Below are positions 1-64,000 of a stretch of 64,000 nt of DNA, in pieces; position 1 is the stretch's first letter; each line of letters opens with the position of its first letter. The DNA is taken from IMG/VR virus record IMGVR_UViG_3300048930_000242, positions 62,001 through 126,000 of that record; one strand, given 5' to 3'. The stretch comes from a virus. Below the pieces are notes generated by a model that ran no database searches, was not told the origin of the DNA, and was given only the letters and a program-made list of their open reading frames with translations. A program made the position numbers and the translations under genes.

Positions 1-1344
1 GGCCGCCCTCGCATTGTACATGTGAGGATTCGTCAAAGAGTTAGCAGGATTGCCGACTGTCACTCGGACTGCGCTACCAAATCGATCATATATCAAACCA
101 TCCGTGAATGGATAATGAGAAGACGAAGACCCGACTGCGTCTGAATAGCAAAACGGGTGGCCGGACCGAGCCGAAGAGCTTGGAGGATCCAAAGTGGTTT
201 TTACCCCACCGAATAATTCAATCGCAGTCAAACCGCTGACGCTAACATCATTAAAGTAGGCCGGGGTTCCTCCGATATAGAATCTAGGAGCGAACGTGTT
301 TCCGACGACTCCAGACATCACACCGGCGTCGCAGATCACTGGTTGGCTGGCCGCTGTGGTTTGCGTTAGGTGTCTTCCATTTCCAGACTGATCGTAAATC
401 GTAGTCACATAACCAGTGGACATTCCGCAATGAGCGAGAATCGCAGTTTCGTTCACCCGTCCATTTGGCTTATAGCCAATATCTACCTCTGCGTTATCCG
501 AGGAACGACGAACTCGAATCAAGTTCCCGGTGTATGAAGTCAGAAGCCTTCGAGTCCAACGTGCAGCCCATAGGCCGGAAGTGTAAGAATCAAGCGCCGG
601 AACAAATGAAGTGGAAAGAGCGGCATCATGAAGAGCTAGCATGCCATCTGCTCTGATGTCAGAATTGAACACGGCGACTTCATCGATGCGGCCATCTACT
701 TTATATTGACCGGAGGCCCACATACCAATGAAGATTTTCTCGGTGGTTCCTGATAGATTAAGCGACCCGGCTACCGTGCCAGTGACTCCAGATTGCATTC
801 CATTGACAAAAACGGTCACGACCCCAGTAGAAGACCGGGTGAATCCAATAGAGTATGTGACTCCTGTGGTTATCGCTCCTGACGCGCCATAAACTGGAGT
901 GCCACCAAAGTATGCGTAGACTTGACCGGCCGAGGAAACCCAAATCGAGAGACCTTCTCTTCCAGCGGAGCCATCTCCTAATAGAAAGATGCATCGGCCA
1001 TCGCCGGTCAGAGAATCAAGATTTATGAGGGCGAACATACTACAAGGTTGATTGTTTCCGCCAAACGCGGAATCCATTGCGGCGGCGTATGACGCGGTTG
1101 TTTGCCCAATGTAATGGCTAGTCCCATTGAAGTCCCAGCATTTGCCAACGCTGTCGAGTCCGGCGATGTTTTGTGTCGCTCCTCCGAAATCGATATGACG
1201 GGCGTTTCCTGAAGAGTCCAGCGCACCGGAGCCGCCAGACGTTTCTTCTAGTCTATAATAGGCCCACGGAGAACGTGCGGTGATTTCATTATAGACCGTT
1301 GGATTGGATTCAACCAACGCCATAATGAATGGATTTACGATCAT
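1..1344 (-). CDS. Tail fibre/adhesin with LamG-like and arabinofuranosidase-B-like domains (partial)
   Basis: The frame stays open from the ATG at 1344 to the window edge, so the C-terminus is missing. The first half looks like a concanavalin/LamG lectin module, with an AYYRLEETSG start and a GRIDEVAVFN motif near residue 200. The second half carries a segment with WAARWTRRLL, ILAHCG and YDQSGNGRHLTQ motifs. That pattern is typical of the ArabFuran-catal (alpha-L-arabinofuranosidase B) family often found in phage and bacterial surface proteins. The start overlaps the upstream stop as ATGA; an in-frame ATG two codons earlier (1350) is possible. Role as a carbohydrate-binding or carbohydrate-cleaving tail protein is inferred from domains and from its place at the end of the fibre block. 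Confidence 0.75.
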   Translation of the reverse strand, partial: MIVNPFIMALVESNPTVYNEITARSPWAYYRLEETSGGSGALDSSGNARHIDFGGATQNIAGLDSVGKCWDFNGTSHYIGQTTASYAAAMDSAFGGNNQPCSMFALINLDSLTGDGRCIFLLGDGSAGREGLSIWVSSAGQVYAYFGGTPVYGASGAITTGVTYSIGFTRSSTGVVTVFVNGMQSGVTGTVAGSLNLSGTTEKIFIGMWASGQYKVDGRIDEVAVFNSDIRADGMLALHDAALSTSFVPALDSYTSGLWAARWTRRLLTSYTGNLIRVRRSSDNAEVDIGYKPNGRVNETAILAHCGMSTGYVTTIYDQSGNGRHLTQTTAASQPVICDAGVMSGVVGNTFAPRFYIGGTPAYFNDVSVSGLTAIELFGGVKTTLDPPSSSARSGHPFCYSDAVGSSSSHYPFTDGLIYDRFGSAVRVTVGNPANSLTNPHMYNARAA

Positions 1345-1874
1345 CCCCATAGGAGAGAAACCTTCAAGCCCTTGGCTGTGCCGTCTCCGAGGCCGTCGAT
1401 GTCAATTGTAACTTCGTCATCGTCGGCGAAAGCCGGAACAGAGATCACGGCCGGAGTGGTTGCCGTCAATGAGGTCTTATGGGTGTTGTCGATAGTCAAC
1501 TTGGTGCTCAAGACCGTCGTGCCGTTCTTGTTGACGTCGACGGTCAGAATAGAACCGGAAGTCTGGGCGGTCGACAATGAGCCTCGGACACCGACAAGAT
1601 TCTTGGCTCCAATGATTCGGAACGTGACCTTTGCGGTGCCGGCGGTAAGAGCGGTGGATTCATCGGAGCAAGCGACTGTGGTGACGTCTACATCCTCCAG
1701 TCGCTCCTTGACGGTCGTTCTGGAGCCGGATGGAATGGTGCCAAGTTCGGCCTCAATCTTGTTGATCGCATCGTTGGCGTCATTATGAAGAGCCGGATGG
1801 GTGTTCTCGGACGGAGTCGCATTCGCACTGGTGGTCGAAAGTGAGTCCAGAGAAGTTGGATATGTGCTTGGCAT
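1341..1874 (-). CDS. Virion structural protein, minor tail type
   Basis: A 177-residue protein. The N-terminal third holds LHNDANDAINKIEAELG followed by a Ser/Thr-rich stretch and TTVKERLE, a pattern common in phage tail and fibre-base proteins. The rest is a beta-rich domain (TFRIIGAKNLVGVRG to KGLKVSLLWG) resembling the small jelly-roll domains of phage tail proteins. A late-type promoter lies 25 bp upstream, and the following adhesin gene overlaps its stop by 4 bp, so the two are probably co-translated. Exact position in the virion is unknown. Confidence 0.75.
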   Translation of the reverse strand: MPSTYPTSLDSLSTTSANATPSENTHPALHNDANDAINKIEAELGTIPSGSRTTVKERLEDVDVTTVACSDESTALTAGTAKVTFRIIGAKNLVGVRGSLSTAQTSGSILTVDVNKNGTTVLSTKLTIDNTHKTSLTATTPAVISVPAFADDDEVTIDIDGLGDGTAKGLKVSLLWG

Positions 1875-1898
1875 TGCGATTCCTTGATTAAGCTCTAT

Positions 1899-1906
1899 TA
1901 TCTATG
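1899..1906 (-). promoter_or_regulatory. Late promoter, CATAGATA type
   Basis: On the minus strand this reads CATAGATA, 25 bp upstream of the 1874 start. It matches the ATAGATA motif found before other virion genes in the window. Confidence 0.55.
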
Positions 1907-1915
1907 AAACTGAAA

Positions 1916-2278
1916 TCAGCCAGGATGGACCCTTGGGATGATTATGTCTCTCTCAGTTGAGATGCCCATGATCTGTACATCATACCCTTGTGTGCGAGCT
2001 GACAAGCCGGTGAATGCGTAGGTTCCATCTCCGGCCGATATGGTTTCATCAACCAGCGCGCCGGTTTCTCTGTCATATAGGCGGATCGTCCTAGAGACAG
2101 GCCCGAGACCATTGAGAACCAGACCATTAGGAGCGTCGCCACCGATGCGCAGAGAACCAGAAGGGATTCCAATGATCCAAGCAGTGTCAAAAGACGGCGG
2201 CAAAGCGGCTTGGCCTACCGGATAATTAGGCGTCCTAATGCTAAGATTTACTTGGACCGAGTCTATGAGAGCTGGCAC
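1916..2278 (-). CDS. Fibre-associated beta protein, copy 2 of duplicated pair
   Basis: A 120-residue beta-rich protein. Its core, LRIGGDAPNGLVL followed by DGTYAFTGLSARTQGYDV and ending near VHPG, is clearly paralogous to the gene at 3657-4031 (LRIGGDSPDGLVL, DGTYNLSGLFARAEGYDV, IQPG). The central motif resembles carboxypeptidase-regulatory-like/transthyretin-type folds that appear in phage tails. It follows the 2282-3148 gene by 3 bp. It is probably a tail fibre or baseplate accessory protein; no enzymatic motif is visible. Confidence 0.7.
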   Translation of the reverse strand: MPALIDSVQVNLSIRTPNYPVGQAALPPSFDTAWIIGIPSGSLRIGGDAPNGLVLNGLGPVSRTIRLYDRETGALVDETISAGDGTYAFTGLSARTQGYDVQIMGISTERDIIIPRVHPG

Positions 2279-2281
2279 CTA

Positions 2282-3148
2282 TCACTCCCAAATCCATGCC
2301 GATCGATTATTGTTGGCATTGGCTCCGCCTTGGGCCGTGTTTCCTGGTCCGGCCGCATCAGAAAGAGATAAGAAAGTTCTAGATGTCACTCCAACTGGGA
2401 CCAAACTAAAAGTTGTCTCCGTTCCTATTTCAGCGGCGTAGAATGTCACAAAATATGGAATCACAACTGAATCAGGCACCCCGTAAAAAGCCCTATAGAC
2501 CGTAGGGTTACCACTCACTATTGTCGCCGAAAGAGGATGAGGAATCAAACTAAACGAGGTATCAACAGCTTGAAGAACTCCATTAATGAACATTCTTCTT
2601 TGAAGAACAATGGTTGTCGCTTGGGTGAAGAAAAACATCACGCCATCGGCAGTTGGAGATCCTGTAGAATTTACAGTTCTTACAACCGCGAAAAACAAAG
2701 AAGCGTCTACCGAATATCGACGAAAGGCGCTAAACCAAGCGCATCCATCCACCTTACACGCGAAAAGCGGATAAGTTGAAACTGTAGGGGCAACCGAACT
2801 TCCAATCTGAGTTCTAGGAAGGAAAGAAGTGCCGCCTATTGTTCCAGTTCCGTTTGATGAAGATCCAGCGGTCACCCACATAGATGGTCTTCCAGCAGAC
2901 CCAGTTCCATACTCAATTTTCAAAATGATCGGATTGGTTCCGTGAAGAGAATCATTGAGATATCTGATTTCATATCCGGCGGCCGTGGATGTTCCTGGAA
3001 TAGTAGTGGTCAACCAATCGATCTGCCCTGTGTCTGCCGTCTTAGTGAGTCCAATTGCGTCAAGCTGAGCAGAAAGAGCGGAACCCCAGACTCGAAACCC
3101 AGCGGTTGAACTATGATCCATCACGGCCGTTCGTGTATCAGTCGTCAT
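2282..3148 (-). CDS. Tail fibre protein, copy 2 of duplicated pair
   Basis: 288 residues, paralogous over its full length to the protein at 4045-4914. Shared landmarks are DHxSxAGFRxWGSxLS near the start, TADTGQI(D/N)W, GYEIRYLNDSLH and a C-terminal IGxxxTFxxxPVGVxxRTFxxxxxA. This kind of protein occurs in fibre regions of large myophages. The C-terminus is a beta-rich tip-like region, and divergence is greatest in the middle. Role as a fibre subunit is inferred from context and length. Confidence 0.7.
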   Translation of the reverse strand: MTTDTRTAVMDHSSTAGFRVWGSALSAQLDAIGLTKTADTGQIDWLTTTIPGTSTAAGYEIRYLNDSLHGTNPIILKIEYGTGSAGRPSMWVTAGSSSNGTGTIGGTSFLPRTQIGSSVAPTVSTYPLFACKVDGCAWFSAFRRYSVDASLFFAVVRTVNSTGSPTADGVMFFFTQATTIVLQRRMFINGVLQAVDTSFSLIPHPLSATIVSGNPTVYRAFYGVPDSVVIPYFVTFYAAEIGTETTFSLVPVGVTSRTFLSLSDAAGPGNTAQGGANANNNRSAWIWE

Positions 3149-3156
3149 AAATTTCC

Positions 3157-3660
3157 TTAGAATCTAATTCGAAGAACACCGTTCAGCTGAGGAACCGGTG
3201 TGAAGTTTGTATCCATATCTATGGTGAATGTCAGCGGCACTTGTACAGTCATCTGATCGTATGGAATGAACAACGAGTCCATTGTAACGACCAATGGAAC
3301 TGGAACCGACATCAGTATTGGATTAGAAGCCTCAAACTCGGTGTTAATCGAGGAGGTCAAGTCGATATTGATGTCGATCTGGAGTTCACCAGCTGACAGC
3401 GCATAAATCGATGGAACAAAAATGTCTGTCAAGACGGCAGCCATCTGGCCGCCGTCCGGAGGAACATAAAGGTCGCCGCCAACGTCGGTGAAATCCGGAG
3501 GAATGTATCCAATCAAGAATCCACCGGCGTCTGTGAATGCAGGTGCTGTGTATCCTTCCTCTAGAAGGCCACCGGCATCAGTATACGGAGGCGCCGATCC
3601 GTAGCCGGATATTAACTCGGCACCAACTTTGCTGAACAGAGGAGGAGTATAGAAGCTCAC
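3157..3660 (-). CDS. Virion structural protein with Gly/Tyr/Pro repeats
   Basis: I chose a GTG start at 3660 because it overlaps the upstream stop as GTGA; a TTG at 3684 in the same frame is the longer alternative. Near the N-terminus there are four imperfect repeats of a GYxxPPxFTDAGG unit (residues about 15-65). The remainder is a beta-rich domain with alternating hydrophobic residues. It separates the two copies of the duplicated fibre gene pair. No known family recognised. Confidence 0.6.
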   Translation of the reverse strand: MSFYTPPLFSKVGAELISGYGSAPPYTDAGGLLEEGYTAPAFTDAGGFLIGYIPPDFTDVGGDLYVPPDGGQMAAVLTDIFVPSIYALSAGELQIDINIDLTSSINTEFEASNPILMSVPVPLVVTMDSLFIPYDQMTVQVPLTFTIDMDTNFTPVPQLNGVLRIRF

Positions 3661-4031
3661 CCAGGCTGAATTCCGGGGAACCAAACATCGCGTTCACCGT
3701 TCGCGACGATTCCTCGAATGCAGACGTCATATCCTTCAGCTCTGGCGAAAAGCCCGGACAGATTATAGGTTCCATCTGGATTTGACATAACTCTCTTCAC
3801 ATGGAGCAAAACCGGAGGATTATTGACTGTATCTCTGGTGAAGACATCTACGATTCTCTGAACAGGAACTCCGTCCAGTAGAACAAGTCCATCTGGAGAA
3901 TCTCCGCCAATTCGAAGAGGTCCATTATTAGACCATTCAACTGTTGCTGGTTCCATGTGAACCGTCAAAGTCGATTGCGTCGGCAGACTAAGAGGGGCCG
4001 AGACGGTATTTTGATAAACGACAACAGCCAT
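3657..4031 (-). CDS. Fibre-associated beta protein, copy 1 of duplicated pair
   Basis: 124 residues and a paralogue of the 1916-2278 protein, sharing LRIGGD(S/A)P(D/N)GLVL and the DGTY..GL.AR..GYDV core. It lies between the paralogous large fibre gene (4045-4914) and the repeat-rich 3157-3660 gene, so the pair order is the same in both copies. Function unknown beyond a likely tail location. Confidence 0.7.
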   Translation of the reverse strand: MAVVVYQNTVSAPLSLPTQSTLTVHMEPATVEWSNNGPLRIGGDSPDGLVLLDGVPVQRIVDVFTRDTVNNPPVLLHVKRVMSNPDGTYNLSGLFARAEGYDVCIRGIVANGERDVWFPGIQPG

Positions 4032-4044
4032 TTGTGTCTATTCC

Positions 4045-4914
4045 TTAACTGCTGTATCTCATAGCGTATCGCAAGACGGAATTTTGGATGCCTAAAGGCG
4101 CATTCGGGCCACCAATACAAACAAATGTTCTTGCGGCTACTCCAACAGGAGTCGCCACGAATGTACTATTGTTTCCAATTTCGTCATCACGGTAGATCAA
4201 AACATTTCCTATCACCCTGGCCTGAGGTTGAAGGCCGATAGTTGGAAATGCTTGAACATCTCCTCCGCCAATAGAAGTGGTGCTACCACCTGTTGGATAG
4301 CAACCGTGCGAAGCGGTTCCGTCATTTATAGACGAGGCAATATACGTAATTCTATTCATTGTGTTTGGAGGTGTGTAATAGTAGAAATGGAAACCTTGAG
4401 AATTTGGGGTTCCATCTGTGGATTCGGTACGACAAAGAAAGAAATGGCCCATATCCCATCCGTCAGTAACTCCGGACCTTTTCAATACCATTCCAAAAAA
4501 TCCCGGAGCTACGCAAACGTGGCTTAGCCTGTTAATCACAGTTGACGCGATCGTGTAATTGTACGTGCAAGTTGTTTGGCCGAGATATGTAGTTCCGCTT
4601 AATGTGCCGGCACCATTTGTGGCCGAGGCGACCCCAACGCTAACAAGAGGCATAGTGGCTGTTCCAGCAGTACGATATTCGATGCGAATGTAACACGGTT
4701 TGGTTGCATGCAGTGAGTCGTTTAGATAGCGAATCTCATAACCACCGAGTGCGTTAATTCCGGGACGAGTCACAGTTGTCCAATTAATTTGGCCTGTATC
4801 AGCAGCCAAGGGCAAGCCAGCCGCTGTTAGTTCGCTGGAAAGTTCCGAACCCCACGCTCTGAATCCAGCATCAGATGTATGATCGATGACCGAATTGAAT
4901 GATCTTGCTGTCAT
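4045..4914 (-). CDS. Tail fibre protein, copy 1 of duplicated pair
   Basis: 289 residues and a paralogue of the 2282-3148 protein, with the strongest similarity in the first 100 residues. The middle holds several aromatic, Thr- and Asn-rich strands; the last 60 residues again match the paralogue. The upstream region contains a weak late-type CTAAATA motif. Duplicated fibre genes are a common way for phages to widen receptor range; whether these two have different specificities cannot be told from sequence. Confidence 0.7.
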   Translation of the reverse strand: MTARSFNSVIDHTSDAGFRAWGSELSSELTAAGLPLAADTGQINWTTVTRPGINALGGYEIRYLNDSLHATKPCYIRIEYRTAGTATMPLVSVGVASATNGAGTLSGTTYLGQTTCTYNYTIASTVINRLSHVCVAPGFFGMVLKRSGVTDGWDMGHFFLCRTESTDGTPNSQGFHFYYYTPPNTMNRITYIASSINDGTASHGCYPTGGSTTSIGGGDVQAFPTIGLQPQARVIGNVLIYRDDEIGNNSTFVATPVGVAARTFVCIGGPNAPLGIQNSVLRYAMRYSS

Positions 4915-4955
4915 TGTTATCTCCGAAAGTTACGCTGATAATTACTTCGCCACAC

Positions 4956-4962
4956 TATTTAG
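4956..4962 (-). promoter_or_regulatory. Possible late promoter, CTAAATA
   Basis: The minus strand reads CTAAATA about 42 bp before the 4914 start. It overlaps the stop of the preceding gene and lacks the full ATAGATA form, so support is weak. Confidence 0.3.
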
Positions 4963-5375
4963 GCTACCGAGATTGTGCCTGAAACGATATTCACCACACC
5001 ACCAAGGGTGATTGCCGTGGTTGGAAGCTTCAATTCGGCCGCCGAGAGAAGGTCACCGACGTCGATGTCCATCACGAAGTTGCCATCCGAGTCGACCAAC
5101 CGAGCCCATACGGCCGTGCCGGTCGCATTCGCCGAAGGATCTTGGACCGGAAGACGGAGCGTCATCGAGCCACCAGAAGGGTCGGCAAAAGAGCCCGGAG
5201 CGGTGTCAACGAGATCCAACTCGGACAAGAGAGTCTGAGTGGTGATCGCCACGCCGGTGCCAGGCCGTGGAGCATTATAGAGTCTGATCTTACCTGGACC
5301 GGAGCCGGCGTCGATAAGAGAGCGAATACCGGCCAGAGCCGAGTTCTTTACTGATGTAGAGATTCCAACTGTCAT
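4959..5375 (-). CDS. Virion structural protein of the baseplate/fibre region
   Basis: 138 residues. It has the layout seen in small phage tail proteins located just after the gp6 gene: an N-terminal helix (ALAGIRSLIDAGSGPGKIRLY), then beta strands with WARLVDSDGNFVMDIDVG in the middle, and a hydrophobic C-terminal strand. It follows gp6 with 12 bp between the genes. It may link the wedge to fibres; that is inference from position. Confidence 0.65.
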   Translation of the reverse strand: MTVGISTSVKNSALAGIRSLIDAGSGPGKIRLYNAPRPGTGVAITTQTLLSELDLVDTAPGSFADPSGGSMTLRLPVQDPSANATGTAVWARLVDSDGNFVMDIDVGDLLSAAELKLPTTAITLGGVVNIVSGTISVA

Positions 5376-5387
5376 TTTGCTTTTCCT

Positions 5388-7184
5388 TTAGACCTGTCCA
5401 GTGATTTGATTCTTGTACCAACGCTTCAACGTGATGTTCGTGTTCCGAAGAGTGATCAGATTGTTCTGCTTCGCCACCATGTCCTGATTTGCGCATGCCA
5501 CCGAGAGATTCACGGTGGTGTTGGCCGGAACATCGAAGCGATAATCGAGGTTGACCTCTCCTTTGGCATAATCCACGAAGCCGATAGAGGCCTGCGCGAT
5601 ATTGCCATTCAGAAGTGCGTCCACCCTTCCATTATCTCTGCCAACCAAGGTGAGTGAAGCTCCTGAACCAAGTACCGTGACGGCTTCCGAGGTCAAGGAG
5701 CCCGGCACGATCGGGTTGAAGAACTTGATGGTATACTTCTTCAATTGAGAAGGAACCGGCACGAAGCCTTTGATCATTCTGTAGGTGGTCGAGTTGCCAA
5801 GGATCGAAGCGTTTGAATCATCGATCTCGGAGACCAGATTTGAGAATCTGAATAGACCATTGAACTTGGTGACCACGTCTCCGAAATAGTTGTAGATCGC
5901 TCCGGCAATCGCCTCGTTGATAACCGATTCCGGCTCGAAGGTCCTTTCCTTTTCGTATTCAACCGTGGTGAATACGTCCACGAAGGTGTAATCCGGGTCA
6001 ACAATGTCCGGTACAATGCCAACCACCGAGAACTTGTCCAGCACCTGCTCTCTCATCTGCTGCTTGACGGCCGGCGAAAGACGAGTGCCATCTCTTGGTT
6101 TGACCGAGACCAGCACCTTGCCGTAAAGAGGAGGATCATTGGTCTCTCCACCCCAGACGGTGATTGCCTCGATGAATCCGAATTCACGGAGAAGAAGAGC
6201 CTGATAATCTCCTTCGGTGACCGCTCGGTTCTGAGCGGCATAGGACTTCGGAGCGGTGAACTTAATCGACTCAATGGTCTGCTTGGCCGTGCCATAGGCC
6301 GACTTCTCAATCGTTGTGGTAGAGGCCGCCGAGAGTGGAACCACCAAGAATCCGCCGGCGGCCAGAGTGGCGACCGGAGAAGCCTGAAGAGAGAATGAAG
6401 TGACGCCGTTGGCCTTTGAGCCTACCGTGGTCAGATATTCTACAACCACTTCGGAGCCAATAGCCGGCTTATGGCCGATAATGCCGTCTCCGAAATAGAA
6501 CTCGATTGCTTCGTTTGGTCCTTCCTGGAGAAAGAATGCCTTGGTCTCGTTGGTGATTTCAACGACATTCAGTTCTCGGTAATATGGAGTGTAGGTCGCA
6601 TCGCCGGGCTCTTTCACCTTGACCTTGAAATAGTCGGTCTCGATGTCTTTGTTCGGAATCACAAACCGGTGAACCTCGGTGGTCGAAGGGTAGGTGAATG
6701 TCCGCTTAAGGATTTTGCCTTCATAGATGTCGACAACCGACTTATAGGTGTTGGCTCCGGAAGCGGCTAGCTGAGTGTCCTCTAGCACCACGAAGTCATA
6801 GCCGGTGCCGTCATTGGCTCTGGCCGAGAAGACCGATCCTTCAGGGATGGTCATCGAAGAGACGGTGGAAACCGGAGGAACCCATGTGACCGAGACCTCG
6901 GCCTGCGCTCTGGCGGCCGAGATTTGTCTTGGGAAGTAGCCGAGTTCCTTCGCTCTGGAGACAGCCGAAGTCCGGCGCTGGCAGGAGTCAAGGAAGACCT
7001 CCGTGAGAGCCATATTGGCATGGAGGGCCATATAGTTTGTGGTATAGGCCAGCATATTCAAAAGCATCGAAGCGGCCGACCCTTCGAAATCGAAGTCTTG
7101 GAACTCTTCTGTTTGTCTCAGATAAGACTTCAAATCCTCTCGGATAGAGAGAAAGTCGGCGTTAGAGAAATTGGATGGATTCAT
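5388..7184 (-). CDS. 6: Baseplate wedge subunit gp6 (gpJ-like)
   Basis: 598 residues, close to T4 gp6 (660). The N-terminus has the family signature: a DFLSIREDLKSYL helix, DFEGSAASMLLNMLAYTTNYMALHANM and the LGYFPRQ turn. gp6 forms the inner wedge dimer ring that holds the baseplate in its dome form and re-arranges on infection. The C-terminal half includes the AVTEGDYQALLLREF and FSVVGIVPDI regions typical of the J/gp6 family. It directly follows gp25 (1 bp apart), as in many T4-like phages. Confidence 0.93.
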   Translation of the reverse strand: MNPSNFSNADFLSIREDLKSYLRQTEEFQDFDFEGSAASMLLNMLAYTTNYMALHANMALTEVFLDSCQRRTSAVSRAKELGYFPRQISAARAQAEVSVTWVPPVSTVSSMTIPEGSVFSARANDGTGYDFVVLEDTQLAASGANTYKSVVDIYEGKILKRTFTYPSTTEVHRFVIPNKDIETDYFKVKVKEPGDATYTPYYRELNVVEITNETKAFFLQEGPNEAIEFYFGDGIIGHKPAIGSEVVVEYLTTVGSKANGVTSFSLQASPVATLAAGGFLVVPLSAASTTTIEKSAYGTAKQTIESIKFTAPKSYAAQNRAVTEGDYQALLLREFGFIEAITVWGGETNDPPLYGKVLVSVKPRDGTRLSPAVKQQMREQVLDKFSVVGIVPDIVDPDYTFVDVFTTVEYEKERTFEPESVINEAIAGAIYNYFGDVVTKFNGLFRFSNLVSEIDDSNASILGNSTTYRMIKGFVPVPSQLKKYTIKFFNPIVPGSLTSEAVTVLGSGASLTLVGRDNGRVDALLNGNIAQASIGFVDYAKGEVNLDYRFDVPANTTVNLSVACANQDMVAKQNNLITLRNTNITLKRWYKNQITGQV

Positions 7185-7598
7185 TTAGCGGGCTCTCTCG
7201 AATGCGAGGTCAATTGTTCTGGTTCCTATCTGACCGACGATGATGTACTGTATCTTCACTCTTACCGTGCCATCCTGATCTTCACCGGCAATCACGTCTT
7301 TCAGCACCACCCTTGGCTCTCCGGTGATAATGGCTCGACCAATCGCTCTTCGGAGAAGGTACTCGGTTTCCCATGAGTAGTTCTCGAAGAGCGAGGAGTT
7401 TACATTTGTGCCTTTACCAACCTCTTTCGGAGATTCATAGAATGAGGTGAGAATCAGATTCCGAATCGATTGCTTGATAGAGCCTTCTGTGTCTTTCACC
7501 ATGATGTCGTTGGTCACAGGGTTCCGGCGAAACGACATATCGAAGTCTCGATATTCGTTCTTTCTTACCGCCTGGAGAACCTGATACGGATTAGACAT
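7185..7598 (-). CDS. 25: Baseplate wedge subunit gp25
   Basis: 137 residues, the size of T4 gp25 (132). The GPW/gp25 family features are visible: FRRNPVTNDIMVKDTEGSIKQSIRNLIL, the SLFENY segment, and RAIITGEPRVVLKDVIA followed by a final strand. gp25 sits in the wedge core and nucleates sheath assembly. It lies between gp5 and gp6. Confidence 0.93.
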   Translation of the reverse strand: MSNPYQVLQAVRKNEYRDFDMSFRRNPVTNDIMVKDTEGSIKQSIRNLILTSFYESPKEVGKGTNVNSSLFENYSWETEYLLRRAIGRAIITGEPRVVLKDVIAGEDQDGTVRVKIQYIIVGQIGTRTIDLAFERAR

Positions 7599-7617
7599 TA
7601 CTTATGAATCCAAATGG

Positions 7618-9750
7618 TTAGTGAACATGGTCAATGGCCGCATAGGCGAGGTCATGGTTATGATCAATTGCTGCGTAATCAGCATCATGATTATGGACAA
7701 TCGGCGCATAGCGAGTGTCAAAATAAGCTTGAAGAGCGGCTGAATATGCGTCCAAAGATGCTGTATTTGCCGGCCCAGCGAGAGTCAAGAAAGCACCGCC
7801 GCCGGTAGAAATTGTAACAACTCCTAAAGAGGTGAGGTTCACCGTAGTTCCGGACAAAGCAGCCGCCCCGGTGGCCGTCAGATCGATGTCTCCTCCGATC
7901 GAACCTACCATATTGCCGACCGTCTGAATATCTAAAGCACCTCCAGCAATGGCGGTAATGTCTGCGGCGGAATCGATGTCGATATTGGCGACCAATGAGC
8001 GAACTGTAACGCTATTCTGACCTTCAAGGACAAGATCATCGGTAATGAAGTTAAGGTTCGGTGACTCAAGAGTGATTGCCGCTCCTGAGACTCCGACCTC
8101 ACCGGTGCCGCCTGCCGAGATGTCCACGTTCGAGGTCGCCGAAGAGACCGAAACATTCCCACCGGAAGAAGACAAGGCGACAGCCGAGGCCGATTGAAGA
8201 GCTGTGCCTAAAGGATTCGTTGTGGAGAGATTCACTGCTCCAAGAGCGGTGTCGATTCCAAGAGAAGATCCAGAGGCCAGATTCATCAGGCCATTGGCTC
8301 CAAGCGTGGAGAGGCTCATATTGCCGGTCTGGGCGATCATGCTGACGCCTTGCTGGGCGACCGAACTGATCGATCCAGCCAAGGCGGACATGTTGATAGC
8401 ACTCTGAGCCACCGAACTAATCGATCCGGCCAAGGCGCCCATATTGATCGAGCCGAGGCTGGACACGAAGTCCATTCCCTGATTCGCCAGAGCGGAGATC
8501 GCTCCGGTCAAAGACGTCAATGACAGAGCCGACAATGCGGTGCCGACGATAGAGCCGGCGGCCGACAAGAGATTCACATTGCCGCCAAGGGACGAAATGT
8601 CGACAGAGCCGGAGAGCGACTTCGTGGAAATGTCCAGAAGCGCCGTCGCATTGATAGAACCGAGCGGAGCACTCGTATTCACCGATCCGGTCAGTGACGT
8701 CATATTCATCGGCAAAAGCGAGGCCATACTCATGGTATTGGCCGACGCCATCAAGGTCATCGGGCCAATCTCGGATGTCATATGGAAGCTATTCTGGCCT
8801 TTGGCGGTCATATTGATTTCGCCGAAGGCATCGACAATCACATCACCAAGAGCTGACTTAATCTTTACATTGCCTTCTCTGGAGAGCAATCCAAGATTCT
8901 TCTTGGCGGTCAGGTTAAGGTCTTTCTCGGCATAGGCGTGAATATGCCCACGTGCGACCGTAAAGAAGTCTTTCTGGGTCTTCAGCTGGAGCTTACCGTC
9001 TGGGTGAATCTCCATATAGGACTTCGACTTATGCCAGAGGTGCCAGCGCTCGGCATCCTTGGTGTCGTCAAATTCCATCACATGGCCGGACTCGGTCTCG
9101 AAGACATGATTGAATGGATATTTGGCTCCATATGGAATAGCCATCTCATCCCAGAGTGAACCGAAGGCGGTAGGGATTCTCTTCTCTAGATCCTCGCGCT
9201 TTGGCTTGATCAGGGTTTCATCAAGTTTCTCGGCTCTGGCGAGTCTATTCACATCGACTTCGTTAAGCCATTTCTCCTGAGGATACCGACCTTGCGGAAT
9301 GCCTTGCCCAGGATAGCCAGGGTCTCGATTCTCGACCTCGTTGATGTACCTAGGAGTGCCGGCGATTTCACCGGCCGACCGAGGATCGACAAAGCCTTCG
9401 CGGCCGCCTTTATCATCCGGCGGATCTTCCGGCTTGCCACCGATCGAACCAAGGATAAGGAGATCGTTCATGGCCTCGCCATCACGAGCGAAGCCAAACA
9501 CCCATGTGCCTTCTACCAGTCCGAGCGGAGTCTGACCAATACCGTCCATTGCGGCCGATGTGATTGGCCGGATTACGGTAGCCCATGGGAGGTCATCGGT
9601 TGGGATTCCCTGACCGGTCGAGTCGTTGATCTGCTTCTCTTTGGAATGGAGAGCATGAATACGAACTCGAACACGGCCGCGCTTATCTGGGTCTTTCCGG
9701 TCTTCGACAACGCCGGTGAACCACATGAATCCATCTTGACCCATCATCAT
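7618..9750 (-). CDS. 5: Baseplate central spike gp5-like protein without lysozyme domain
   Basis: 710 residues. Residues 1-130 form the OB-fold found in gp5/VgrG spikes (MWFTGVVEDRKDPDKRGRVRVRI, LPWATVIRPIT, GTWVFGFARDGE). Residues about 180-300 carry the gp5/VgrG needle entry (NHVFETESGHVMEFDDT, GKLQLKTQKDFF, ADKDLNLTAKKN-like strands). From about 320 to 560 there is a long Ser/Ala/Gly-rich beta-helix with near repeats of MSALAGSISSVAQ. No T4-type lysozyme segment lies between the OB-fold and the helix. The C-terminus ends with three His-rich units (HNHD, HNHD, HVH), which could bind a metal at the spike tip. The membrane-piercing role follows from the family; the tip-metal idea is inference. 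Confidence 0.85.
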   Translation of the reverse strand: MMMGQDGFMWFTGVVEDRKDPDKRGRVRVRIHALHSKEKQINDSTGQGIPTDDLPWATVIRPITSAAMDGIGQTPLGLVEGTWVFGFARDGEAMNDLLILGSIGGKPEDPPDDKGGREGFVDPRSAGEIAGTPRYINEVENRDPGYPGQGIPQGRYPQEKWLNEVDVNRLARAEKLDETLIKPKREDLEKRIPTAFGSLWDEMAIPYGAKYPFNHVFETESGHVMEFDDTKDAERWHLWHKSKSYMEIHPDGKLQLKTQKDFFTVARGHIHAYAEKDLNLTAKKNLGLLSREGNVKIKSALGDVIVDAFGEINMTAKGQNSFHMTSEIGPMTLMASANTMSMASLLPMNMTSLTGSVNTSAPLGSINATALLDISTKSLSGSVDISSLGGNVNLLSAAGSIVGTALSALSLTSLTGAISALANQGMDFVSSLGSINMGALAGSISSVAQSAINMSALAGSISSVAQQGVSMIAQTGNMSLSTLGANGLMNLASGSSLGIDTALGAVNLSTTNPLGTALQSASAVALSSSGGNVSVSSATSNVDISAGGTGEVGVSGAAITLESPNLNFITDDLVLEGQNSVTVRSLVANIDIDSAADITAIAGGALDIQTVGNMVGSIGGDIDLTATGAAALSGTTVNLTSLGVVTISTGGGAFLTLAGPANTASLDAYSAALQAYFDTRYAPIVHNHDADYAAIDHNHDLAYAAIDHVH

Positions 9751-9763
9751 AGGAATTTCTCTC

Positions 9764-10285
9764 TTATCTGATTTTCACAAGCACACGGTAATGAAGGCGC
9801 TGTATGTTATAGCCTCCAGCAAGAATGGTCTCGATATTGATGAACTTCTTTCCGGAGTTGGTTTCCAATTCAAAGAGGCCGTTGAATCCATCATGAGACC
9901 GATTTATCTTTGCCTCTAAGACCGAGACCACTCCGAGCTTCTGGAGCTGAGCGGCGATCTTGAAGTTTCTCTTTTCGGCCGTCGCCTGCTCATTCTTTCT
10001 GATTCTCTTTTCTACGTCACTGCTCCAACCATATTGGAGCAGTGAATAGTTGCCCTTCCCACCAGAAATCACCCAGAGCTTGTCATAATAAGCCCATTGG
10101 TTTTTCATAGCGAGCTCTCTGTTTGCCGCTTTGAATTCCTTCAGTTTGTCGGCGATTCCTTTGAACCAGTTCACAGAGTCATCTTCGACCTTTTTGTCGA
10201 ATGGTGCGAAGTTCTCTTTTAGAGTCTCTATGATCGACTTTACGACGTCATAGGACTCTGTTACAAATTTCTCGAATGGGAGCAT
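9764..10285 (-). CDS. Conserved phage protein of the baseplate region
   Basis: 173 residues, lying between the hub gene (gp27) and the spike gene (gp5). The first 80 residues are amphipathic helices with many Lys and Glu (VVKSIIETLKENFAPFDKKVED, DKLKEFKAANRELAMKN). The second half is beta-like. I do not recognise the family. Position suggests a hub or spike accessory or assembly protein. The start ATG at 10285 sits in a normal leader with AAGGA 7 bp upstream. Confidence 0.6.
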   Translation of the reverse strand: MLPFEKFVTESYDVVKSIIETLKENFAPFDKKVEDDSVNWFKGIADKLKEFKAANRELAMKNQWAYYDKLWVISGGKGNYSLLQYGWSSDVEKRIRKNEQATAEKRNFKIAAQLQKLGVVSVLEAKINRSHDGFNGLFELETNSGKKFINIETILAGGYNIQRLHYRVLVKIR

Positions 10286-10295
10286 TTACTTTTCC

Positions 10296-11549
10296 TTAAC
10301 TCTTCAAGCAGTCTTTAGAGATTTCACAAACCATTCGGTGCTGGTCGTTGGTGATGATATGTTTGATTCTGGTGATGATGTACTCGCCGGAGAGTCTCTT
10401 ATCTTCTTCGGAAGAGCCGGCTTTATTGGAGATCAGATTGAACTGGACCTTGTCACCTAGACGAGCGGCCGAGTTACCTTCGGTATCTAGTTCAAGCTTC
10501 CAATTCATCAACGACTGAATCATCGGTCGGCGGCGCTTCATCCAATCGTCGGCATGCTTCGAGTTGTATTCCATTCCGTGGCCTTCTTTCTGCCACGGAC
10601 CATATGAGATCGCCTGCTCCAGAGAAGAAGAGTGATTCTCTCGTTGTTTCACTCCGCCTCCATCTGTATGAACTTGCCCACCAAACTCACCATTATAGAT
10701 GTACTCTTTCTCTTCGATTTTCTTTCTGAGAATATCTTGAGCGATGAACTTATGAGCGAACATACCACCGGAAGAGTTCTGGATGTTATCAAACGACCGA
10801 ATGATCTTGTATTCCTTGGCATTCCAAAGTTTCGCATTGGATCTTGGAGAGTCAATACGAGCCAAGTGATAATCGATGTCCCATTTCTTTCCGGCCTCCA
10901 TTAACTTGTCGATCGAGCAGAACTGATATTTGTCCATTGTCTCGAAGAAGACATAGTTCGAGGCTGGATAGCCGGAGGCGCGCACACAAGATGTCGCCAG
11001 GTAGTTGATGGCGTAAAGCGGACGCCAGCCCGGCATCACGATGTCTCTTGGGAACTTGGTCGCCTCGGCATCTACCTCAACCTCTAGCAGGTTGGAGCAG
11101 ATGTTCTGGACAATCGCGTCCTCCTTGAGGCCCTTGAAGGACCGTCGCAGCCTTTTCTCCATGTTCTTATGGAAGGCCTTACCAGCGAAGTTAAGCTGGT
11201 AGACGCGGGACCTAGACCCGTGTACGGTGCTGAAGCCATCGCATTTGTAGATCCAGAACTCCTTGGTGAAGTCCGCTCTCGGATACTCCGGCGAGGTCTT
11301 GAAAGTGATCGTAATGGTCTCGTCACCGCAGATCGGACCGTCTTCAAAGACGCCGTTCGTGTCCATCATCACCAGAGTGCCGGTCATGAAGTTCTTGAAC
11401 AAGTCCTCATAGATCACCAACGTGATCAGAGCGGATTCCTTGAAGATCTCCCATGAGCCGCCTCTGGTAGATAGGTTCACCGAGTCTATCTGGACCGACT
11501 TTTGCCGACCAGGATAAGTCCGTTCTTCGGCCGAATAAAAATCACTCAT
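10296..11549 (-). CDS. 27: Baseplate hub subunit gp27-like
   Basis: 417 residues (T4 gp27 has 391). The N-terminus has the hub pattern: a short lead, SWEIFKESALITLVIYEDLFKNFMTGTLVMMD, then DETITITFKTS. gp27 trimers form the ring at the end of the tail tube and hold the gp5 spike, whose gene lies just downstream. Its ATG overlaps the gp53 stop by 4 bp. Identification rests on family pattern, length and context. Confidence 0.78.
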   Translation of the reverse strand: MSDFYSAEERTYPGRQKSVQIDSVNLSTRGGSWEIFKESALITLVIYEDLFKNFMTGTLVMMDTNGVFEDGPICGDETITITFKTSPEYPRADFTKEFWIYKCDGFSTVHGSRSRVYQLNFAGKAFHKNMEKRLRRSFKGLKEDAIVQNICSNLLEVEVDAEATKFPRDIVMPGWRPLYAINYLATSCVRASGYPASNYVFFETMDKYQFCSIDKLMEAGKKWDIDYHLARIDSPRSNAKLWNAKEYKIIRSFDNIQNSSGGMFAHKFIAQDILRKKIEEKEYIYNGEFGGQVHTDGGGVKQRENHSSSLEQAISYGPWQKEGHGMEYNSKHADDWMKRRRPMIQSLMNWKLELDTEGNSAARLGDKVQFNLISNKAGSSEEDKRLSGEYIITRIKHIITNDQHRMVCEISKDCLKS

Positions 11550-12307
11550 CGTCTAATCACGCCTCTCATTGTCTTGTCGAACTCCGAAACGATATTGGCC
11601 AGATAACGCGGACGGAGCACCTTGATAATCCGCTTCTTCTCGTTCTCGATTTCTTCATGTTCTTGGTTTGTAACAAAGACCGACTCCGGATGAGTGTACG
11701 GTCCGATGTTCTCCCAGACCAAGTCTCCATCCACAACGGTCTGACCGAATCCTCCAGGCCAAACCGGCTCGGTTGCTCCAGAGATTGAGTCGTTTCCGTT
11801 ATTGAGTTCAATCACTTTGAATCTGAATGGAGTTGCTGGAAGATTGAGTACGTTTTCCGGCGCGGCCGCTTCTTGAGCGTTCACTACTGTCGGAACCACG
11901 ATCTCGAGGCCTTTGAATCCGTGCTCTGGTTTCCATCGTTGCTCGAAGATAACAGGTTCATAATAGACTCTGTCTTCGAAGACATAATGATGAATGTCAT
12001 ACCTTGTCTCTCCTGGATACTTCAGAGCGATTAGCCGATCGAGTTCCACTTGGGAGAGACACCAATCGAAGAGAGGATTCACCATATCATTCAGGCCGAG
12101 GATGATCCAGTCATATTCTTCGGAGCCATAGAAGTCATGAGCGAGACCCCATGGAGTCTCACCACCCTTGACCTTATAGAAACCGACCAGCCGATAATCG
12201 TCCTTGATGTCTCTGAGGAATGTGGCTCTCCTTGTTAGATCGACCAATTGACGACCAAGGAAATTGACCTTTGGGAAGTACTCGAAATAGTTCTTGACTG
12301 CGGCCAT
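11546..12307 (-). CDS. 53: Baseplate wedge subunit gp53
   Basis: 253 residues. The first 110 residues match gp53: NYFEYFPKVNFLGR, FYKVKGGETPWGLAHDFYGSEEYDWIILGLND and DWCLSQVELDRLI, the LysM-like fold of this family. T4 gp53 has 196 residues; the extra length lies in the C-terminal half around 150-235. gp53 joins neighbouring wedges to form the hexagonal baseplate. Confidence 0.9.
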   Translation of the reverse strand: MAAVKNYFEYFPKVNFLGRQLVDLTRRATFLRDIKDDYRLVGFYKVKGGETPWGLAHDFYGSEEYDWIILGLNDMVNPLFDWCLSQVELDRLIALKYPGETRYDIHHYVFEDRVYYEPVIFEQRWKPEHGFKGLEIVVPTVVNAQEAAAPENVLNLPATPFRFKVIELNNGNDSISGATEPVWPGGFGQTVVDGDLVWENIGPYTHPESVFVTNQEHEEIENEKKRIIKVLRPRYLANIVSEFDKTMRGVIRR

Positions 12308-12313
12308 ATTGGA

Positions 12314-13021
12314 TTATCCGAAGAGTGTGGCGTCTTTAGATCTTGAAGGAAGATCTAGTTCAATGAACGAAATGGTGATCACGATATGAACTGGTTGACC
12401 GTTGCGGAACACAGCCCAAATCTGCTCCGGTGAGAGATTCACGTTGATGCCAGTGACGGCGCAGTTACCGCGATTCACTACAATTCCTTCTCCACCGTTC
12501 ACTACGACCGAAAGAGTCTCTGGATATTTGTAGAACGCCGAGCCGCCCTCGATTTCCGGAGCGGCTAGCATATGGAGCTTCTTAAGGAATGCGAATACGC
12601 TCAGAGAGTCACCGGCGGTGAATGGAGCCAAATCGAAGATCATATTGAATCGGCGGTGTTTCACGCCTTTGAAGAGCACTTCTTCCTTAGGGTTGATTGC
12701 GGAACGGTTGGCGGCCAAAGCGCCCTGAACTACACCAGAACCGGCCGCCGCTCCAAGAGCCGCCGCTGCAGCGCCTTGAGCGGCGTCGGCCATGATTCTC
12801 ATTCCATGCGACTTGATTGAATCCAAACTACCAACATCCATAGTATTCATGCCGCCTCTGGCAATGGCTGACCCGGTCATTCCAAGTTCTTCGGCTTCCC
12901 ACATGTATTCGGTCTCGACTTCCATGTTCCTAGGAAAAGGAAGTTTGAATCCAAAAATGTCTACGGCGCCAACTCGATTTCCGGACGTGAGCTTATTGAA
13001 CGTGATTACCGTCGATGTCAT
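12314..13021 (-). CDS. Tail-tube initiator / baseplate gp48/gp54-like protein
   Basis: 235 residues. It has the gp48/gp54 style: an N-terminal ITFNKLTSGNR..IFGFKLPFPRNMEVETEYMWE region, an Ala/Gly-rich linker near 80-100, then FKGVKHRRFNMIFDLAPFTAGDSLSVFAFLKKLH and a tube-like beta domain with GNCAVTGINVNLSPE. In T4, gp48 and gp54 sit on the hub and start tube polymerisation. Only one such gene is seen here, so which of the two it represents is unclear. It overlaps the next upstream gene by 4 bp. Confidence 0.72.
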   Translation of the reverse strand: MTSTVITFNKLTSGNRVGAVDIFGFKLPFPRNMEVETEYMWEAEELGMTGSAIARGGMNTMDVGSLDSIKSHGMRIMADAAQGAAAAALGAAAGSGVVQGALAANRSAINPKEEVLFKGVKHRRFNMIFDLAPFTAGDSLSVFAFLKKLHMLAAPEIEGGSAFYKYPETLSVVVNGGEGIVVNRGNCAVTGINVNLSPEQIWAVFRNGQPVHIVITISFIELDLPSRSKDATLFG

Positions 13022-13230
13022 CGGTTAGGCCTCTTATCCTTGCCCTTGAAATCAAGATCGATGATCTGAATTCTCTCCACTTGATTGGTCTTGGTCACAT
13101 ACCCATCTTCATCTTCGATCTGAAGAAATCTGTCAAGGAGCTTGTTGATGTCATTGTAATTCATTCTCAGGAGTTCTTCTTCCTTTGGGAATGGATTTTC
13201 ATTGGCTTTTTGGTATCTTGCCGGCTTCAT
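13018..13230 (-). CDS. Small basic/acidic protein, first gene of the minus baseplate operon
   Basis: 70 residues from the ATG at 13230, which has a GAGG ribosome site about 7 bp upstream; a GTG at 13248 is a longer in-frame alternative. The N-terminus is Lys-rich and the C-terminus acidic with IDLDFKGKDKR. It contains a NYNDINKLLDRFLQIEDEDG helix. Its stop overlaps the gp48/54 start as ATGA. No family recognised. Confidence 0.6.
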   Translation of the reverse strand: MKPARYQKANENPFPKEEELLRMNYNDINKLLDRFLQIEDEDGYVTKTNQVERIQIIDLDFKGKDKRPNR

Positions 13231-13252
13231 TTTACGCCTCTTCGACACAGTC

Positions 13253-13267
13253 TTATAGAGGTATCTA
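13253..13267. promoter_or_regulatory. Divergent late promoter region
   Basis: Between the minus baseplate operon and the plus gp4 operon. The minus strand reads TTTAGATAC about 30 bp before the 13230 start; the plus strand reads TTATAGAGG about 40 bp before the 13298 start. Both resemble the ATAGATA late motif but neither is perfect. Confidence 0.4.
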
Positions 13268-13297
13268 AAGTGCCTTCAGATGCTCATAGATAATCCT

Positions 13298-13750
13298 ATG
13301 GCTAAAAGAACTGGACACCATAAGCGTAAGTATACGGTCATGAACGAGAAGAAGTATCTCGGCGACCCCTCTAAGATTGTGGCCCGCTCCTCTTGGGAAC
13401 GAGTGTTCATGATCTGGTGCGACAAGAATCCGAATGTCCTCAGATGGGCATCCGAAGAAGTCGTGGTTCCGTATATCTCTCCGCTGGATAATCAGAAGCA
13501 TAGGTACTTCGTGGACTTCTTCGTCGAATACATCGACGGCAAGACCGGCGAGAAGAAGCAGAAGCTGGTCGAGATCAAGCCGAGGGCCCAGCGACTAGAG
13601 CCGAAGAACCGCAATGGAAAGTCCTACCGTGGAGCGGTAGAGACCTATGTGGTGAATCAGGCCAAATGGAAGGCGGCCGAGATTTATGCCAAGGCTCATG
13701 GAATGGAGTTCGTGGTTCTAGACGAATATGACCTGGGGATCGTGCAGTGA
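13298..13750 (+). CDS. 4: Head completion nuclease gp4
   Basis: About 150 residues from the ATG at 13298, which matches T4 gp4 (150 residues) better than the ATG at 13280. The family start AKRTGHHKRKYTVMNEKKYLGDP, SSWERVFMIWCDKNPNVLRW and YFVDFFVEYI..KQKLVEIKPRAQ are present. The D..EIK combination fits a PD-(D/E)XK-like nuclease fold. gp4 acts on filled heads before tail joining. The gene overlaps the next one by 4 bp. Confidence 0.9.
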   Translation: MAKRTGHHKRKYTVMNEKKYLGDPSKIVARSSWERVFMIWCDKNPNVLRWASEEVVVPYISPLDNQKHRYFVDFFVEYIDGKTGEKKQKLVEIKPRAQRLEPKNRNGKSYRGAVETYVVNQAKWKAAEIYAKAHGMEFVVLDEYDLGIVQ

Positions 13751-14316
13751 ATGTAGGCAATTTCACCGCCGAGATTATCTCAAAGGCCGGCGCTCTCCAT
13801 GACGCTCTGGACCGAATCGGCAAGCAGCCATCCGACGTCACCGAGCCGCTGGTGAAAGAGATTCTCCGTGGCGGCTTCAATGTGAATGTTCCGGTTGTAG
13901 GCCGAATGTACACATTCACCTACGAGGCGAAATACAAGAACACTCTGCCGTTCTGGGATGCTCAGCCGGTGGTTCTGGTGATTCAACTCCATGATAACGG
14001 AGACTTCACCGGTCTTAACTTTCATTATCTTCCGCTGGACCTGAGAGTCAAGTGTTTCTATCTGTTGGACCATCAAACACGACCGAACGACACCAAGACA
14101 CTCAGTGTGACATGGGAGAAACTGGTCGCCTCGGCAGCAAAGAAAATGGCCGAAGTGACGGTCAAAAGATACATCAAGAAGAATCTCAAATCCAGACTAA
14201 CTCAGATCCCGGCCAAGAACTGGTTTCTCGCACTTGCTCTTCCATTGGCCGACTTCAGAAAGGCGACAGAATTGCAAGTGAATGCTATCTCTAAGAAACA
14301 TGTAGGTGCAGGATGA
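13747..14316 (+). CDS. Conserved myophage protein following gp4
   Basis: 189 residues. The centre holds MYTFTYEAKYKNTLPFWDAQPVVLVI and GDFTGLNFHYLPLDLRVKCFYLLD, a motif pair I associate with a protein conserved near structural genes in many large myophages, although I cannot name its role. The C-terminal third is Lys-rich helix. It overlaps both neighbours by 4 bp, so it is translated with gp4 and the tube-like protein; a virion or assembly role is likely. Confidence 0.65.
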   Translation: MNVGNFTAEIISKAGALHDALDRIGKQPSDVTEPLVKEILRGGFNVNVPVVGRMYTFTYEAKYKNTLPFWDAQPVVLVIQLHDNGDFTGLNFHYLPLDLRVKCFYLLDHQTRPNDTKTLSVTWEKLVASAAKKMAEVTVKRYIKKNLKSRLTQIPAKNWFLALALPLADFRKATELQVNAISKKHVGAG

Positions 14317-14798
14317 ATATCAGACAGATTCAAGCGGTTGTCAATAACAACTTCCTTCGTGGAAATCGGTTCAAGGTAATGACCGGTCTAGGCAACTTCG
14401 TGGACGAGAGATGCTGCTCGGTCTCTTGGCCGAACATCACCTATTCGACATTCAACTGGAAGAACGCCGGACCGAACATCAAGGTGCCATATGAGCCGGT
14501 CTTCGATGAGGTCCGACTAGAGTTCTATTGCGACCATAACGGCGTCGTGCCTTCGGCGATCCGCAAATGGAACAGAGATATTCTGGATGGATCTCTTCAG
14601 TTCAATTACTTCTCGGAGTATGTCCGTGACGTCTCTATCATGGAATACAACACATCAAACCAGATGGTCCATAAGAAGATTCTCTGTAACGCCTATCCAA
14701 TCACAATCGAGCCAGTTCAACTTGGTTTTGAACTGAATAACCAAGTAGAGAAAATCGCAATGCTTCTGTCTTATGAGTACTCAAAGGATGAGGGATGA
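14313..14798 (+). CDS. Tail tube-like protein (T4 gp19 family)
   Basis: 161 residues, the length of T4 gp19 (163). The C-terminal region VPYEPVFDEVRLEFYCD, DISIMEYN-like YVRDVSIMEYNTSN and ILCNAYPITIEPVQLGFELNNQVEKIAMLLSYEY is typical of the gp19 tube family. Because this gene sits with gp4 and assembly genes and not next to a sheath gene, it may be a specialised tube paralogue (for instance a hub or tube-end ring) and not the main tube protein. Confidence 0.75.
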   Translation: MNIRQIQAVVNNNFLRGNRFKVMTGLGNFVDERCCSVSWPNITYSTFNWKNAGPNIKVPYEPVFDEVRLEFYCDHNGVVPSAIRKWNRDILDGSLQFNYFSEYVRDVSIMEYNTSNQMVHKKILCNAYPITIEPVQLGFELNNQVEKIAMLLSYEYSKDEG

Positions 14799-15283
14799 CA
14801 AACCTGGTTCAAACTCCGGAATTCGTGAAAGTTCTTGATGGATGGCTAGAGAAGAACGATCAGAAGTTCGCCTCGAGGATCAAATCATGGAGCGGGCAAA
14901 TTCCGCCGCAGTTCAAGACTTGCACCACTCCGCTCTACCGTGGGATGACAGTCGATGAGTCTTTCATGGCAGCGGCCGATAAAGGAGTGACATTCAAGAC
15001 ATTCACTTCTTGGTCAATTAAGCCGGAAGTGGCGAAGAAATTTGTGAATGACCCGGCCTATAGATTGTCAAATGGCGGCGGAACGAAAATCAAAATTCTG
15101 ATAACGAAGAAGCTAAATGCATCCGATATTGTGTTCAACATTTTCAATTATGTTCTTTTCATGGGGTGGATGCTCCCATCATTAGGAATGGACGAACTAT
15201 CATTGGATTCTGCAACAAAAGAACAAGAAGTACTAGTGAATAAGGGCGTTGTTATCAAAATGCCCGATATCAAAATTATCTGA
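14795..15283 (+). CDS. Small ADP-ribosyltransferase of the R-S-E class
   Basis: 162 residues. The three catalytic elements of arginine-type ADP-ribosyltransferases appear in order: LYRG with Arg49, FTSWS with Ser72 on the expected strand, and KEQEVLV with the E-x-E pair Glu143/Glu145. These enzymes transfer ADP-ribose from NAD to proteins or RNA (T4 Alt, ModA and ModB are the phage examples). This protein is far shorter than Alt and close to the bare catalytic core. It is in a late virion operon, overlapping the tube-like gene by 4 bp, so it may be packaged or injected; that is inference. Base composition becomes more A/T-rich in its second half. Confidence 0.75.
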   Translation: MTNLVQTPEFVKVLDGWLEKNDQKFASRIKSWSGQIPPQFKTCTTPLYRGMTVDESFMAAADKGVTFKTFTSWSIKPEVAKKFVNDPAYRLSNGGGTKIKILITKKLNASDIVFNIFNYVLFMGWMLPSLGMDELSLDSATKEQEVLVNKGVVIKMPDIKII

Positions 15284-15304
15284 AATCAAAATGGAGAAAA
15301 CATA

Positions 15305-16045
15305 ATGGGTCTTCCAAATATCCAAGCGGCGTATCTCACCAAGCAAATCGTGCTTCCGATCTCTAACAAGAAGATCAAGATCCGTCCGTTCTTGGCCAAA
15401 GAAGAGAAACTGATGCTGATGGTGAAAGAATCTCAGAATCCGGACGAGATCGCCGACATTATCTGCCAGGTGATGGACGCCATCTGTCTCGGAGAGATCA
15501 AGACCAAGGAACTTCCCGCGCCGGACACCGAGGCGCTTTTCTTGGCGGCAAGATGCCTCTCAAAAGGAGAGACGTCCGAAGTGACCTATATCTGTCGGGC
15601 GAAGGTCCCAGACCTGAATAAGCCCGGAGAGATGAGAACATGCTCCACTCCGGTGCCTATGGAGATCCGACTCGACGACGTGAAGGTGGTGATTCCAGAA
15701 GGACATACCAAGACGGTGAAGATCACCGGCACTCCTTTCGCTATTAACTTCAGGTATCCTACTCTGGCGGATTCAGCCGGAGTAGAGAAGAATCAAGATC
15801 CTTTCGAGAACGTAGTGAAACTGATCGAGTCGGTTTCTAATCTGGAGACCGGTGTGGTCTATGATGACTTCACCAAAGAAGAACTGAATGAATTCTTGGA
15901 CAGCCTTCCATTTGGATTCATGGCCGAAGCAGCAAATCAGTTTCTCTCCACGATGCCGACTCTATCCAAGAAGATCAAGTTCAAATGCCCATCCTGCGGA
16001 CACGAAGAAGACATCACGGTTAGAGGGTTGACCAATTTTTTCTGA
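15305..16045 (+). CDS. 26: gp26-type baseplate/tail assembly protein (0-frame product)
   Basis: 246 residues. The N-terminus (YLTKQIVLPISNKKIKIRPFLAKEEKLMLMVKES) and the C-terminal zinc-ribbon-like CPSCGHEEDITVRGLTNFF match the T4 gp26 family (T4_baseplate, PF12322 type). It also has a central Cys pair region YICRAK..TCSTP. The stop codon is immediately preceded by a slippery T-TTT-TTC heptamer and followed by a stem-loop, so a share of ribosomes is predicted to continue into the 16036-16254 frame. The gene lies directly before the tape-measure gene, exactly where tail chaperone genes of other phages lie. RBS is GGAGAA 7 bp before the ATG. Confidence 0.85.
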   Translation: MGLPNIQAAYLTKQIVLPISNKKIKIRPFLAKEEKLMLMVKESQNPDEIADIICQVMDAICLGEIKTKELPAPDTEALFLAARCLSKGETSEVTYICRAKVPDLNKPGEMRTCSTPVPMEIRLDDVKVVIPEGHTKTVKITGTPFAINFRYPTLADSAGVEKNQDPFENVVKLIESVSNLETGVVYDDFTKEELNEFLDSLPFGFMAEAANQFLSTMPTLSKKIKFKCPSCGHEEDITVRGLTNFF

Positions 16046-16075
16046 TCAGCGCCTTTAACGACTCGATAAGGGCGC
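16036..16075 (+). promoter_or_regulatory. Programmed -1 ribosomal frameshift signal
   Basis: Slippery heptamer T-TTT-TTC at 16036-16042 in the correct frame, then a 6-nt spacer, then an 8-bp stem: GCGCCTTT (16049-16056) pairing with AAGGGCGC (16068-16075) with one G-U pair around an 11-nt loop. All three elements of a -1 frameshift site are present, and the 0-frame stop TGA (16043-16045) follows the heptamer directly. Confidence 0.8.
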
Positions 16076-16254
16076 ATTATACCTTGAACTTCTTTTTGGT
16101 CAAGGAATATGGTATCACACCAGAAGAGTCCGAGAATATGCTTCCGTTCGAAAGAGAAATCTATATGGGACAGGCGATGAAGGACTTGGAAGCAAGAAGA
16201 AGAGCAGCAATCAATGCCGCCCGTGGCGGACAGTGGACTGAGTTAGGAGCGTAA
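16036..16254 (+). CDS. -1 frameshift extension of the gp26-type tail chaperone
   Basis: This frame has no good start of its own but is open across the 0-frame stop. After a -1 slip at 16036-16042 translation would add 70 residues beginning LISAFNDSIRAHYTLN, passing VKEYGITPEESENMLPFERE and ending QWTELGA, for a product near 316 residues. The extension is hydrophilic and helix-prone, like the T part of lambda gpG-T. The stop at 16252 lies 4 bp before the tape-measure start. Sequence support is strong; production of the fusion is inference. Confidence 0.8.
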   Translation, partial: FFLISAFNDSIRAHYTLNFFLVKEYGITPEESENMLPFEREIYMGQAMKDLEARRRAAINAARGGQWTELGA

Positions 16255-16258
16255 CTAA

Positions 16259-18748
16259 GTGGCCGAACAACAGCAAAACGACAAGTTCCGTAAAGAGGTC
16301 TTGGCTTATCTCAAGAAGCAAGATTACGGTTCTCAGCGCCTTGGCCCGTTCAAGTCGAATCAACAAGGCAATGAAGAACTTGCCAAAATCCTTATGGACC
16401 TTCAGGACAAGTCTTTTGAAGAGGACACTGAATCACTTGGAGTCCTGGGCAAGGAACTGTCCGAGAAACTCAAGGAGCTGAATGAATCCGCTCTGATGGG
16501 CGATGCCGCCTCTCAGGCCATTTTGCTGGATCAATTGACTGCCTACGAGAATATGATTCCTCTTCTTGAGGAAGGGAATGCCGCTCAGAAGCACGCTAAA
16601 GAGATGCTTGGAATGATGTATAAGGATTCCAAGGCGGCGATGAAACAGAACTCGAAGTTCTATAATCGACTTGTCGAGGGCGCGAAGTCCTTGATGCCGG
16701 CTGCATCCGGCTTCTTGACCGCAATGACCGCCAAGTCTCCAATTGCGGGTGCGATGGTGAACTTCGCCTTGGAGAAGTTCCAGGCCCGTCAGAGACAGAA
16801 AGAAGACGCCAAGGAGCAGGCGGTCAAGTCCTTGATGAAGACTTTTGGAGCGATGGGAACGGCGTCCAGTCCGACCTCTCCAATGCGTGTGCCAAGCGCT
16901 CCATCTACAAGTTACCAGGACCACACCAACGACCCTGAGTTCCAAGCCGGCATCGAGGAAGGCATCATTGAGGAACTTCAGAAGCTGAACACTCAGCAGA
17001 TGGAGGAGCTAAAGACCAAGCTGACCGAACTGTTCGATGTGAACGAAGAGGAACTCGACTCCATTGAGCGGATCGCTCAGTTCTTGGCTCCGATCGCCTC
17101 CGAAGAGGCCACAATGGAAGCCGAGCGCCAAATGGACGAGCAGACCAGAATCCTCCAGTCGATTGCGAAGAACACCGGAGAGGCCGCCGATCCTAAGAAG
17201 AAAGATGGCGCCGGTGGAATGTTGGCCAATCTGCTCGGCTTGGCCGACATGAAGGCCGCGTTTGACATGCTGAAGGGCGCCGGCCTGATGATGTTTGGGT
17301 ATGCCAAGAATCTGGCCAAGCTTTTCTCGAAGTGGGCTATCCCAATCACTCTGGCCGTGGGCATTGGCAAAGGCCTTTACGGTGGCATCAAGAAATGGAT
17401 GGACGGAGGCACATTTGCCGAGGCACTGGCGACCGGTCTTACCGATGCCGGAGATCTCCTCCTGGACATCTTCACATTTGGCTACGCCAACGAAGTGAAG
17501 AAATGGTTCTCCGAGAAAGGCACCGACATTCTCGATCCAATCTTCGAGGCCTATGATTCGATCACTCTCTTCATCTCGGATTCGATGACCACGATTGTCG
17601 AGACATTCCAGAAGCTGAAGAAGTCGATCGGAGGAATGATCACCGACGCCTCGGACATTATTGATGCCATCTCCGAAGGAGGTTTGGACGCCGGTTTCGC
17701 GAAGGCTCAGGAAGTTTACAATCGCCGAAACAATATTCCGCAAGTGAATGTTGCCGGAAACGCCGGAGTGGATTCTCTTGGGAGAGATTCGGCATTTGGG
17801 AAAGCCCACCAAGAGAGGATGGATCGGACCGGCAATCCAAAGTTGATGTCCGCTCGGAAGCGTCGTGAAATGAAGGCTCTTGAAGAGCAGAACCAGGCGG
17901 CCGCGCCTGCCTCGACTTCTCCAGCCAGAGTTCCATCTATAAAGGCGACGACTGCCGAAAAACAGCAAGCCATGTTTGACATCATGGAAGCATCCGAGAA
18001 AGTTGGGGTGAATCCAGAATACATGATGAAAATAACTAAGCAGGAATCTGGATTTGATCCGAAAGCGCAAAATCCAAAATCTTCGGCCGGAGGCCTATTC
18101 CAATTTTTGGATGCTACTTGGCTTGAAATGATGGACAAGAATGCGGCAAAGCATGGAATTGACACGAGTCAAATGTCCAGAGATCAAATTCTGGCCATGA
18201 AGAAAGATTCAAAAATCAACTCGTTAATGGGAGCCGAATTCGCCAAGCAGAATGAAAAGACCATTGGGTCTAGTGATATCGGAGATCTCTACCTTGCTCA
18301 TTTTGCCGGAGCTGGGGCAGCTAAGAAATTGATTTCTGGCGCCGATCCAAGAGAGGCGTTTGGGAAAAATTACAATGCAGTGATGCAGGCGAATCCGTAT
18401 ATCCAAGGACTTGATTCGACTGGAATCAGAAATTGGGCTGCCAATAAAATGGACGGCCCATCTTTGACCGCTCCCGTTATTGGGGCACCTGCGGCCGAAC
18501 TAGCAACCAACGTGACTCCAAAGGCGGAGGCCAATGTAAATGCTCTGGAAAGCGCGTCCACGAAGGTCAAGGCCGACGAGACGATTTCCAGAGCGAAGGT
18601 CGAGTCGAAGAACTCTCAGGTCAACATCCAGAACAACAAGATCGCTGGTGCGTCAAGCGGCGGTGGTCCTCCATCCGGAGGAACCGGTGCGAACTCTCCT
18701 CGTCACTTGGACCCAACAATCGAGAAGTTCTCTCCGTTGTTGACTTAA
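16259..18748 (+). CDS. Tape-measure protein fused to a lytic transglycosylase domain
   Basis: 829 residues with a GTG start at 16259, 4 bp after the frameshifted chaperone frame ends. Residues 1-300 are largely coiled and helical, with a hydrophobic segment at 150-170. Residues about 320-470 hold hydrophobic helices (MLKGAGLMMFGYAKNLAKLF, AIPITLAVGIGKGLYGGI, TGLTDAGDLLLDIFTFGY). Residues 580-690 form an SLT-type domain with ITKQESGFDPKAQNPKSSAGGLFQF, catalytic Glu near 596, and a later YLAHFAGAGAAKKL motif. T4 gp29 has no such enzyme. The domain would cut peptidoglycan during DNA entry. The last 120 residues are Ala/Lys- and Gly-rich. Confidence 0.82.
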   Translation: MAEQQQNDKFRKEVLAYLKKQDYGSQRLGPFKSNQQGNEELAKILMDLQDKSFEEDTESLGVLGKELSEKLKELNESALMGDAASQAILLDQLTAYENMIPLLEEGNAAQKHAKEMLGMMYKDSKAAMKQNSKFYNRLVEGAKSLMPAASGFLTAMTAKSPIAGAMVNFALEKFQARQRQKEDAKEQAVKSLMKTFGAMGTASSPTSPMRVPSAPSTSYQDHTNDPEFQAGIEEGIIEELQKLNTQQMEELKTKLTELFDVNEEELDSIERIAQFLAPIASEEATMEAERQMDEQTRILQSIAKNTGEAADPKKKDGAGGMLANLLGLADMKAAFDMLKGAGLMMFGYAKNLAKLFSKWAIPITLAVGIGKGLYGGIKKWMDGGTFAEALATGLTDAGDLLLDIFTFGYANEVKKWFSEKGTDILDPIFEAYDSITLFISDSMTTIVETFQKLKKSIGGMITDASDIIDAISEGGLDAGFAKAQEVYNRRNNIPQVNVAGNAGVDSLGRDSAFGKAHQERMDRTGNPKLMSARKRREMKALEEQNQAAAPASTSPARVPSIKATTAEKQQAMFDIMEASEKVGVNPEYMMKITKQESGFDPKAQNPKSSAGGLFQFLDATWLEMMDKNAAKHGIDTSQMSRDQILAMKKDSKINSLMGAEFAKQNEKTIGSSDIGDLYLAHFAGAGAAKKLISGADPREAFGKNYNAVMQANPYIQGLDSTGIRNWAANKMDGPSLTAPVIGAPAAELATNVTPKAEANVNALESASTKVKADETISRAKVESKNSQVNIQNNKIAGASSGGGPPSGGTGANSPRHLDPTIEKFSPLLT

Positions 18749-19134
18749 GTGTTCGGATCTTTCGGAAGACTCTTGACCTCAGAGATGATGTAGTCACAAG
18801 CAGCTCCGATCGTCCTGATGATCAGCGAGACCGCTCCGTAGAGAAGAGCGGTCCCGAAGCAGAGAATAGCGATCGGAGCACTCTTCAACAGGAACGCTGC
18901 CAGAAGAGTCAAGATCAAAAAGAAGTACTTCATCCCTATCGAGATCTTGTAGTGCTGGAAGAGATCTCGTGGGATCACTCGGACCTTGGTGAGGACTCCG
19001 CCGATCTTGGCGATCCTGAATGTGGCTCCGATGTCTCCAACATGTGGGGTGAGAGAAGTCTGGACATAATGCTCGGAGAACTGAACCCCGTCGATGACCA
19101 CGATTTCATTTGCCTTGTCGTGAACGATTTCCAT
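18745..19134 (-). CDS. Inner-membrane protein with two hydrophobic segments
   Basis: 129 residues. A soluble N-terminal beta region of about 65 residues is followed by two adjacent membrane segments (MKYFFLILTLLAAFLL and IAILCFGTALLYGAVSLII) and a short polar tail. It converges with the tape-measure gene, overlapping by 4 bp at the stops. Function unknown; the topology would suit an envelope protein made in the host. Confidence 0.55.
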   Translation of the reverse strand: MEIVHDKANEIVVIDGVQFSEHYVQTSLTPHVGDIGATFRIAKIGGVLTKVRVIPRDLFQHYKISIGMKYFFLILTLLAAFLLKSAPIAILCFGTALLYGAVSLIIRTIGAACDYIISEVKSLPKDPNT

Positions 19135-19145
19135 TGCGTCCTCTG

Positions 19146-19913
19146 TTAGTCGATGTAAAGGCGAGAGAGCGAACGAATGTCCACGATGGTCCCGGGCTCT
19201 TCTTCAGCTCGGCGGAAAAGCTCATCGATTGCCAGAGCGATCTCGTCGAACAGTCTTGGACTTGGAGTAAAGCCATAGCGGATGTACTTGCTTGTTCGCT
19301 TCAGTGTCGCCACCGGATATTCGAGTGCATTGATTCGGAGAGCCGAATTCAAGGCATCGGAGACCGAGAGAAGTCTGGTGTAGATTATCAATGGGCTGTC
19401 CGAAGAGACTGCGAACTGGCAGACCGTGAAATCAAACGAGTCGATCAGGTCGAAAATCGAGGAATAGAACCGCGGAGTGATCAGCTGAATCTTGATCTCT
19501 GGTTCGAATTCCTTGATTGTCTCACTTGGAATCATATTGGTGAGAGTTCCTTTCGGACAAACAAACGAAGTGACGAAGCCTCGCTCGGTCAGAAAGTTCT
19601 TGGCATTCTGGAATGCTTCGTCTCCAGTGAAGAAGATGTCATAGTCGTTTGGGGTCTTCCGACCGGAAGCCATCTCACGAGCGGCTCCTCCGCCGATGAA
19701 AAGACCTTTGACATTGCTGATCAAATCGATCACAATCGGAGGAATCTGAGAATAGTTGGCGACCAGAGTCACCGGCAGGTTGCTCTTAGTGAGCAGCTCT
19801 AGGTCTTCCGGAGTCGGCTTGGCCTTTCTGGAGAGATACCCAATATCAGAGAGCAGCGGATTCGGGTCACCGTAGGTCAAACGAAGGATTGGCTGGTTCA
19901 CGTGTTTCTCCAT
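19146..19913 (-). CDS. Nucleotidyltransferase-fold protein
   Basis: 255 residues. The motif LFIGGGAAREMASGRKTPNDYDIFF at about 70-95 is the GG..R(E/D)....P.D(Y/I)D(I/L)F pattern of the polymerase-beta-like nucleotidyltransferase superfamily, with the paired acidic residues D..D. FDLIDSFDFTVCQFAV near 165 would be the third strand. Similar proteins are scattered in large phages. Substrate is unknown; tRNA or small-molecule nucleotidylation are possibilities given the tRNA-rich genome. It lies downstream of gp32 beyond a terminator-like hairpin. Confidence 0.62.
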   Translation of the reverse strand: MEKHVNQPILRLTYGDPNPLLSDIGYLSRKAKPTPEDLELLTKSNLPVTLVANYSQIPPIVIDLISNVKGLFIGGGAAREMASGRKTPNDYDIFFTGDEAFQNAKNFLTERGFVTSFVCPKGTLTNMIPSETIKEFEPEIKIQLITPRFYSSIFDLIDSFDFTVCQFAVSSDSPLIIYTRLLSVSDALNSALRINALEYPVATLKRTSKYIRYGFTPSPRLFDEIALAIDELFRRAEEEPGTIVDIRSLSRLYID

Positions 19914-19923
19914 TATGTAATGC

Positions 19924-19947
19924 AGCGGCTAGGATCTCCTAGCCGCT
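19924..19947 (-). terminator. Perfect 11-bp hairpin after gp32
   Basis: AGCGGCTAGGA and TCCTAGCCGCT are perfect inverted arms separated by 2 nt. It sits just after the gp32 stop on the minus strand. There is no clear U-tract, so it may stabilise the very abundant gp32 mRNA instead of ending transcription. Confidence 0.55.
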
Positions 19948-19965
19948 TCTGTTCACTCACCGATG

Positions 19966-20868
19966 TTACTTGTTCGCCATTGCCTCGAACAAGGCCAATG
20001 GATCGTCTTCATCGGGAAGAGTAGCCGGAGCACTCGCCGGAGCGGCCTTCCGTGGTTCTTCGGAACGACCGGCCGAAGGAGCCGGCTCGGAGCGTTCGAC
20101 CGACTGACGCTGAGAAGGAGCGGCAGCGGCACCAGTCACCTGGTTCAACTTCGCCGTGAGCTCTTCCTTGGTCTTGTACTTGCTAGGAGCGGTGAACTCG
20201 TCCAGGTTGTGACACTGGCGCCAGATCTTCTCGATGAAGTCATCATCGCCCATCGCCGACGGAGCCTCGAACTTGGACTTGTCGTACTTGGTGTTACGAT
20301 CCTTGTCCTTGTAGATTCGGAGGTTGAAGTTGGCACCGCCCCATGGATCGAAGGCGTCGATGATCGGCTCGTCAGGGAACTCCGGCTTCTGAGCGGCCAT
20401 CAGCATGTTGAAGACCGTCGGACCGGACTTGAAGATTCGAACGGTGCCGTTGTCTTCCGGATTGGCCGGGTGCGAGATGACCAGGATGTTGTAGTAATAG
20501 GTCAGCTTGCGCTTCCGGTTCCTGGCGATCTGCTTGTCGGTCTCGAGACCGGTCGCCCAGAGACCAGAGTTGGCCTCGCAGACCGGGCACTCTTTGCCGA
20601 TGGTGGTCGGACATTCCTCGATGAACCACTTGCCGCCCGGACCTTGGAACCCGTGGGAGTAGGCCTGATTCCAGTGGAGGCTCTTGCCTTCTGCGGCCGG
20701 GAGGAACCTGATGATTGCGAAACCGGAACCCTTGTCGTCGACCTTCGGATAGAACATCCGAGCATCTTCGGTTCGGTCATAGGTCTTCTGGCCACCGAGA
20801 GCACCAGTCTGGACTCCGGATGCCACCTGAGATACACGCTTTCTTAGTTCTGAAATAGAGCTTGCCAT
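19966..20868 (-). CDS. 32: Single-stranded DNA-binding protein gp32
   Basis: 300 residues (T4 gp32 has 301). Order of parts: a short basic N-terminus (ISELRKRVSQV) for cooperativity, the OB core with WNQAYSHGFQG..WFIEECPTTIGKECPVCE, where His72, Cys86, Cys94 and Cys97 form the zinc site, and KLTYYYNILVISHP. The Ser/Ala/Pro-rich linker leads to the acidic tail LPDEDDPLALFEAMANK, which in T4 contacts gp59 and polymerase. It overlaps the gp59-like gene by 25 bp, as part of one replication operon. Confidence 0.93.
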   Translation of the reverse strand: MASSISELRKRVSQVASGVQTGALGGQKTYDRTEDARMFYPKVDDKGSGFAIIRFLPAAEGKSLHWNQAYSHGFQGPGGKWFIEECPTTIGKECPVCEANSGLWATGLETDKQIARNRKRKLTYYYNILVISHPANPEDNGTVRIFKSGPTVFNMLMAAQKPEFPDEPIIDAFDPWGGANFNLRIYKDKDRNTKYDKSKFEAPSAMGDDDFIEKIWRQCHNLDEFTAPSKYKTKEELTAKLNQVTGAAAAPSQRQSVERSEPAPSAGRSEEPRKAAPASAPATLPDEDDPLALFEAMANK

Positions 20869-21551
20869 TCGTCTTCTTCCTTTTGGTTAGCCTGTTGGGA
20901 TTTACCCTGATCGGCGTTGCTTAGAATTTGCTTTTGTCTCTGGACATCAATATGGCGTTGCGCCATCTGCGCTCCTTTCCGGACCAGAGACTCTCCGAGG
21001 AAGGACCTGTATCTATCCAAGATGTAAAGTGATTGCTTGAATCTGATGTTACATTGTACCATAAGAGTGGGCCACATGTCCAGTACTTCTATCACTGAGA
21101 TGATCATCTCAGGACACTTGAACCAGTAGTTGAAGATGGATGCATCCAGGTTGAACGGATTCAACCCCAGCCACTCAGTGACCTTGAGTTCACCATAGGC
21201 TAGCTGGTTACCGAGGACCATGACATCATCTCGGACGACCGCGTCGATGTTCGCCCAGTTAGTTCGAAGAGTCTCCGGAAGAGAAGGCTTGGAGGTAAGA
21301 AGATTGATCGCCGAGAGCGGAGCCCACTCCTCATCGGAGTAATGGATCTTCAGATGAACGAAGATCGCAATGGCATCTCCAACTGTCCGGCATTTCCGGC
21401 CAATGATGCCGAACACCGGATTCTTCGACTGAGGACCAGTGAGTGCTCCACGGACTCTGGCTTTCGACTCTCGGATGTCGTACTTTGAGCTTGGGTCAAA
21501 ATGGAGTTCGACCGCTCTGTAGGCTTGGTAGGCCTCTGGTCCGGTGATCAT
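20844..21551 (-). CDS. 59: DNA helicase loader gp59-like
   Basis: 235 residues (T4 gp59 has 217). Family landmarks: TGPEAYQAYRAVELHFDPSSKYDI at the start, a Lys/Arg-rich helix, and the C-terminal all-helical domain (LDASIFNYWFKCPEMIISVIEVLDMWP, LDRYRSFLGESLV). gp59 loads the gp41 helicase onto gp32-coated forks. In T4 it is also the neighbour of gp32. The 20-residue Gln/Lys-rich tail ending WQALFQN is an extra not seen in T4. Confidence 0.78.
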   Translation of the reverse strand: MITGPEAYQAYRAVELHFDPSSKYDIRESKARVRGALTGPQSKNPVFGIIGRKCRTVGDAIAIFVHLKIHYSDEEWAPLSAINLLTSKPSLPETLRTNWANIDAVVRDDVMVLGNQLAYGELKVTEWLGLNPFNLDASIFNYWFKCPEMIISVIEVLDMWPTLMVQCNIRFKQSLYILDRYRSFLGESLVRKGAQMAQRHIDVQRQKQILSNADQGKSQQANQKEEDEWQALFQN

Positions 21552-21560
21552 GTTTCATCC

Positions 21561-22580
21561 TTAAAGTGCTCTCATCAGAAGTCGCAAATATCTTGGGCCG
21601 GTGTCGGCTCCGGTGGTTCCACGGAATTGGAAATTTGCCTCATATTGCTTGTCTTTAACTTTGACCTTGCATTTGATATTGGCGTACTTTCTTTTGCCGG
21701 CCTCTGGATACACATACGAGTTTGCGTCGAGTCCGGAGATGCTTACCGGAATCTTTGAAGCTCCGATATTCAGCACGTTCACCGAGTTGGTTCTCTTCTT
21801 ATGCACGATCGTGACATGAGTTCCTAGAGATTGGCTGATGAGATTCTCGAGATTTGATTTCACTCTGGAGAATCTTCCTGGGTTAGAAGTAGCATCCGAG
21901 AGATATTCTGGTCCGAAGCCGGCCAATTTCTTTCCTTCAAATCCGAAGAACTCTCCAATGGCCTTTTTTGTGCTCGGACTCTTGAAGTACTGGAGCACTC
22001 CGGCATTGATGAGGTAATAGGACTCGGACATTTTCAGCGAGACATAAATCTTCTTGCCCTTTGAAGAAACCAAAGTAAGGTCGGTAAGAGTCTCTCCGGT
22101 AGAATTCTGGACGACCAGATTGTTGCCTTGCATCACCACGCCGCGCTTCTGATTCTTGGAGCCTTCGGCTTGAATCTTCCATTTCTCATCTTCGGAATTC
22201 GGCTTGAGTCCAATCTCGTCGACCATCGCCTTGATCACGTCTGGATGTGCAAACTCAATCTCGCCGCCGTTGAAATAGAACTCGAGGTCCTTGGCGAGTT
22301 GCTTCTCGAAGTCCAGGCCGCCGGCGCCTTTCGCCTTATGCGGCTTATAGATGATGTCGATGCCGTTCCATGAGGGCACAACGGTAACATCCATCGAAGA
22401 AGACTTCGACTTCTTGGCAACCGACTGGTGAGCAATCGACTCTTTTCGGAGGTACTCTTCAACGATTTTCTTGGCCGTCACTCGGTCCTTGGACTTGACC
22501 ACAATGTCCTTCTTCCGAAGCTCGACCACATCTCCAGGCTTCACCTTGTCCTTGAGGACATTCACCAACTCGATTGACAT
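21561..22580 (-). CDS. Late-promoter phage protein, possible nuclease-like fold
   Basis: 339 residues, preceded by the best T4-like late promoter of the window. The N-terminal 60 residues look like a small beta module (VKPGDVVELRKKDIVVKSKDR). In the middle, GGLDFEKQLAKDLEFYF followed by LTDLTLVSSKGKKIYVSLKMS has the spacing of E..D..xxK elements of PD-(D/E)XK proteins, but this is weak. The C-terminus is a beta domain ending GPRYLRLLMRAL. Late expression suggests a virion or head-maturation role. I do not recognise the family with confidence. Confidence 0.6.
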   Translation of the reverse strand: MSIELVNVLKDKVKPGDVVELRKKDIVVKSKDRVTAKKIVEEYLRKESIAHQSVAKKSKSSSMDVTVVPSWNGIDIIYKPHKAKGAGGLDFEKQLAKDLEFYFNGGEIEFAHPDVIKAMVDEIGLKPNSEDEKWKIQAEGSKNQKRGVVMQGNNLVVQNSTGETLTDLTLVSSKGKKIYVSLKMSESYYLINAGVLQYFKSPSTKKAIGEFFGFEGKKLAGFGPEYLSDATSNPGRFSRVKSNLENLISQSLGTHVTIVHKKRTNSVNVLNIGASKIPVSISGLDANSYVYPEAGKRKYANIKCKVKVKDKQYEANFQFRGTTGADTGPRYLRLLMRAL

Positions 22581-22610
22581 TACTCTCGCCTATTTTAGAC
22601 AGCCTACATC

Positions 22611-22618
22611 TATTTATG
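22611..22618 (-). promoter_or_regulatory. Late promoter, CATAAATA
   Basis: The minus strand reads CATAAATA, one base from the T4 late consensus TATAAATA, 31 bp before the 22580 start. Confidence 0.65.
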
Positions 22619-22673
22619 CCGGCGAGCTAGCCGTCCTTACCTAGGTTGACCACACGCTTCTCGAGTGATTTTC

Positions 22674-22943
22674 TTAACGCTTTTCACTTTGAACCTCCTT
22701 GAAGAATTCGGCAAGCATTTCTTTCTCTCGAGACTCCGGCTTCAAGAGCCGCATCTTGGTCGCCTCGAGGTGGAAAAGAGCCAGGATTTCCGGTGTGAGA
22801 TACTTCGGGATGTCGGTTTGCTCCAGTCCAAAGACCTCGGCCTCTTCAAGAGCCGACTCGAGCATCGTATGGCCGGTCTTCACATGTCGCTCATGGACCG
22901 CTCTGGAGTAGATTGTCGCTAGTCGCTTAAGGTTGCGCTTCAA
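22674..22943 (-). CDS. 33: Late transcription co-activator gp33-like
   Basis: 89 residues. From memory of T4 gp33, the C-terminal half lines up well: QTDIPKYLTPEILALFHLEATKMRLLKP here against the QFAKFIPSGIIEKIQSEAIDENLLRP type segment there, and the final residues LAEFF parallel the clamp-binding LDFLL tail. gp33 bridges RNA polymerase and the sliding clamp at late promoters. In T4 gene 33 is also just upstream of gene 59, which supports the call. It overlaps the lipoprotein gene by 17 bp. Confidence 0.75.
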   Translation of the reverse strand: MKRNLKRLATIYSRAVHERHVKTGHTMLESALEEAEVFGLEQTDIPKYLTPEILALFHLEATKMRLLKPESREKEMLAEFFKEVQSEKR

Positions 22944-23187
22944 CTTGGATCTCCTTCATTGGTGGCCTGGACTGATAGGCTTTCGCTCGGTACTCTATTT
23001 TCACGCCATTGGCGCAGAAGATGTAAAGCAAAACCGTATCGGCGTCCTTATAGCCGGTGTTGTAGATTGAGTAAAGGCCACCGTTCGAGGCGCAGATAGC
23101 TTCACCTTGTTTGACATGCCACGAATTGATGAAGTCTCCGGCGCAAGCTCCGAGGAAAAGCAGACAGAGGATCAGGAGAGCCTTCAT
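22927..23187 (-). CDS. Small predicted lipoprotein
   Basis: 86 residues with a signal peptide (MKALLILCLLFLGAC) and an LGAC lipobox, so Cys15 would be lipidated. The mature part has two further Cys that could pair. Phage lipoproteins of this size often act in superinfection exclusion, which is only a guess here. It overlaps the DHFR stop by 4 bp. Confidence 0.65.
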   Translation of the reverse strand: MKALLILCLLFLGACAGDFINSWHVKQGEAICASNGGLYSIYNTGYKDADTVLLYIFCANGVKIEYRAKAYQSRPPMKEIQVEAQP

Positions 23188-23729
23188 GTCATCCTCACAT
23201 ATTTCTCGTACTGGTAAGGGAACTCGTTGTCCTCATCGGCCGGAAAGAGATTCGACTGATCGACGCATTTGAACTGGAAGAGCGGAACCTCCCAGTAAGC
23301 GCTGTTGATGGCGAACGAGTGACGTGAGTGAATCTTGGTCCGGTAGATGGTGTTCACCAGTGGAACAAGCATGTCGAAGACCCTGGTGCCACCGATGACC
23401 CAGATAGACTTGTCGTTGTCGAAGGCGATTTCGTCCTTGAGGAACTCGATAGCCGCCTTCGGCCCCATCATGCACTGGTTGTTGACGTTACAGCACTTAT
23501 AGTCATCGCCGAACTTTCCGGAGATCGTCACCAAGTATCGACCTGGGAGACCGGTCTTCGGAAGAGTCTCTCGGGTTTTCCGGCCCATGACGAGGATTGG
23601 CATAGAAACACCGTCATGCCTCTCGCTGGTCAATCGCTTGAACCTGGCGAGGTCGGCCTTCTGTTTCCACGGAAGACCACCATTGACGCCAATGAGGTTG
23701 TCCAAGTCCGAGGCGAATATCAAGTTCAT
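23184..23729 (-). CDS. frd: Dihydrofolate reductase
   Basis: 181 residues from the ATG at 23729, chosen because GAGGAAAG lies just upstream; the frame is open further 5' but that part is not DHFR-like. Visible motifs: NLIFASDLDNLIGVNGGLPW (substrate loop), LARFKRLTSER, ILVMGRKTRETLP (NADPH site), GRYLVTIS and SIWVIGGTRVFDMLVP. It reduces dihydrofolate for thymidylate synthesis. It is in the replication operon with gp33, gp59 and gp32, like T4 frd. A good early promoter lies about 105 bp upstream. Confidence 0.93.
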   Translation of the reverse strand: MNLIFASDLDNLIGVNGGLPWKQKADLARFKRLTSERHDGVSMPILVMGRKTRETLPKTGLPGRYLVTISGKFGDDYKCCNVNNQCMMGPKAAIEFLKDEIAFDNDKSIWVIGGTRVFDMLVPLVNTIYRTKIHSRHSFAINSAYWEVPLFQFKCVDQSNLFPADEDNEFPYQYEKYVRMT

Positions 23730-23834
23730 GTCTTTCCTCTTTGGTCTTGTCTCTCTTGGCGAGAAGCCGCCAAGAGCTGAAGCTTCTCTTCTCTCCTTTC
23801 TAGGAGTATACTCTTGTCTGCAAGGTACTCTTTT

Positions 23835-23863
23835 ATTGTACCCTAGACGAGTGCTCTTGTCCA
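23835..23863 (-). promoter_or_regulatory. Early promoter of the DHFR-gp33-gp59-gp32 operon
   Basis: Minus strand: -35 TGGACA, 17-nt spacer, -10 TACAAT. An AT-rich tract with two copies of GTTACAA lies upstream of the -35. Confidence 0.65.
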
Positions 23864-23892
23864 GTAGAGAATTGTAACAAGTTGTAACAGCC

Positions 23893-24471
23893 TTAGGAGT
23901 TCCATTCCTCACGCAGATGGCCATTGATCATTCGAATAGCCTCTCGACGGTGCTTGCTCTTGAAGGTCTGATTCCAGCCTCGGCCGGTCTTCACGAGCGG
24001 CTTCATCAACTCGACCGGCATGACACCGACGTCGAATCCGTAGAGCGGGAAATACATCGATTTGCGACCTTCCGCTTCACGAGACCAGACAGTCCCGCCA
24101 AAGCGATCGATGTAGGTCTCCTTGAGCATCAGACCATGAAGGCCGTCGAAGACATACACTCTGCCGCGGAGCATAATGGTAAGAACCACGTGGCAGAAGT
24201 CTACGCAATTGTTGTTCCAGAAGTCTACCGTGTTCTTACGTTTTGGAGAGGAATTGATCATCTCAAGAGCTCTCTTGAAGTGCCGATCATGCTCGACATC
24301 GTCAAAAACTGTCAGGCCGATCACATTGAACGGAAGAGCCTTGGCGACCTCGACGGCGAAGAAAGCACATCCGCCGGAGTTCAAACACCAATTGAGTTCT
24401 GGGTTCCTCAAGATACCTTTGTGGAGAGCGATCAATTTCTCTTCCATTTCGGCTTCGGTCTTGATGATCAT
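23893..24471 (-). CDS. Putative papain-like cysteine-protease-fold protein
   Basis: 192 residues. NSGGCAFFAVEVAKALPF (Cys near 35) followed by VDFCHVVLTIMLRGRVYVFDGLHG (His near 94, Asp near 106) has the Cys-His-Asp order of papain/NlpC/transglutaminase-like proteins, including a phage family with a GGCAxFAxxL signature. Activity is not proven; the C-terminus is basic (FKSKHRREAIRMINGHL). The gene is expressed from its own early promoter. Confidence 0.55.
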   Translation of the reverse strand: MIIKTEAEMEEKLIALHKGILRNPELNWCLNSGGCAFFAVEVAKALPFNVIGLTVFDDVEHDRHFKRALEMINSSPKRKNTVDFWNNNCVDFCHVVLTIMLRGRVYVFDGLHGLMLKETYIDRFGGTVWSREAEGRKSMYFPLYGFDVGVMPVELMKPLVKTGRGWNQTFKSKHRREAIRMINGHLREEWNS

Positions 24472-24503
24472 CTTTGTGAACCATTGCGGTTGATGTTAGG
24501 TTG

Positions 24504-24532
24504 ATTCTAACACAATGAAACGTGGATGTACA
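24504..24532 (-). promoter_or_regulatory. Early promoter
   Basis: Minus strand: -35 TGTACA, 17-nt spacer, TGTGT then -10 TAGAAT; the upstream box GTTTACAATTCA is present. It drives the 23893-24471 gene. Confidence 0.7.
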
Positions 24533-24574
24533 GCCTTGAATTGTAAACTTGAGTTACGAATGAGTCACCATGCT

Positions 24575-24647
24575 CCACGCCTACGGAACCCTAGTGAGGT
24601 GATCCGAACTGGCAATCACCTTTGCTTCTAGAATCCCGTAGGCGTGG
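24575..24647. repeat. Nested inverted repeats in an intergenic gap
   Basis: CCACGCCTACGG (24575-24586) and CCGTAGGCGTGG (24636-24647) are perfect 12-bp arms. Inside, AGGTGAT and ATCACCT form a second stem. This is most of the 185-bp gap between genes and looks like a structured RNA or a terminator of the 24656-24862 gene without a U-tract. Confidence 0.55.
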
Positions 24648-24655
24648 ATAGGTGG

Positions 24656-24862
24656 TCACCAGGTCGCGAGAAGAGGATACCCAAGCTTCTTGAGTTCCTC
24701 GTCCACTTCAACCAACGAATGACATGGAATTGCAGCAAGCATGATCGGAGTCTGAATTCGAATCGACCACTTGAACCGATGCTCCGGTCGATTCTTGAGC
24801 AGAGTGATCTGGCAAGTTCCTCGTTCTCGCTCGATGTCGAGCTTATTGTAGACCGCTGTCAT
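24656..24862 (-). CDS. Small early protein
   Basis: 68 residues from the ATG at 24862, chosen because GGAG lies 6 bp upstream and the sequence before it is a hairpin and repeat. It contains a central strand pair (CQITLLKNRPEHRFKWSIRIQTPI) and a helix (LVEVDEELKKLG). No family recognised. It is separated from the upstream ATPase gene by a strong hairpin. Confidence 0.55.
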   Translation of the reverse strand: MTAVYNKLDIERERGTCQITLLKNRPEHRFKWSIRIQTPIMLAAIPCHSLVEVDEELKKLGYPLLATW

Positions 24863-24872
24863 GCTGCTCTCC

Positions 24873-24898
24873 GGGTGATCTAGGTGAATTCTGAGAAG
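24873..24898. repeat. 26-bp dispersed repeat, copy A
   Basis: GGGTGATCTAGGTGAATTCT plus GAGAAG; identical over 26 bp to 26073-26098 and over 20 bp to the inverted copy at 53133-53152. Here it forms part of the leader of the 24656-24862 gene. Confidence 0.7.
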
Positions 24899-24926
24899 CA
24901 AGGTGGACTGACATCCACCTTGCTTC
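24895..24926 (-). terminator. 13-bp perfect hairpin after the AAA ATPase gene
   Basis: GAAGCAAGGTGGA and TCCACCTTGCTTC are perfect arms around a 6-nt loop, just after the ATPase stop. No long U-tract follows, so it could be an mRNA-processing or stability element as well as a terminator. Confidence 0.55.
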
Positions 24927-24936
24927 AAGCTCGTGA

Positions 24937-25992
24937 TTAGGCAGCGCGAGCGGCCATCAGGCTCTTCCACTTCGCGGCCGGCTTCAGCACCGAGTGGATC
25001 GCCAGCTCCATCCAATCACCGCCGGTCTTGCGGAGGCCAGCAACTTTGACCACCGTGCGGAGCGAGAGCTCCTGGAGGTCCGAGACGTGGCTGGTGATGA
25101 AGTTCACCACGTCGGCCGTCTGAGAGTCGGTCAGGTCGAACTTGTTCAGCATGCCTTCGCCAACCAGCGAGGTGATGCGGATCAGCATGTCCGACTGATT
25201 GGAGATACCCAGGTCCAGGTAGAAGCAACGGCTCTTCAGAGCGTCCAAGTGCGGCTGGAGGCGCTTCTGAGTGTTCTTGTCGAAGTTCAGGTTGGTCAGG
25301 AAGATCACCGAGCCGTGGAACTCGAACTTGTTCGGGATGTCATTCTTGGCCAACGTGAAGGACTCGGAGTTCCAAGAGACGAACCGGCGCTCCGAAGAAT
25401 CCAAGACGGCCTTGAGGATGTTCAGTGCTTCGTCATCATGAAGCACCGAATCACAATCATCGAAGACCACCACGTTGTGGCGACCACGATTGTGATAGAG
25501 AGTCTGGTAAAGGCAAATCGCCGAGCTCTTGCCCTTGACGATCTCATAGTTCTCTTCCGGAAGATTGTTCACGATGGTCTCTTCGACCGAGAAGCTCTTG
25601 CCGATGCCCGGAGGACCAGAGACGACCAAACCGCGGATCATGCCCTTGATGGCACCGCGGGTCATCGTCGTGATGATCTCGAAGCTCTTCTTGATGCGGG
25701 TGGCGGCTTGCTCCGAAGTTTCGGTCGAGCGAACCATCTGCTCGAAGTCGACTTCTTCGACCATCGTCTCGAGCACGCCGGTCGGCTCTTCTTCGGTCGA
25801 AGCTCCAACCACCGCGAAATCCTTCTTGGCGCAGTAAAGACGAGCAACCTGGCCGTTATGGAGCTTGACCGTGACGAACGAGCCCTTGTTGCCACCTTCG
25901 CTGAACGGACGAACCATCATGTAGCGACCGGAGACTGCCTGGCTGCGAAGGGTGCCTTTCTTGACTTCGATGACCTTTGCCGTTTCCATCAT
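24937..25992 (-). CDS. AAA-family ATPase
   Basis: 351 residues. Walker A GPPGIGKS at about 126-133, Walker B VVVFDDCD at 174-181, a sensor-1-like VIFLTNLNF, and an arginine-rich CFYLDLG segment further on. The N-terminal 100 residues are a separate beta region. Proteins of this type are common in large phages but their clients are unknown; DNA replication or remodelling is a guess. ATG codons at 25992 and 25989 are both possible; the second has better spacing from AGGAG. Confidence 0.75.
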   Translation of the reverse strand: MMETAKVIEVKKGTLRSQAVSGRYMMVRPFSEGGNKGSFVTVKLHNGQVARLYCAKKDFAVVGASTEEEPTGVLETMVEEVDFEQMVRSTETSEQAATRIKKSFEIITTMTRGAIKGMIRGLVVSGPPGIGKSFSVEETIVNNLPEENYEIVKGKSSAICLYQTLYHNRGRHNVVVFDDCDSVLHDDEALNILKAVLDSSERRFVSWNSESFTLAKNDIPNKFEFHGSVIFLTNLNFDKNTQKRLQPHLDALKSRCFYLDLGISNQSDMLIRITSLVGEGMLNKFDLTDSQTADVVNFITSHVSDLQELSLRTVVKVAGLRKTGGDWMELAIHSVLKPAAKWKSLMAARAA

Positions 25993-26013
25993 GTTCTCCT
26001 AGAGTATGTGTAG

Positions 26014-26042
26014 ATCATACCACAATGGATAGAGCATGTAAA
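26014..26042 (-). promoter_or_regulatory. Early promoter of the AAA ATPase gene
   Basis: Minus strand: -35 TTTACA, 17-nt spacer, TGTGG then -10 TATGAT; GTTTACAATTCAG lies upstream. Confidence 0.7.
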
Positions 26043-26072
26043 CGGCTGAATTGTAAACTAGAGTACCAATGT

Positions 26073-26098
26073 GGGTGATCTAGGTGAATTCTGAGAAG
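26073..26098. repeat. 26-bp dispersed repeat, copy B
   Basis: Identical to 24873-24898 over 26 bp. It lies upstream of the ATPase promoter in a 200-bp gap with no gene. Confidence 0.7.
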
Positions 26099-26146
26099 AG
26101 TGGTGGATGGTAACCCTGGTTGAAGAACCTAGGTGAACTTGGCACT

Positions 26147-26196
26147 TCTAAGTGACTGATTTCAAACAGAAGAAAAGGGACCTTGCGGCCCCTTTT
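26147..26196 (-). terminator. Intrinsic terminator within a 47-bp repeat, copy 1
   Basis: On the minus strand GGGGCC-GCAA-GGTCCC is followed by TTTTCTTCT, a good intrinsic terminator for the 26199-26357 gene. The block TCTAAGTGACTGAT, 12 variable bases, then the hairpin recurs at 53161-53208. Confidence 0.75.
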
Positions 26197-26198
26197 GG

Positions 26199-26357
26199 TT
26201 ACTCTTCAGAATACTTTCGTCGATCTTTTTCCTTTCGCTGGCGTTCTCGTTCAAGAGCCTCGCGCTTGTGTTCCTTCGTTCGTGTGGGATCTGGACGTCG
26301 AGTAAACTTCTCGAAGCGGACATCCAATTCGTCTTCACGATCACGACTTTTGCTCAT
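26199..26357 (-). CDS. Very small highly charged protein
   Basis: 52 residues (MSKSRDREDELDVRF to KDRRKYSEE), nearly all charged, with many Arg, Lys and Glu. It starts at the ATG at 26357 and its stop is followed directly by an intrinsic terminator. No family; the composition suggests an RNA- or protein-binding peptide. Confidence 0.5.
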   Translation of the reverse strand: MSKSRDREDELDVRFEKFTRRPDPTRTKEHKREALERERQRKEKDRRKYSEE

Positions 26358-26380
26358 GGTGGTTCTTTATTGCCTCTCTT

Positions 26381-26772
26381 TTAGGACTGGGAAGTTGCCG
26401 CTACGTACTGCTCCAGGCATGCGGCACGAAGCTCTGGAGAATTCCATTCATACATGTCAGGAAGGTCAAGAGTGACCAACTCCGGCTCGTAATCTTGAAG
26501 TGACTTTCCGTGACTCTGGAGAACTTCTCGTTTTACATCTTCTTCGACAAACACGACCTCATCGGGGCCCACTTCAGGTGGACTTGGTCAAGCGGCACCA
26601 ATGCGAAGTGCGGAGAGTAGCCAACGGCTCGGGTGTTGTACCCAAACTTCTCATGGAGCACATTGGCCAAAGTTGGACTTCGGAGCATTCCGGCCGAGCA
26701 CACACAAAGGACCTTCTTAACCTTCGTCTGGTACTCGTTCTTCGCGTTGCCTAGTCGGTTCATCAAGCTCAT
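26381..26772 (-). pseudogene. Low-molecular-weight tyrosine-phosphatase-like gene split by a frameshift
   Basis: The first part (26533-26772) has KKVLCVCSAGMLRSPTLANVL, a CX5R loop typical of the low-Mr phosphatase fold, then AVGYSPHF and VPLDQVHLKWA. The continuation DEVVFVEEDVKREV and ELVTLDLPDMYEWNSPELRAACLEQY is in the -1 frame (26381-26572). The family normally reads straight through WADxVFVME, so one G seems lost in the GGGCCCC run near 26567. A sequencing error, a real mutation or an unusual frameshift are all possible. Start at 26772 chosen from GAGGTG 7 bp upstream. Confidence 0.65.
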
Positions 26773-26831
26773 TCTAAACACCTCTTTGTTGAGGGGCCAA
26801 AGAAGCTCTGGCCCATTAAGTATCTACATTT

Positions 26832-27104
26832 TCAAGCGCTGGTCGGCACGGTCGCTGTCTTCGGCCAGTACTTCTTCTCGGACTCGGTCATGTAGCCCTT
26901 GGAGCGGAGTATCTCTAGCGGCGCGATGCCCTTCTCGTACTCGGCCTTGTACTCCTCGACGGTGAAGTGCTTGGCCAGAAAGTTGATGAAGCTGGTCCGG
27001 ATCTTCCGGTTGTACTTGAAGCGCGCGATGAACATGCCGCAGACACCGCCGTACATGAGGTACTCGCCGGCGGTGAAGTTGGCTTTCTGGAATTTGGTGC
27101 TCAT
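26832..27104 (-). CDS. Small early protein, unknown
   Basis: 90 residues from the ATG at 27104. Segments FTAGEYLMYGGVCGMFIARFKYNRKI and TVEEYKAEYEKGIAPLEILRSKGY suggest a small helical fold. An early promoter lies just upstream. No family recognised. Confidence 0.6.
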   Translation of the reverse strand: MSTKFQKANFTAGEYLMYGGVCGMFIARFKYNRKIRTSFINFLAKHFTVEEYKAEYEKGIAPLEILRSKGYMTESEKKYWPKTATVPTSA

Positions 27105-27132
27105 GGTCTCATTCCTATTCGGGTATAGTTGG

Positions 27133-27161
27133 ATCATACCATAGTGGACGATCCATGTCCA
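27133..27161 (-). promoter_or_regulatory. Early promoter
   Basis: Minus strand: -35 TGGACA, 17-nt spacer, -10 TATGAT, upstream GTTTACAATTCAGTA. It drives the 26832-27104 gene. Confidence 0.7.
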
Positions 27162-27181
27162 CTACTGAATTGTAAACAATG

Positions 27182-27499
27182 TTACGCCAAGGCGATCTTC
27201 AGAGCACGCTCGACGATCTGAAGAGTTCCAGGAGATCGAGAGTAACTCGAGACGATATTTTCGCCTTGTCCATAGAAGAGGACGATCCCACCGACAATTG
27301 TCGGTCCATTGAAGAAACGAATAGTGTCTTCATCAGTGACGCCCATACTTTCAAGGATTTCCTCTTCAAAGCATGAATGAGAAATCGCTTCTTCTTCTCC
27401 ATTATGGATTGACACAGTGTATCCACGCACCAAAATTTCATGAATAAGTGCTTGAGCAATACGAGATTCGATCTGCATAGGAAGATTGAAAATGCTCAT
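27182..27499 (-). CDS. Small early protein, unknown
   Basis: 105 residues from the ATG at 27499. It is acidic, with IHNGEEEAISHSCFEEEILESMGVTDEDTIRFF and a hydrophobic GPTIVGGIVLFYGQGENI. No family recognised. It has its own early promoter. Confidence 0.6.
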   Translation of the reverse strand: MSIFNLPMQIESRIAQALIHEILVRGYTVSIHNGEEEAISHSCFEEEILESMGVTDEDTIRFFNGPTIVGGIVLFYGQGENIVSSYSRSPGTLQIVERALKIALA

Positions 27500-27530
27500 T
27501 TGGACTTCTCTTTGCGGTTGGTAGAAGTAA

Positions 27531-27559
27531 ATCATACCATAGTGGCTTGACCTTGTACA
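27531..27559 (-). promoter_or_regulatory. Early promoter
   Basis: Minus strand: -35 TGTACA, 17-nt spacer, TATGGTATGAT with -10 TATGAT. It drives the 27182-27499 gene. Confidence 0.65.
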
Positions 27560-27642
27560 GCTTTCTTTTCCGTAATGACCAATTGTTTACAATCTCTTGC
27601 TGCACAACTTTTCTAGCTTGTGCAGCAAGAGCGCTTCTCCTT

Positions 27643-28473
27643 TTAGCGACTGATGATCGAAAGTGACGGATGGGCAATTGGCTCGTTGTACATGGCCAAG
27701 ACATCCGAAACCACTCGTGAACGAACAACGTCTCTTTCGTCAAGCTGGTCGACCGAGATCAACTTGGTCCGTGATTTGGCTAGACGGTTTCTAAGGTCGA
27801 CCAGGCCGTTCTCAGAGGCCTTCAGGTCTGATTGATTTGGGTCTCCAAGGATGACCGTCTTGGAGTTCTCACCGGCTCGGGTGGTCAAGCATTTCATCTG
27901 GGAGATGGTCGAGTTGCTCATCTCGTCGGCCAGAACAAAGGCATCCGAGAAGGTGCTACCACGCATGAAGGCGAACGGACGAATCTGAATGACACCTTTC
28001 TCAATCAGATGGTTTGTCATTCGACCACCAACAAGTGTAACAAAGCAGTCCAAGATCGGAAGCACATAAGGGAGCATCTTCGAATCGACGCCACCAGGCA
28101 AGAAGCCTAGTTGCTCGTCGGACTCAACAGCTGGCCTTGTGATAATCACTCTTTCAATTCGCTCGTCTCGAAGAAACTCAAGAGCGGTAAGAACTGAAAG
28201 GAAAGTCTTTCCTGAACCAGCTGGACCAATGATGACCGACATTGGAAGCTCGGATCGGAGGTTATGAAGAACCTCTGCTTGGCCTTGTGTTTTCGGCTCA
28301 ATCAACTTATGGATCTTGATCTCGGAACCACGTATTGGCTCGAAATATCCCATCCGAATAGCATCGGACTTTGTTTGGTTGATTGAACCTAGCAGCGGTT
28401 CCTCTTCGCGGCGCGTTTCTGACCGAGAGTACTTTTGCTGCTTTTTCTCATAATTAGAGTTTCTTCTGCCCAA
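27643..28473 (-). CDS. phoH: PhoH-like ATPase
   Basis: 276 residues. Walker A GPAGSGKT at 83-90, then the PhoH signature VIITRPAVESDEQLGFLPGGVDSKMLPYVLPILD, a Walker B region DAFVLADEMSNST, and VILGDPNQSD. PhoH is a predicted RNA-linked ATPase very common in marine and soil phages. The N-terminal 40 residues are basic and variable. No clear -35/-10 of the local type lies directly upstream. Confidence 0.9.
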   Translation of the reverse strand: MGRRNSNYEKKQQKYSRSETRREEEPLLGSINQTKSDAIRMGYFEPIRGSEIKIHKLIEPKTQGQAEVLHNLRSELPMSVIIGPAGSGKTFLSVLTALEFLRDERIERVIITRPAVESDEQLGFLPGGVDSKMLPYVLPILDCFVTLVGGRMTNHLIEKGVIQIRPFAFMRGSTFSDAFVLADEMSNSTISQMKCLTTRAGENSKTVILGDPNQSDLKASENGLVDLRNRLAKSRTKLISVDQLDERDVVRSRVVSDVLAMYNEPIAHPSLSIISR

Positions 28474-28601
28474 AAGAGAAGCTCCTGTAGTGATAAATGA
28501 GTTTTGAGTACAGCGAGGAAAAGACGTCCGAAATTTGATTGGGCTTCAGCAGTATACTGCTCGAATAACTAGATTATTTCTTTCTGTCTTTTCCTACAAA
28601 C

Positions 28602-28766
28602 TTATCTATCTGATTCCAGGCAGACTTCCTTCAAGAGTCGAATCTCGTTTTCAATATGCTCGAAGAGATCCACTCCGTAGGTCTCTTTCTTTTCGGCGAA
28701 GTAATTGCGGCCTCTGGTGCATATCCGCTCAAGGATCTCGAATCTACTCTCTAGGATTGATTTCAT
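28602..28766 (-). CDS. Very small helical protein
   Basis: 54 residues from the ATG at 28766, which overlaps the upstream stop as ATGA. It is mostly one charged helix (YGVDLFEHIENEIRLLKEVCLESDR). No family recognised. Confidence 0.5.
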   Translation of the reverse strand: MKSILESRFEILERICTRGRNYFAEKKETYGVDLFEHIENEIRLLKEVCLESDR

Positions 28767-29164
28767 TTCACCAGGTTCGCGAAATATGGCTGCTCCCATT
28801 CTCGGCAATATTTGTCAGTGCAATAGATCCTGTACCAAGCCTTTGAAAGAGGTCGACTAATTTCATCGATAATTCTACCGGCCCATGATGGATGAACGGT
28901 TTGATCTTCGATAGATTGCTTAAACCATTCATGATCGTTAATGCTACGAGCGATATTCAAAAGATCTCGGCGCACATCGAAGAAAATAGTTGGATCTTGT
29001 TGAATGAAGTCGGTTTCATTATTCTTGAAACAAGAATCTGCTCTTGGCTTCAGGCGTAGCATAATAAGATTGATTTCTTCGCAAAGAGATTCATGAGCTA
29101 AACACGAAGCAACATCATGAAACATTGACCCATCATTTGCTTCAAATCGAATAATTTCTTTCAT
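28763..29164 (-). CDS. Early protein, unknown
   Basis: 133 residues with five Cys and many aromatic residues in the C-terminal part (AWYRIYCTDKYCREWEQPYF). Helical in the middle. Base composition is more A/T-rich than the operon average. No family recognised. It overlaps the downstream small gene by 4 bp. Confidence 0.55.
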   Translation of the reverse strand: MKEIIRFEANDGSMFHDVASCLAHESLCEEINLIMLRLKPRADSCFKNNETDFIQQDPTIFFDVRRDLLNIARSINDHEWFKQSIEDQTVHPSWAGRIIDEISRPLSKAWYRIYCTDKYCREWEQPYFANLVK

Positions 29165-29174
29165 TTTGAGATTC

Positions 29175-29504
29175 CTATTTCACCAGGTAGAAAGCAATTG
29201 AAGAACCGACAAGAGCACCAAATGCCGCACCTAACGCGTAGAGAAACCTATCAATGGCTCCACCGAATACAACCTTTCGGATATTGTGAGTCCAGATAAT
29301 AGAGATCATGAAGCTCGTCAGAAAGATTCCAAGAGGAACATATTTGGCGACCAAATAGGAATTTGCTCCAACGAATGCTACTTGAATGAATCCAGTAGAG
29401 AACAGCATCACTCGATCCTTGGTCGAACTAATAACAATGCTTGTCCGACGGTCCACTCGCTTGACCTCTTCTTCAGTGCTCAATCGCCACCACCAGAGCT
29501 GCAT
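29175..29504 (-). CDS. Membrane protein with about three TM segments
   Basis: Three hydrophobic segments: VMLFSTGFIQVAFVGANSYL, LGIFLTSFMISIIW and FLYALGAAFGALVGSSIAFYL. The ATG at 29504 lies inside the preceding gene; a TTG at 29483 overlapping that gene's stop is a reasonable alternative and gives a start at SxEEEVKRVDRRT. It is co-transcribed with the single-TM Ser-rich protein. Function unknown. Confidence 0.55.
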   Translation of the reverse strand: MQLWWWRLSTEEEVKRVDRRTSIVISSTKDRVMLFSTGFIQVAFVGANSYLVAKYVPLGIFLTSFMISIIWTHNIRKVVFGGAIDRFLYALGAAFGALVGSSIAFYLVK

Positions 29505-29806
29505 GAAGAAGAACCAGAGTCAGAAGAAGACGAGCATGAATCATTTGAAGAGTACGACAAATCAATTGCCGCATACGAAGACAATTTTGGTGGGCTCACT
29601 CCAAAATCAGCAAGAGTTCGATTATTTGCGCTTGGATATTCTGGCGCAAGCGGAGTAGTATATCGACGGGTCTCTGGGATCTCCAGGTCAATATCGATTT
29701 CTGGAAATTCAATAGCCGACTTTCTATTAGATCGCCGAATCAAATAATACAGCACAACCACTGCAATCAATGCGATAATAATGAAGACAACAAATTCGGT
29801 GCTCAT
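29480..29806 (-). CDS. Single-TM protein with Ser-rich C-terminus
   Basis: 108 residues. The N-terminus is a strong membrane anchor (FVVFIIIALIAVVVLYYLI) followed by RRSNRK, an acidic middle, and a C-terminal Ser/Cys/Gly run. Orientation N-out is likely from the basic residues after the segment. Function unknown. Confidence 0.55.
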   Translation of the reverse strand: MSTEFVVFIIIALIAVVVLYYLIRRSNRKSAIEFPEIDIDLEIPETRRYTTPLAPEYPSANNRTLADFGVSPPKLSSYAAIDLSYSSNDSCSSSSDSGSSSCSSGGGD

Positions 29807-29817
29807 TTCGGTTTTCC

Positions 29818-30099
29818 TTAATTGGTCACATCACTAGAAACTGGATCGATGTAAACATGCCAAACCAGTCCGTTATTCATCAGAGCGGTTCCGACATATT
29901 CAAGACTATAGTCGTCAAATTCATTTCCGGTGCCGGCGATATGAACATTAACAATACATGGCTTTGCTCGATCATCGGTCATCATCCATAGACACAAAAC
30001 TCCATTCTGCTCATGGACAGAGAGAGGCTTGAAACCACGGAAAGAATGAATCTTCTGCTCGTCGGTGATCTTCAGCTGATACTTCAGGATGCGCTTCAT
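29818..30099 (-). CDS. DUF7352-like phage protein
   Basis: 93 residues from the ATG at 30099. The pattern KRILKYQLKITDEQKI, FKPLSVHEQNGVLCLWMM and VHIAGTGNEF matches a small conserved phage family with the KY.L...D.Q......A..LSV..Q...L.LWA form. Role unknown. It lies downstream of the cREC-like gene. Confidence 0.6.
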   Translation of the reverse strand: MKRILKYQLKITDEQKIHSFRGFKPLSVHEQNGVLCLWMMTDDRAKPCIVNVHIAGTGNEFDDYSLEYVGTALMNNGLVWHVYIDPVSSDVTN

Positions 30100-30104
30100 G
30101 TCAT

Positions 30105-30467
30105 TTACTCCGGTTGCCAGTTCAAACAACGGTTAGATTCTTCACGAATGTCATCTTCGTATTTGCAAGCCCATTCCATATAGTCCCAGATCGCCTTGGC
30201 GCCAATAGGATTCTGAGAGTGAACATCGATCTCAGGAAACTCGGCATTGTGCCAAACGCAAAACCGGATCAACTGCTTGAGACAATCCAGGCCGGTCCGT
30301 GCTTCACCCAGGTCATGGTCAAAAGAGACCTTGACCGGAGGACCGTACTCTTGGAGGACATTATTGAACTCAGCCCAAGAACGGACAATAATCGGTGCAC
30401 CATCCTCGAAGAAAGTCGAATGAGCTGGAGGAAAGCGTTCGTCATCAAGAAAGAGATTGTAGCTCAT
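30105..30467 (-). CDS. Cyclic-phosphate-processing receiver-domain-like protein (cREC)
   Basis: 120 residues from the ATG at 30467. LFLDDERFP near the start, VRSWAEFNNVLQEYGPPVKVSFDHDLGE and TGLDCLKQLIRFC followed by EIDVHSQNPIGAKAI fit the cREC family, a receiver-like fold linked by context to RNA cyclic-phosphate repair. The conserved D-D-E, D-H-D and H-S-N elements are all present. In a phage with an RNA ligase and many tRNAs, a role in mending broken RNA ends is plausible but inferred. Confidence 0.68.
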   Translation of the reverse strand: MSYNLFLDDERFPPAHSTFFEDGAPIIVRSWAEFNNVLQEYGPPVKVSFDHDLGEARTGLDCLKQLIRFCVWHNAEFPEIDVHSQNPIGAKAIWDYMEWACKYEDDIREESNRCLNWQPE

Positions 30468-30579
30468 TTCGAATTCCTTGCCTTGGCTCGAAGGACCCTT
30501 GCCAGATAGTGCTTCGATCGGTAAATTTGCTGACTCCACTTATGAAGAAGGTAAATGTTCATCGATAGTCCAATTGACT

Positions 30580-30798
30580 TTAGTCGTCAAACTCATCACT
30601 GTCGCAAGTGACGGTTTCCATCGCCACTTGAAGAAGATGCTCGTAGTTGCTGGATGTCATGTTGTCCATGACGGCCTTGATCTCTTCCTGAGAGACTCCA
30701 CCACGACGAAGAACTCGAGTAAGCCGACCCATGATCGAGTAGGCATTTCCGTCTTCGCCGGCAAGCCTCATATGGAGTTGCGGATACTTGATGCTCAT
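30580..30798 (-). CDS. Small conserved phage protein
   Basis: 72 residues from the ATG at 30798. The pattern MRLAGEDGNAYSIMGRLTRVLRRGGVSQEEIKAVMDNMTSSNYEHLLQVAMETV is a conserved small family in phages and prophages with no assigned role. Own early promoter merged with a hairpin. Confidence 0.65.
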   Translation of the reverse strand: MSIKYPQLHMRLAGEDGNAYSIMGRLTRVLRRGGVSQEEIKAVMDNMTSSNYEHLLQVAMETVTCDSDEFDD

Positions 30799-30824
30799 GA
30801 TAAATCTCCAATTGGTAGAGTTAG

Positions 30825-30866
30825 ATTCTAACACTTCGGAGCCAGATTGTCCAGCTCCGAAGTGTT
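30825..30866 (-). promoter_or_regulatory. Composite hairpin-promoter element
   Basis: Early promoter (-10 TAGAAT at 30825-30830, -35 TGGACA at 30848-30853, 17-nt spacer) whose -35 lies in the loop of a perfect 13-bp hairpin, AACACTTCGGAGC / GCTCCGAAGTGTT (30830-30842 / 30854-30866). It follows the DUF932 gene and drives 30580-30798. Confidence 0.65.
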
Positions 30867-30880
30867 AACTTTAGAACCTA

Positions 30881-31885
30881 TCAGACCAGCGCCAACGCCT
30901 CGGTGAAGGCCTTGTTCTTCAAGCGCTCACCGGCTCCGAACCATGCTTCCGAGAGACGAGTGTCCAGATTTCGACGACCAGCATCGAAGTCCACATCGTG
31001 GGTGACCGCGTTCAGCAGGCCCCAAACGGTTCCCAGAGCGGTCGGCATATCAGAGCCAGGAGCGGTCCGAAGGATCTTCGCCATGTGCTGGATGGTCCGC
31101 TCATGCTTCCGAACGACCGGCTCGCCTTCCTTCAGATTGTGGTAGACCTTCAGGAGGTACTTCGCCTGCATCTCTTCGGTGACCGGAGTCGAGGCCATCT
31201 TCAGCATCTGACCCTTGAAGGTTTCCCAGGCCTCGCCGATCTTGAGATCGATCTTTGCCTGCTGAGCATCAAACTTCCGAGAGTGAGGAATCACCAGGCT
31301 CGATGCCGACTGCTCGGAGTTGCTCATGGTCAGAGTGTTGTTACAAACGACTCGGACCGAAGTGAACTTTGCCTGGGTGGCGACCGAACGATCGAAGGAA
31401 GTGGAGAGGAGCAGATAGGCCTTGACTTCATCGACGTCCTCCAGAGAGATCGCCATGTTGGTCGAAGCAAGCGCCCAGATCACTCGGCCGCTCTTGAGCA
31501 CTCCGGCGGTCTCCATCTTGAATCCGTAGCTTTCGGTCAGATCTCCGAAGAAGCCCATGACTTCGGCCGGCTGCACGATGTTGTATCGCGGAGAGACCAT
31601 GCCAAGGAAGCCACCAGTATCCGAGCGGACCAAAGCGTTGAGCTCCTCGATCGGACTGAAGCCAGTCTCGGCATAGATGCCGCCAGCTTCCTCGATCTGC
31701 TCGATCGTGTTGTTCGGATCGAATCCAAGTCGATAGCGATTCGCCTGCCACCCCATGCCGGACAGCTGAAGCCATTCCTCGAGGGTCTCATTGCCGGTCA
31801 TCGGAGTACCGAGACCATGCCAAGGCGGAAGACCAACCCAAGCAGTTGCTGCGCGACCAGTGGTCATATCGATCTCGTGGCTCAT
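30881..31885 (-). CDS. DUF932 phage/plasmid-like protein
   Basis: 334 residues. The start MSHEIDMTTGRAATAWVGLPPWHGLG, the middle RYNIVQPAEVMGFFGDL, SFDRSVATQAKFTSVRVVCNNTL and the C-terminal LGTVWGLLNAVTHDVDFD define the DUF932 (LGT-type) family common in phages and plasmids. Molecular role unknown; T4-like phages often carry it among early genes. It has its own promoter with a hairpin over the -35. Confidence 0.88.
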   Translation of the reverse strand: MSHEIDMTTGRAATAWVGLPPWHGLGTPMTGNETLEEWLQLSGMGWQANRYRLGFDPNNTIEQIEEAGGIYAETGFSPIEELNALVRSDTGGFLGMVSPRYNIVQPAEVMGFFGDLTESYGFKMETAGVLKSGRVIWALASTNMAISLEDVDEVKAYLLLSTSFDRSVATQAKFTSVRVVCNNTLTMSNSEQSASSLVIPHSRKFDAQQAKIDLKIGEAWETFKGQMLKMASTPVTEEMQAKYLLKVYHNLKEGEPVVRKHERTIQHMAKILRTAPGSDMPTALGTVWGLLNAVTHDVDFDAGRRNLDTRLSEAWFGAGERLKNKAFTEALALV

Positions 31886-31921
31886 TTTGAAGCTCCTTGT
31901 TGATTGGTTGATTGTAGAATT

Positions 31922-31969
31922 ATTCTACCGCAATGGAGACCAGGTGTCCAGTCATTGTGGACACCTGGT
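31922..31969 (-). promoter_or_regulatory. Composite hairpin-promoter element
   Basis: Promoter of the DUF932 gene (-10 TAGAAT at 31922-31927, -35 TGGACA at 31945-31950, spacer 17). A perfect 12-bp inverted repeat ACCAGGTGTCCA / TGGACACCTGGT (31939-31950 / 31958-31969) covers the -35 itself. Confidence 0.65.
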
Positions 31970-31979
31970 ACAATTCTGT

Positions 31980-32333
31980 TCAATCGATCCGGTAGCCGTA
32001 GGAGACGTCTTCGACGTTCTCGACCAGGCCAACGAGGATCAGAGCTTCGTTGAAGGCTCGAGCTCCGGCGATCTTGGCGTACATCGCCTGAGTGTTGAGG
32101 TTCGCCGGGTCCCAAACCTGGACGCCACGCTCACCGTAGGCCTTGTTGGCACCAAAGTGCTCTTTGAGGACCTTGGCCAGCGCCGAACGGCCATCCTTCA
32201 CGATGCACCAGGCGAAACCACACGGGTACCAATCGTTCGGATTGCGATCGAGGTACCGCTGAGTTGCCATCCGAGCCGCCATGAAGCACTCGTTGAGCTT
32301 CTGGATGATCTCGTTTTTGGTGAACTTGCTCAT
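31980..32333 (-). CDS. Conserved phage early protein
   Basis: 117 residues from the ATG at 32333. Pattern WYPCGFAWCIVKDGRSALAKVLKEHFGA..GVQVWDP and NTQAMYAKIAGARAFNEALILVGL is shared by a small family in many phages, often near DUF932-type genes. No function assigned. A conserved Cys-Gly-Phe-Ala core might be structural. Confidence 0.65.
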   Translation of the reverse strand: MSKFTKNEIIQKLNECFMAARMATQRYLDRNPNDWYPCGFAWCIVKDGRSALAKVLKEHFGANKAYGERGVQVWDPANLNTQAMYAKIAGARAFNEALILVGLVENVEDVSYGYRID

Positions 32334-32365
32334 TGTGAATTTCCTGGTTGGTTGACTATGATAGA

Positions 32366-32394
32366 ATTCTACCACAACGGAGACCGCTTGTCCA
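32366..32394 (-). promoter_or_regulatory. Early promoter
   Basis: Minus strand: -35 TGGACA, 17-nt spacer, -10 TAGAAT, upstream GTTTACAATTCA. It drives 31980-32333. Confidence 0.7.
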
Positions 32395-32415
32395 GCAATG
32401 AATTGTAAACTTGAG

Positions 32416-32781
32416 TTACGAAACCTGAGCGGCCAGGATGAACTCTTCGTAGGTGAACGGAGTGCTCGGCTTGATCAGCTCGATGAGCTTCTCGAAGAGA
32501 GCACGAGCGGCCTTGTCGCCGATCTCGCTCCGCCACGCTTCTTCGGCCATGCTGCGGATGTTCGGATTCGCCGCCATTGCGGAAGCGACCGACGGCTCAA
32601 AGAGACCGAGGTACCATGAGATCAGTTCGGAGCTCTTCGGAATCGGAGTGCCTGCGATAGCGGCATCAAGAACCTCGTGGATCTCTTCTTCGGTGCATCG
32701 ACCTTCATCGACACTCGCTTGGATGGCGCCTTCGATGCGAAAGGCAAGGGCACGGGCGTGAAGCATTTGGGTGGCATTCAT
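32416..32781 (-). CDS. Helical early protein, unknown
   Basis: 121 residues, predicted almost all helical (MLHARALAFRIEGAIQASVDEGRCTEEEIHEVLDAAIAG). The middle holds WYLGLFEPSVASAMAANPNIR. Part of a three-gene operon (33458 to 32416). No family recognised. Confidence 0.6.
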   Translation of the reverse strand: MNATQMLHARALAFRIEGAIQASVDEGRCTEEEIHEVLDAAIAGTPIPKSSELISWYLGLFEPSVASAMAANPNIRSMAEEAWRSEIGDKAARALFEKLIELIKPSTPFTYEEFILAAQVS

Positions 32782-32784
32782 GTG

Positions 32785-33111
32785 TTAGTCTCCTGAGTCT
32801 ACTTGACGGGTTGCGCCGCACTTGGCGCATGTGTGGAGGTAGAGACAATTGCCGATCTTGGCGGTCTCTACCCATTCATGGATGCATTCTTTGGCACGAG
32901 AGGCCGGCACATAGCCATGGCCACCGCACTGGTTGCAAGATCCGGACATGTTGGCGAACAATCGCCACTGTCCGTGACCTTTGCAGACCGGGCAGTCGAC
33001 CGGATCTTTCATGTAGGTCGGAACCTCTCGACGGAAGAGTCCATCGAACATCCGAGGGTCCGGGTTGTGGATCGGGTGCCAGTAGTTCGATTTGATCCAG
33101 AGGTTGCTCAT
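32785..33111 (-). CDS. Zinc-finger protein with DnaJ-like Cys repeats
   Basis: 108 residues from the ATG at 33111, which overlaps the upstream stop as ATGA. CPVCKGHGQW and CNQCGGHGYV are two CxxCxGxG units of the DnaJ zinc-finger type, and HTCAKCGATR near the end is another Cys pair. Such small proteins are frequent in phages; nucleic-acid or protein binding is likely but unproven. Confidence 0.65.
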   Translation of the reverse strand: MSNLWIKSNYWHPIHNPDPRMFDGLFRREVPTYMKDPVDCPVCKGHGQWRLFANMSGSCNQCGGHGYVPASRAKECIHEWVETAKIGNCLYLHTCAKCGATRQVDSGD

Positions 33112-33458
33112 GTCGTCCACACTCGTCCAGTTGCTACGTTCACCAACGTAACGCCAGGTCCAAACTCAGCACGAGCCTCGGCGTCGTTCTTATCGCTCAC
33201 GGTCGCTTGCTTACCGCAAAGAGTCAAAAATGCAGCCAGATCTTCCGCTGCCGCCCGTTTACACGCCAGTAGATCAACCGCCAATCCAATATGGACGGCC
33301 AGTTCAAGACAGTCGGTCGGAGGGACAGCATTATTTGAGTCCCACCTGATGATGCCGTTGGTGATGGTCGCTTCGTTGCGAAGCTGATTAGCCACTCGCT
33401 CGGCGTCCTTGCGGAAGAATTCGTTGGTGGACTGGAGATCTTTGACCAAGTTTGCCAT
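33108..33458 (-). CDS. Helical early protein, unknown
   Basis: 116 residues. N-terminal coiled helix (LVKDLQSTNEFFRKDAERVANQLRN), then LELAVHIGLAVDLLACKRAAAEDLAAFLTLC, then a short beta-like C-terminus. First gene of a three-gene operon after a good early promoter. No family recognised. Confidence 0.6.
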   Translation of the reverse strand: MANLVKDLQSTNEFFRKDAERVANQLRNEATITNGIIRWDSNNAVPPTDCLELAVHIGLAVDLLACKRAAAEDLAAFLTLCGKQATVSDKNDAEARAEFGPGVTLVNVATGRVWTT

Positions 33459-33483
33459 GTTGCTTCTCCTAGACTATGATAGA

Positions 33484-33512
33484 ATTCTACCACAATGGAG
33501 AGGCCTTGTCCA
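33484..33512 (-). promoter_or_regulatory. Early promoter
   Basis: Minus strand: -35 TGGACA, 17-nt spacer, TGTGG then -10 TAGAAT, upstream GTTTACAATTG-like box. It drives the 33458-32416 operon. Confidence 0.7.
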
Positions 33513-33527
33513 GTGTTCAATTGTAAA

Positions 33528-33890
33528 CTATAATGCACTCGGTAGAAGGTTCGAGAAGCTCTTTGGAAGAAGCACGTTCGGAGTGTGACCCTTGAAGAAC
33601 GGAGCGATGTCACCAGGCTTGTAGCCGGCCAAGCCGCAGCCGATCTTCACAACCTCGAATTCTAACTCCGGATGCTCCTTTGCGTAGACCAAGAACCTGG
33701 AGACCGCCGCCTGGATGTATGAAAGCGGAAGAGTCCGAAGGAACTTGTCCTTGGTTGGGATCCCATAAGCGTCTCCGGTCCGGCCTTCTCCTACCTTAAG
33801 TTGAGCACCATAGGCCTGACGAGCATGAAGAGCCGAGCCAGCTCCGTGAATGCCGGCCAGATTAGAACCAAAGACAAAGATCCGCTTCAT
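33528..33890 (-). CDS. Macro-domain-like phage protein
   Basis: 120 residues. RIFVFGSNLAGIHGAGSALHARQAYGA, GDAYGIPTKDKFLRTLPLSYIQAAVSRF and FEVVKIGCGLAGYKPGDIAPFF match a family (often labelled A1S_2505-like in phage annotation) with a macro-domain-like layout: a FxSNLxGxHGxGxA loop and an IGCGxAG loop that would hold ADP-ribose or a related nucleotide. Possible role in handling ADP-ribose products is inferred. The start overlaps the next gene by 4 bp. Confidence 0.65.
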   Translation of the reverse strand: MKRIFVFGSNLAGIHGAGSALHARQAYGAQLKVGEGRTGDAYGIPTKDKFLRTLPLSYIQAAVSRFLVYAKEHPELEFEVVKIGCGLAGYKPGDIAPFFKGHTPNVLLPKSFSNLLPSAL

Positions 33891-34102
33891 GGCAACTTCA
33901 CCTTCCCAAAGAATCCATCGATGCGTTCATAAAGTCCGGCCTTCTTCAAGACCGACAGGTGACCGGACAATTCGGCCTTGGTCCATCCAGTCTCTTGGAC
34001 GGCGGCCTCAATGTAGACACCTCCCCATCCGAGATCCTCCCAGCAGACCTTGCCGCGGAGGATTCCAAGAAGTTTCTCGGTGTCCTCATCCAATCCGTTC
34101 AA
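33887..34102 (-). CDS. Small winged-helix-like protein
   Basis: 71 residues. GGVYIEAAVQETGWTKAELSGHLSVLKKAGLYERIDGFFGKVKL has the helix-turn-helix then wing pattern of small winged-helix DNA-binding proteins. It could be a regulator. It lies between, and overlaps, the macro-like and 34086-34697 genes. Confidence 0.55.
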   Translation of the reverse strand: MNGLDEDTEKLLGILRGKVCWEDLGWGGVYIEAAVQETGWTKAELSGHLSVLKKAGLYERIDGFFGKVKLP

Positions 34103-34697
34103 GTTCTTTCTTCGCTTTTGTCAAGCGTTCCTCGATGGCCTCAATCTCGCGGAGCTTTGCATTCTTCAGATTGGAAGACTTGACCTTGTTATCCTGAGCC
34201 ACCTTTTTATCAAACTCCTCGGCGGTCATAAAAAGGTACACTCCGGGAAAGGTATGCTCGCTCTCTTCATCCGATCCACCGCGGCATCCGTAGATCAAAC
34301 AGGTCATCGTCAAGGCACCGGAAATCGTGCTATCGCGAAGACCAATGATGCGGTCAAATTGAAATCCAAGATGATAAGCAATGTCCTTGAGTCGAGGAAT
34401 AAGTGAACCAAGAAGATCGCCACGCTTATTCTCAAGCATATCGATCTCATGTCCGAGTTTATCGTATTCTTGCCATGCAGTTTGGTTGTCGTTCATTGCT
34501 GATTCTCCGTTCATTGTCGTTAGGCCTTTAAAGGCCTTTCTGATCTCTATTGCGAAGACACCGTGACATTTGTCGGCAATAGTGTTCCAAGCATTCTGGT
34601 GGATCGTCCAGACTTGGCGAGCCTTGTCCCAGTATCCACCAACCTTCTTGATGAGATGCCGGTGGGCGTAAGTCGCTCCGTGAAGTGTGAGTCTCAT
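34086..34697 (-). CDS. DUF5710-like N-terminus with coiled-coil C-terminus
   Basis: 203 residues. Residues 1-30, LHGATYAHRHLIKKVGGYWDKARQVWTI, resemble the small DUF5710-type module (Y..K...K.LGG.WD...K.W.I) found in plasmid and phage DNA-processing proteins. Residues 75-110 and 165-203 are coiled helices (LKNAKLREIEAIEERLTKAKKELERIG). Function unknown. Confidence 0.55.
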   Translation of the reverse strand: MRLTLHGATYAHRHLIKKVGGYWDKARQVWTIHQNAWNTIADKCHGVFAIEIRKAFKGLTTMNGESAMNDNQTAWQEYDKLGHEIDMLENKRGDLLGSLIPRLKDIAYHLGFQFDRIIGLRDSTISGALTMTCLIYGCRGGSDEESEHTFPGVYLFMTAEEFDKKVAQDNKVKSSNLKNAKLREIEAIEERLTKAKKELERIG

Positions 34698-34743
34698 GGG
34701 CTTTCGCTCTCGTCAATCCAGCAAATGCAGTTCCACACCGAGT

Positions 34744-35055
34744 TCATTCGCATTCCACTCCTACCATTGATTGGTTGCCATTGCCAGTGTGAACCTTGAA
34801 AACCGGAGTGAGCGTTCGATGGAAGTAGAGAAGTCCTTGTACACAGATAGTTGGGACCAAGTCCTTGTAGACCAATTTGGCAGCCGGAGGAGGCAACATG
34901 GTCTCATCGCAGAACTTCGGCCGCTCGGTCGGAACTTCAAGAGCAACCGCGTCGGTCAAGCATCCAACTCGTTGTCCGCAGACGTCATGACAAATCTTGA
35001 TCGGATTTGAACTGATGATTCCAGCAAAGAGAACTGATGCAATTAGAGTGTTCAT
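34744..35055 (-). CDS. Predicted exported protein with several Cys
   Basis: 103 residues. The N-terminus (MNTLIASVLFAGIISS) could be a short signal peptide. Six Cys in the mature part (HDVCGQRVGC, FCDE, TICV, VECE) suggest disulphides in the periplasm. No family recognised. Confidence 0.55.
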   Translation of the reverse strand: MNTLIASVLFAGIISSNPIKICHDVCGQRVGCLTDAVALEVPTERPKFCDETMLPPPAAKLVYKDLVPTICVQGLLYFHRTLTPVFKVHTGNGNQSMVGVECE

Positions 35056-35064
35056 GTTGATTCC

Positions 35065-35304
35065 TTAGGAGACTCGAACGAGACCAGAGAGATGTTCACT
35101 GAATGTGCGCGCCCACTTCTTGAAGAAGTACTTCGTCAACCAGCCAAATTCCAGAGTAGCGTTCGGAGTCAACTTGGCGACTCGAGAAATCCTCCAACTA
35201 TCTGAGAACGCCCACCGAGTGGCCGAGAAAGCCGCTTTCCAGATTGGCATGAAGAAGACAATTGCAAAGCAGACGGCGAAACCAAGCCAAAATTCGTAAC
35301 TCAT
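35065..35304 (-). CDS. Small membrane protein, one TM
   Basis: 79 residues from the ATG at 35304, which overlaps the upstream stop as TGATG. N-terminal membrane segment EFWLGFAVCFAIVFFMPIW, then a basic tail with aromatic residues. Function unknown. Confidence 0.55.
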   Translation of the reverse strand: MSYEFWLGFAVCFAIVFFMPIWKAAFSATRWAFSDSWRISRVAKLTPNATLEFGWLTKYFFKKWARTFSEHLSGLVRVS

Positions 35305-35582
35305 CACACCGATTCCTCTTGGATGTAGTTGTCGCCAACCGTCTCGTCCATCTCGAAGTGATCCATCCGGAGCAACTTGAGGAAGAGACTGTAGGAGATG
35401 TCATGGTAGACGCGACCGCAGTTGGCCGAGCCAGCACGACCAGAGATGATGATCCGCTCACAACCGATAGAACCGTCGGCATAAGTCCAGAAAGCCTTCG
35501 GGTAGACTCGGCCGGTCACTCGGACTCGCTTGCCGGCAAAGAAGGCGATGAAGTGGATGTAGCGGACCTTGTACTCGTTCAT
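35304..35582 (-). CDS. Small early protein, unknown
   Basis: 92 residues from the ATG at 35582, chosen because GGAG lies 6 bp upstream; ATG at 35594 is an alternative. The sequence KVRYIHFIAFFAGKRVRVTGRVYPKAFWTYADGS suggests beta strands. No family recognised. Confidence 0.55.
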   Translation of the reverse strand: MNEYKVRYIHFIAFFAGKRVRVTGRVYPKAFWTYADGSIGCERIIISGRAGSANCGRVYHDISYSLFLKLLRMDHFEMDETVGDNYIQEESV

Positions 35583-35605
35583 GACCATCTCCATTTGTTA
35601 GGATG

Positions 35606-35634
35606 ATTCTAACACAATGGAGAGAGCATGTCCA
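35606..35634 (-). promoter_or_regulatory. Early promoter
   Basis: Minus strand: -35 TGGACA, 17-nt spacer, TGTGT then -10 TAGAAT. It drives 35304-35582 and probably the three genes after it. Confidence 0.7.
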
Positions 35635-35661
35635 GTGCCTTGAGTCACTTGTTCCGAAAGT

Positions 35662-35862
35662 TTACAATTCGCAGCCGCCGATGCCGATGTCCACGATTTT
35701 GATCATTTCGCCGTCTTGGCCAAAGTCCATGGTCTCGTAGACATCGAAGTCGGTTCCGTCCGCCTGGCGACCCCAGAAGCGAGCATTGAAGCCGTCTGTG
35801 ATGGTGACTTCCAGGTCTTGGTTGAGCGCCTGGAGCTTCTCAATGAGTTCTTTGACTTTCAT
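35662..35862 (-). CDS. Small early protein, unknown
   Basis: 66 residues from the ATG at 35862. Pattern MKVKELIEKLQALNQDLEVTITDGFNARFWGRQ is widespread in small phage proteins (a helix that starts KVKELIEKL..L..D.EV). Acidic C-terminus ending GGCEL. Role unknown. Confidence 0.65.
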   Translation of the reverse strand: MKVKELIEKLQALNQDLEVTITDGFNARFWGRQADGTDFDVYETMDFGQDGEMIKIVDIGIGGCEL

Positions 35863-35896
35863 TGCCTTCTTTTCTATCCTATGCTGGATTAGATAG

Positions 35897-35925
35897 ATCA
35901 TACCACATCCGTGATCGCTTGTCCA
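35897..35925 (-). promoter_or_regulatory. Early promoter
   Basis: Minus strand: -35 TGGACA, 17-nt spacer, TGTGG then -10 TATGAT. It faces away from the plus-strand fibre block that starts at 35953. Confidence 0.7.
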
Positions 35926-35952
35926 CATCCAAGGATAGAAGTTTACAATCTC

Positions 35953-36567
35953 ATGAGTTCAATCCCTCAGCGTCAGATCTCCTTCACGGCCGGGCAGACA
36001 TTCTTTGACCAAGTCATCTGGTGTCAAGGCGCCAGAGTTTACAAGCAGGTCGCTTCGGTCACCACTGGTCTGCCAACAAAAATTCGAGTGCCAGGCCACG
36101 GCATCCCATTGGAATTGACCATCGCCGTGTGGTTCGACAATTTCGTGACGGCCAAAGGTTCATTCTCTTCCGGCAAGCATTACTTTGCTTTCGCCGAAGA
36201 TGAGAACACTATCGTCTTGATCGACGACAATACGACCAATGAAACGATCAGTCAATACGGCACGATGTTCTATATTCCTCCGGTTGACCTGTTACAAACC
36301 ACGGTCTATGCGGATTTCAAATACAAAGCTTCAGATACGACGGCGCTGATTGATGCTTCTTCGTTGGCTCCTAACGCTATTTTCGAAATCGTTTCTCCTG
36401 GGCTTATCAGAATGGAACTTACTCCGGCTCATACAAAGACTCTGATCGGGTCTTCAAGAAAGGCCGTTTCCGGTGTGGCTCAAATCGAACTCCATAACGA
36501 AGCCGGCCAGGTATTCAGGCCTTGGGACTACGCCTGGGAAGTGCATCCAGAAGGAACCAGAGAATGA
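35953..36567 (+). CDS. Tail fibre/adhesin subunit
   Basis: 204 residues from the ATG at 35953. N-terminal beta region (RQISFTAGQTFFDQVIWCQGARVYKQVASVTTG), then a C-terminal domain with LIRMELTPAHTKTLIGSSRKAVSGVAQIEL and RPWDYAWEVHPEGTRE. That C-terminal domain recurs in the 36928-37221 gene. First gene of a plus-strand block of fibre-like genes inside a minus-strand early region. A clear late promoter is not seen before it. Confidence 0.65.
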   Translation: MSSIPQRQISFTAGQTFFDQVIWCQGARVYKQVASVTTGLPTKIRVPGHGIPLELTIAVWFDNFVTAKGSFSSGKHYFAFAEDENTIVLIDDNTTNETISQYGTMFYIPPVDLLQTTVYADFKYKASDTTALIDASSLAPNAIFEIVSPGLIRMELTPAHTKTLIGSSRKAVSGVAQIELHNEAGQVFRPWDYAWEVHPEGTRE

Positions 36568-36992
36568 GTAATGTAGCTTTGGTTTGGCCTGAGCACCAGG
36601 TTCTTATCTTCGGAGCTTCTCAGCCGTTTCCAGGAGTCTCTGGAGGTGGGTTTGTCGTTGATGTTCAAGAGTTCTTTGAGTCCGGAGAATGGACCAAGCC
36701 GGAAGACGCTCAGGAGATTGAAATTCACCTTTGGTCGGCCGGCTCTGGTGGTGGCGGCGGTGCGTATTCAACAATTACCCAATCTGGTGGTGGAGGCGGC
36801 GCGGCCGGAGGAGTTTATCAAACAGCTAAGATTCCCGCTTCGGCGGCTGGTTTAACCGAACTAGTGATAGTTGGTCTTGGAGGAATTGGTGGACTCGGAG
36901 CGACCACACCCGGAGGCTCTGGAGGAAATGGCGAAGCCGCCGATCGACACCACTGGTTTAACATTCGTGGCTCAGTTCAAAAAGAGCGCTAG
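36564..36992 (+). CDS. Gly-rich fibre protein, apparently cut short
   Basis: 142 residues from the ATG at 36564, which overlaps the previous stop. ESGEWTKPEDAQEIEIHLWSAGSGGGGG followed by several Gly runs is the polyglycine-type domain of phage adhesins and fibre tips. After GGSGGNG near residue 121 the frame runs into sequence that encodes another fibre domain in the +1 frame, so the last 20 residues look accidental. It may be a recombination product. Confidence 0.5.
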   Translation: MSNVALVWPEHQVLIFGASQPFPGVSGGGFVVDVQEFFESGEWTKPEDAQEIEIHLWSAGSGGGGGAYSTITQSGGGGGAAGGVYQTAKIPASAAGLTELVIVGLGGIGGLGATTPGGSGGNGEAADRHHWFNIRGSVQKER

Positions 36993-37221
36993 TTCTCCAA
37001 CTCTTCTGGAGATTCGCTCGGATGGAGTCTCTCCTGGATTCACTCTCCCGGGTAACGGCATTATCTCTATGGAGCTCACTCCAGATCAAACCAGAAGCCT
37101 TCTTGGATTCAGCAAGAGTTCCATCAGTGGAATCGCCCAGGTAGAGGCTATTAATGGAACTCTTCAGGTGTCTCGTCCTTGGGATTATGTATGGACCGTG
37201 TCCTATGAAGGAACTCAGTGA
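36928..37221 (+). CDS. Fibre C-terminal domain, paralogue of 35953-36567
   Basis: 97 residues from the ATG at 36928. ISMELTPDQTRSLLGFSKSSISGIAQVEAINGTLQVSRPWDYVWTVSYEGTQ is clearly related to the C-terminus of the 35953-36567 protein. It overlaps the truncated Gly-rich frame by 65 bp. It could be expressed separately (GGAGGAA sits 2-8 bp before the ATG) or be the lost 3' half of a fused gene. Confidence 0.5.
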   Translation: MAKPPIDTTGLTFVAQFKKSASSPTLLEIRSDGVSPGFTLPGNGIISMELTPDQTRSLLGFSKSSISGIAQVEAINGTLQVSRPWDYVWTVSYEGTQ

Positions 37222-37655
37222 TGCTTCAATCCATTGTCTTGTTCCCAGACACAAACTCGATAATCATAGAGCAACCGAAGGAAGAGAATAGCGCCGTCAT
37301 CATTTTCGGGCCTTCGGTCTATCCGGCGAACCAACGAGGCCCTCAGGGAATCCAAGGAGAAACTGGCCCACAAGGAGCTCAAGGCATTCAGGGAGAGACC
37401 GGTCCACAAGGTCCTCAGGGAATCCAAGGAGAGACAGGCCCTCAGGGACTTCCTGGAGTAGACGCGACGGTTCATGCAAGAAGGCAGGAGCATTCTACTC
37501 CATATCTCTACGCCGGCACAGCGCCGACCAATAGCTTAGAAAGCGATCCGGTCTGGAGAATCACTAGATTGACATACACAAACGGATCTTTGACGGCCAC
37601 TCAATTGGCCGAAAATGTCACTTGGACCGGCCGAGCCGGTCATACCTACATCTGA
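37221..37655 (+). CDS. Fibre protein with collagen-like repeats
   Basis: 144 residues from the ATG at 37221 (TGATG overlap). After an N-terminal strand region, residues about 40-75 consist of collagen-like triplets GPQGIQGETGPQGAQG and similar. Such triplets trimerise phage fibres. The C-terminus (WRITRLTYTNGSLTATQLAENVTWTGRAGHTYI) is a short beta domain. Confidence 0.68.
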   Translation: MLQSIVLFPDTNSIIIEQPKEENSAVIIFGPSVYPANQRGPQGIQGETGPQGAQGIQGETGPQGPQGIQGETGPQGLPGVDATVHARRQEHSTPYLYAGTAPTNSLESDPVWRITRLTYTNGSLTATQLAENVTWTGRAGHTYI

Positions 37656-37665
37656 GGATCGAGCG

Positions 37666-37986
37666 ATGGCATTCACCGGCAACACCCCCGACTTCCCTTT
37701 CCGTGGCGTGAGCCTGATCACGTCGCCGGCGTTCGGCCCGACGTCAGTCGAGGGCCGTGTCGTGATCCAGTGCCAGCCGTATGGCGTGGTCGACGGGCAG
37801 ATCGTGCGGCCGATGACAACCGTCGACGTCGACGGGGTGCCGACCGAGGTCGTGGACACGTCGCGCAACACGTCGCGGAGCTTTGTTGACGCCTACGCGG
37901 CGGCGGCGGGGAATCCGGCCTATGCGCAGGCGCTGGCGCTGATCTCGCAGGGGATTCAACTCCTGATCGACGCCGAGGGTCTTTGA
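37666..37986 (+). CDS. Small protein of alien GC-rich composition
   Basis: 106 residues from the ATG at 37666. It contains TGNTPDFPFRGVSLITSPAFG..VEGRVVIQCQPYGVVDG and an Ala-rich C-terminal helix. Codons are rich in CG-ending forms, unlike neighbours, and the shift begins right at this start. It precedes the adhesin gene by 1 bp and may be its connector or chaperone. No family recognised. Confidence 0.55.
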   Translation: MAFTGNTPDFPFRGVSLITSPAFGPTSVEGRVVIQCQPYGVVDGQIVRPMTTVDVDGVPTEVVDTSRNTSRSFVDAYAAAAGNPAYAQALALISQGIQLLIDAEGL

Positions 37987-37987
37987 T

Positions 37988-39061
37988 ATGGCAGATAAAT
38001 GGCCGCTTGCCGACGGTGTCTGGTCGAACGCTGCAAACTGGAACGGCGGCACAAAACCAATAACCGGCGACGTCGTTTATGCGGACAACCGGATCGTCGC
38101 GATTGACGAGACGCCGGCAAGCGGCATCACGCTGCGGAATAGCGCGCGGTCCGGCGGGACAGCCGGCGGGCAGTTCACTATCGCCATTAACTTGACGCTG
38201 ACGCTTAATGTCGAGGGGTGGACACAAACGACTGCTGGTGGATTTTTGAATACTAGCGGAACCGCCAATGTCACAATTATTGGGAATGTAACATGGGCGG
38301 TCAGTCAATCGCTGGATGCCAGATATGCGATAAACCATGCCAGCACCGGGAGTCTTGTCGTTGTTGGAGCTGTCGTTAGCACTTCGACGCGCTCATCTGG
38401 CGGGGCAATCGCGGTTAATGCAGGCGGTCCAGTTTCCATTGTTGGCAACGTATCAAGCACGGCAGGATCGCCCGCTGTATCTTATTTCGCTTCATCCACT
38501 TTAACTATTACCGGCAATGTAACAAACAGTGGAAGCAGCGCCACGGTTTCGTCGGTTGTGGCTCAAACGGTAAACGTCATCGGGAACTTAATCGGCGGCG
38601 CAAGTTATGCCGTTGGTAACGGTAACACGTCGCAAGTGTTTATTGTCGACGTTGTTGGGAATGTAAGCGCGGGTGCTTCGCCGGCCGTATTAATGGCTTC
38701 GCCTTCTGGCTCGGTGACTGTCACCGGCAACTTAACGAATAATGTTGCTGTCATGGCAATATATTCACCAAGACTGCGTTTGGGAGCCACTCAGCCGACG
38801 TACTGGCAGCTCTACACGCCGACTGGCGTCGACCGCCGCCTCTACACCGCAGACAGCGTCGGCGGCAACCCGGCGACGTCCAACGTGCGCCTCGGCACGA
38901 CCTACGGGCCGGCATCGGAGTTGACCGGCACGTTGGCGGTGCCGCCTGCGTCGGCGGTCGGTGCGGGGGTGCCGGTCGACAATACGGTCGGAACTGCGGT
39001 CTGGACGGCGGAGCAGATCAGCGCTGCGCTGGCGCCGTTGTTTGCCGCCTACGGCTCTTAA
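37988..39061 (+). CDS. Beta-helix adhesin/tail protein, probably acquired
   Basis: 357 residues. DKWPLADGVWSNAANWNGGT at the start is an autotransporter/dockerin-like GxWxxxxNW motif. Residues 60-260 hold many V-x-G-N-V strands (TIIGNVTW, SIVGNVSS, TITGNVTNS, VNVIGNLIGG, VTVTGNLTN) that would stack into a beta-helix. A C-terminal region, LRLGATQPTYWQLYTPTGVDRRLYTADSVG, ends with a helix. The ends of the gene are very GC-rich and the middle is not, so it may be mosaic. It converges with the minus-strand gene at 39062. Confidence 0.6.
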   Translation: MADKWPLADGVWSNAANWNGGTKPITGDVVYADNRIVAIDETPASGITLRNSARSGGTAGGQFTIAINLTLTLNVEGWTQTTAGGFLNTSGTANVTIIGNVTWAVSQSLDARYAINHASTGSLVVVGAVVSTSTRSSGGAIAVNAGGPVSIVGNVSSTAGSPAVSYFASSTLTITGNVTNSGSSATVSSVVAQTVNVIGNLIGGASYAVGNGNTSQVFIVDVVGNVSAGASPAVLMASPSGSVTVTGNLTNNVAVMAIYSPRLRLGATQPTYWQLYTPTGVDRRLYTADSVGGNPATSNVRLGTTYGPASELTGTLAVPPASAVGAGVPVDNTVGTAVWTAEQISAALAPLFAAYGS

Positions 39062-39283
39062 TCACCGGTCTCCTGGAGTGTATCCGAGGAACTCTTCCTC
39101 GGTCATTCCATTCCAAGTATGGCCATCGCCTTCAACATCGAAGATATAGCTCATAAAATGCCTTTGCTTGGTCTGACGAATCGTGAAGGTGGCGACTCCG
39201 TATCGATTCCGGCCGGTCGCCTTTTCTCCTAGTCGGACCTGACGTCCGGCTTCTCGCCATTCCAGGTAGGTCTTACTTTCCAT
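39062..39283 (-). CDS. Small protein with ArdC-like motif
   Basis: 73 residues. YLEWREAGRQVRLGEKATGRNRYGVATFTIRQTK resembles the W...GRQVxKGEKA...A.F...QT stretch at the N-terminus of ArdC-like antirestriction/ssDNA-binding proteins. Only that stretch is present, so the label is tentative. Confidence 0.5.
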   Translation of the reverse strand: MESKTYLEWREAGRQVRLGEKATGRNRYGVATFTIRQTKQRHFMSYIFDVEGDGHTWNGMTEEEFLGYTPGDR

Positions 39284-39284
39284 A

Positions 39285-39449
39285 TCAAGCCGCCTTGATT
39301 GACTTCACGAACTCGTTGGCCCAATAGACCGTCAAGATCAAATCCAGACCGACCAGCCACGGATTCTGACTGAGAGCTCCGGCCGAAACTGCGAAGAATA
39401 AACAGATCAGAAGAGAGATCTGAGACCAATTGCGCTTCAAGAAATCCAT
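39285..39449 (-). CDS. Small membrane protein, 54 residues
   Basis: Starts at the ATG at 39449 with GAAGGAG 7 bp upstream, a strong site. Two adjacent hydrophobic stretches (ISLLICLFFAVSAGAL and WLVGLDLILTVYW) and a short polar end. The stop is 1 bp from the next start. Function unknown. Confidence 0.6.
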   Translation of the reverse strand: MDFLKRNWSQISLLICLFFAVSAGALSQNPWLVGLDLILTVYWANEFVKSIKAA

Positions 39450-39463
39450 TGCGATTCTCCTTC

Positions 39464-40156
39464 TCAGACGATGATGGTGTTCACGAGCTTCAGCACGTTT
39501 GTCATGAAGACATGTTTGCCGAGGACCGGATTGTCGTAGAACTGGTTGACCAGAGTGAAGTCGACCAGATTCCGTGAGATCTGAGCCTCCGAGGCGTGAC
39601 TTCGGAACTCCTCTTTGCTGGTCGCTCCGATCGAACTCCCAAGAGCCTCGACCTGGATGATCACTCCGCCCATCTGGCGGATTGCCTCGGCCTCGTTATC
39701 GAAGCGCACGTCGGTGATCACCGTGAAGTAGCCATTGGCCTTGTTCTTCTGGACGTTCCGACGGACAATGTCCAGCCAGATTGAGTCCGAGATCATGTTT
39801 CGGCCCCAGTCTGTGCCGAGAGTCTGGAGCATGAACCGCAATGACTTGCCTCCGAACTCCGGTATAGGGTCGTTCTTGCCGACTCCACCGTGCTCTTTGT
39901 AGATCTTGTCTACGTCGATTCCGAGACACTTGATCATCTTGCGGATCGGCTCGGCGAAGGACTCTCGCTTGACACGGATACCGGAAGACTCGATCGCATC
40001 TCCGGCCGAGTCCTTGCCGGAGCCGGCTTTTCCGGCGAAACCAATCACCGGAATCTTGATATCTTGGAAACCTTCGGACTTCTTGAAGATCTGCTGGTAG
40101 AAGGCATTCGCGACCTTCTCAAAATCAATGATGGCCGCTTGGCCCAACTTAGACAT
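39464..40156 (-). CDS. 1: Deoxynucleoside monophosphate kinase (gp1-like)
   Basis: 230 residues (T4 gp1 has 241). The P-loop GFAGKAGSGKDS at 39-50 and RFMLQTLGTDWGRNMISDSIWLDIV, VITDVRFDNEAEAIRQMGG and SHASE match the phage dNMP kinase family that phosphorylates dGMP, dTMP and related nucleotides. It supports DNA synthesis with DHFR. Confidence 0.9.
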   Translation of the reverse strand: MSKLGQAAIIDFEKVANAFYQQIFKKSEGFQDIKIPVIGFAGKAGSGKDSAGDAIESSGIRVKRESFAEPIRKMIKCLGIDVDKIYKEHGGVGKNDPIPEFGGKSLRFMLQTLGTDWGRNMISDSIWLDIVRRNVQKNKANGYFTVITDVRFDNEAEAIRQMGGVIIQVEALGSSIGATSKEEFRSHASEAQISRNLVDFTLVNQFYDNPVLGKHVFMTNVLKLVNTIIV

Positions 40157-40167
40157 TCACATTCTCC

Positions 40168-40581
40168 TTATTCTGTTAACATCCTGTAGGCGCGAGCATT
40201 CAGCCTGATGCCTTGGACTCCGTGCACTTTCAGAAGCTCTTGTAGAAACTTCTTGCGTTGAACAAGCCACCCCTGGAGCAATTCAACTCGTTGAAAGTGA
40301 ATGTCGTCGCTGTAATAGAATTCCTCGTACGGCATTTTTCCACTACAGACGAGGTTGATTGCGGCCGCGTAGGCTTCTTGGTGAGTTCCGTATCGCGGCC
40401 TCTTCCACCAAAGCCAACCGACGATTTTCTTCTTCAGAATCTCGGTGCATTCATCGATCAGCGCCAGGCGCTTATTGGAAATCAATACATCGGCCTCAAA
40501 GATCTTTTCTTCGGCCTTTTTATGCACCCATTCAAGGCTGCATTCAATCTGGAAGTCAGGAGTTGGTTCGCATTTGCTCAT
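40168..40581 (-). CDS. Early protein, unknown
   Basis: 137 residues, helix-rich (EWVHKKAEEKIFEADVLISNKRLALIDECTEIL, VELLQGWLVQRKKFLQELLKVHG). A basic WLWWKRPRYG patch lies at about 55-65. It overlaps the upstream small gene by 26 bp. No family recognised. Confidence 0.55.
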   Translation of the reverse strand: MSKCEPTPDFQIECSLEWVHKKAEEKIFEADVLISNKRLALIDECTEILKKKIVGWLWWKRPRYGTHQEAYAAAINLVCSGKMPYEEFYYSDDIHFQRVELLQGWLVQRKKFLQELLKVHGVQGIRLNARAYRMLTE

Positions 40582-40783
40582 TTTGATTTCTCTCTTTCAG
40601 AAGTTGTCCGTGTAGTTGGGCAATCACCGCCGCATACACATCCAGGCTTTGCTTTGGCGGCCCTACTTGGAAATAGTGGAGCCACCAATGTCTGGAGTTT
40701 GGTTGGCGGATTCGAATCCCGACAACCTCTTCGTATTTGTCGTCGAGCATATACTCGACTTCGTACTCATTTGGCTTCGTCAT
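40556..40783 (-). CDS. Small protein, unknown
   Basis: 75 residues. Acidic N-terminus, RHWWLHYFQVG in the middle, helical C-terminus. It overlaps the RNA ligase gene stop by 17 bp, so it is translated with it. No family recognised. Confidence 0.55.
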   Translation of the reverse strand: MTKPNEYEVEYMLDDKYEEVVGIRIRQPNSRHWWLHYFQVGPPKQSLDVYAAVIAQLHGQLLKERNQNEQMRTNS

Positions 40784-41909
40784 AAACCTTGTTCATCACC
40801 TTGAAAGAGCGGACCTTTCCGTTCTCGTCGACGTATTGGCAGACCACGCCTTCGAACATCTCGAAGTTATACTCCGGAGCCAAGAGCTCTTCTTCCTTTG
40901 TCGCAGACAGCGCCTCGGCCAGAGTCTTCGAAGTCTCGATCTTCCGAAGGAACTCTGCGGTGATCACAGTGTTGCACGAGAGGTATGGCACAGTTCGGAT
41001 GTCTTCGATGTCCAGAAGAGACTCGAACGGAAGGTACTCAAGAGTCCGAAGGTCGAGCAGCGAGAACCAAGAGACACTCTTCTCTCGTTGACTCCAAGGA
41101 TTGTACTTGCCGGACTGGATGCCTGGTCCATGGACTTCGCCGCGGATGGCCAGTGATTTGCCGGTCTTGACGCAGTAGTCCTCGAGCATCTTGAAGATGT
41201 TCGAAGACTTCACGGCATCCCAGTACCGATTGGTCTCACCGACTCCAGGAATCTTCAGCTCGTTGTTCCTGGCGCAGTAGCCAAGGATTGGTCGATCTTC
41301 AGTTCCGCCTTCGGCAAGGACATATCCACGATGGCCAGGAAGGACGCAGTAGACGGTCAATGATGTACCGTCGATCTTTTCGGTGACCGTACACACTTGT
41401 CCAAGAACCTGGGCTTCTCCAAGGTTCTGGTAGCGGTCCTCGTCGGTCGGCATCAAGCAAAACGGAAGCGGACCCTTGACGGTGAGGTCGGTCGGAAGAG
41501 GCGCTTCATACTTGGTGACACCGAAAGACGCTGAGACTTCGGTCCCAGCTTTCGGGTATTTGGGGTCCGTGCTCCACCAATGATCTGTGAACAGAGCATA
41601 GCAAGATGGATCGGAAGAAACTTTGTTGAACGGAACAACCAGGCCAAAACTCCACTCTCCACGGATGTTCTTGGCCTTCACTCGCCGGGTGGTCGAGGAG
41701 ACAAACGAAAGGTACTCTTGAGCCCACTCTCGGTCAGCCGGAAGAGACGCGTCAGGATGGACCAAGAAGCATTTCGAGCCGACCTGGTACACGCCACGGC
41801 CAACGATCGCCTCGTAGCCAGCGACTCGGACGATGTCCAGGCGGTCAGCATTCGGATGCGGTCGGACGGACTCGACACACTCAAAGGTCATCAACTTGTT
41901 ACTCATCAT
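40767..41909 (-). CDS. RNA ligase with N-terminal OB-like domain (Rnl5/DraRnl-like)
   Basis: 380 residues. The nucleotidyltransferase motifs are visible: EKIDGTS with the adenylated Lys178, RGEVHG (motif III), FEGVVC (motif IV) and SFKVMN (motif V). Residues 1-130 (FECVESVRPHPNADRLDIVRVAGYEAIVG) form the tRNA-binding-protein-like OB module that precedes the catalytic part in the Deinococcus DraRnl type. It seals RNA breaks using ATP. Together with the cREC-like protein and the tRNA cluster it points to repair of RNA cut by host defence; that is inference. Start may be the second ATG (41906). Confidence 0.85.
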   Translation of the reverse strand: MMSNKLMTFECVESVRPHPNADRLDIVRVAGYEAIVGRGVYQVGSKCFLVHPDASLPADREWAQEYLSFVSSTTRRVKAKNIRGEWSFGLVVPFNKVSSDPSCYALFTDHWWSTDPKYPKAGTEVSASFGVTKYEAPLPTDLTVKGPLPFCLMPTDEDRYQNLGEAQVLGQVCTVTEKIDGTSLTVYCVLPGHRGYVLAEGGTEDRPILGYCARNNELKIPGVGETNRYWDAVKSSNIFKMLEDYCVKTGKSLAIRGEVHGPGIQSGKYNPWSQREKSVSWFSLLDLRTLEYLPFESLLDIEDIRTVPYLSCNTVITAEFLRKIETSKTLAEALSATKEEELLAPEYNFEMFEGVVCQYVDENGKVRSFKVMNKVYDEAK

Positions 41910-41949
41910 TGGTCTCCATGCTAAAAGGCCTTCTCGATCTGTTAGATTG

Positions 41950-41978
41950 ATTCTAACACAAAGAGAAGGCCTTGTCCA
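41950..41978 (-). promoter_or_regulatory. Early promoter of the RNA ligase gene
   Basis: Minus strand: -35 TGGACA, 17-nt spacer, TGTGT then -10 TAGAAT. AAGGCCTTCTC (41925-41935) and GAGAAGGCCTT (41963-41973) are perfect 11-bp arms flanking the -10. Confidence 0.7.
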
Positions 41979-41998
41979 GCGTTCAATTGTAAAATTTG

Positions 41999-42244
41999 TT
42001 ACTCGTCGGCTCCGTTCGTTGCCTGGATCTCCAGAGCGAGCTTTCGCATGTCATGCGTCAAGCGGCTCATCGCATTGGACTTTGCATTGGCCTCGCGGTG
42101 ACGCTCGCGGCCATGAGCCTTCGACTTCTCGATGAAGCCACGGAAAGCAACTCGCTGCTCCTCCGGAGTGTCAATCCTCCGCGCGAGCTCGTCCATCCGC
42201 TTGCAGACCTTCGTGTACCCGATGATGCAGGTTCGCTTTTTCAT
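41999..42244 (-). CDS. Small basic protein
   Basis: 81 residues from the ATG at 42244. KKRTCIIGYTKVCKRMDELARRID then KAHGRERHREANAKSNAMSRLTHDMRKLALEIQ; strongly basic helices. No family recognised. It overlaps a possible upstream small frame (42171-42332). Confidence 0.55.
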   Translation of the reverse strand: MKKRTCIIGYTKVCKRMDELARRIDTPEEQRVAFRGFIEKSKAHGRERHREANAKSNAMSRLTHDMRKLALEIQATNGADE

Positions 42245-42332
42245 TTTCAATGATCCTCTTGATGGATTCGGAAACTTCGGACTCAACTCGATCGTACCAG
42301 TCTTCCCACTCTACGTTGCGTTCGGTGAGCAT
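42171..42332 (-). CDS. Possible 53-residue protein
   Basis: Starts at the ATG at 42332 (MLTERNVEWEDWYDRVESEVSE and so on) directly after an early promoter and an AGGGAA site. It overlaps the next gene by 74 bp in another frame, which makes it less sure. The first 30 residues look like a genuine charged helix. Confidence 0.35.
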   Translation of the reverse strand: MLTERNVEWEDWYDRVESEVSESIKRIIENEKANLHHRVHEGLQADGRARAED

Positions 42333-42364
42333 TTCCCTGGAGCTCCTCGGTAGTTGGTAGGATC

Positions 42365-42393
42365 ATTCTACCACTTTCCGAGGAGCTTGTCCA
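42365..42393 (-). promoter_or_regulatory. Early promoter
   Basis: Minus strand: -35 TGGACA, 17-nt spacer, -10 TAGAAT. AGCTCCTCGG (42341-42350) and CCGAGGAGCT (42378-42387) are perfect 10-bp arms that enclose the -10. Confidence 0.65.
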
Positions 42394-42401
42394 GCGTCAG
42401 A

Positions 42402-43403
42402 TCACTTGATTACAATCACCTTGGTGCCACTCACCAGCTTACGATTGAGGCTGGTGCTCTGGACGAAGACGTCCCAGACATTGCCCGGAGTCTTGTCGAC
42501 CGAGATCCGCACCGTACCGGCCGGGATCCCAAGGATTGCGCGAGCGTTCGGACCGTGGTAGGCCTTGCCGGAAACTCGGTGGACGATCAAGAGGTTCTTC
42601 ATCGGACCAAGCTGTTCGGACTTCGTGAGCTGGTAGTAGGCCGAGCCCTTCACATAGCGGCCAAGTTTGCTCTCGACGAACGGAGCGATCTCCACACCGT
42701 CGAAGTTCACATCCAGGAACTGGAGAGGCTGAGTGAACGCGGCCACCGTTCCTTCCGCAACGGCCTTCTGAACAGCCGCTGTGTTCGGACGGAAGAGGCT
42801 GCTCGAAGTGGTCTGACCGGACGAACGAGTGGTTGCGTATTCACGCATCGAGGAAGTGACGGTCGCCTTGACCTCAGAGAAGTCTCGGTTGATGTCCCAA
42901 ATCTGGATGTTGCCGTGAGGGATTCCAAGGCTCTTCGCGTAGGTCTCGCCGTATTGGTTCGGCACGAAGGCAGCCACGGTCACCAGGTTCGCCAACTTGG
43001 CGTGCTGAGACTTCAGCGTCGAGATAGGAACCCGCGAGCTGTTGTCCTCACCATCGGTAACCAGATAGACCAAGAACGTGCGATCACGAGAATCGCAGCG
43101 CTGGCGAAGAGCGGCGATGTCTTCATAGACCGTCGACAGTGCATCCACGATGGCTGTGTTGCCAAACGGACGGTAGTCATCGAACTTCGCGAACCGAGGA
43201 TCGCCATCGGTCAGAGCACGGGAGCAGCGCTCGTTGAATGTGTAAACGCTCACTCGATTTTCAACACCCGGAATAAGGTCTCCGGTCTCCGAGATCAAGG
43301 CGTTACAAACATTCTTCACCTGGTTGGTATGGCGCATCATCGAACCAGATTGGTCGACCACGAAATAGACATGATTGACCTGAGACGAATTGATTTTCTG
43401 CAT
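42402..43403 (-). CDS. Von Willebrand factor A domain protein
   Basis: 333 residues from the ATG at 43403, chosen because GGAG lies 9 bp upstream. The VWA domain shows an intact metal site: DQSGSM at 17-22, FGNTAIVDAL and VYLVTDGEDN. A C-terminal region of about 130 residues includes FLDVNFDGVEIAPFVESKLGRYVKG and YYQLTKSEQLGPMKNLLIVHRVSGKAYHG, a small SH3-like module. The gene follows a late-type promoter. T4-like phages often carry VWA proteins of unknown role; a chaperone or MoxR-like partner is possible. Confidence 0.78.
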   Translation of the reverse strand: MQKINSSQVNHVYFVVDQSGSMMRHTNQVKNVCNALISETGDLIPGVENRVSVYTFNERCSRALTDGDPRFAKFDDYRPFGNTAIVDALSTVYEDIAALRQRCDSRDRTFLVYLVTDGEDNSSRVPISTLKSQHAKLANLVTVAAFVPNQYGETYAKSLGIPHGNIQIWDINRDFSEVKATVTSSMREYATTRSSGQTTSSSLFRPNTAAVQKAVAEGTVAAFTQPLQFLDVNFDGVEIAPFVESKLGRYVKGSAYYQLTKSEQLGPMKNLLIVHRVSGKAYHGPNARAILGIPAGTVRISVDKTPGNVWDVFVQSTSLNRKLVSGTKVIVIK

Positions 43404-43473
43404 TTTAGATCTCCTTTGATTGGGACTTTGCCCTAAGTTTGGTTTCTTTTTTGGTGTGGCTTTCACCACAAAC

Positions 43474-43481
43474 TATCTATA
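43474..43481 (-). promoter_or_regulatory. Late promoter, TATAGATA
   Basis: Minus strand TATAGATA, 71 bp before the VWA start and just after the NAMPT stop. The leader contains a TGTGG/CCACA hairpin. Confidence 0.55.
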
Positions 43482-44927
43482 TCAGTCGAAACTAGCCTCA
43501 AGGTCGCGGTACATTTTCACTCGAGCTCGAATCGACTCTACATTCTGGTCAATCGCGTCTTCCAACGAATGCATCGCGCCGGCCACTCCAACAGGAAGAC
43601 GCTCGACCAGATTGTTCTTGCGGAACGCAACCGGCTCTCCTTTCTCGGAGAACACGGTGGTCACAATACCGGCCTTCGACTTCTTGCTGGTCTGGCCAAT
43701 AGGACTCTTGAAAACCGGATCCCAATGGTCGGAATAGATGTTGTTGGTTTTGGCCGAGCATTTCATGGCAAACGAAAAAGTGTCTCGGTCGAGCTTCTGA
43801 AGAAGTGCTCCGCCCATACCAAAGGCGATATTATCGGCAGAGAAACCATTATCATGGATCTCTTGAAGAATCTCTCCAATACTAACAGGATTAACTCCAT
43901 CTCCTTGGATAATTCGGACACGGTTCAAAACCTTGAACCCTTTTGTGTTAATTGTGTAACCAAATTTCTTTGCCAAAATCCAAAGACACTGAATGACAGT
44001 CTCCTTTGGATCTCCTGAATCTGGCCGAATCACCAGAGTTCCAGGCGCAGCGAGCACCTCGTCTTTCAGCACTCCGCCCCAGATGTTCTCACAGGCGTTG
44101 AAGATGTCGTAAGAGTCCGAGACAACAGCAAAGAGTCCTCCGCCGAACTGCTTGATCATGTTCCGATAGGCGTCGACCTCGTTGTCCTTGCCCCAGGAGG
44201 TGATCGTCGAATGCTCGGCTGCCGGGATCGAGAATCCGACCATCTCGGAATCATAGACCTCTTCGGCGAAAGCCAGAGCCTCCATCGTGTCGGTACCCAT
44301 GAAGCCAACGCAAAGGTGAGCGAAGCCACCAAGTTCGGCCGACTCATGAGAACTGACGCCTCGAGCTCCGAAGTCATGGAGCATGAATGGGAGCTTAGAC
44401 TTGTCGTCGCAAGTTAGGTCCATATAGTACTCGATCATCTCATAGCAGTAGTTCGAGATCGAGGCCACAGTGGACGGATACCAGATGCACCGCTGGATCA
44501 GCGTCTCGAGGAACCCAGGCAGCCAGAAGAAGTCCGGATCGGTGTTCACGACGGTGAGGATCGGAACGCCTGGGTTGACGATCGTGCCTTCCTTGACCGT
44601 ATTGATCTTGACGGCGCCAAGGAGACGACCACCATACCGCTCGACCAGAGTGTTCCAACCTTCCTCGTTGAACGGCTCTCCGGCGGCTGTTACAATCCGC
44701 TTCGCCTGTTCAACATGAGCGGAAGTCACTCGAAGGCTCTCCAGGAGAGCCAGAAGGTAACGCTGTCCGACGCAGACTACTTTGGTGATTGCATCTTCTC
44801 CACTGAGCGTCTTGATCGAACGAGCCTCAATGTACTCGTAGACATAGTTGGTGTCCGGCGGATACTGGAGATAGTGACTGTGCTTATAGGCATCGGTCAT
44901 GAGAATTGGGTTATTGCTGCGGTTCAT
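43482..44927 (-). CDS. nadV: Nicotinamide phosphoribosyltransferase
   Basis: 481 residues, normal length for NAMPT (about 490). Recognised by NPILMTDAYKHSHYLQYP at the start, LHDFGARG with Asp185, the catalytic His239 in AAEHSTI, and VIRPDSGDP near 297. It makes NMN from nicotinamide and PRPP. The next gene makes NAD from NMN, so the pair is a complete two-step salvage route, known from phages such as KVP40 and called NARP2 in anti-phage-defence work. Confidence 0.93.
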   Translation of the reverse strand: MNRSNNPILMTDAYKHSHYLQYPPDTNYVYEYIEARSIKTLSGEDAITKVVCVGQRYLLALLESLRVTSAHVEQAKRIVTAAGEPFNEEGWNTLVERYGGRLLGAVKINTVKEGTIVNPGVPILTVVNTDPDFFWLPGFLETLIQRCIWYPSTVASISNYCYEMIEYYMDLTCDDKSKLPFMLHDFGARGVSSHESAELGGFAHLCVGFMGTDTMEALAFAEEVYDSEMVGFSIPAAEHSTITSWGKDNEVDAYRNMIKQFGGGLFAVVSDSYDIFNACENIWGGVLKDEVLAAPGTLVIRPDSGDPKETVIQCLWILAKKFGYTINTKGFKVLNRVRIIQGDGVNPVSIGEILQEIHDNGFSADNIAFGMGGALLQKLDRDTFSFAMKCSAKTNNIYSDHWDPVFKSPIGQTSKKSKAGIVTTVFSEKGEPVAFRKNNLVERLPVGVAGAMHSLEDAIDQNVESIRARVKMYRDLEASFD

Positions 44928-44972
44928 TGTGTTTCTCCTTTAACGTTTAACAAGGATTGGTGTTGTTATACT

Positions 44973-45914
44973 TTAGACGACTGGGTCTTTCCACATCAGG
45001 TGCCGAGAGAGCATCTCCATCAATGGACGATGATTCGGAACCAGATCGGAATAGTTCGGCCACTTTGTCAGTTCGATGGTCTTGAGTTCGAAGAGATCGT
45101 CACCCGGCTCCATTCTGCCTTTCGGATTCCGACCGATGAAGAACAGAGTCTTGATCTTGTCGACTTCCTTCCGGTACCGCCAGTCGTCGATCAGCATCGA
45201 GCCGATGTACTCGACATGGCTAAGGATCAGACCGGTCTCTTCACGGACTTCGCGCTTGGCATCGTCCTCAAAGGAAGGAGAGTTCGGCTCGGAGAATCCT
45301 CCTGGGAAGCGCCAAAGCTCCTCGTTCTTCTTCCGACCAAGGACCAACAAACCAGACTCGTTGAAAACCGCTACATCCACCGTGGTGAACGTTGTTGGGT
45401 AGCGGTGATAGGCAGACCAAACTGCGCCGGCTCGGAACTCTGCGGTGGCCTGAGGGTTCTCAGCAATGCTTTCTCGGACCGCCGTACCGGATGGATTCTG
45501 GCGAACAATCTTCGGCTCAAGAATCTCGGTCTTGAAGTCGCCGGTGTAATGCGGAATGAACGAATCACGGGACCCGTAGAGAACGGTCTCGATGCTCGCC
45601 TGACCCATGAACTGGCGATACCTCACGATCAACTCGTCGAGATTCTTAGACCAGACATGGTCGAGCATTTCGTCTTGGATGTAGCGGTAGTTGACCCGAT
45701 CGGACACGCCGATGTACTTGAAGTGATCTTCAAGCATGCGCTTACGAGATTGGAAGTCCAGAGGATTCGCCCGAGTTGCTCGGACCGAAGAGTTGCCAAG
45801 GACTACTAGAAGATGGTCGTGTTTCGAGAGGACTTCATTGAAGAGCTCGATGTGACCCGGATGAAGAGTCGGAACCTGGAAACGTCCGACAATGACGCCT
45901 AGCGAGTTGCTCAT
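44973..45914 (-). CDS. nadM: Bifunctional NMN adenylyltransferase/Nudix hydrolase
   Basis: 313 residues. Residues 1-160 are an NMN adenylyltransferase with GRFQVPTLHPGH (HxGH at 18-21) and the NPSGTAVRESI end. Residues 180-313 are a Nudix domain. Its box GGFSEPNSPSFEDDAKREVREETGL keeps the catalytic REVREE but has one extra residue and lacks the usual first Glu, so activity may be altered. It converts NMN and ATP to NAD; the Nudix part would hydrolyse ADP-ribose-type compounds. It lies upstream of and is co-oriented with NAMPT. Confidence 0.92.
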   Translation of the reverse strand: MSNSLGVIVGRFQVPTLHPGHIELFNEVLSKHDHLLVVLGNSSVRATRANPLDFQSRKRMLEDHFKYIGVSDRVNYRYIQDEMLDHVWSKNLDELIVRYRQFMGQASIETVLYGSRDSFIPHYTGDFKTEILEPKIVRQNPSGTAVRESIAENPQATAEFRAGAVWSAYHRYPTTFTTVDVAVFNESGLLVLGRKKNEELWRFPGGFSEPNSPSFEDDAKREVREETGLILSHVEYIGSMLIDDWRYRKEVDKIKTLFFIGRNPKGRMEPGDDLFELKTIELTKWPNYSDLVPNHRPLMEMLSRHLMWKDPVV

Positions 45915-45964
45915 TTTTCACTCCTTCTTGGCGGTCAACGATTACACCGCTTTTGTTAGGAACC

Positions 45965-46006
45965 ATTCTATCAGCTAGGCAGGCACTTGTCCATACCTAG
46001 CTGATA
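45965..46006 (-). promoter_or_regulatory. Composite hairpin-promoter element of the NAD operon
   Basis: Early promoter (-10 TAGAAT at 45965-45970, -35 TGGACA at 45988-45993, spacer 17). The -35 lies in the loop of a perfect 11-bp hairpin TATCAGCTAGG / CCTAGCTGATA (45969-45979 / 45996-46006). It drives nadM and NAMPT and follows a late virion gene. Confidence 0.65.
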
Positions 46007-46028
46007 GTGTTTACAACATTGTTACAAC

Positions 46029-46664
46029 TTACCGAGTACCGACTGGCTCGTAGCCTTCAGCAAACAAGAAGTCAGCATTTCCGATCAACGCGACCGATGG
46101 GGCTGGAGTCGTGTAGGTCGAAGCACCAGTGCGGCTAAGGACTTCCAGACCGTCCAAGAAATAGCTTCCCTTCACGAAGGTATCGGTTCCGTTGGAGCCA
46201 GAATACTCTGCGTAGGCGAAACCATCGGCGTCATGGAGCTTGTCATTCGAGAACTGGCAGTCAAAGGTGATGTCGTTGCGCTTGGTAATGTAACGACCGG
46301 TCTTGACGCCGTTCACATAGAAAGCCTGGTCCGGCGTGTAGGCATAGGTGAAGCCAGCGGTTCCGTCAGTCAATTCAGCTTCGGCTGGATTACGGAGAGC
46401 CGCGCCGGTTGCGAAACCAGCAGCTGGGGTAGCCGCATGAGTGGTTCCGGCCGTGGTGCACTCGTAGACGTGATAGATCGCGGTGGCGCCGTCTGCCAAG
46501 ACCTTGATGACTAGGTCACCGAGTTCATAGGCGGTGTTGCGTGCTAGTTCACGAGCCTTGCCACAAGCAATGTATGCTGGACGGGCACCGGCGTCGTAGT
46601 GAAGACGGCCCTGGGTGTCCAGGTGGAAAATGCCGTCACGGTTGGTGTGCTTGGTTTGTGCCAT
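46029..46664 (-). CDS. Virion structural protein under a late promoter
   Basis: 211 residues. It contains NTAYELGDLVIKVLADGATAIYHVYECTTAGTTHAATPAAG, a pattern close to carbohydrate-binding-like modules used in capsid decoration and tail proteins (Y.xGDLV......xYxxxxxG.T). The rest is beta-rich with ITFDCQFSNDKLHDADGFAYAEYSG. A late promoter lies 44 bp upstream. Head decoration or tail adhesin are the likeliest roles. Confidence 0.65.
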   Translation of the reverse strand: MAQTKHTNRDGIFHLDTQGRLHYDAGARPAYIACGKARELARNTAYELGDLVIKVLADGATAIYHVYECTTAGTTHAATPAAGFATGAALRNPAEAELTDGTAGFTYAYTPDQAFYVNGVKTGRYITKRNDITFDCQFSNDKLHDADGFAYAEYSGSNGTDTFVKGSYFLDGLEVLSRTGASTYTTPAPSVALIGNADFLFAEGYEPVGTR

Positions 46665-46707
46665 TTTAGTTCCTCAGTTTGTGGTCAGAGATCGAGCTTT
46701 GTAGCCT

Positions 46708-46715
46708 TATCTATT
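46708..46715 (-). promoter_or_regulatory. Late promoter, AATAGATA
   Basis: Minus strand AATAGATA, 44 bp before the 46664 start; it overlaps the stop of the upstream gene. Confidence 0.6.
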
Positions 46716-47082
46716 CGTTTATGACTTCTCGGATAATCCGAATCATTCTGGTTACGGACTCCGGAGTGTCAGCCAAATCATCGTATTGCCCCATATGATA
46801 GATCAGGCCATTGATTTCGGCTTCTTGAAAATCATGGAACTTCTCGATCTCACGGTACCAGAAGCTGACTTTCACTTCTTCCAGGATTTCATAGGTCCAA
46901 GCATATTGGTCAAGTCTACAAAATCGACCTTTCGAAAGAAACCGAATCACTCTGCGAATCCATTCATGCTTCTTATAGGATTCGCGGAACTCATTCACGA
47001 GTTGTGTGATACAGTTTTGCTTATAGATCCGATTCTGGATCTTCAGCACTTCTAAGTCTTTTTTGGTTTCCCAAGCTTTCAT
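46711..47082 (-). CDS. Early protein, unknown
   Basis: 123 residues from the ATG at 47082 (GAGG 9 bp upstream). Helical and rich in aromatic and Arg/Lys residues (EWIRRVIRFLSKGRFCRLDQYAWTYEILEEVKVSFWYREIEKFH). No family recognised. It overlaps the small membrane gene before it. Confidence 0.55.
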   Translation of the reverse strand: MKAWETKKDLEVLKIQNRIYKQNCITQLVNEFRESYKKHEWIRRVIRFLSKGRFCRLDQYAWTYEILEEVKVSFWYREIEKFHDFQEAEINGLIYHMGQYDDLADTPESVTRMIRIIREVINE

Positions 47083-47176
47083 TATGCATGGCCTCAAAAT
47101 AGATTCTGGCGAAAGAAAATAGGCCAAGTACGGCCAAAACAATCAAGAGAAACATAATAAACAACCACGTGATCAT
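47021..47176 (-). CDS. Small membrane protein, 51 residues
   Basis: Starts at the ATG at 47176, which overlaps the upstream stop as ATGA. One strong membrane segment (WLFIMFLLIVLAVLGLFSF) then a charged tail of 28 residues. The 3' part overlaps the next gene by 62 bp in another frame. Confidence 0.5.
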   Translation of the reverse strand: MITWLFIMFLLIVLAVLGLFSFARIYFEAMHNESLGNQKRLRSAEDPESDL

Positions 47177-47385
47177 GCCGAAATCAGGTGACTGCTATCC
47201 CAAAGTTTGAATCCGCAGATTGGTGTGTCGAGCAGACACGTGTTTGGATGGCCTTGCGCTTCGTCGTATCCAACGACGGTTGCCACCTTTCCATCCGGCT
47301 TGACCGGAAACTGGCCCTTGGCCCCGATGGCCGCTCCATCGCGGACCTTCACTTTGGCTCCGATAGGAAACCGTTGAATGTTCAT
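47173..47385 (-). CDS. Small KOW/SH3-like protein
   Basis: 70 residues. FPIGAKVKVRDGAAIGAKGQFPVKPDGKVATVVGYDE is the layout of a small beta-barrel (G..V.V.......G..G.V......). Similar small phage proteins exist with no known role. It overlaps the zinc-ribbon gene by 4 bp. Confidence 0.55.
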   Translation of the reverse strand: MNIQRFPIGAKVKVRDGAAIGAKGQFPVKPDGKVATVVGYDEAQGHPNTCLLDTPICGFKLWDSSHLISA

Positions 47386-47621
47386 TCTGTGACTCTCCTT
47401 ACATTATCAGTTGCTGAATTCTTGAAATCGCTTTCGTACCATCCCTTTCCCTTCAGCCGAAACTCCGGAGCGGTCAAAATGGTCTTCTCCAGAAGGCAGA
47501 TCTTTTCAACCTGATCCGTCTGGAGACATTCCGAAGGCATCCGATCTTCGGCCGCCGAAATAGAAAGGAACTTCTCTGTCACTAGCCCGCATTTCGGGCA
47601 CACATAATCAAATGTCGGCAT
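47382..47621 (-). CDS. FmdB-like zinc-ribbon protein
   Basis: 79 residues. MPTFDYVCPKCGLVTEKFLSIS is the FmdB/CxxC_CxxC signature; the second Cys pair expected near 35-40 is reduced to a single Cys. It may be a small regulator. It overlaps both neighbours. Confidence 0.6.
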   Translation of the reverse strand: MPTFDYVCPKCGLVTEKFLSISAAEDRMPSECLQTDQVEKICLLEKTILTAPEFRLKGKGWYESDFKNSATDNVRRVTE

Positions 47622-47959
47622 TACTTGACCTCGATTCTCTTGGAGACGGAACAGAGAGTGTTTGGCTCCACTGGAACCAACTCATAGGATTTCCGGTCAT
47701 CAGAGAAGAACAATGTGAAAACCACATCGCCGTTATCAGATGAAGTTGTGAAGTCCAGAATATCATAGCGTGTATACACCGTCTTGTAGTTGCCATCCTT
47801 GTCGGTTGCGACGCACTTCATGTCGAAGACGACGTCTGGCTCCTTGTTAGAGGACTGGCTGATTGCTGGCTGAGTTGCAACCCAAAGCCCGGCGGCCAGA
47901 AAGAACGCACCGACCATAATGGATAGGCGCTTGGTCAAAGGATTTGAGTTTACCTTCAT
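47621..47959 (-). CDS. Predicted periplasmic protein under a late promoter
   Basis: 112 residues. After a basic start, IMVGAFFLAAGLWVATQPAISQS is a membrane or signal segment with a plausible cut after AISQ. The mature part is beta-like with two Cys (FDMKCVATDKDGNYKTVYTRYDI, NTLCSVS). A late promoter lies 29 bp upstream; lysis or envelope roles are possible. Confidence 0.6.
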   Translation of the reverse strand: MKVNSNPLTKRLSIMVGAFFLAAGLWVATQPAISQSSNKEPDVVFDMKCVATDKDGNYKTVYTRYDILDFTTSSDNGDVVFTLFFSDDRKSYELVPVEPNTLCSVSKRIEVK

Positions 47960-47987
47960 TGCTACTTTCCTTGTTGTTTCTAATGGT

Positions 47988-47995
47988 TATCTATT
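47988..47995 (-). promoter_or_regulatory. Late promoter, AATAGATA
   Basis: Minus strand AATAGATA, 29 bp before the 47959 start, just after the topoisomerase stop. Confidence 0.6.
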
Positions 47996-49344
47996 CAGGC
48001 TATCTTTGCGAGATCGGCGGCGAACTCTTTCTCCGGCTTCAAACCAGAAATCCGCTTGATCTCCTTCTCGAGCTCCTTGATTTTCTTCTCGGTCTCTTGG
48101 AGGACTTCGTTGGTGAACTGGTAGACCGGAAGGTTCACCAGTCGATCCATGTTGGACTCGATTTCCTCGGTCTGGAATCCTTCACTTCGGAGAGTTCCAC
48201 CGAATTGATCACGAAGTTTAGCCTTTGTGGTCCGCAGATTGAAGTAATCATGCGGACTAAGTCCGACAGCCTCTACCAAACGGCGCTTCATTTTCAAGAA
48301 AATGAAGTCTTGATTAAGTGCCGCTAGTTCCCTTGCAAATCGCTTTGGGTATACGGTCAGACGGTACTGAACGAAATCCCATACAAGTGAACCTATGGTC
48401 GGGTAGGTATTGACCTTGCCGTCCGGACTGATGACCACGATATTCTCGGTCATCTTGACTACAAGCTTCAGATCGGCCAGAATCTGGCCGTCGTCCTTCT
48501 TCTCCAGAGAGGACGGAACCTTCAAGGAGAAGCGGAAGCGGCCGCCGGAGGTCTCGTCGGTGTAGTCATTGATGACACCCTTCTCGATCAACTTCTCGAG
48601 CTTCTCGATGTAGCCTTCACGGTCATAGCCGTATGGCAGTTCAGTCACAATGATCCGCTTCTTGTCTCGCTCGATCTTGCCGGAGACAATCCATGAAGTC
48701 CGGCCGTTCTCTTCAAACGGTTTCACCGATCCGAAGAACTGCGGAAACGAAGGCTTGATATGAGTCGCCCTGGCCTTCTCTTCCGAGAGTCCGCCAAGGA
48801 TCTCCAAGACGAAGTCCTTGATCGAGGAGATGGACCGTGGGAAGATGTCGGTGGCGAAGCCGACGGCCATGCCCGACGCGCCATTGATCGCCACGACAGG
48901 AAGGATCGGGAGGAAGAAAGATGGCTCGTTGCCGTCCGGAGACTGGCGACAGTCCTCGGAGTCCAAGAAGATCGGCAATGCGGCCGGATTGACTCGGACC
49001 GAAGTGTATCGAGCGGCTGCTGGGACCTGGACGATCCTGGAGCCGAAGTTGCCTTCACCCTCTAGAAGCGGAAGGTTGTTGGCCCATGGAGCGGCCATCA
49101 AAGATGCGGCGTCTTGGAGTGAGGAATCGCCGTGGTGGTAGTCGGCCTCGACAATCACCTGACCGCAGAGAGCAGCGGTCTTGGTGAACTTCTTGGCGTG
49201 GTTCGTTGCGGTCCAGAAGATCTTCCGTTGGGAAGGCTTCATCCCATCAATCAATGATGGGATGGCTCGTGAGAAAACCACATACCGGGCGTAATCCCGG
49301 TGCGGTCCATTGATGAGATCAGTGATTGTGGTCAAACGAACCAT
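47995..49344 (-). CDS. 52: DNA topoisomerase II medium subunit gp52
   Basis: 449 residues (T4 gp52 has 442). The breakage-reunion features are present: IPSLIDGMKPSQRKIFW, YHHGDSSLQDAASLMA, and the catalytic Tyr113 in AAARYTSVRV. It cuts and rejoins both DNA strands together with gp39, whose gene lies upstream at 50398-52272. A short membrane-protein frame overlaps its start by 13 bp. Confidence 0.93.
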   Translation of the reverse strand: MVRLTTITDLINGPHRDYARYVVFSRAIPSLIDGMKPSQRKIFWTATNHAKKFTKTAALCGQVIVEADYHHGDSSLQDAASLMAAPWANNLPLLEGEGNFGSRIVQVPAAARYTSVRVNPAALPIFLDSEDCRQSPDGNEPSFFLPILPVVAINGASGMAVGFATDIFPRSISSIKDFVLEILGGLSEEKARATHIKPSFPQFFGSVKPFEENGRTSWIVSGKIERDKKRIIVTELPYGYDREGYIEKLEKLIEKGVINDYTDETSGGRFRFSLKVPSSLEKKDDGQILADLKLVVKMTENIVVISPDGKVNTYPTIGSLVWDFVQYRLTVYPKRFARELAALNQDFIFLKMKRRLVEAVGLSPHDYFNLRTTKAKLRDQFGGTLRSEGFQTEEIESNMDRLVNLPVYQFTNEVLQETEKKIKELEKEIKRISGLKPEKEFAADLAKIA

Positions 49345-49487
49345 CCCATGATGGCGCCAAGCGGCGCGATGAAGATTCCAACCACTCGGAGGATCGTCTC
49401 ACCGTCGAGGATGAACGGACTCTCGGTGGCGAGCTTGTAAATGTTCATGATCCAACCGATGCCGGCCAGGATAAGAAAAGCGAACAT
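49332..49487 (-). CDS. Possible small membrane protein, 51 residues
   Basis: From the ATG at 49487: MFAFLILAGIGWIMNIYKL then a polar loop, then RVVGIFIAPLGAIMGWFV, so two hydrophobic segments. The frame is open further upstream to a strong AGGAG at about 49545, but the ATG after that site (49537) is in another frame. Either translation starts at 49487, or a base has been lost between 49537 and 49487. Confidence 0.4.
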   Translation of the reverse strand: MFAFLILAGIGWIMNIYKLATESPFILDGETILRVVGIFIAPLGAIMGWFV

Positions 49488-49549
49488 GCCAAGCAAAGTA
49501 GAAGTTCCGAAATTCCACGACCGCTGGATCGACTCATTGTGTTCTCCTT

Positions 49550-49795
49550 TTAGATTTCTTGTGAGGCCAAAAAGGCCAGGTGTTCAACTTCGGCTTCTGT
49601 TGGAGCGAAAAGCAGAACTCGCTTCCCATTGATTTCGTCCTCGAACGGATCATGGGTGCAATACACTTGCCCATAGGCCTTGACCAATTTCCGAATGAAC
49701 CTCTTATCGGTCTCCGGAGAAACTGAATCTGGAGAGTGATCTTCGAAAAGTCGTTCCAACGAGTGCTTCCATTTGACTCTGTTGAGGAAGATCAT
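49550..49795 (-). CDS. Early protein, unknown
   Basis: 81 residues from the ATG at 49795, which overlaps the upstream mini-gene stop as ATGA. MIFLNRVKWKHSLERLFEDH, VKAYGQVYCTHDPFEDEINGKRVLLFAPTEAEVEHL. No family recognised. Confidence 0.55.
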   Translation of the reverse strand: MIFLNRVKWKHSLERLFEDHSPDSVSPETDKRFIRKLVKAYGQVYCTHDPFEDEINGKRVLLFAPTEAEVEHLAFLASQEI

Positions 49796-49887
49796 ACGCA
49801 CCTCACCATAGCGAAGATGACGCAGAGAACGGCGATCACGATGATCACATTGTCCATCTTGTTCGAGAGTTCGGGTTGGATTTTCAT
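49792..49887 (-). CDS. 31-residue membrane peptide
   Basis: ATG at 49887 after GGAGAAATGGC. MKIQPELSNKMDN followed by VIIVIAVLCVIFAMVRCV, a single membrane helix. The stop overlaps the next start, so coupled translation is likely. Such tiny membrane peptides are typical of phage early regions. Confidence 0.5.
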   Translation of the reverse strand: MKIQPELSNKMDNVIIVIAVLCVIFAMVRCV

Positions 49888-49911
49888 GCCATTTCTCCAG
49901 TTGGTAGATGA

Positions 49912-49940
49912 ATTTTACCACAAAGAAGAGCGGATGTCCA
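49912..49940 (-). promoter_or_regulatory. Early promoter
   Basis: Minus strand: -35 TGGACA, 17-nt spacer, TGTGG then -10 TAAAAT, upstream GTTTACAATTCAGTG. Confidence 0.65.
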
Positions 49941-49960
49941 ACACTGAATTGTAAACAATG

Positions 49961-50386
49961 TTACTTCGAGACCCATGGACACTCGACGAAGCACAGGTTT
50001 GGACGAGTCACTTTGATCGTCTCTTGAGTTCCATATGGACTGAAGCTCGCGGTCTTCATTGGACCAAACACCGTGTCTAATTCCTTCGCTATTACTGCGA
50101 ATTGCTGTGGGTCATCTTCAAAGATGGTTTCGATTTGGTGACCAGACTGAAGCAGCTGGAGAATCGTCTTGGCCTTGTGCCGGCCGGAGTCTTCACGCGT
50201 TCGCCCTTGGCTTTTGAGTTTCATGTTGAAGTAGATCGGAGGCCAATTCGCCGGCTCGCCGAGAAGATTCTGTAGCTTGTTGTAGACGATTTCGCACTCG
50301 TCGAACCCTCGGCCTGTGATGATCACATCGAAGGCCGTCGGACAAAGTCCGATAGACACCACACCATCAAAGTCAAACACGTTCAT
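49961..50386 (-). CDS. HAD-superfamily phosphatase-like protein
   Basis: 141 residues. FDFDG (Asp5/Asp7) at the start, DVIITGRG as motif II, KAKTILQLLQSGHQIETIFEDDPQQ holding the Lys and the acidic pair of motifs III and IV. This fits a small HAD hydrolase such as those acting on nucleic-acid ends or nucleotides. Role in end repair with the RNA ligase is possible but not shown. Confidence 0.65.
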   Translation of the reverse strand: MNVFDFDGVVSIGLCPTAFDVIITGRGFDECEIVYNKLQNLLGEPANWPPIYFNMKLKSQGRTREDSGRHKAKTILQLLQSGHQIETIFEDDPQQFAVIAKELDTVFGPMKTASFSPYGTQETIKVTRPNLCFVECPWVSK

Positions 50387-50397
50387 TCATAGTCTCC

Positions 50398-52272
50398 TTA
50401 GGACAACCAAACTTTCCGAGCGTCGGCCGAAGGCCCAAAGGCGATCATCAAGGACTTCTCGGCATCTTCATCTTTCTCGATCTTGGTCCAGCGCGGATTG
50501 CGGATCATCTCGGCGTAATCGGTCTCATTCATCGAACCAAGACCTTTCAGGTAGGTCGCCTTGGCCTTGGCCGGAATCGCCTTCAGAGCCTCCTCATCTT
50601 GGCCGTAGATGAAGCCAACCTTGGTTCCGTCGGTCCATCGGTAAGAAGGCGGCTCCACAGCCCAGAGGTGACCACCGGCAACCAGGTTAGGCCAGAGGCG
50701 CATGAAGAGGTTCACCAGAAGAGCCTTGATCGAGGCACCGTCATGATCGGCGTCGGCCATGATTGCGATTCGTCCGTACTCCAGGTCCTTTGGATCGACT
50801 TCCTCTCCAGGGCGGATCCCGAGCACGGCGGCGATCTCCTTAACCTCCTTGTTCTCGAAGATCTCGTTCAGAGTCATCCCGTGAGCGTTGATGATCTTTC
50901 CGCGGAGCGGAAAGCCACCATGCCGCTGAGGATCACGGACGTTCGAGAGCTGGCCGATTGCCGAGTCGCCTTCTGTCAAGAAGAGGATTCGCTGAGCCGG
51001 ATCAGGATGGTTGGCCGGAAGATGCTTGGCCACTCGGAGTTTCTTCATGTCCTTGCCAAGGCGCTTCACCTCGGCTCGCTCCTTCGCTTCCTTCTTCAGG
51101 ATGAAGGCCTCGACGATCTGGTCGCAGATATGAGACGAGCCGATCATCTTCTTGGCAACAGCCTCTCCGTCGAAGTCCTTGATCAGATGAGTCCAAGAAC
51201 CCGGCGGAGAGCTCAGGTACTCCTTGGTCTGTGACCGGAACTGAGGATCGACCACACCATCGAGCATCACAACGAAACAAGTCTTCGCTCGGATGTCGTT
51301 CGGCTTGATGTCGACCTTGTGTTTCTTGGACAGCTTGGCGGCGACCACATCGATGATCTTGTTGCGGACGTACTCCAGATGAGTGCCGCCTTCGTAGGTG
51401 TCAATTCCGTTCACGAAGCTCAGGTTGATGTTGTCATCCGATGAGAGGATCGCCAGGCGAAGGTTCTCGTACTCGAAGACCAGTGGGTCTGGACCGATTC
51501 CACAAAGAGGACTCGAAGAGATCGCTCCGGCGTACCGCTTGAAGGTTCGGCTCTGGACAACCAGGCCGTCCAACTTGAACGTGATGGCTGGGAAGCATGC
51601 CGCCAGGTCGAAGATTCGACGCCGAATGATCCGGACCGCGGTCTCCACGCTGTCAAGGTCAAAGATCGAACGATCCGGCATATATGAGATCTTGGTGTAT
51701 GGGTCGCCTTTCTTCGGAGACAAGGCGCGCTTCCTCTGGATTCCACGACAAGACTTGAGGCTGTAGAAAAGCTCGCCGTCCTCGATCTCTGCCTGGAAGT
51801 CCTCGGACAAGATGTTGACCAATGTAACGCCAAGGCCGTGAGTTCCGATAGAGACCGCACGGTCGGCATCGAAGTTGCTGCCGGCTCGGAGGTGCTGAAG
51901 AGCCAGGTCGGCCATCAGATGCTCTGAGTCCTTGGCCTTCCGCAATGGAATGCCGCGGCCATTGTCCCGAACGGTGAACCGGTAGTTGCCGAAGTCCTTC
52001 TCGGTGTTTACCCAGATGGTAAAGGTTCCGCCTTTGGCCGACTTATGGCCAAGTCGATAGGACTCATCGATGGCATTCGAGACAACCTCGTCGAAGAGCT
52101 TCACCAGCGCCGGCGAGTACGAAACCTCTTCCCACTTCAGCTCCGGAAGGTTCTTGCTCTCGTCCAAGACCCAACAGGTCTTCACCTGCGGCGCAACTGC
52201 GCCGACATACATTGAACTACGTAACCTGACATGTTCAATATCAGTTAATGCTACAATGTTATTGTCGTTCAT
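50398..52272 (-). CDS. 39: DNA topoisomerase II large subunit gp39
   Basis: 624 residues, uninterrupted, unlike T4 where genes 39 and 60 are split. GHKL ATPase motifs: EVVSNAIDESYRL, RDNGRGIPLRK and IGTHGLGVTLVNILS. TOPRIM motifs: ILFLTEGDSAIGQL and RIAIMADADHDGASIKALL. It supplies ATP-driven strand passage with gp52. Its start overlaps the end of the homing endonuclease gene by 14 bp. Confidence 0.94.
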   Translation of the reverse strand: MNDNNIVALTDIEHVRLRSSMYVGAVAPQVKTCWVLDESKNLPELKWEEVSYSPALVKLFDEVVSNAIDESYRLGHKSAKGGTFTIWVNTEKDFGNYRFTVRDNGRGIPLRKAKDSEHLMADLALQHLRAGSNFDADRAVSIGTHGLGVTLVNILSEDFQAEIEDGELFYSLKSCRGIQRKRALSPKKGDPYTKISYMPDRSIFDLDSVETAVRIIRRRIFDLAACFPAITFKLDGLVVQSRTFKRYAGAISSSPLCGIGPDPLVFEYENLRLAILSSDDNINLSFVNGIDTYEGGTHLEYVRNKIIDVVAAKLSKKHKVDIKPNDIRAKTCFVVMLDGVVDPQFRSQTKEYLSSPPGSWTHLIKDFDGEAVAKKMIGSSHICDQIVEAFILKKEAKERAEVKRLGKDMKKLRVAKHLPANHPDPAQRILFLTEGDSAIGQLSNVRDPQRHGGFPLRGKIINAHGMTLNEIFENKEVKEIAAVLGIRPGEEVDPKDLEYGRIAIMADADHDGASIKALLVNLFMRLWPNLVAGGHLWAVEPPSYRWTDGTKVGFIYGQDEEALKAIPAKAKATYLKGLGSMNETDYAEMIRNPRWTKIEKDEDAEKSLMIAFGPSADARKVWLS

Positions 52273-52963
52273 TCATTTTCCTGATTGTTGTTCTGACGCA
52301 TCTTTTCCTAATTTCACTATAGCCTTTTTGATTCATATAGGTTTCTAATTCATCATTTTGCAGCTTTGAGATTTTCTCATAATGAACTTTACTGGCTTTA
52401 TTTTTGAATATATGCGGTCTTTCTTTTGAATCGCCTGTGAAAGATTTCGGAAGATTGATTCTACCGGCTGTCCATCCTGGCTGAATGTTGTTTGGTTTCA
52501 CTCTAGAATTTTTGATTCCATTGTTCACCCATACTAGCCCAGTTGTTGGACATCTAATTCTACCTAATTCCCATCCATTTGGAATTTCAATTCTATCGGT
52601 TGGCCAAGTGATTTCAGTAATTTGATTGTTTATCCATTTCCAACCGCATACCGAAGAATCGCCATTTATTTTCCTAAATCCAGATCCAGAAGTTCCATTT
52701 AAGAATTTCTTATTCTTTCCGGCCATAACTTTTCTTAGAAATCTATGTTCCCAATTGAAGCATTTCATCGGTTGGGTGTAGAATCTTTCTCTAATTTGGT
52801 ATGAGAAAGATTCTACACCATCTTGGTGGATCAAGGCCTTAACGACATTTGAAGATGTGAAATATGTCACAAACAAATCTAATTCTGGTTCAACTGTTGA
52901 CAATCTTGCTCCATAATATAGCAGGCCACTCTTGTGTCTTAAAAGATAGCAATATCCAATCAT
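52259..52963 (-). CDS. Free-standing GIY-YIG-like homing endonuclease
   Basis: 234 residues from the ATG at 52963 (GGAGG 7 bp upstream). IGYCYLLRHKSGLLYYGARL and DLFVTYFTSSNVVKALIHQDGVESFSYQIRERF are the GIY-YIG-type nuclease core of phage homing enzymes. WKWINNQITEITWPTD..EIPNGWELGRI and VWVNNGIKNSRV..IQPGWTAGRI are two DNA-binding repeats typical of such enzymes. The gene is A/T-rich compared with its neighbours, which indicates transfer. It sits directly before the topoisomerase gene, a known target for T4-phage mobile nucleases. Confidence 0.75.
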   Translation of the reverse strand: MIGYCYLLRHKSGLLYYGARLSTVEPELDLFVTYFTSSNVVKALIHQDGVESFSYQIRERFYTQPMKCFNWEHRFLRKVMAGKNKKFLNGTSGSGFRKINGDSSVCGWKWINNQITEITWPTDRIEIPNGWELGRIRCPTTGLVWVNNGIKNSRVKPNNIQPGWTAGRINLPKSFTGDSKERPHIFKNKASKVHYEKISKLQNDELETYMNQKGYSEIRKRCVRTTIRKMNERQ

Positions 52964-53056
52964 TGAAGCCTCCAATGTACATGATGCTATACTATGTATA
53001 TTGGAGAATGCCAATATGTAAATTAGACGAGCATCTCTCCTACTTCCTAAGGTTGT

Positions 53057-53085
53057 ATCTTACCACACTTCGACGGCCTTGTACA
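53057..53085 (-). promoter_or_regulatory. Early promoter before the endonuclease and gp39
   Basis: Minus strand: -35 TGTACA, 17-nt spacer, TGTGG then -10 TAAGAT. It probably originally served gp39. Confidence 0.6.
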
Positions 53086-53132
53086 GCTTTATTTTGGTGG
53101 AGTCTGGTGGGCTGACAGACTGGCCACTAGAA

Positions 53133-53152
53133 AGAATTCACCTAGATCACCC
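53133..53152. repeat. Dispersed repeat, inverted copy C
   Basis: The minus strand reads GGGTGATCTAGGTGAATTCT, the same 20 bp as the start of the copies at 24873 and 26073. Confidence 0.65.
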
Positions 53153-53160
53153 GTTGTGTC

Positions 53161-53208
53161 TCTAAGTGACTGATCTTCAGCAAAAGAAAAGGGGCCTTGC
53201 GGCCCCTC
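53161..53208 (-). terminator. Intrinsic terminator within a 47-bp repeat, copy 2
   Basis: Minus strand GGGGCC-GCAA-GGCCCC followed by TTTTCTTTT; it ends the 53231-53764 transcript. The plus-strand block TCTAAGTGACTGAT at 53161 starts a repeat shared with 26147-26194. Confidence 0.78.
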
Positions 53209-53230
53209 TCTTGTTTATACAGCTAGACCA

Positions 53231-53764
53231 TCATTCCCAGACTTCGGACTTCGCGGTCACCGAGGTCTTGATGGTGAACACCGAGAACTTGGTGCCTGGG
53301 TACTCCTTGGCCAGACGAAGAGCTTCGACCTTGCCGGAATGAAGGCTCGTGTGGACCTTCGGAGAACTCGAGAAGACCGGAGCGCCGTTCACGATCTTGG
53401 CGATCACGCAGAACTCAATCGGTTGGGCGGAGCACGGCTTGACTTCTACAGTCGCCGGAGCCGAGTTTCCGAACTTCCAGGCGTTCGGATTGCGAACCGC
53501 GAAGCTTTCTCGGTTTCGCTTCAGGATGCTCTCATGGTAGGTGAGGCGGCAGCCACTGTGGGTTGGTTCGAATGAGAAATAACGTCCACTGACGGTCTTG
53601 GTCCCACGGAGCTGGGCCAAATAGGCCACACCGCCGCCGGCGAAACTCACCAAGACCTTTGGTCCAAGAGACGAAATCTTGGAGAAGAGCAGGCCAGTCT
53701 CGGAAATGAAATAAGAGCCGCGGCGCACGGAACTCAAAACCAAAGCAAGATCAATCACGTTCAT
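53231..53764 (-). CDS. Protein of unknown function before the tRNA cluster
   Basis: 177 residues from the ATG at 53764. Beta-rich with VLVSFAGGGVAYLAQLRGTKTVSGRYFSFEPTHSGCRLTYHESIL and a C-terminal half with SGKVEALRLAKEYPGTKFSVFTIKTS. It is followed by a strong terminator. No family recognised. Confidence 0.6.
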   Translation of the reverse strand: MNVIDLALVLSSVRRGSYFISETGLLFSKISSLGPKVLVSFAGGGVAYLAQLRGTKTVSGRYFSFEPTHSGCRLTYHESILKRNRESFAVRNPNAWKFGNSAPATVEVKPCSAQPIEFCVIAKIVNGAPVFSSSPKVHTSLHSGKVEALRLAKEYPGTKFSVFTIKTSVTAKSEVWE

Positions 53765-53770
53765 CTTCAC

Positions 53771-54172
53771 AGCTCCTCATAGTTAGACATCGTAAGAATT
53801 CTTGTCGGATTTTCTTCCCGCTTTGCGCAGGCTAGTGGATGGCTACGAGACTGGTCGATCCGACAACCTCCAGCCAAGAAGGGTTCCTTTTGGTAAGAAC
53901 CTCTATCTTAAGACCCTCTCTGTTCCGGTGGTAGCTAACCAACACAGTGGTAGAGAAAACCAACAGAGCGTTAACGATTGCTGCAAAACGAGTGGACACA
54001 TACCACTACACGCCGGCTAGTTTGAATTGTTAGCCGGGCCAATGTCTCCAAGATGCCACTCTCGGAGATGTTCCTCAATTTGCGCCGTTCGCGGACTTGC
54101 AAATCCCAACGGCTTTCATTGGCTCTTAACCGTCTAGCTATGTCTTGCAAAACACAACTAGAATGAACTTTC
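53771..54172. other. 400-bp gap dense in inverted repeats, possible structured RNA
   Basis: No convincing gene. Perfect stems occur one after another: TGTCGGAT/ATCCGACA (53803-53810/53858-53865), GGTTC/GAACC, AGTGG/CCACT, CCGGCTA/TAGCCGG near 54013-54036, and ATTTGC/GCAAAT enclosing CCG/CGG. A minus-strand frame without a good start also covers part of it. A long non-coding RNA is my preferred reading. Confidence 0.4.
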
Positions 54173-54259
54173 TGGCGGAAAGCAGAGGTCCCGATCCCCA
54201 GCCCTTTCGGACCCATTCGCTTTCGAGGCGATGCCGACTCCCTGGTCGGTTTACTTTCC
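54173..54259 (-). tRNA. tRNA-Ser (CGA)
   Basis: Acceptor GGAAAGT/GCTTTCC, anticodon loop CTCGAAA, a long variable arm as expected for Ser, T-loop region GGATCGGGACC, encoded CCA. Confidence 0.85.
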
Positions 54260-54263
54260 ATGT

Positions 54264-54338
54264 TGGTCGCGCTGGGCGGACTCGAACCGCCTACTTCGGC
54301 TTATGAGGCCGGTGTGTTTCCCGTTAAACCACAGCGCA
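54264..54338 (-). tRNA. tRNA-Met/Ile2 (CAT)
   Basis: Acceptor TGCGCTG/CAGCGCG, anticodon loop CTCATAA, T arm GGCGG-TTCGAGT-CCGCC, A73 and CCA. CAT can be Met, or Ile if the C is modified by TilS. Confidence 0.85.
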
Positions 54339-54346
54339 TCAATTTT

Positions 54347-54414
54347 CGACTGGTCCCAGGTTCGACCTGGATCTCCTCTTAGAGGGAGGCGACTTTGCCT
54401 TAGTCCAACCAGTC
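54347..54414 (-). tRNA. tRNA-Arg (TCT?) of compact form
   Basis: Acceptor GACTGGT/ACCAGTC and D stem GACT/AGTC are good. The anticodon arm CCTC-CCTCTAA-GAGG gives TCT but with C33, and the T arm has GTCGAAC in the loop. 68 nt, no CCA encoded. It may be functional or decaying. Confidence 0.55.
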
Positions 54415-54450
54415 TTGCGCACTCCGCTCCTAGCTAGGTCGCGATCTTAG

Positions 54451-54474
54451 CGTACGTTGGAGTGTCTACGTACG
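54451..54474. repeat. 7-bp hairpin CGTACGT/ACGTACG
   Basis: Perfect arms around a 10-nt loop in the 115-bp gap between the tRNA and the 54530-54829 gene; possibly a processing or stop signal. Confidence 0.4.
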
Positions 54475-54529
54475 AGCATCTGGCTTTGGTGATGCCGCAA
54501 CGGACCAGCCAGAGAATCCGTCTTGGATC

Positions 54530-54829
54530 TTATGCAGCCGCCTTCAACTTGGCGATTCCGAGCAACTGCCCAGCGTACTTCACCATTGCCTTCCTAGCGA
54601 CCGCGAGCTGCTTCGGAGTCAAGAAGCCACGAGCCTTAAGCTGCTTCGAGAAGCTCGAAAGGATCGGAGCATCGACACCGTTGAAGCCAACACCGTTGTT
54701 CTTGTTGGTCGACTCGGACGCTTGTTCGTCCTGAGTCTGGTAGTCGAAGATTGCCAGAAGACCGCGGTACAGCCACCGGTCGGAGGCGATCAACTTCTCA
54801 ACAATGAACTCTTTCGTCAAGGTCGTCAT
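54530..54829 (-). CDS. Conserved small phage protein
   Basis: 99 residues. Pattern WLYRGLLAIFDYQTQDEQAS..NNGVGFNGVDAPILSSFSKQL..LTPKQLAVARKAMVKYAGQLLGIAK is a widespread small phage family with no assigned role; the KQLAVARKxMVKYAxQL helix is its best-conserved part. Confidence 0.68.
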   Translation of the reverse strand: MTTLTKEFIVEKLIASDRWLYRGLLAIFDYQTQDEQASESTNKNNGVGFNGVDAPILSSFSKQLKARGFLTPKQLAVARKAMVKYAGQLLGIAKLKAAA

Positions 54830-54833
54830 GGCT

Positions 54834-55049
54834 TCAGCCCTTGTTCTTGCGGATGGCGGATTCGATCACCGACTTCATCGAGCGGCATTTCCATTCCGGG
54901 ATCATCGCCCAGACCATGCCTTTCTTCGTGTTGCGCTCGACCTTGTACATGACGCATTCGAAACCACTTCCGTCGACGTAGTTCTGGCGGCAATAACGAG
55001 TTCCGCTGATCTCAACGATCGTTTCGGTCTGGTTCGGCTTTGTCATCAT
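54834..55049 (-). CDS. Small basic protein
   Basis: 71 residues from the ATG at 55049. TETIVEISGTRYCRQNYVDGSGFECVMYKVERN then WAMIPEWKCRSMKSVIESAIRKNKG. Own early promoter. No family recognised. Confidence 0.55.
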   Translation of the reverse strand: MMTKPNQTETIVEISGTRYCRQNYVDGSGFECVMYKVERNTKKGMVWAMIPEWKCRSMKSVIESAIRKNKG

Positions 55050-55075
55050 GATCTTCATCTCCAGTTGTTAGAATG

Positions 55076-55104
55076 ATTCTAACACAACGGAGAGGCCTTG
55101 TCCA
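55076..55104 (-). promoter_or_regulatory. Early promoter
   Basis: Minus strand: -35 TGGACA, 17-nt spacer, TGTGT then -10 TAGAAT, upstream GTTTACAATTCAGTG. Confidence 0.7.
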
Positions 55105-55121
55105 GCACTGAATTGTAAACT

Positions 55122-55292
55122 TTACTGCAGAGAAGGATCATCGTAGTCGAAGACGTTGATGAACCGATCCTTGTCTGGGAAGAGTCGATGCTCTTCCTTG
55201 AACGGAACGAAAAACATGTAGAAGGCATAGACGGCGTAGCCGATGAACACAAAGAGCATCAATGCCGACATCACGATCGTATCGAGGTACAT
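55122..55292 (-). CDS. Small membrane protein, 56 residues
   Basis: ATG at 55292 after GGAGATGAGAA. N-terminal membrane segment (TIVMSALMLFVFIGYAVYAFYMFF) then KEEHRLFPDKDRFINVFDYDD. Function unknown. Confidence 0.6.
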   Translation of the reverse strand: MYLDTIVMSALMLFVFIGYAVYAFYMFFVPFKEEHRLFPDKDRFINVFDYDDPSLQ

Positions 55293-55309
55293 TTCTCATC
55301 TCCGTAGAT

Positions 55310-55386
55310 TGGAGCTCGAGACGGGAATCGAACCCGCATCTTCCTGGCTGAGAACCAGGCATCCTAAGCCTTTAGACGACTCGAGC
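55310..55386 (-). tRNA. tRNA-Glu (CTC)
   Basis: Acceptor GCTCGAG/CTCGAGC, anticodon arm CCTGG-TTCTCAG-CCAGG, T arm with TTCGATT, CCA encoded. Confidence 0.9.
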
Positions 55387-55391
55387 GTTTC

Positions 55392-55464
55392 GGCGGTCTT
55401 CCGGATTCGAACCGGAGTCTCTGCTACCAAAGAGCAGTATCCTAAGCCTCTAGACGAAGCCCGC
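55392..55464 (-). tRNA. tRNA-Gln (TTG)
   Basis: Glu/Gln-like D arm, anticodon arm CTGCT-CTTTGGT-AGCAG, T arm CCGG-TTCGAAT-CCGG. The acceptor has one mismatch and CCA is not encoded. Position 37 is G, which is unusual. Confidence 0.75.
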
Positions 55465-55475
55465 ACAGTAAAACT

Positions 55476-55549
55476 TGGTGGCCCTGTCAGGAATCGAACC
55501 TGCGTCTCCACCTTATCAGGGTGGAGCTCTACCATTGAGCTACAGGGCC
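55476..55549 (-). tRNA. tRNA-Ile (GAT)
   Basis: Acceptor GGCCCTG/CAGGGCC, anticodon arm CCACC-CTGATAA-GGTGG, T loop TTCGATT, A73, CCA. Confidence 0.9.
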
Positions 55550-55840
55550 TTACTTTCTCATGTACTTAGCAAACAATTCGATGGTTCGCTGAGAGTGGAT
55601 ATGCCGACCGGACTCTTCATCCCAGACCTTTCGCCACTCATCTTTCGCCCACCAACTCTTCCCATCTTTTGGACCACCCCAAGGGTTTCCGAACTTCTTC
55701 GGTTGCGGCATGTCTTCCTTTCCGATCAGAAGGAGCATCCTGACGAGCCTACGCTCTCTTCTGTGCTCAAACGCCTTGTACAACTTCTCTGATCCGCTAG
55801 CATTCCCAAAGATCGGGGTCTTCTTTCTTGATCTGCTCAT
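55550..55840 (-). CDS. Conserved phage protein, MSRSRKKTPI type
   Basis: 96 residues. The start MSRSRKKTPIFGNASGSEKLYKAFEHRRERR is shared by a small family in phages and bacteria; PQPKKFGNPWGGPKDGKSWW in the middle. Strongly basic, possibly RNA-binding. Role unknown. Confidence 0.65.
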   Translation of the reverse strand: MSRSRKKTPIFGNASGSEKLYKAFEHRRERRLVRMLLLIGKEDMPQPKKFGNPWGGPKDGKSWWAKDEWRKVWDEESGRHIHSQRTIELFAKYMRK

Positions 55841-55862
55841 GTGTCACCATAGGTTAGGGTAC

Positions 55863-56048
55863 CTACATGACTTTCACCTGAGTCTTCTTGACCTGTTCTT
55901 GGAGGTCGCGAAGCTCAGCAGCGAGCTTCGCGCGTTCGTTGTAGTCTTTCGGAGAAGCGTATGGGTCAAGATTGGCCAACTCAACACGGATCTCATCCAT
56001 GCGAGCCTTCACTTTCTGAATCCTCTTGAACTCCAACAGCGTGTTCAC
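55863..56048 (-). CDS. Small coiled-coil protein
   Basis: 61 residues, predicted as two charged helices (LLEFKRIQKVKARMDEIRVELANLD, YNERAKLAAELRDLQEQVKKTQV). ATG at 56048 after GGAG. No family recognised. Confidence 0.6.
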   Translation of the reverse strand: MNTLLEFKRIQKVKARMDEIRVELANLDPYASPKDYNERAKLAAELRDLQEQVKKTQVKVM

Positions 56049-56060
56049 ATTGCTTCTCCG

Positions 56061-56315
56061 TTATGACTCCCTCGCCAAGGAGGTGAGTCGAAATGTCTTG
56101 ATCGGTCGACCTGGAAGGTCCATCTTAACCTTGGCATGCATCGTTCCACCGTGAGGCTTCTGTCGCTGATGGTCCCATTCTTGATCTTGAGGAGTCTTGA
56201 AGACCTCAAGAACAACTCCGGTCATGCCAGCCTTTGCGTAGTTGGCGTCCTCGTTACGAGAAATGTCTCGGAGGACAGACACAACATCTTTCGGTCGAAT
56301 TCCGGGATGACTCAT
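56061..56315 (-). CDS. Small early protein, unknown
   Basis: 84 residues from the ATG at 56315 (AAGGAG upstream). SHPGIRPKDVVSVLRDISRNEDANYAKAGMTGVVLEVF then a basic region. It lies directly downstream of tRNA-Ser(GGA). No family recognised. Confidence 0.6.
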   Translation of the reverse strand: MSHPGIRPKDVVSVLRDISRNEDANYAKAGMTGVVLEVFKTPQDQEWDHQRQKPHGGTMHAKVKMDLPGRPIKTFRLTSLARES

Positions 56316-56332
56316 GATCAACTCCTTCAAAA

Positions 56333-56421
56333 TGGCGGAAGCAGGACGTCTCGATCGCCATACCCTTTCAGGTACCCAACGCTTTCCAGGCGTGGCCGAC
56401 TCCCCGGTCGGTTCAGCTTCC
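56333..56421 (-). tRNA. tRNA-Ser (GGA)
   Basis: Acceptor GGAAGC/GCTTCC, anticodon loop CTGGAAA, long variable arm, G73 and CCA. Confidence 0.85.
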
Positions 56422-56424
56422 TTA

Positions 56425-56697
56425 CTATATCTTTCCAAGCGCTTCCATCAGTGCGGATTCGTTCTTGTAGACTTCGGAGCCGGTTCGGCTGCTGCGCACC
56501 AGAATAAAGTTTCGATTGAAGACCTGGACAGTGCAATCAAGAGTTCGTGCTCGCCCAAAGGTCACGCATTCATACTTCCTTCCAGCAGTCGACTTTCCGG
56601 TTCCGCGGATCACACCATACGGAGCAGACAAAGTCGTGTTGCTCTTCGCCCATTCTTCAACTGCGTCGGCAATCCGGCAACTCTCGGACATCGCCAT
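56425..56697 (-). CDS. Early protein, unknown
   Basis: 90 residues from the ATG at 56697 with GAGGAG upstream. SCRIADAVEEWAKSNTTLSAPYGVIRGTGKS, then KYECVTFGRARTLDCTVQVFNRNFILV. Its stop lies 3 bp before tRNA-Ser(GGA). No family recognised. Confidence 0.6.
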   Translation of the reverse strand: MAMSESCRIADAVEEWAKSNTTLSAPYGVIRGTGKSTAGRKYECVTFGRARTLDCTVQVFNRNFILVRSSRTGSEVYKNESALMEALGKI

Positions 56698-56699
56698 GA

Positions 56700-57056
56700 T
56701 CAGATCTCCTCTTTGAAGCCGATCGGAGCAACTCGCCACCAGCCGATGTTTCCACCGTTCGCGGCAATCAAGTGAATCCAATCGCCAACCATCATGCTTC
56801 GGTGTCCAAGAACGTCTCCCCAGAAGTCCTTCACCAACGGTTCAATGACATCGATCGCCTCATTGAAGTCTGGGTTGCGTTCACCGTTCTCGAAGAACTC
56901 TCCCTTGCTCCAAGAGCCTTGGATGTTCTGAGTCACTCGGTAGACATACTCAAGAGCATCTTCGATTCCGTGGTCTCCACCGAGGTCAACCACAGCCATC
57001 ATAGTAGTAGTCGGCACTCCACCTTCCAGGTCGGCAAAGAAGACTTCAGCTTTCAT
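56700..57056 (-). CDS. Early protein, unknown
   Basis: 118 residues. N-terminal VFFADLEGGVPTTTMMAVVDLGGDHGIEDALEYVYRVTQNIQGSW and C-terminal MVGDWIHLIAANGGNIGWWRVAPIGF resemble small phage proteins of similar size with the MVGDxI pattern. Role unknown. Own composite promoter. Confidence 0.6.
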   Translation of the reverse strand: MKAEVFFADLEGGVPTTTMMAVVDLGGDHGIEDALEYVYRVTQNIQGSWSKGEFFENGERNPDFNEAIDVIEPLVKDFWGDVLGHRSMMVGDWIHLIAANGGNIGWWRVAPIGFKEEI

Positions 57057-57080
57057 GATCTACTCCTTGAATGTGAGATC

Positions 57081-57119
57081 ATTCTAACCTAACTCCGGAG
57101 CTTTGTCCAGCTCCGGAGT
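57081..57119 (-). promoter_or_regulatory. Composite hairpin-promoter element
   Basis: Early promoter (-10 TAGAAT at 57081-57086, -35 TGGACA at 57104-57109, spacer 17) with the -35 in the loop of a perfect 10-bp hairpin ACTCCGGAGC / GCTCCGGAGT (57092-57101 / 57110-57119). Confidence 0.65.
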
Positions 57120-57130
57120 GTAACTCTTCG

Positions 57131-57538
57131 TTACGCCGCCTTCACAGCGGTCTTGATGCTCAGCTCCGGAGCCTTGAAGGTCTTACCGGTCTTCACGTCC
57201 TGGATGATGAACGGACGAGCGTAGCAGCGAGCATTGTAGCCGATGACCTTGTAGCCGCGGCCACCCATCATGAAGGTCTCGTTGACAGTGTCCTTGGTCA
57301 GATTGCCGAAGGAAGTGTACTGAAGCATCTTCTTCAGCGAGACCGACTCACGAGTGACCACTTCTCCGGTGGAGGCGATTGGGCAGAGATCGATACCGAT
57401 CTGAGCCGTGCCGGTGAAGCTATTGTAGCGGAACTTCTTCACCGAGAACTGGACGCCGAACTTCGTACCAACGGTCATCAGAGCGGCCTGGATGGCTTCG
57501 TCGATGGCTTTGGCTTGGGTGGCGGTCATTGCGGTCAT
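57131..57538 (-). CDS. Early protein, unknown
   Basis: 135 residues from the ATG at 57538. Helical N-terminus (TATQAKAIDEAIQAALMTVG), then FGVQFSVKKFRYNSFTGTAQIGIDL and ETFMMGGRGYKVIGYNARCYARPFIIQDVKTGKTF. Similar small proteins occur in other large phages, with no known role. Confidence 0.6.
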   Translation of the reverse strand: MTAMTATQAKAIDEAIQAALMTVGTKFGVQFSVKKFRYNSFTGTAQIGIDLCPIASTGEVVTRESVSLKKMLQYTSFGNLTKDTVNETFMMGGRGYKVIGYNARCYARPFIIQDVKTGKTFKAPELSIKTAVKAA

Positions 57539-57574
57539 GATGTTCTTCCTTACTGGTTGATTGACTGTAGGTGT

Positions 57575-57603
57575 ATAGTACAACATCCTAAGCGTCTTGT
57601 CCA
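57575..57603 (-). promoter_or_regulatory. Early promoter
   Basis: Minus strand: -35 TGGACA, 17-nt spacer, -10 TACTAT, upstream GTTTACAATTCAGTG. Confidence 0.6.
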
Positions 57604-57701
57604 GCACTGAATTGTAAACAATGTGCATCTTCCGGAGGGCAATCTAGGTGAAATCTGAGAGACTTCGCCGATCCAACTACTGGAACATGCTTCTAAATTC
57701 G

Positions 57702-57771
57702 CCAGAGTCATGGGATTCGAACCCAACCTGCCGCTCAACGCGGAGTGCCAACCAAATACACCTCACTCTGA
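57702..57771 (-). tRNA. tRNA-like gene, isotype uncertain
   Basis: Acceptor CAGAGT/ACTCTG, D arm GTG/CAC with TGGTTGG loop and T arm TGGG-TTCGAAT-CCCA are good. The anticodon arm CCGC-GTTGA-GCGG has an abnormal loop, so the decoded codon is unclear; no CCA encoded. Possibly damaged. Confidence 0.5.
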
Positions 57772-57839
57772 CTCAACACCCGAGGTTCATGAGGCCTCGT
57801 GTCGGGCGATACCGTCGACTGTATGCCCAGTTGTGTTCT

Positions 57840-57915
57840 TGGCGCGCCTGGAGAGACTTGAACTCCCAACCTTCTCCTTAGGACGGAGCGGCTCTATCCG
57901 TTGAGCTACAGGCGC
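57840..57915 (-). tRNA. tRNA-Arg (CCT)
   Basis: Acceptor GCGCCTG/CAGGCGC, anticodon arm CTCC-GTCCTAA-GGAG, T loop TTCAAGT, CCA. Confidence 0.88.
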
Positions 57916-57921
57916 ATATTT

Positions 57922-57996
57922 TGGAGGTCAGGGTGGGAGTCGAACCCACCTACAACGGGTTTGCAATCCGAGGCATAGCCGCTCTGCCACCTGACC
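57922..57996 (-). tRNA. tRNA-Cys (GCA)
   Basis: Acceptor GGTCAGG/CCTGACC, anticodon loop TTGCAAA, T loop TTCGACT, CCA. Confidence 0.88.
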
Positions 57997-58002
57997 GGAA
58001 AT

Positions 58003-58402
58003 TCTTGCACCGTATCGGCGGTGCCACCCGGATAGACTTGGTCAGCCAACGTCTATCAGATCAGCCTCAAGCAGCCATAGCTACCGGAGCAAAGTACTCG
58101 TCATTTGCGGTTACTTTAGGTTTGGACTCTTTAGGACGGACTTGCCGACTTAAGCAAGCTACCCGATCCACGCGAGCTACCATCTCGGATCGCCAACAGG
58201 TTAGTATGACATCAGTCGAAGCCAGGGCAGGCCCATCAAAAGCTCTTTAGGTGGCTCCGGGTCTTGATACGGAGCACTTACATCCCCTTTCGTACCTAAA
58301 GGGCTTATGGTGGACCTGGCGGGAATCGAACCCGCGTGTTGCTGCCTTTTCGCTGTCAGTTTACGATCATTCAAGCCCTAATCGCGCGAACGACTTCGGG
58401 AA
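58003..58402 (-). ncRNA. ssrA: Circularly permuted tmRNA (ssrA)
   Basis: Read on the minus strand. The acceptor piece comes first: T arm GCGGG-TTCGATT-CCCGC, then CAGGTCC, A and CCA (58308-58318). After a 73-nt spacer the coding piece starts at 58234 with GGGCCTG, which pairs with CAGGTCC over 7 bp (one G-U), followed by GGCTTCGACTG. The resume codon GCA at 58108 begins a 13-codon tag ANDEYFAPVAMAA and stop (58108-58067), preceded by AGTAACC. The spacer has its own stems (CTTTAGGT/ACCTAAAG, GCTCCG/CGGAGC) that would hold the ends for processing, and 3' hairpins TAGAC/GTCTA and GCACCG/CGGTGC close the coding piece. It would rescue stalled ribosomes and tag proteins for degradation. Outer ends are approximate. 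Confidence 0.87.
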
Positions 58403-58406
58403 TCCG

Positions 58407-58700
58407 TTACGTGTTCAACAAGTGGAGCATCGGAAGGTTATTGATTCGGCGCTTATCATCGTAGCACGGCTCGAACACAAAGGCAACAACCTCTCCATGT
58501 TCTACGATGTCGCGGTCTTCGGCATGAAAGTACCGAACCTTGTGGTGCTTGCCTTGGATCTCAAGGCCGGTGTCGTAGGCGTCGTCATAAAGTCGACCGA
58601 TGTTCCGCTCCGCCATCGACATCTCACCGATCAACAGATTGGAAGCCTTGTAGAAGGTGAACATCGAAATCGGCATGGTCTTCATAGCGAGCTTTGCCAT
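58407..58700 (-). CDS. Early protein, unknown
   Basis: 97 residues from the ATG at 58700. KTMPISMFTFYKASNLLIGEMSMAERNIGRLYDDAYDTGLEIQGKHHKVRYFHAEDRDI and VAFVFEPCYDD. Some large phages carry proteins with this FxxGHHxVxYFH-type middle; no role is known. It ends a few bases before the tmRNA and may share its transcript. Confidence 0.58.
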   Translation of the reverse strand: MAKLAMKTMPISMFTFYKASNLLIGEMSMAERNIGRLYDDAYDTGLEIQGKHHKVRYFHAEDRDIVEHGEVVAFVFEPCYDDKRRINNLPMLHLLNT

Positions 58701-58725
58701 TTCTGTATCTCCAGTTGGTAGAACC

Positions 58726-58754
58726 ATTCTACCAACTTCCGACCCTCATGTCCA
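58726..58754 (-). promoter_or_regulatory. Early promoter of 58407-58700 and probably the tmRNA
   Basis: Minus strand: -35 TGGACA, 17-nt spacer, -10 TAGAAT, upstream GTTTACAATTCAGTG. No other promoter is seen before the tmRNA. Confidence 0.65.
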
Positions 58755-58778
58755 GCACTGAATTGTAAACTTTAGTCC

Positions 58779-59177
58779 TCAGCTCCAGGTCTTACCACCG
58801 TCGCGACTGATCACACGCGGCCCAGTGGTTCCGTTACGACCACCGGAGGTCATGTTGTAGTCACAATGAAACCGAACCGAGAAGCCATCTTCTTTCAAGT
58901 AGTAGTCGACTTCGGCCTCGACAATCATCTTAGAGAAAAAGGCCGATAGAAACTTTGGAAGAAGTGCGGTCACATCGCCTTCGTAGTATTCAGATTGAAC
59001 GTTGGCGCTTTGCTTTTGCTTAACTCGCTTCAGTGAGACGGCGCCAAACAGACCAACAAGTCCAGCCGCTTTCATTGCCGAAAGAATCTGCGATTCGTCA
59101 AGCAATGCTCCGGGAATTGCCTCTTTCTTCAGAGTCTTGCCGGATTCAACATTCTCAAAAATCTTTTCAATGGACAT
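58779..59177 (-). CDS. Late-expressed protein, unknown
   Basis: 132 residues. A 30-residue polar start, then VGLFGAVSLKRVKQKQS, EADVTALLPKFLSAFFSKMIVEAEVDYYLKEDGFSVRFHCDYN and a Gly-rich end. Late promoter 40 bp upstream. It could be a minor virion protein. No family recognised. Confidence 0.58.
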   Translation of the reverse strand: MSIEKIFENVESGKTLKKEAIPGALLDESQILSAMKAAGLVGLFGAVSLKRVKQKQSANVQSEYYEGDVTALLPKFLSAFFSKMIVEAEVDYYLKEDGFSVRFHCDYNMTSGGRNGTTGPRVISRDGGKTWS

Positions 59178-59216
59178 CTTATCTCTCTCTCTCTGTTAGT
59201 GAATTGCGAAGTCCAT

Positions 59217-59224
59217 TATCTATT
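59217..59224 (-). promoter_or_regulatory. Late promoter, AATAGATA
   Basis: Minus strand AATAGATA, 40 bp before the 59177 start. Confidence 0.6.
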
Positions 59225-59229
59225 AGGCT

Positions 59230-59303
59230 GGTATGAGTTCCGAAGTCATACCGTATGAGCTTTGCTTCAGGCGCAAGCTCTTAAGCCACTCCGATCTTCG
59301 GAA
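59230..59303 (-). ncRNA. Predicted pseudoknotted RNA element
   Basis: Hairpin GGTATGA/TCATACC (59230-59236/59246-59252) has the loop GTTCCGAAG. TTCCGAAG in that loop pairs perfectly, 8 bp, with CTTCGGAA at 59296-59303, and a further hairpin GAGCTT/AAGCTC (59257-59262/59275-59280) lies between. This is a kissing or pseudoknot layout just upstream of a late promoter and downstream of a tRNA. No known family recognised. Confidence 0.5.
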
Positions 59304-59311
59304 TCAGAAAT

Positions 59312-59385
59312 TGGTACCTCTGACAAGAATCGAACTTGTGTAGCTGGCATGTCATACCAGAGCTCTACCATTGAGCTACAGAGGC
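59312..59385 (-). tRNA. tRNA-Val (GAC)
   Basis: Acceptor GCCTCTG/CAGAGGT, anticodon arm CTGGT-ATGACAT-GCCAG, T loop TTCGATT, A73, CCA. Confidence 0.88.
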
Positions 59386-59391
59386 ATTGAA

Positions 59392-59985
59392 TCAAATCGC
59401 GACGACGATCTTCTTTCCAGGAGTGCCGAACATCGCCTTGGTGTGAAGCTCTCCTCCGATGTCTCTTCGATAGAAGTACTCGGAGAAGTAAGGATGCTGG
59501 ACCAACTCTGGGTCGTCCGGTTCTACATCATGAAGAGTATCAGGCGCCAACAGAGCGGCCGCTTGGTCTCGAGGAATAGCGTACTTCTTCATGAAGTCCA
59601 GGCCAACCTCTTTGATCATGAACCGGAGCATCGGTCCAGAAGTCTCGTTGAAAGCTCTTCCGAAGTCCTCTCTGATCTGCATCGCCAGAGCGGCTTTTCC
59701 TTCGGCGGTTCCATCGGTGAAGACGGCAACTCGCTTTCGACCACCCTTGTCCTTGTAGAAAGCGCCTGAGACGATCGACTCTCCTCGGCGGATCAACTTC
59801 CACATTGGAAGGTTCCGAACCATGTCATCAGGAGAGCGGAATCCAGAACCATGGATTCCGCCGATCTTCGCATAGGCCTTCTTCAGCTTCTCAAAGACCT
59901 CCTCAGCGTACTTCTCTCGGATCGCTCGATCGTCGGTAAAAAGGTTCAGAACCCTCTCGGCGAGGAACTGTTCAAAGAGTAGCAT
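59392..59985 (-). CDS. Late-expressed conserved phage protein
   Basis: 197 residues. MVRNLPMWKLIRRGESIVSGAFYKDKGGRKRVAVFTDGTAEGKAALAMQIREDFGRAFNETSGPMLRFMIKEVG is a pattern seen in hypothetical virion-region proteins of many large phages (WKLxRxGxxIVxxxxYKDKxGRKxxAxFTDGTxxGK). Late promoter 31 bp upstream. Its molecular role is not known. Confidence 0.65.
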   Translation of the reverse strand: MLLFEQFLAERVLNLFTDDRAIREKYAEEVFEKLKKAYAKIGGIHGSGFRSPDDMVRNLPMWKLIRRGESIVSGAFYKDKGGRKRVAVFTDGTAEGKAALAMQIREDFGRAFNETSGPMLRFMIKEVGLDFMKKYAIPRDQAAALLAPDTLHDVEPDDPELVQHPYFSEYFYRRDIGGELHTKAMFGTPGKKIVVAI

Positions 59986-60015
59986 GGTTGGTTTCCGTGT
60001 TGGTCAGAGTCCAAC

Positions 60016-60023
60016 TATCTATT
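60016..60023 (-). promoter_or_regulatory. Late promoter, AATAGATA
   Basis: Minus strand AATAGATA, 31 bp before the 59985 start. Confidence 0.6.
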
Positions 60024-60024
60024 C

Positions 60025-60597
60025 TCAGTCACTCCGCTCCGCAAAGGAGTTCCGAAGCTCATTGACGAACTTCGGAAGCAGATGGACTCGCTGGAACCGG
60101 TGATGGCCTTTGTCATAGACCTCGACATCCATGTACTTCGTCAAGAGTTCGATGTTCGGCCGCTGGTCGATGATCTCGTCACCGAGTTCGATCAGAGCGA
60201 CGCCGTGGACTCCAGAAGCGAACTTGAATGCTCCTTGGTACATCGCTTCGTAGCGAGCCTTCAGGTGGAGAGGAGCATCAGGTCCGAAGTACCGATCAGG
60301 ACGAAACGAAGGATTGATCAGAAGACACTTGCCGGAACTAGCGCCGGCCGCCGCCAGAGCCCAGAGAGCACCGAAAGAGTGTCCAACGAAGATGTCGTCC
60401 GGCCGAGTGCAGTCAAGGACAATGTCGACCATCTGGTCCGGCTGGCTGAAGTCCATGTTGATGCATGCCTTCGGAGCCTGAAGCGCCTTGTACTTCGAAG
60501 ACTCATGAGATGAGTCAAGACCATGGAAGAAGAAATTCACCGACTCAGGTCGGCTTTGGTTCGTTCCATAGTCAGTCACAAGAAGTCGGCTCATCAT
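60025..60597 (-). CDS. Alpha/beta-hydrolase (YqiA/UPF0227-like esterase)
   Basis: 190 residues. FFFHGLDSSHESSKYKAL, the nucleophile elbow FVGHSFGALWALAAA (GHSFG), GDEIIDQRP for the acid and GHHRF for the catalytic His, the order of UPF0227-type hydrolases. Substrate unknown. It lies between tRNA-Ser(GCT) and a late gene. Confidence 0.75.
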   Translation of the reverse strand: MMSRLLVTDYGTNQSRPESVNFFFHGLDSSHESSKYKALQAPKACINMDFSQPDQMVDIVLDCTRPDDIFVGHSFGALWALAAAGASSGKCLLINPSFRPDRYFGPDAPLHLKARYEAMYQGAFKFASGVHGVALIELGDEIIDQRPNIELLTKYMDVEVYDKGHHRFQRVHLLPKFVNELRNSFAERSD

Positions 60598-60610
60598 GAT
60601 CTCCTAAAAG

Positions 60611-60700
60611 TGGCGGATGGCACAGGTATCGATCCCGATGGCTCTGTGGCCACGTATGGGTTAGCAACCCACCCTGACAACCCCGGTCAGTTTACCATCC
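60611..60700 (-). tRNA. tRNA-Ser (GCT)
   Basis: Acceptor GGATGGT/GCCATCC, anticodon loop TTGCTAA between GTGGG and CCCAT, long variable arm GTGGCCACAGAGCCAT, G73, CCA. Confidence 0.85.
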
Positions 60701-60703
60701 ATG

Positions 60704-60925
60704 TTAGTCGTAGTAGCCTTCTTCGAGAGCCCATCCGTAGAGAATCAGCTCGAGATCTTCAAGCGGCGCTTGATAGAACTCATTGGCGATCTCAAGATAC
60801 GGATGGCCACCGGTCGGAGAAGTGAAGATCGCCAGATTACCTGCGTAGAGGTAGCACTCGCGATCCGAAAAGTCGTCATTGTTAGTCGGCGACCGTGTGG
60901 CTTGGAACTCTGCGAAGGTCATCAT
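60704..60925 (-). CDS. Small early protein, unknown
   Basis: 73 residues from the ATG at 60925. TFAEFQATRSPTNNDDFSDRECYLYAGNLAIF then ANEFYQAPLEDLELILYGWALEEGYYD. A short piece similar to ANEFYQ recurs on the minus strand near 61045, perhaps a relic of duplication. No family recognised. Confidence 0.58.
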   Translation of the reverse strand: MMTFAEFQATRSPTNNDDFSDRECYLYAGNLAIFTSPTGGHPYLEIANEFYQAPLEDLELILYGWALEEGYYD

Positions 60926-60951
60926 TGCTGCTTCTCCTAGACTATGATAGA

Positions 60952-60980
60952 ATTCTACCACAACGGAGATGAGATGTACA
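60952..60980 (-). promoter_or_regulatory. Early promoter
   Basis: Minus strand: -35 TGTACA, 17-nt spacer, TGTGG then -10 TAGAAT, upstream GTTTACAATTCAGTG. Confidence 0.7.
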
Positions 60981-61097
60981 GCACTGAATTGTAAACAATG
61001 TTGCTTCCGAAGGTTGGGACTGGATTACCCAACTTGCAAGAGTCCTTGGTAGAACTCGTTGCCACTCATTACTTACTTGCCGTAAGCCTTCGGAAAA

Positions 61098-61185
61098 TGG
61101 CGGAAAGCCGAGGTCTCGATCCCCAGTCCTCTCGGACCGATTCGCTTTCAAGGCGGTCCCGGCGCGCCTGTCCGGTTGACTTTCC
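61098..61185 (-). tRNA. tRNA-Ser (TGA)
   Basis: Acceptor GGAAAGT/GCTTTCC, anticodon loop CTTGAAA, long variable arm, G73, CCA. Close in sequence to the CGA copy at 54173. Confidence 0.87.
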
Positions 61186-61189
61186 ATAT

Positions 61190-61277
61190 TGGTACTCTCG
61201 ATGGGACTCGAACCCACAACCCAGTTTCCCAGGTACGGCACCTCAAGCCGTTGCGTATGCCATTCCGCCACGAGAGC
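61190..61277 (-). tRNA. tRNA-Leu (GAG)
   Basis: Acceptor GCTCTCG/CGAGAGT, anticodon arm ACGGC-TTGAGGT-GCCGT, long variable arm as normal for Leu, A73, CCA. Confidence 0.88.
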
Positions 61278-61287
61278 ATTGAAACTT

Positions 61288-61362
61288 TGGTGCCCCAACA
61301 GAGAATCGAACTCCGATCTAACCCTTACCAAGGGCTTGTACTAACCGTTGTACTATAGGGGC
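61288..61362 (-). tRNA. tRNA-Thr (GGT)
   Basis: Acceptor GCCCCTA/TTGGGGC, anticodon loop TTGGTAA, T loop TTCGATT, A73, CCA. Confidence 0.87.
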
Positions 61363-61368
61363 GAAACT

Positions 61369-61445
61369 TGGAGCCGTCGGCGAGGACTTAAACCCGCACT
61401 ATCCTTCTTACGAGGAAGGTTGCACTATCATTATGCTACGACGGC
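61369..61445 (-). tRNA. tRNA-Thr (CGT)
   Basis: Acceptor GCCGTCG/CGACGGC, anticodon arm CCTTC-CTCGTAA-GAAGG, T loop TTTAAGT, CCA. Confidence 0.87.
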
Positions 61446-61456
61446 ATTGTAAATTA

Positions 61457-61538
61457 CACGCACCGTCCAAAAGGCCCATTTCTTTTGAACTAGCTCTTCT
61501 TTCTTCATAGAGCTGGATGCTATTAGGCTAAATGCGTG
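61457..61538. ncRNA. Predicted three-helix RNA element
   Basis: Three perfect 6-bp helices form a cross: outer CACGCA/TGCGTG (61457-61462/61533-61538), inner CAAAAG/CTTTTG (61468-61473/61482-61487) and AGCTCT/AGAGCT (61492-61497/61509-61514). It lies between tRNA genes and resembles a tRNA-sized cloverleaf lacking a normal anticodon or T arm. Confidence 0.4.
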
Positions 61539-61547
61539 CAACTTGAT

Positions 61548-61623
61548 TGGCGCGGCTACCAGGACTCGAACCTGGACCCCATGGCTTCGTAGGCCAGGAC
61601 ATTCTCCATTGTGCTATAGCCGC
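61548..61623 (-). tRNA. tRNA-Arg (ACG)
   Basis: Acceptor GCGGCTA/TAGCCGC, anticodon arm CTGGC-CTACGAA-GCCAT, T loop TTCGAGT, G73, CCA. Confidence 0.88.
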
Positions 61624-61718
61624 ATTGAACTAAAGAGTCGCCCTGGTTCTGAGCCAGCGTATAGAAGCTTGATTCTACAAGACATTCTATGGGTTCCGCA
61701 CCAGCAACTCATTGAAAT

Positions 61719-61795
61719 TGGCGACCCCGGAGAGACTCGAACTCCCAACATCCTGGTTCGAAGCCAGGTGCAACTATCCATTGTGCTACGGGGTC
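61719..61795 (-). tRNA. tRNA-Arg (TCG)
   Basis: Acceptor GACCCCG/CGGGGTC, anticodon arm CCTGG-CTTCGAA-CCAGG, T loop TTCGAGT, G73, CCA. The 95 bp before it (61624-61718) hold only a stray CTGG-CTCAGAA-CCAG arm. Confidence 0.88.
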
Positions 61796-61802
61796 ATGTG
61801 AT

Positions 61803-61876
61803 TGGTAGCGGGCCCTGAGTTGAACTAGGCTCTTCAGCGTATGAAACTGACGAGGTCGCCGGACCTCCTACCCGCT
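61803..61876 (-). tRNA. tRNA-Met (CAT)
   Basis: Acceptor AGCGGGT/GCCCGCT, anticodon arm TCAGT-TTCATAC-GCTGA, D arm GAGGT/ACCTC, T loop TTCAACT, A73, CCA. It lacks the three G-C pairs of initiators, so an elongator is likely. Confidence 0.82.
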
Positions 61877-61889
61877 ATTGAATGTTTAG

Positions 61890-61964
61890 TGGTGTGACCG
61901 ATGGGAATCGAACCCATATCGGAGCATTCACAGTGCTCCACTCTGGCCATTGAGCTACGGCCAC
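61890..61964 (-). tRNA. tRNA-His (GTG)
   Basis: Acceptor GTGGCCG/CGGTCAC, anticodon arm GAGCA-CTGTGAA-TGCTC, T loop TTCGATT. The -1 position is T and not the usual G, and base 73 is A, both odd for His. Confidence 0.85.
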
Positions 61965-61979
61965 ACCACTAAACACTTC

Positions 61980-62603
61980 TTAAATTTCAAATTCTTTGCA
62001 TTCTCTAAGAGTTTCAATTATCTTGAGATTCGGAACAGTCTCGCGAATTACTTTCAACTTTTCCGCTTGAACTCTTACCGCATGCTGATTTTTAGGATCA
62101 AGATACAAATTGAACTTCGGAAGGTAGAAATCAGGAAAATAATTATGAATCACGCCATCATTATCTTTCCATTCAACTGGACCAGGACGAATCCATTCTA
62201 TTTCAAGAAAATCGAGTCTCTTAGCTAGTTCCAATTCCCAACTAGAATCAAGAGTAACTCCGTTGTAGTCAATTGGATTCTTGCGCAATCTTCTGTGTTT
62301 TGATTTTAGCGCAGCTTCACTTATTTTCTTTTTCGATTCTTGCGTGTGCTTCTTTCCTGGCTTCCCTTTTAGGGCTGCGTTTTTGTCTTTGTACTTACCA
62401 AGTTTTGCGTTGGCTGATACTGTTCTCTTTCTCTTTTCTTCGGCTTCTTTCGAATGGACATTTTCCCAAATTCGACTTTTCAAATTTTCTACGTATTGGC
62501 TAATTTTAGGATTTGATTCACACCATCTAGAATGATTAGCCATCCATCCTTTTGGCTTATCAACAGTTTCGAAAATTTGGCCACAATGCTTACAGGTTGG
62601 CAT
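61980..62603 (-). CDS. Free-standing homing endonuclease with PD-(D/E)XK-like core
   Basis: 207 residues. N-terminal zinc-finger CKHCGQIF...HSRWC, then a Lys-rich linker with NUMOD3-like motifs (GKKHTQESKKKISEAALKSKHRR). The nuclease core DSSWELELAKRLDFLEIEWIRPGPVEWKD, YFPDFYLPKFNLYLDPKN resembles Vsr/PD-(D/E)XK homing enzymes. The gene is A/T-rich compared with flanking DNA and interrupts the tRNA cluster, both signs of a mobile gene. A late-type promoter lies upstream. Confidence 0.75.
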   Translation of the reverse strand: MPTCKHCGQIFETVDKPKGWMANHSRWCESNPKISQYVENLKSRIWENVHSKEAEEKRKRTVSANAKLGKYKDKNAALKGKPGKKHTQESKKKISEAALKSKHRRLRKNPIDYNGVTLDSSWELELAKRLDFLEIEWIRPGPVEWKDNDGVIHNYFPDFYLPKFNLYLDPKNQHAVRVQAEKLKVIRETVPNLKIIETLRECKEFEI

Positions 62604-62623
62604 AACTCTCTTCTAATAGAAAT

Positions 62624-62703
62624 TGGCGCGCCTGGCAGGATTCGAACCCGCGTGTATCCAGCTAACCTTTCAAGGAGTTAGAAGCTCCAGGGTATACAGG
62701 CGC
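62624..62703 (-). tRNA. tRNA-like gene without a normal D arm
   Basis: Acceptor GCGCCTG/CAGGCGC and T arm GCGGG-TTCGAAT-CCTGC with CCA are perfect. The middle is abnormal: GGAG-CTTCTAA-CTCC could be an Arg(TCT) anticodon arm, followed by CTAAC/GTTAG with a 10-nt loop. Either a damaged gene or an unusual tRNA-like RNA. Confidence 0.5.
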
Positions 62704-62707
62704 GTAT

Positions 62708-62715
62708 TATCTATA
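62708..62715 (-). promoter_or_regulatory. Late promoter, TATAGATA
   Basis: Minus strand TATAGATA, about 105 bp before the homing endonuclease start, with a tRNA-like structure between them. Confidence 0.45.
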
Positions 62716-62781
62716 CGGAAGACAGTTACTTTATCCACTTAGGCGCGTGCCTAATCCATTCGAGCCACGAGGCGATTTGTA

Positions 62782-62889
62782 TCAGAACCGACCAGACCAG
62801 AAGATCGAAACAATAAGAGCCGTAATCAAGACATCGCGAATCATCTTCGCGTAGTGCAATCGAGCTTCAAGCTGCTTGTTCGTCATCAT
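62782..62889 (-). CDS. 35-residue membrane peptide
   Basis: ATG at 62889 with GGAG 9 bp upstream. NKQLEARLHYAKMIRD then VLITALIVSIFW and a short end. Early promoter just upstream, so expression is likely. Confidence 0.5.
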   Translation of the reverse strand: MMTNKQLEARLHYAKMIRDVLITALIVSIFWSGRF

Positions 62890-62914
62890 GTCTTCATCTC
62901 CATTTGTTAGAAGT

Positions 62915-62943
62915 ATTCTAACACCTTTCGATGCGCTTGTCCA
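62915..62943 (-). promoter_or_regulatory. Early promoter
   Basis: Minus strand: -35 TGGACA, 17-nt spacer, TGTT then -10 TAGAAT, upstream GTTTACAATTCAGTG. Confidence 0.7.
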
Positions 62944-62961
62944 GCACTGAATTGTAAACTT

Positions 62962-63055
62962 TGGTACTCCTATCAGGACTCGAACCTGAACTGACCGCTA
63001 ATCTGGCGGAAATCGGGTTTATAAGGCCCGCCGTGCTACCTTACACTATAGGAGC
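62962..63055 (-). tRNA. tRNA with long variable arm, anticodon TAT or ATA
   Basis: Acceptor GCTCCTA/TAGGAGT, T arm TTCGAGT, A73, CCA. The anticodon region CGGGC-CTTATAA-ACCCG has one mismatch beside the loop and gives TAT (Ile) or, shifted by one, ATA (Tyr). The long variable arm CCGC-CAGATTA-GCGG fits Tyr/Leu/Ser better than Ile. Confidence 0.65.
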
Positions 63056-63059
63056 AAAG

Positions 63060-63137
63060 TGGTACCACGAGTGGGAATCGAACCCGACCTGATCTGTCTT
63101 GTAAGGACAGTGTTCTCACCAGAAAAGCGATCGTGGC
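63060..63137 (-). tRNA. tRNA-Val (TAC)
   Basis: Acceptor GCCACGA/TCGTGGT, anticodon arm CTGTC-CTTACAA-GACAG, T loop TTCGATT, A73, CCA. Confidence 0.88.
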
Positions 63138-63149
63138 ATTGAATTTGGC

Positions 63150-63216
63150 GGAAGCTATCGATGCGGGCTGCGCAACCCGATCCTCCCTTGCAAGAAAGAT
63201 CTACACCGTAACCTCC
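63150..63216 (-). tRNA. tRNA-like element with GCA anticodon-like loop
   Basis: Acceptor GGAGGTT/AGCTTCC with wobble pairs, then G and CCA; CTTTC-TTGCAAG-GGAGG resembles an anticodon arm. The T arm is replaced by CGGG-TTGCGCAG-CCCG and the D arm is not clear. Probably a degenerate tRNA. Confidence 0.35.
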
Positions 63217-63364
63217 ATTGAACTTGTTGCTTAGTAGTTCATGCCTGATGGTGCAGACGCCATCACATTGTGATCTAGCCCCTGAACCAAACCTTTCGGC
63301 TACTCGCTTGACGCTTTGCCCATCGATATGATGAGGTTCTACGTACATGAGCTACTAAGCATTC

Positions 63365-63441
63365 TGGTACCCTTAGTCGGATTCGAACCGACATCCACCG
63401 GATTTTAAGTCCAGCCGCGCTGCCAGTTAGCGTACAAGGGC
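63365..63441 (-). tRNA. tRNA with Leu anticodon TAA but short variable loop
   Basis: Acceptor GCCCTTG/TAAGGGT, anticodon arm CTGGA-CTTAAAA-TCCGG, T arm GTCGG-TTCGAAT-CCGAC, A73, CCA. The variable loop is only 5 nt, whereas Leu tRNAs normally have a long arm. Confidence 0.8.
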
Positions 63442-63446
63442 AAATC

Positions 63447-63650
63447 TTATTTCTTGATGATCATCTGGGCCAAGTCCTCAAGGCTATTGGCCGAGAACTT
63501 AGCTACTCCTTGGTCTCCATCCATCAACACGTCAATGGTAAACCCGTGCTGCCCTTTCTTGACACCGATGATAGTCGCTCTAGTGTTGCCTCGACGATCC
63601 CGAGTGTTCTTGAACCTAATGATCTTTCCGATCAGGTCGCTCTCGTCCAT
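63447..63650 (-). CDS. Small protein, possibly SH3/KOW-like
   Basis: 67 residues from the ATG at 63650 (63656 is possible). DESDLIGKIIRFKNTRDRRGNTRATIIGVKKGQHGFTIDVLMDG has the layout of a small beta-barrel. No family recognised. Confidence 0.55.
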   Translation of the reverse strand: MDESDLIGKIIRFKNTRDRRGNTRATIIGVKKGQHGFTIDVLMDGDQGVAKFSANSLEDLAQMIIKK

Positions 63651-63726
63651 TATCATCTCTGTTAGTTAGATGGCTATCTAAGAACCCTCTCGTGCCCTCT
63701 AAGGCAGAGGAGAAGGCCATGTTGAT

Positions 63727-63803
63727 TGGTACCCCAGAGGAGATTCGAACTCCCAACCACGAACTTTTGAGGATCGCCGCACTGCCAGTTAGCGTACCGG
63801 GGC
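63727..63803 (-). tRNA. tRNA with Leu anticodon CAA but short variable loop
   Basis: Acceptor GCCCCGG/CTGGGGT, anticodon arm CGATC-CTCAAAA-GTTCG, T loop TTCGAAT, A73, CCA. D arm nearly identical to that of the TAA tRNA at 63365. Again a 5-nt variable loop. Confidence 0.8.
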
Positions 63804-63811
63804 ATTGAATT

Positions 63812-63886
63812 TGGAGCGGGTAGTGGGAATCGAACCCACCTAATCTTCCTTGGCAAGGAAGCAATCAACCACTGACTCATACCCGC
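63812..63886 (-). tRNA. tRNA-Gly (GCC)
   Basis: Acceptor GCGGGTA/TACCCGC, anticodon arm CTTCC-TTGCCAA-GGAAG, T loop TTCGATT, CCA. Confidence 0.9.
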
Positions 63887-63895
63887 ATAACTCAC

Positions 63896-63986
63896 TGGTG
63901 GGACGAGTGGGATTTGAACCCACGATGAGGATTTCTCCTGTCGGATTAAAAGTCCGATGTCTTCGACCAGACTTGACGACCGTCCC
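63896..63986 (-). tRNA. tRNA with Lys anticodon TTT but long variable arm
   Basis: Acceptor GGGACGG/TCGTCCC, anticodon arm TCGGA-CTTTTAA-TCCGA, T arm GTGGG-TTCAAAT-CCCAC, A73, CCA. The variable region is about 17 nt with AGGA/TCCT arms, unlike any standard Lys tRNA. Confidence 0.8.
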
Positions 63987-64000
63987 GTATCTGTCACTAT

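What the first reader, a model, noticed from the sequence alone, without database searches (positions are those of the whole stretch)
15305..16254. Complete -1 frameshift cassette in a gp26-type tail assembly gene
A T-TTT-TTC heptamer lies in frame directly before the stop, followed after 6 nt by an 8-bp stem-loop, and the -1 frame is open for 70 more codons, ending 4 bp before the tape-measure start. This is the gpG/gpG-T arrangement of lambda-like tails placed in a T4-type gp26 gene. It implies that T4-superfamily gp26 can act as the tail chaperone with a frameshifted long form, joining two tail-assembly systems usually discussed separately.
Basis: partly seen in the sequence, partly recalled or inferred. 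Interest (0 to 1): 0.85.

Follow-up and report, generated by a model that had tools for sequence, protein, structure and literature searches.

The report
Frameshifted tail-assembly chaperone gene (gp26/gp51)
This T4-like phage appears to make the short and long forms of its tail-assembly chaperone from one gene by having some ribosomes slip back one base near the gene's end; the signal is real and shared by almost every T4-superfamily lineage sampled, but the basic idea was already published for T4-like phages in 2022.

Summary
A strong 9-bp stem follows after 6 nt, and a 70-codon -1 frame ends at 16254, 4 nt before the next gene (GTG 16259). The -1 frame encodes a homologue of cyanophage 'gp51' (phrog_634, E 7e-11). 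Of 117 related loci read, 114 carry in-frame T_TTT_TTN here and all 117 have an open -1 frame. At 60% clustering 58 of 60 carry the heptamer; codon use predicts about 21, and other Phe-Phe sites in the same loci give 6%. In most lineages the first ATG of the -1 frame lies inside the conserved domain, so a separate gp51 gene is untenable. T4 is the instructive exception: gp26 matches the short form, gp51 matches short form plus C-terminal domain in one ORF, and gp26 retains Phe-Phe coded as non-slippery TTC-TTT. Best reading: programmed -1 frameshifting makes TAC-N (246 aa) and TAC-NC (316 aa). The identification of TAC genes in T4-like phages is prior art (Vladimirov et al. 2022), so this is a well-supported new member of a known kind. 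Ackermannviridae, with the -1 frame but no canonical heptamer, remain unexplained.

The parts
15305..16045 (+). gp26-type gene: short form of the tail assembly chaperone (TAC-N), 246 aa, stop TGA 16043-45
   Evidence: PF12322 T4_baseplate E 1.8e-53; phrog_150 E 7e-52; tblastn matches in >1,400 phage records, nearly all over at least 80% of the query; AF2 model pLDDT 92
16036..16042 (+). slippery heptamer T_TTT_TTC, in frame, immediately 5' of the stop
   Evidence: direct reading; same site in 114 of 117 related loci; codon-choice test
16043..16048 (+). 6-nt spacer, including the 0-frame stop TGA
16049..16075 (+). candidate stimulatory stem-loop, 9 bp (16049-16057 with 16067-16075)
   Evidence: -13.4 kcal/mol, z -4.33 vs dinucleotide shuffles; z -4.13 vs synonymous recodings
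16042..16254 (+). -1 frame extension (TAC-C, gp51 domain): 70 codons CTG 16042 to GCG 16251, stop TAA 16252-54; fusion product 316 aa
   Evidence: phrog_634 'baseplate hub assembly catalyst' E 7e-11 and 5e-11; conserved in 47 aligned relatives; no ATG before +95 nt
16023..16027 (+). GAGGG, a weak Shine-Dalgarno-like element 8 nt upstream of the heptamer (possible stimulator; not above synonymous expectation in this phage)
   Evidence: anti-SD energy -6.3 kcal/mol but z -0.2 here; enriched across lineages, mean z -0.85, P 3e-5
16259..18748 (+). downstream gene, 829 aa with a transglycosylase (SLT) domain; candidate tape-measure protein / chaperone client
   Evidence: PF01464 SLT E 3.5e-9; genes at the same place in Vibrio phage D481 and Ochrobactrum phage OC match tape-measure PHROGs; identity as tape measure inferred by position

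Best explanation
[quoted passage not shown] Most ribosomes read 15305-16045 and make the short form (TAC-N, gp26, 246 aa). A minority pause at the 9-bp stem-loop, and the two tRNA-Phe on TTT TTC slip back one base on T_TTT_TTC. These ribosomes bypass the stop and add the 70-residue helical gp51 domain, giving a 316-aa long form (TAC-NC). By analogy with lambda gpG/gpGT, the short form would coat the tape-measure protein and the long form would in addition recruit the first tube subunits to start tail-tube polymerisation. Shown here: the signal, its conservation across lineages, the homology of the -1 product to gp51, and that T4 carries the same two products as separate genes. Inferred: that slippage happens, its efficiency, and the chaperone and client roles.
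For: Site and frame as described. The -1 product is gp51: phrog_634 E 7e-11, and all 47 aligned relatives match that family. Heptamer in 114/117 loci, -1 frame open in 117/117, including Kyanoviridae, Pootjesviridae, Methylophilales, Desulfovibrio, Pseudomonas and Vibrio phages and several Straboviridae outside the T4 group. Codon-choice test 58 vs 20.9 expected. Stimulators: stem z -4.3 here; 19/58 lineages have stems beyond synonymous expectation (z < -1.64), Wilcoxon P 0.01 over all, and SD-like elements P 3e-5. The first -1-frame ATG lies >30 nt past the stop in 40/56 lineages, and Desulfovibrio phage 7757 has no start codon there at all. T4 control: gp51 spans phrog_150 nearly end to end plus phrog_634, gp26 only phrog_150 up to position 235; T4-type gp26 genes that keep Phe-Phe code it TTC TTT and have no gp51 frame after them. 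HK97 tail assembly chaperone 2ob9 is the first PDB hit for the gp26 model, though weak (E 0.29, prob 0.63). PF12322 covers both T4 genes.
Against: No expression data. 13 of 56 lineages have an ATG within 12 nt of the stop, so reinitiation could contribute there. Downstream stems are not conserved in position or strength: 39 of 58 lineages show none beyond synonymous expectation. Ackermannviridae have the -1 frame without the heptamer. PDB similarity to a known TAC is below significance. The T-domain model is only moderate (pLDDT 72).
Confidence: 0.93

Rival explanations
1. gp51 is a separate gene expressed by translational coupling or reinitiation after the gp26 stop, as most cyanophage annotations state.
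For: Annotated so in P-SSM2, S-PM2, RHph_N34, Vibrio D481 and others; 13 of 56 lineages have an ATG within 12 nt of the stop, some as TGATG/TAATG overlaps.
Against: In the window the first ATG is 95 nt and the first TTG 41 nt past the stop, inside the conserved domain; 40 of 56 lineages have no ATG until >30 nt past it; Desulfovibrio 7757 has none. The T_TTT_TTN codon choice and the residues straight after it are conserved. T4 gp51 has the two parts in one ORF.
Confidence: 0.04
2. Transcriptional slippage on the T run makes mRNAs with a base fewer or more, which fuse the frames without ribosomal slippage.
For: Some relatives have runs of 7-9 T (L004, L025).
Against: The run here is 6 T, short for RNA polymerase slippage (general knowledge); most lineages use T_TTT_TTC (40 of 58), which keeps the run at six; lineage-specific RNA stems and SD-like elements fit translational stimulation.
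Confidence: 0.02
3. An assembly indel split one in-frame gene.
For: A homopolymer is a common place for sequencing errors; T4 gp51 is a single ORF.
Against: The same frame break occurs in 117 loci from many separate records, at the same codon, with the same heptamer in 114.
Confidence: 0.005

Closest known systems
TAC genes of T4-like phages, gp26 (TAC-N) and gp51 (TAC-NC): Vladimirov, Gautam & Davidson 2022, Virology 566:9-15 (not held; known here only through citing papers PMC10885494 and PMC12846349)
   Same: Same short-plus-long chaperone scheme in T4-like phages. PMC12846349 cites it for polyT slippery signals in the TAC-N genes of T4-like phages; PMC10885494 for the short-gene-plus-fused-long-gene arrangement.
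   Different: In T4 itself two separate genes, one short and one long fusion; here one gene with a -1 frameshift. The citing passages do not name gp26/gp51; that link is my reading of T4's gene set. The 60-cluster codon test, the Aeh1 gp51 and the Ackermannviridae exception may or may not be in that paper.
Lambda gpG/gpGT tail assembly frameshift (Levin 1993; Xu 2004, 2013, 2014; reviewed in PMC5009743)
   Same: Short protein plus -1-frameshifted long form, encoded just before the tape-measure gene (lambda map).
   Different: No sequence relation shown; U_UUU_UUC instead of lambda's G_GGA_AAG (latter from general knowledge); contractile-tail phage; T4 gp26 is listed as a hub assembly chaperone.
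HK97 tail assembly chaperone (PDB 2ob9)
   Same: First PDB match of the gp26 model
   Different: Weak (E 0.29, TM 0.19/0.37), partial alignment of 83 columns
Vandenendeviridae/Andersonviridae TAC frameshift, GTTTTT motif (PMC12846349)
   Same: Poly-T -1 frameshift at the end of TAC-N in contractile-tail phages
   Different: Other families and a different slippery context; not compared by sequence here

Membership tests
Phage tail assembly chaperone (TAC-N/TAC-NC) locus | Short ORF followed by an overlapping or abutting ORF in another frame, fusable by frameshift | tested here: met
[quoted passage not shown]
   T_TTT_TTC; T_TTT_TTN in 58 of 60 lineages
Phage tail assembly chaperone (TAC-N/TAC-NC) locus | Lies directly upstream of the tape-measure gene | tested here: inconclusive
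   Two relatives' genes at this place match tape-measure PHROGs; the window's own 829-aa protein matches transglycosylase/tail families only
Phage tail assembly chaperone (TAC-N/TAC-NC) locus | TAC fold | tested here: inconclusive
   2ob9 first but not significant
Phage tail assembly chaperone (TAC-N/TAC-NC) locus | Both products made in a fixed ratio, required for tails, absent from virions | not testable with these tools
   needs proteomics and genetics; T4 gp51 is required but absent from the particle (PMC3004832)
T4 gp26 / T4_baseplate (PF12322) | Match above the curated cut-off over most of the model | tested here: met
   181.9 bits vs cut-off 24.5, positions 7-218 of 219
T4-superfamily gp51 (phrog_634) | Significant match of the -1 frame product | tested here: met
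   E 7e-11

The most novel reading that the evidence does not exclude
Frameshift-coded gp26/gp51 is the general, probably ancestral state of the T4 superfamily. Textbook T4 is a derived case in which a fused long copy replaced the frameshift and the short gene then lost its slippery codons, while Ackermannviridae keep the -1 frame but use an unrecognised, non-canonical way into it.
Probability: 0.4. Interest if true: 0.55.

Novelty: new member of a known kind. Interest (0 to 1): 0.38.

Why it matters
It supports with sequence evidence that T4-superfamily phages follow the same short/long chaperone logic as lambda-like tails, from which a 2016 review still excepted T4. It explains why cyanophage gp51 looked 'truncated' and why gp51 looked missing from Aeh1. 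It also means that many GenBank records annotate gp51 with a false start or not at all. It gives a clean test system (T_TTT_TTC plus stem) and a natural contrast with T4, where two genes supply the same two products.

Tried and rejected
DNA-level search of phage records with 4.8 kb of the locus found nothing, so no close named relative was found in that collection. Rfam gave no RNA family for the stem (hits far below gathering scores). PDB sequence searches with gp26 and T-domain profiles found no real relative. The tree of short and long forms did not resolve the order of the T4 duplication: long branches meet and the root is arbitrary. A structure conserved across lineages was considered and rejected: stems are lineage-specific. 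The related-locus search with the Vibrio K351 protein found nothing. The fusion protein itself was not folded because the tool takes no -1 shift; the two parts were folded apart.

Full report
What is there. The window is bases 62001-126000 of a 153,340-base virus record. The ORF at 15305-16045 is a full-length gp26-type protein (PF12322 E 1.8e-53, phrog_150 E 7e-52). It ends ACC AAT TTT TTC TGA, so T_TTT_TTC (16036-16042) is in the X_XXY_YYZ phase directly before the stop. The -1 frame continues for 70 codons, CTG 16042 to GCG 16251, stop 16252-54, and the next gene starts GTG 16259.

What the -1 frame encodes. It matches phrog_634, the 'baseplate hub assembly catalyst' gp51 of cyanophages (E 7e-11), and weakly the C-terminus of phrog_150. 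In Prochlorococcus phage P-SSM2 gp51 is annotated as a separate 57-codon gene in the -1 frame just after gp26.

Relatives. Loci were gathered from IMG/VR and from annotated phages. Of 117 loci read (the window itself and the copy of it fetched from its own record included), 114 have an in-frame T_TTT_TTN at the end of gp26 and all 117 have an open -1 frame encoding the same domain. They span Kyanoviridae, Pootjesviridae, a Methylophilales phage, Desulfovibrio phage 7757, Pseudomonas phage Milchi, Vibrio phage D481 and Straboviridae outside the T4 group (Chrysonvirus, Aeh1, Aeromonas 65, Cronobacter S13). The three without the heptamer are two Ackermannviridae and Vibrio phage K351. After clustering at 60% identity, 58 of 60 lineages have it. 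Given each gene's own codon use 20.9 are expected, and 200,000 simulations never exceeded 38; elsewhere in the same loci only 8 of 135 Phe-Phe dipeptides have this context. So the codons, not just the Phe-Phe residues, look selected. The simulation treats lineages as independent, which related sequences are not entirely.

Stimulators. Nineteen of 58 lineages have a downstream structure beyond synonymous expectation (z < -1.64; Wilcoxon P 0.01 over all). An upstream Shine-Dalgarno-like element is stronger than synonymous expectation on average (mean z -0.85, P 3e-5). The window appears to rely on its stem; its own upstream GAGGG is not exceptional.

Why not a separate gp51 gene. In the window the first ATG in the -1 frame is 95 nt past the stop and inside the conserved domain. 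In 40 of 56 lineages it is more than 30 nt past it, and Desulfovibrio phage 7757 has no start codon in the frame. The aligned -1 products are conserved from the slip site on: Phe2 and Glu39 are invariant and Phe1, Phe19, Pro37 and Tyr43 nearly so among 47 sequences. In 13 lineages an ATG near the stop leaves room for reinitiation as well.

T4 as a natural control. T4 gp26 (208 aa) matches phrog_150 only to position 235. T4 gp51 (249 aa) matches phrog_150 to position 280 of 282 and phrog_634 over its residues 147-246, so it is the long form in one ORF. T4-type gp26 genes that keep the Phe-Phe code it TTC TTT, never T_TTT_TTN, and the -1 frame after them carries no gp51 domain. Where the long form has its own gene, the slippery site is absent. 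The tree does not say when the duplication happened. Sullivan et al. 2010 (PMC3037559) noted that cyanophage and marine vibriophage gp51 lack the first ~200 residues and that Aeh1 has none; here Aeh1 has the domain in the -1 frame behind T_TTT_TTC (L118).

How it most likely works. Lambda's short gpG binds the tape measure, and the rarer long gpGT also recruits the tube subunit (PMC5009743). T4 gp26 and gp51 are listed as hub assembly chaperones, and gp51 is required but absent from the particle (PMC3004832). The same division of labour is inferred here. The AF2 model of gp26 is confident (pLDDT 92); its first PDB match is the HK97 tail assembly chaperone 2ob9, but only at E 0.29, so that is a hint. 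The -1 domain is predicted as three helices (pLDDT 72). The gene that follows has a transglycosylase domain; at this place two relatives carry proteins matching tape-measure families.

What is known. [quoted passage not shown] PMC10885494 summarises it as one short gene plus one long fused gene in some T4-like phages, and PMC12846349 cites it for polyT frameshift signals in TAC-N genes of T4-like phages. The central claim of the finding is therefore prior art in outline; a 2016 review still excepted T4. I score this as a new member of a known kind.

What remains open. Ackermannviridae and Vibrio K351 have a homologous -1 frame but no canonical heptamer. In Ackermannviridae the junction is a conserved GA[AG]ATTTTCATT-TAA, and in K351 a TAATG overlap allows reinitiation. 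How the Ackermannviridae enter the -1 frame is unexplained. No expression evidence of any kind was available.

Noticed in passing
window 58067-58368 (-): A permuted (two-piece type) tmRNA gene in the phage, Rfam RF04321 88 bits; ARAGORN gives the tag ANDEYFAPVAMAA. It sits among about 20 tRNA genes. Permuted tmRNAs are typical of alphaproteobacteria and some other groups (general knowledge), which hints at the host.
   Followed up: partly
window 43482-44927 (-): Nicotinamide phosphoribosyltransferase (NAPRTase E 6.7e-52, NAMPT_N 2.8e-17): NAD salvage by the phage, possibly counter to NAD-depleting defence.
   Followed up: no
window 14795-15283 (+): Small ORF between the tail tube gene and gp26 with a weak ADP-ribosyltransferase match (PF01129 E 0.0014, below cut-off; phrog_27460 E 2e-22), absent at this place in C48C1.
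   Followed up: no
L027, L031, L132-L146 (Ackermannviridae): gp26 is followed by an open -1 frame with a gp51-like domain but no X_XXY_YYZ heptamer; the junction GA[AG]ATTTTCATT-TAA is conserved and the region is left unannotated in the two named records.
   Followed up: partly
L033, L034, L118, L119 and other public records: gp51 is missing or annotated with a late start inside the domain (for example ACG-2014a, 31 codons; none in S-PRM1, Aeh1, Cronobacter S13): a recurrent annotation error.
   Followed up: yes
window 40767-41909, 47995-49344, 50398-52272 (-): Phage RNA ligase and both type II topoisomerase subunits, with A and B as separate genes.
   Followed up: no
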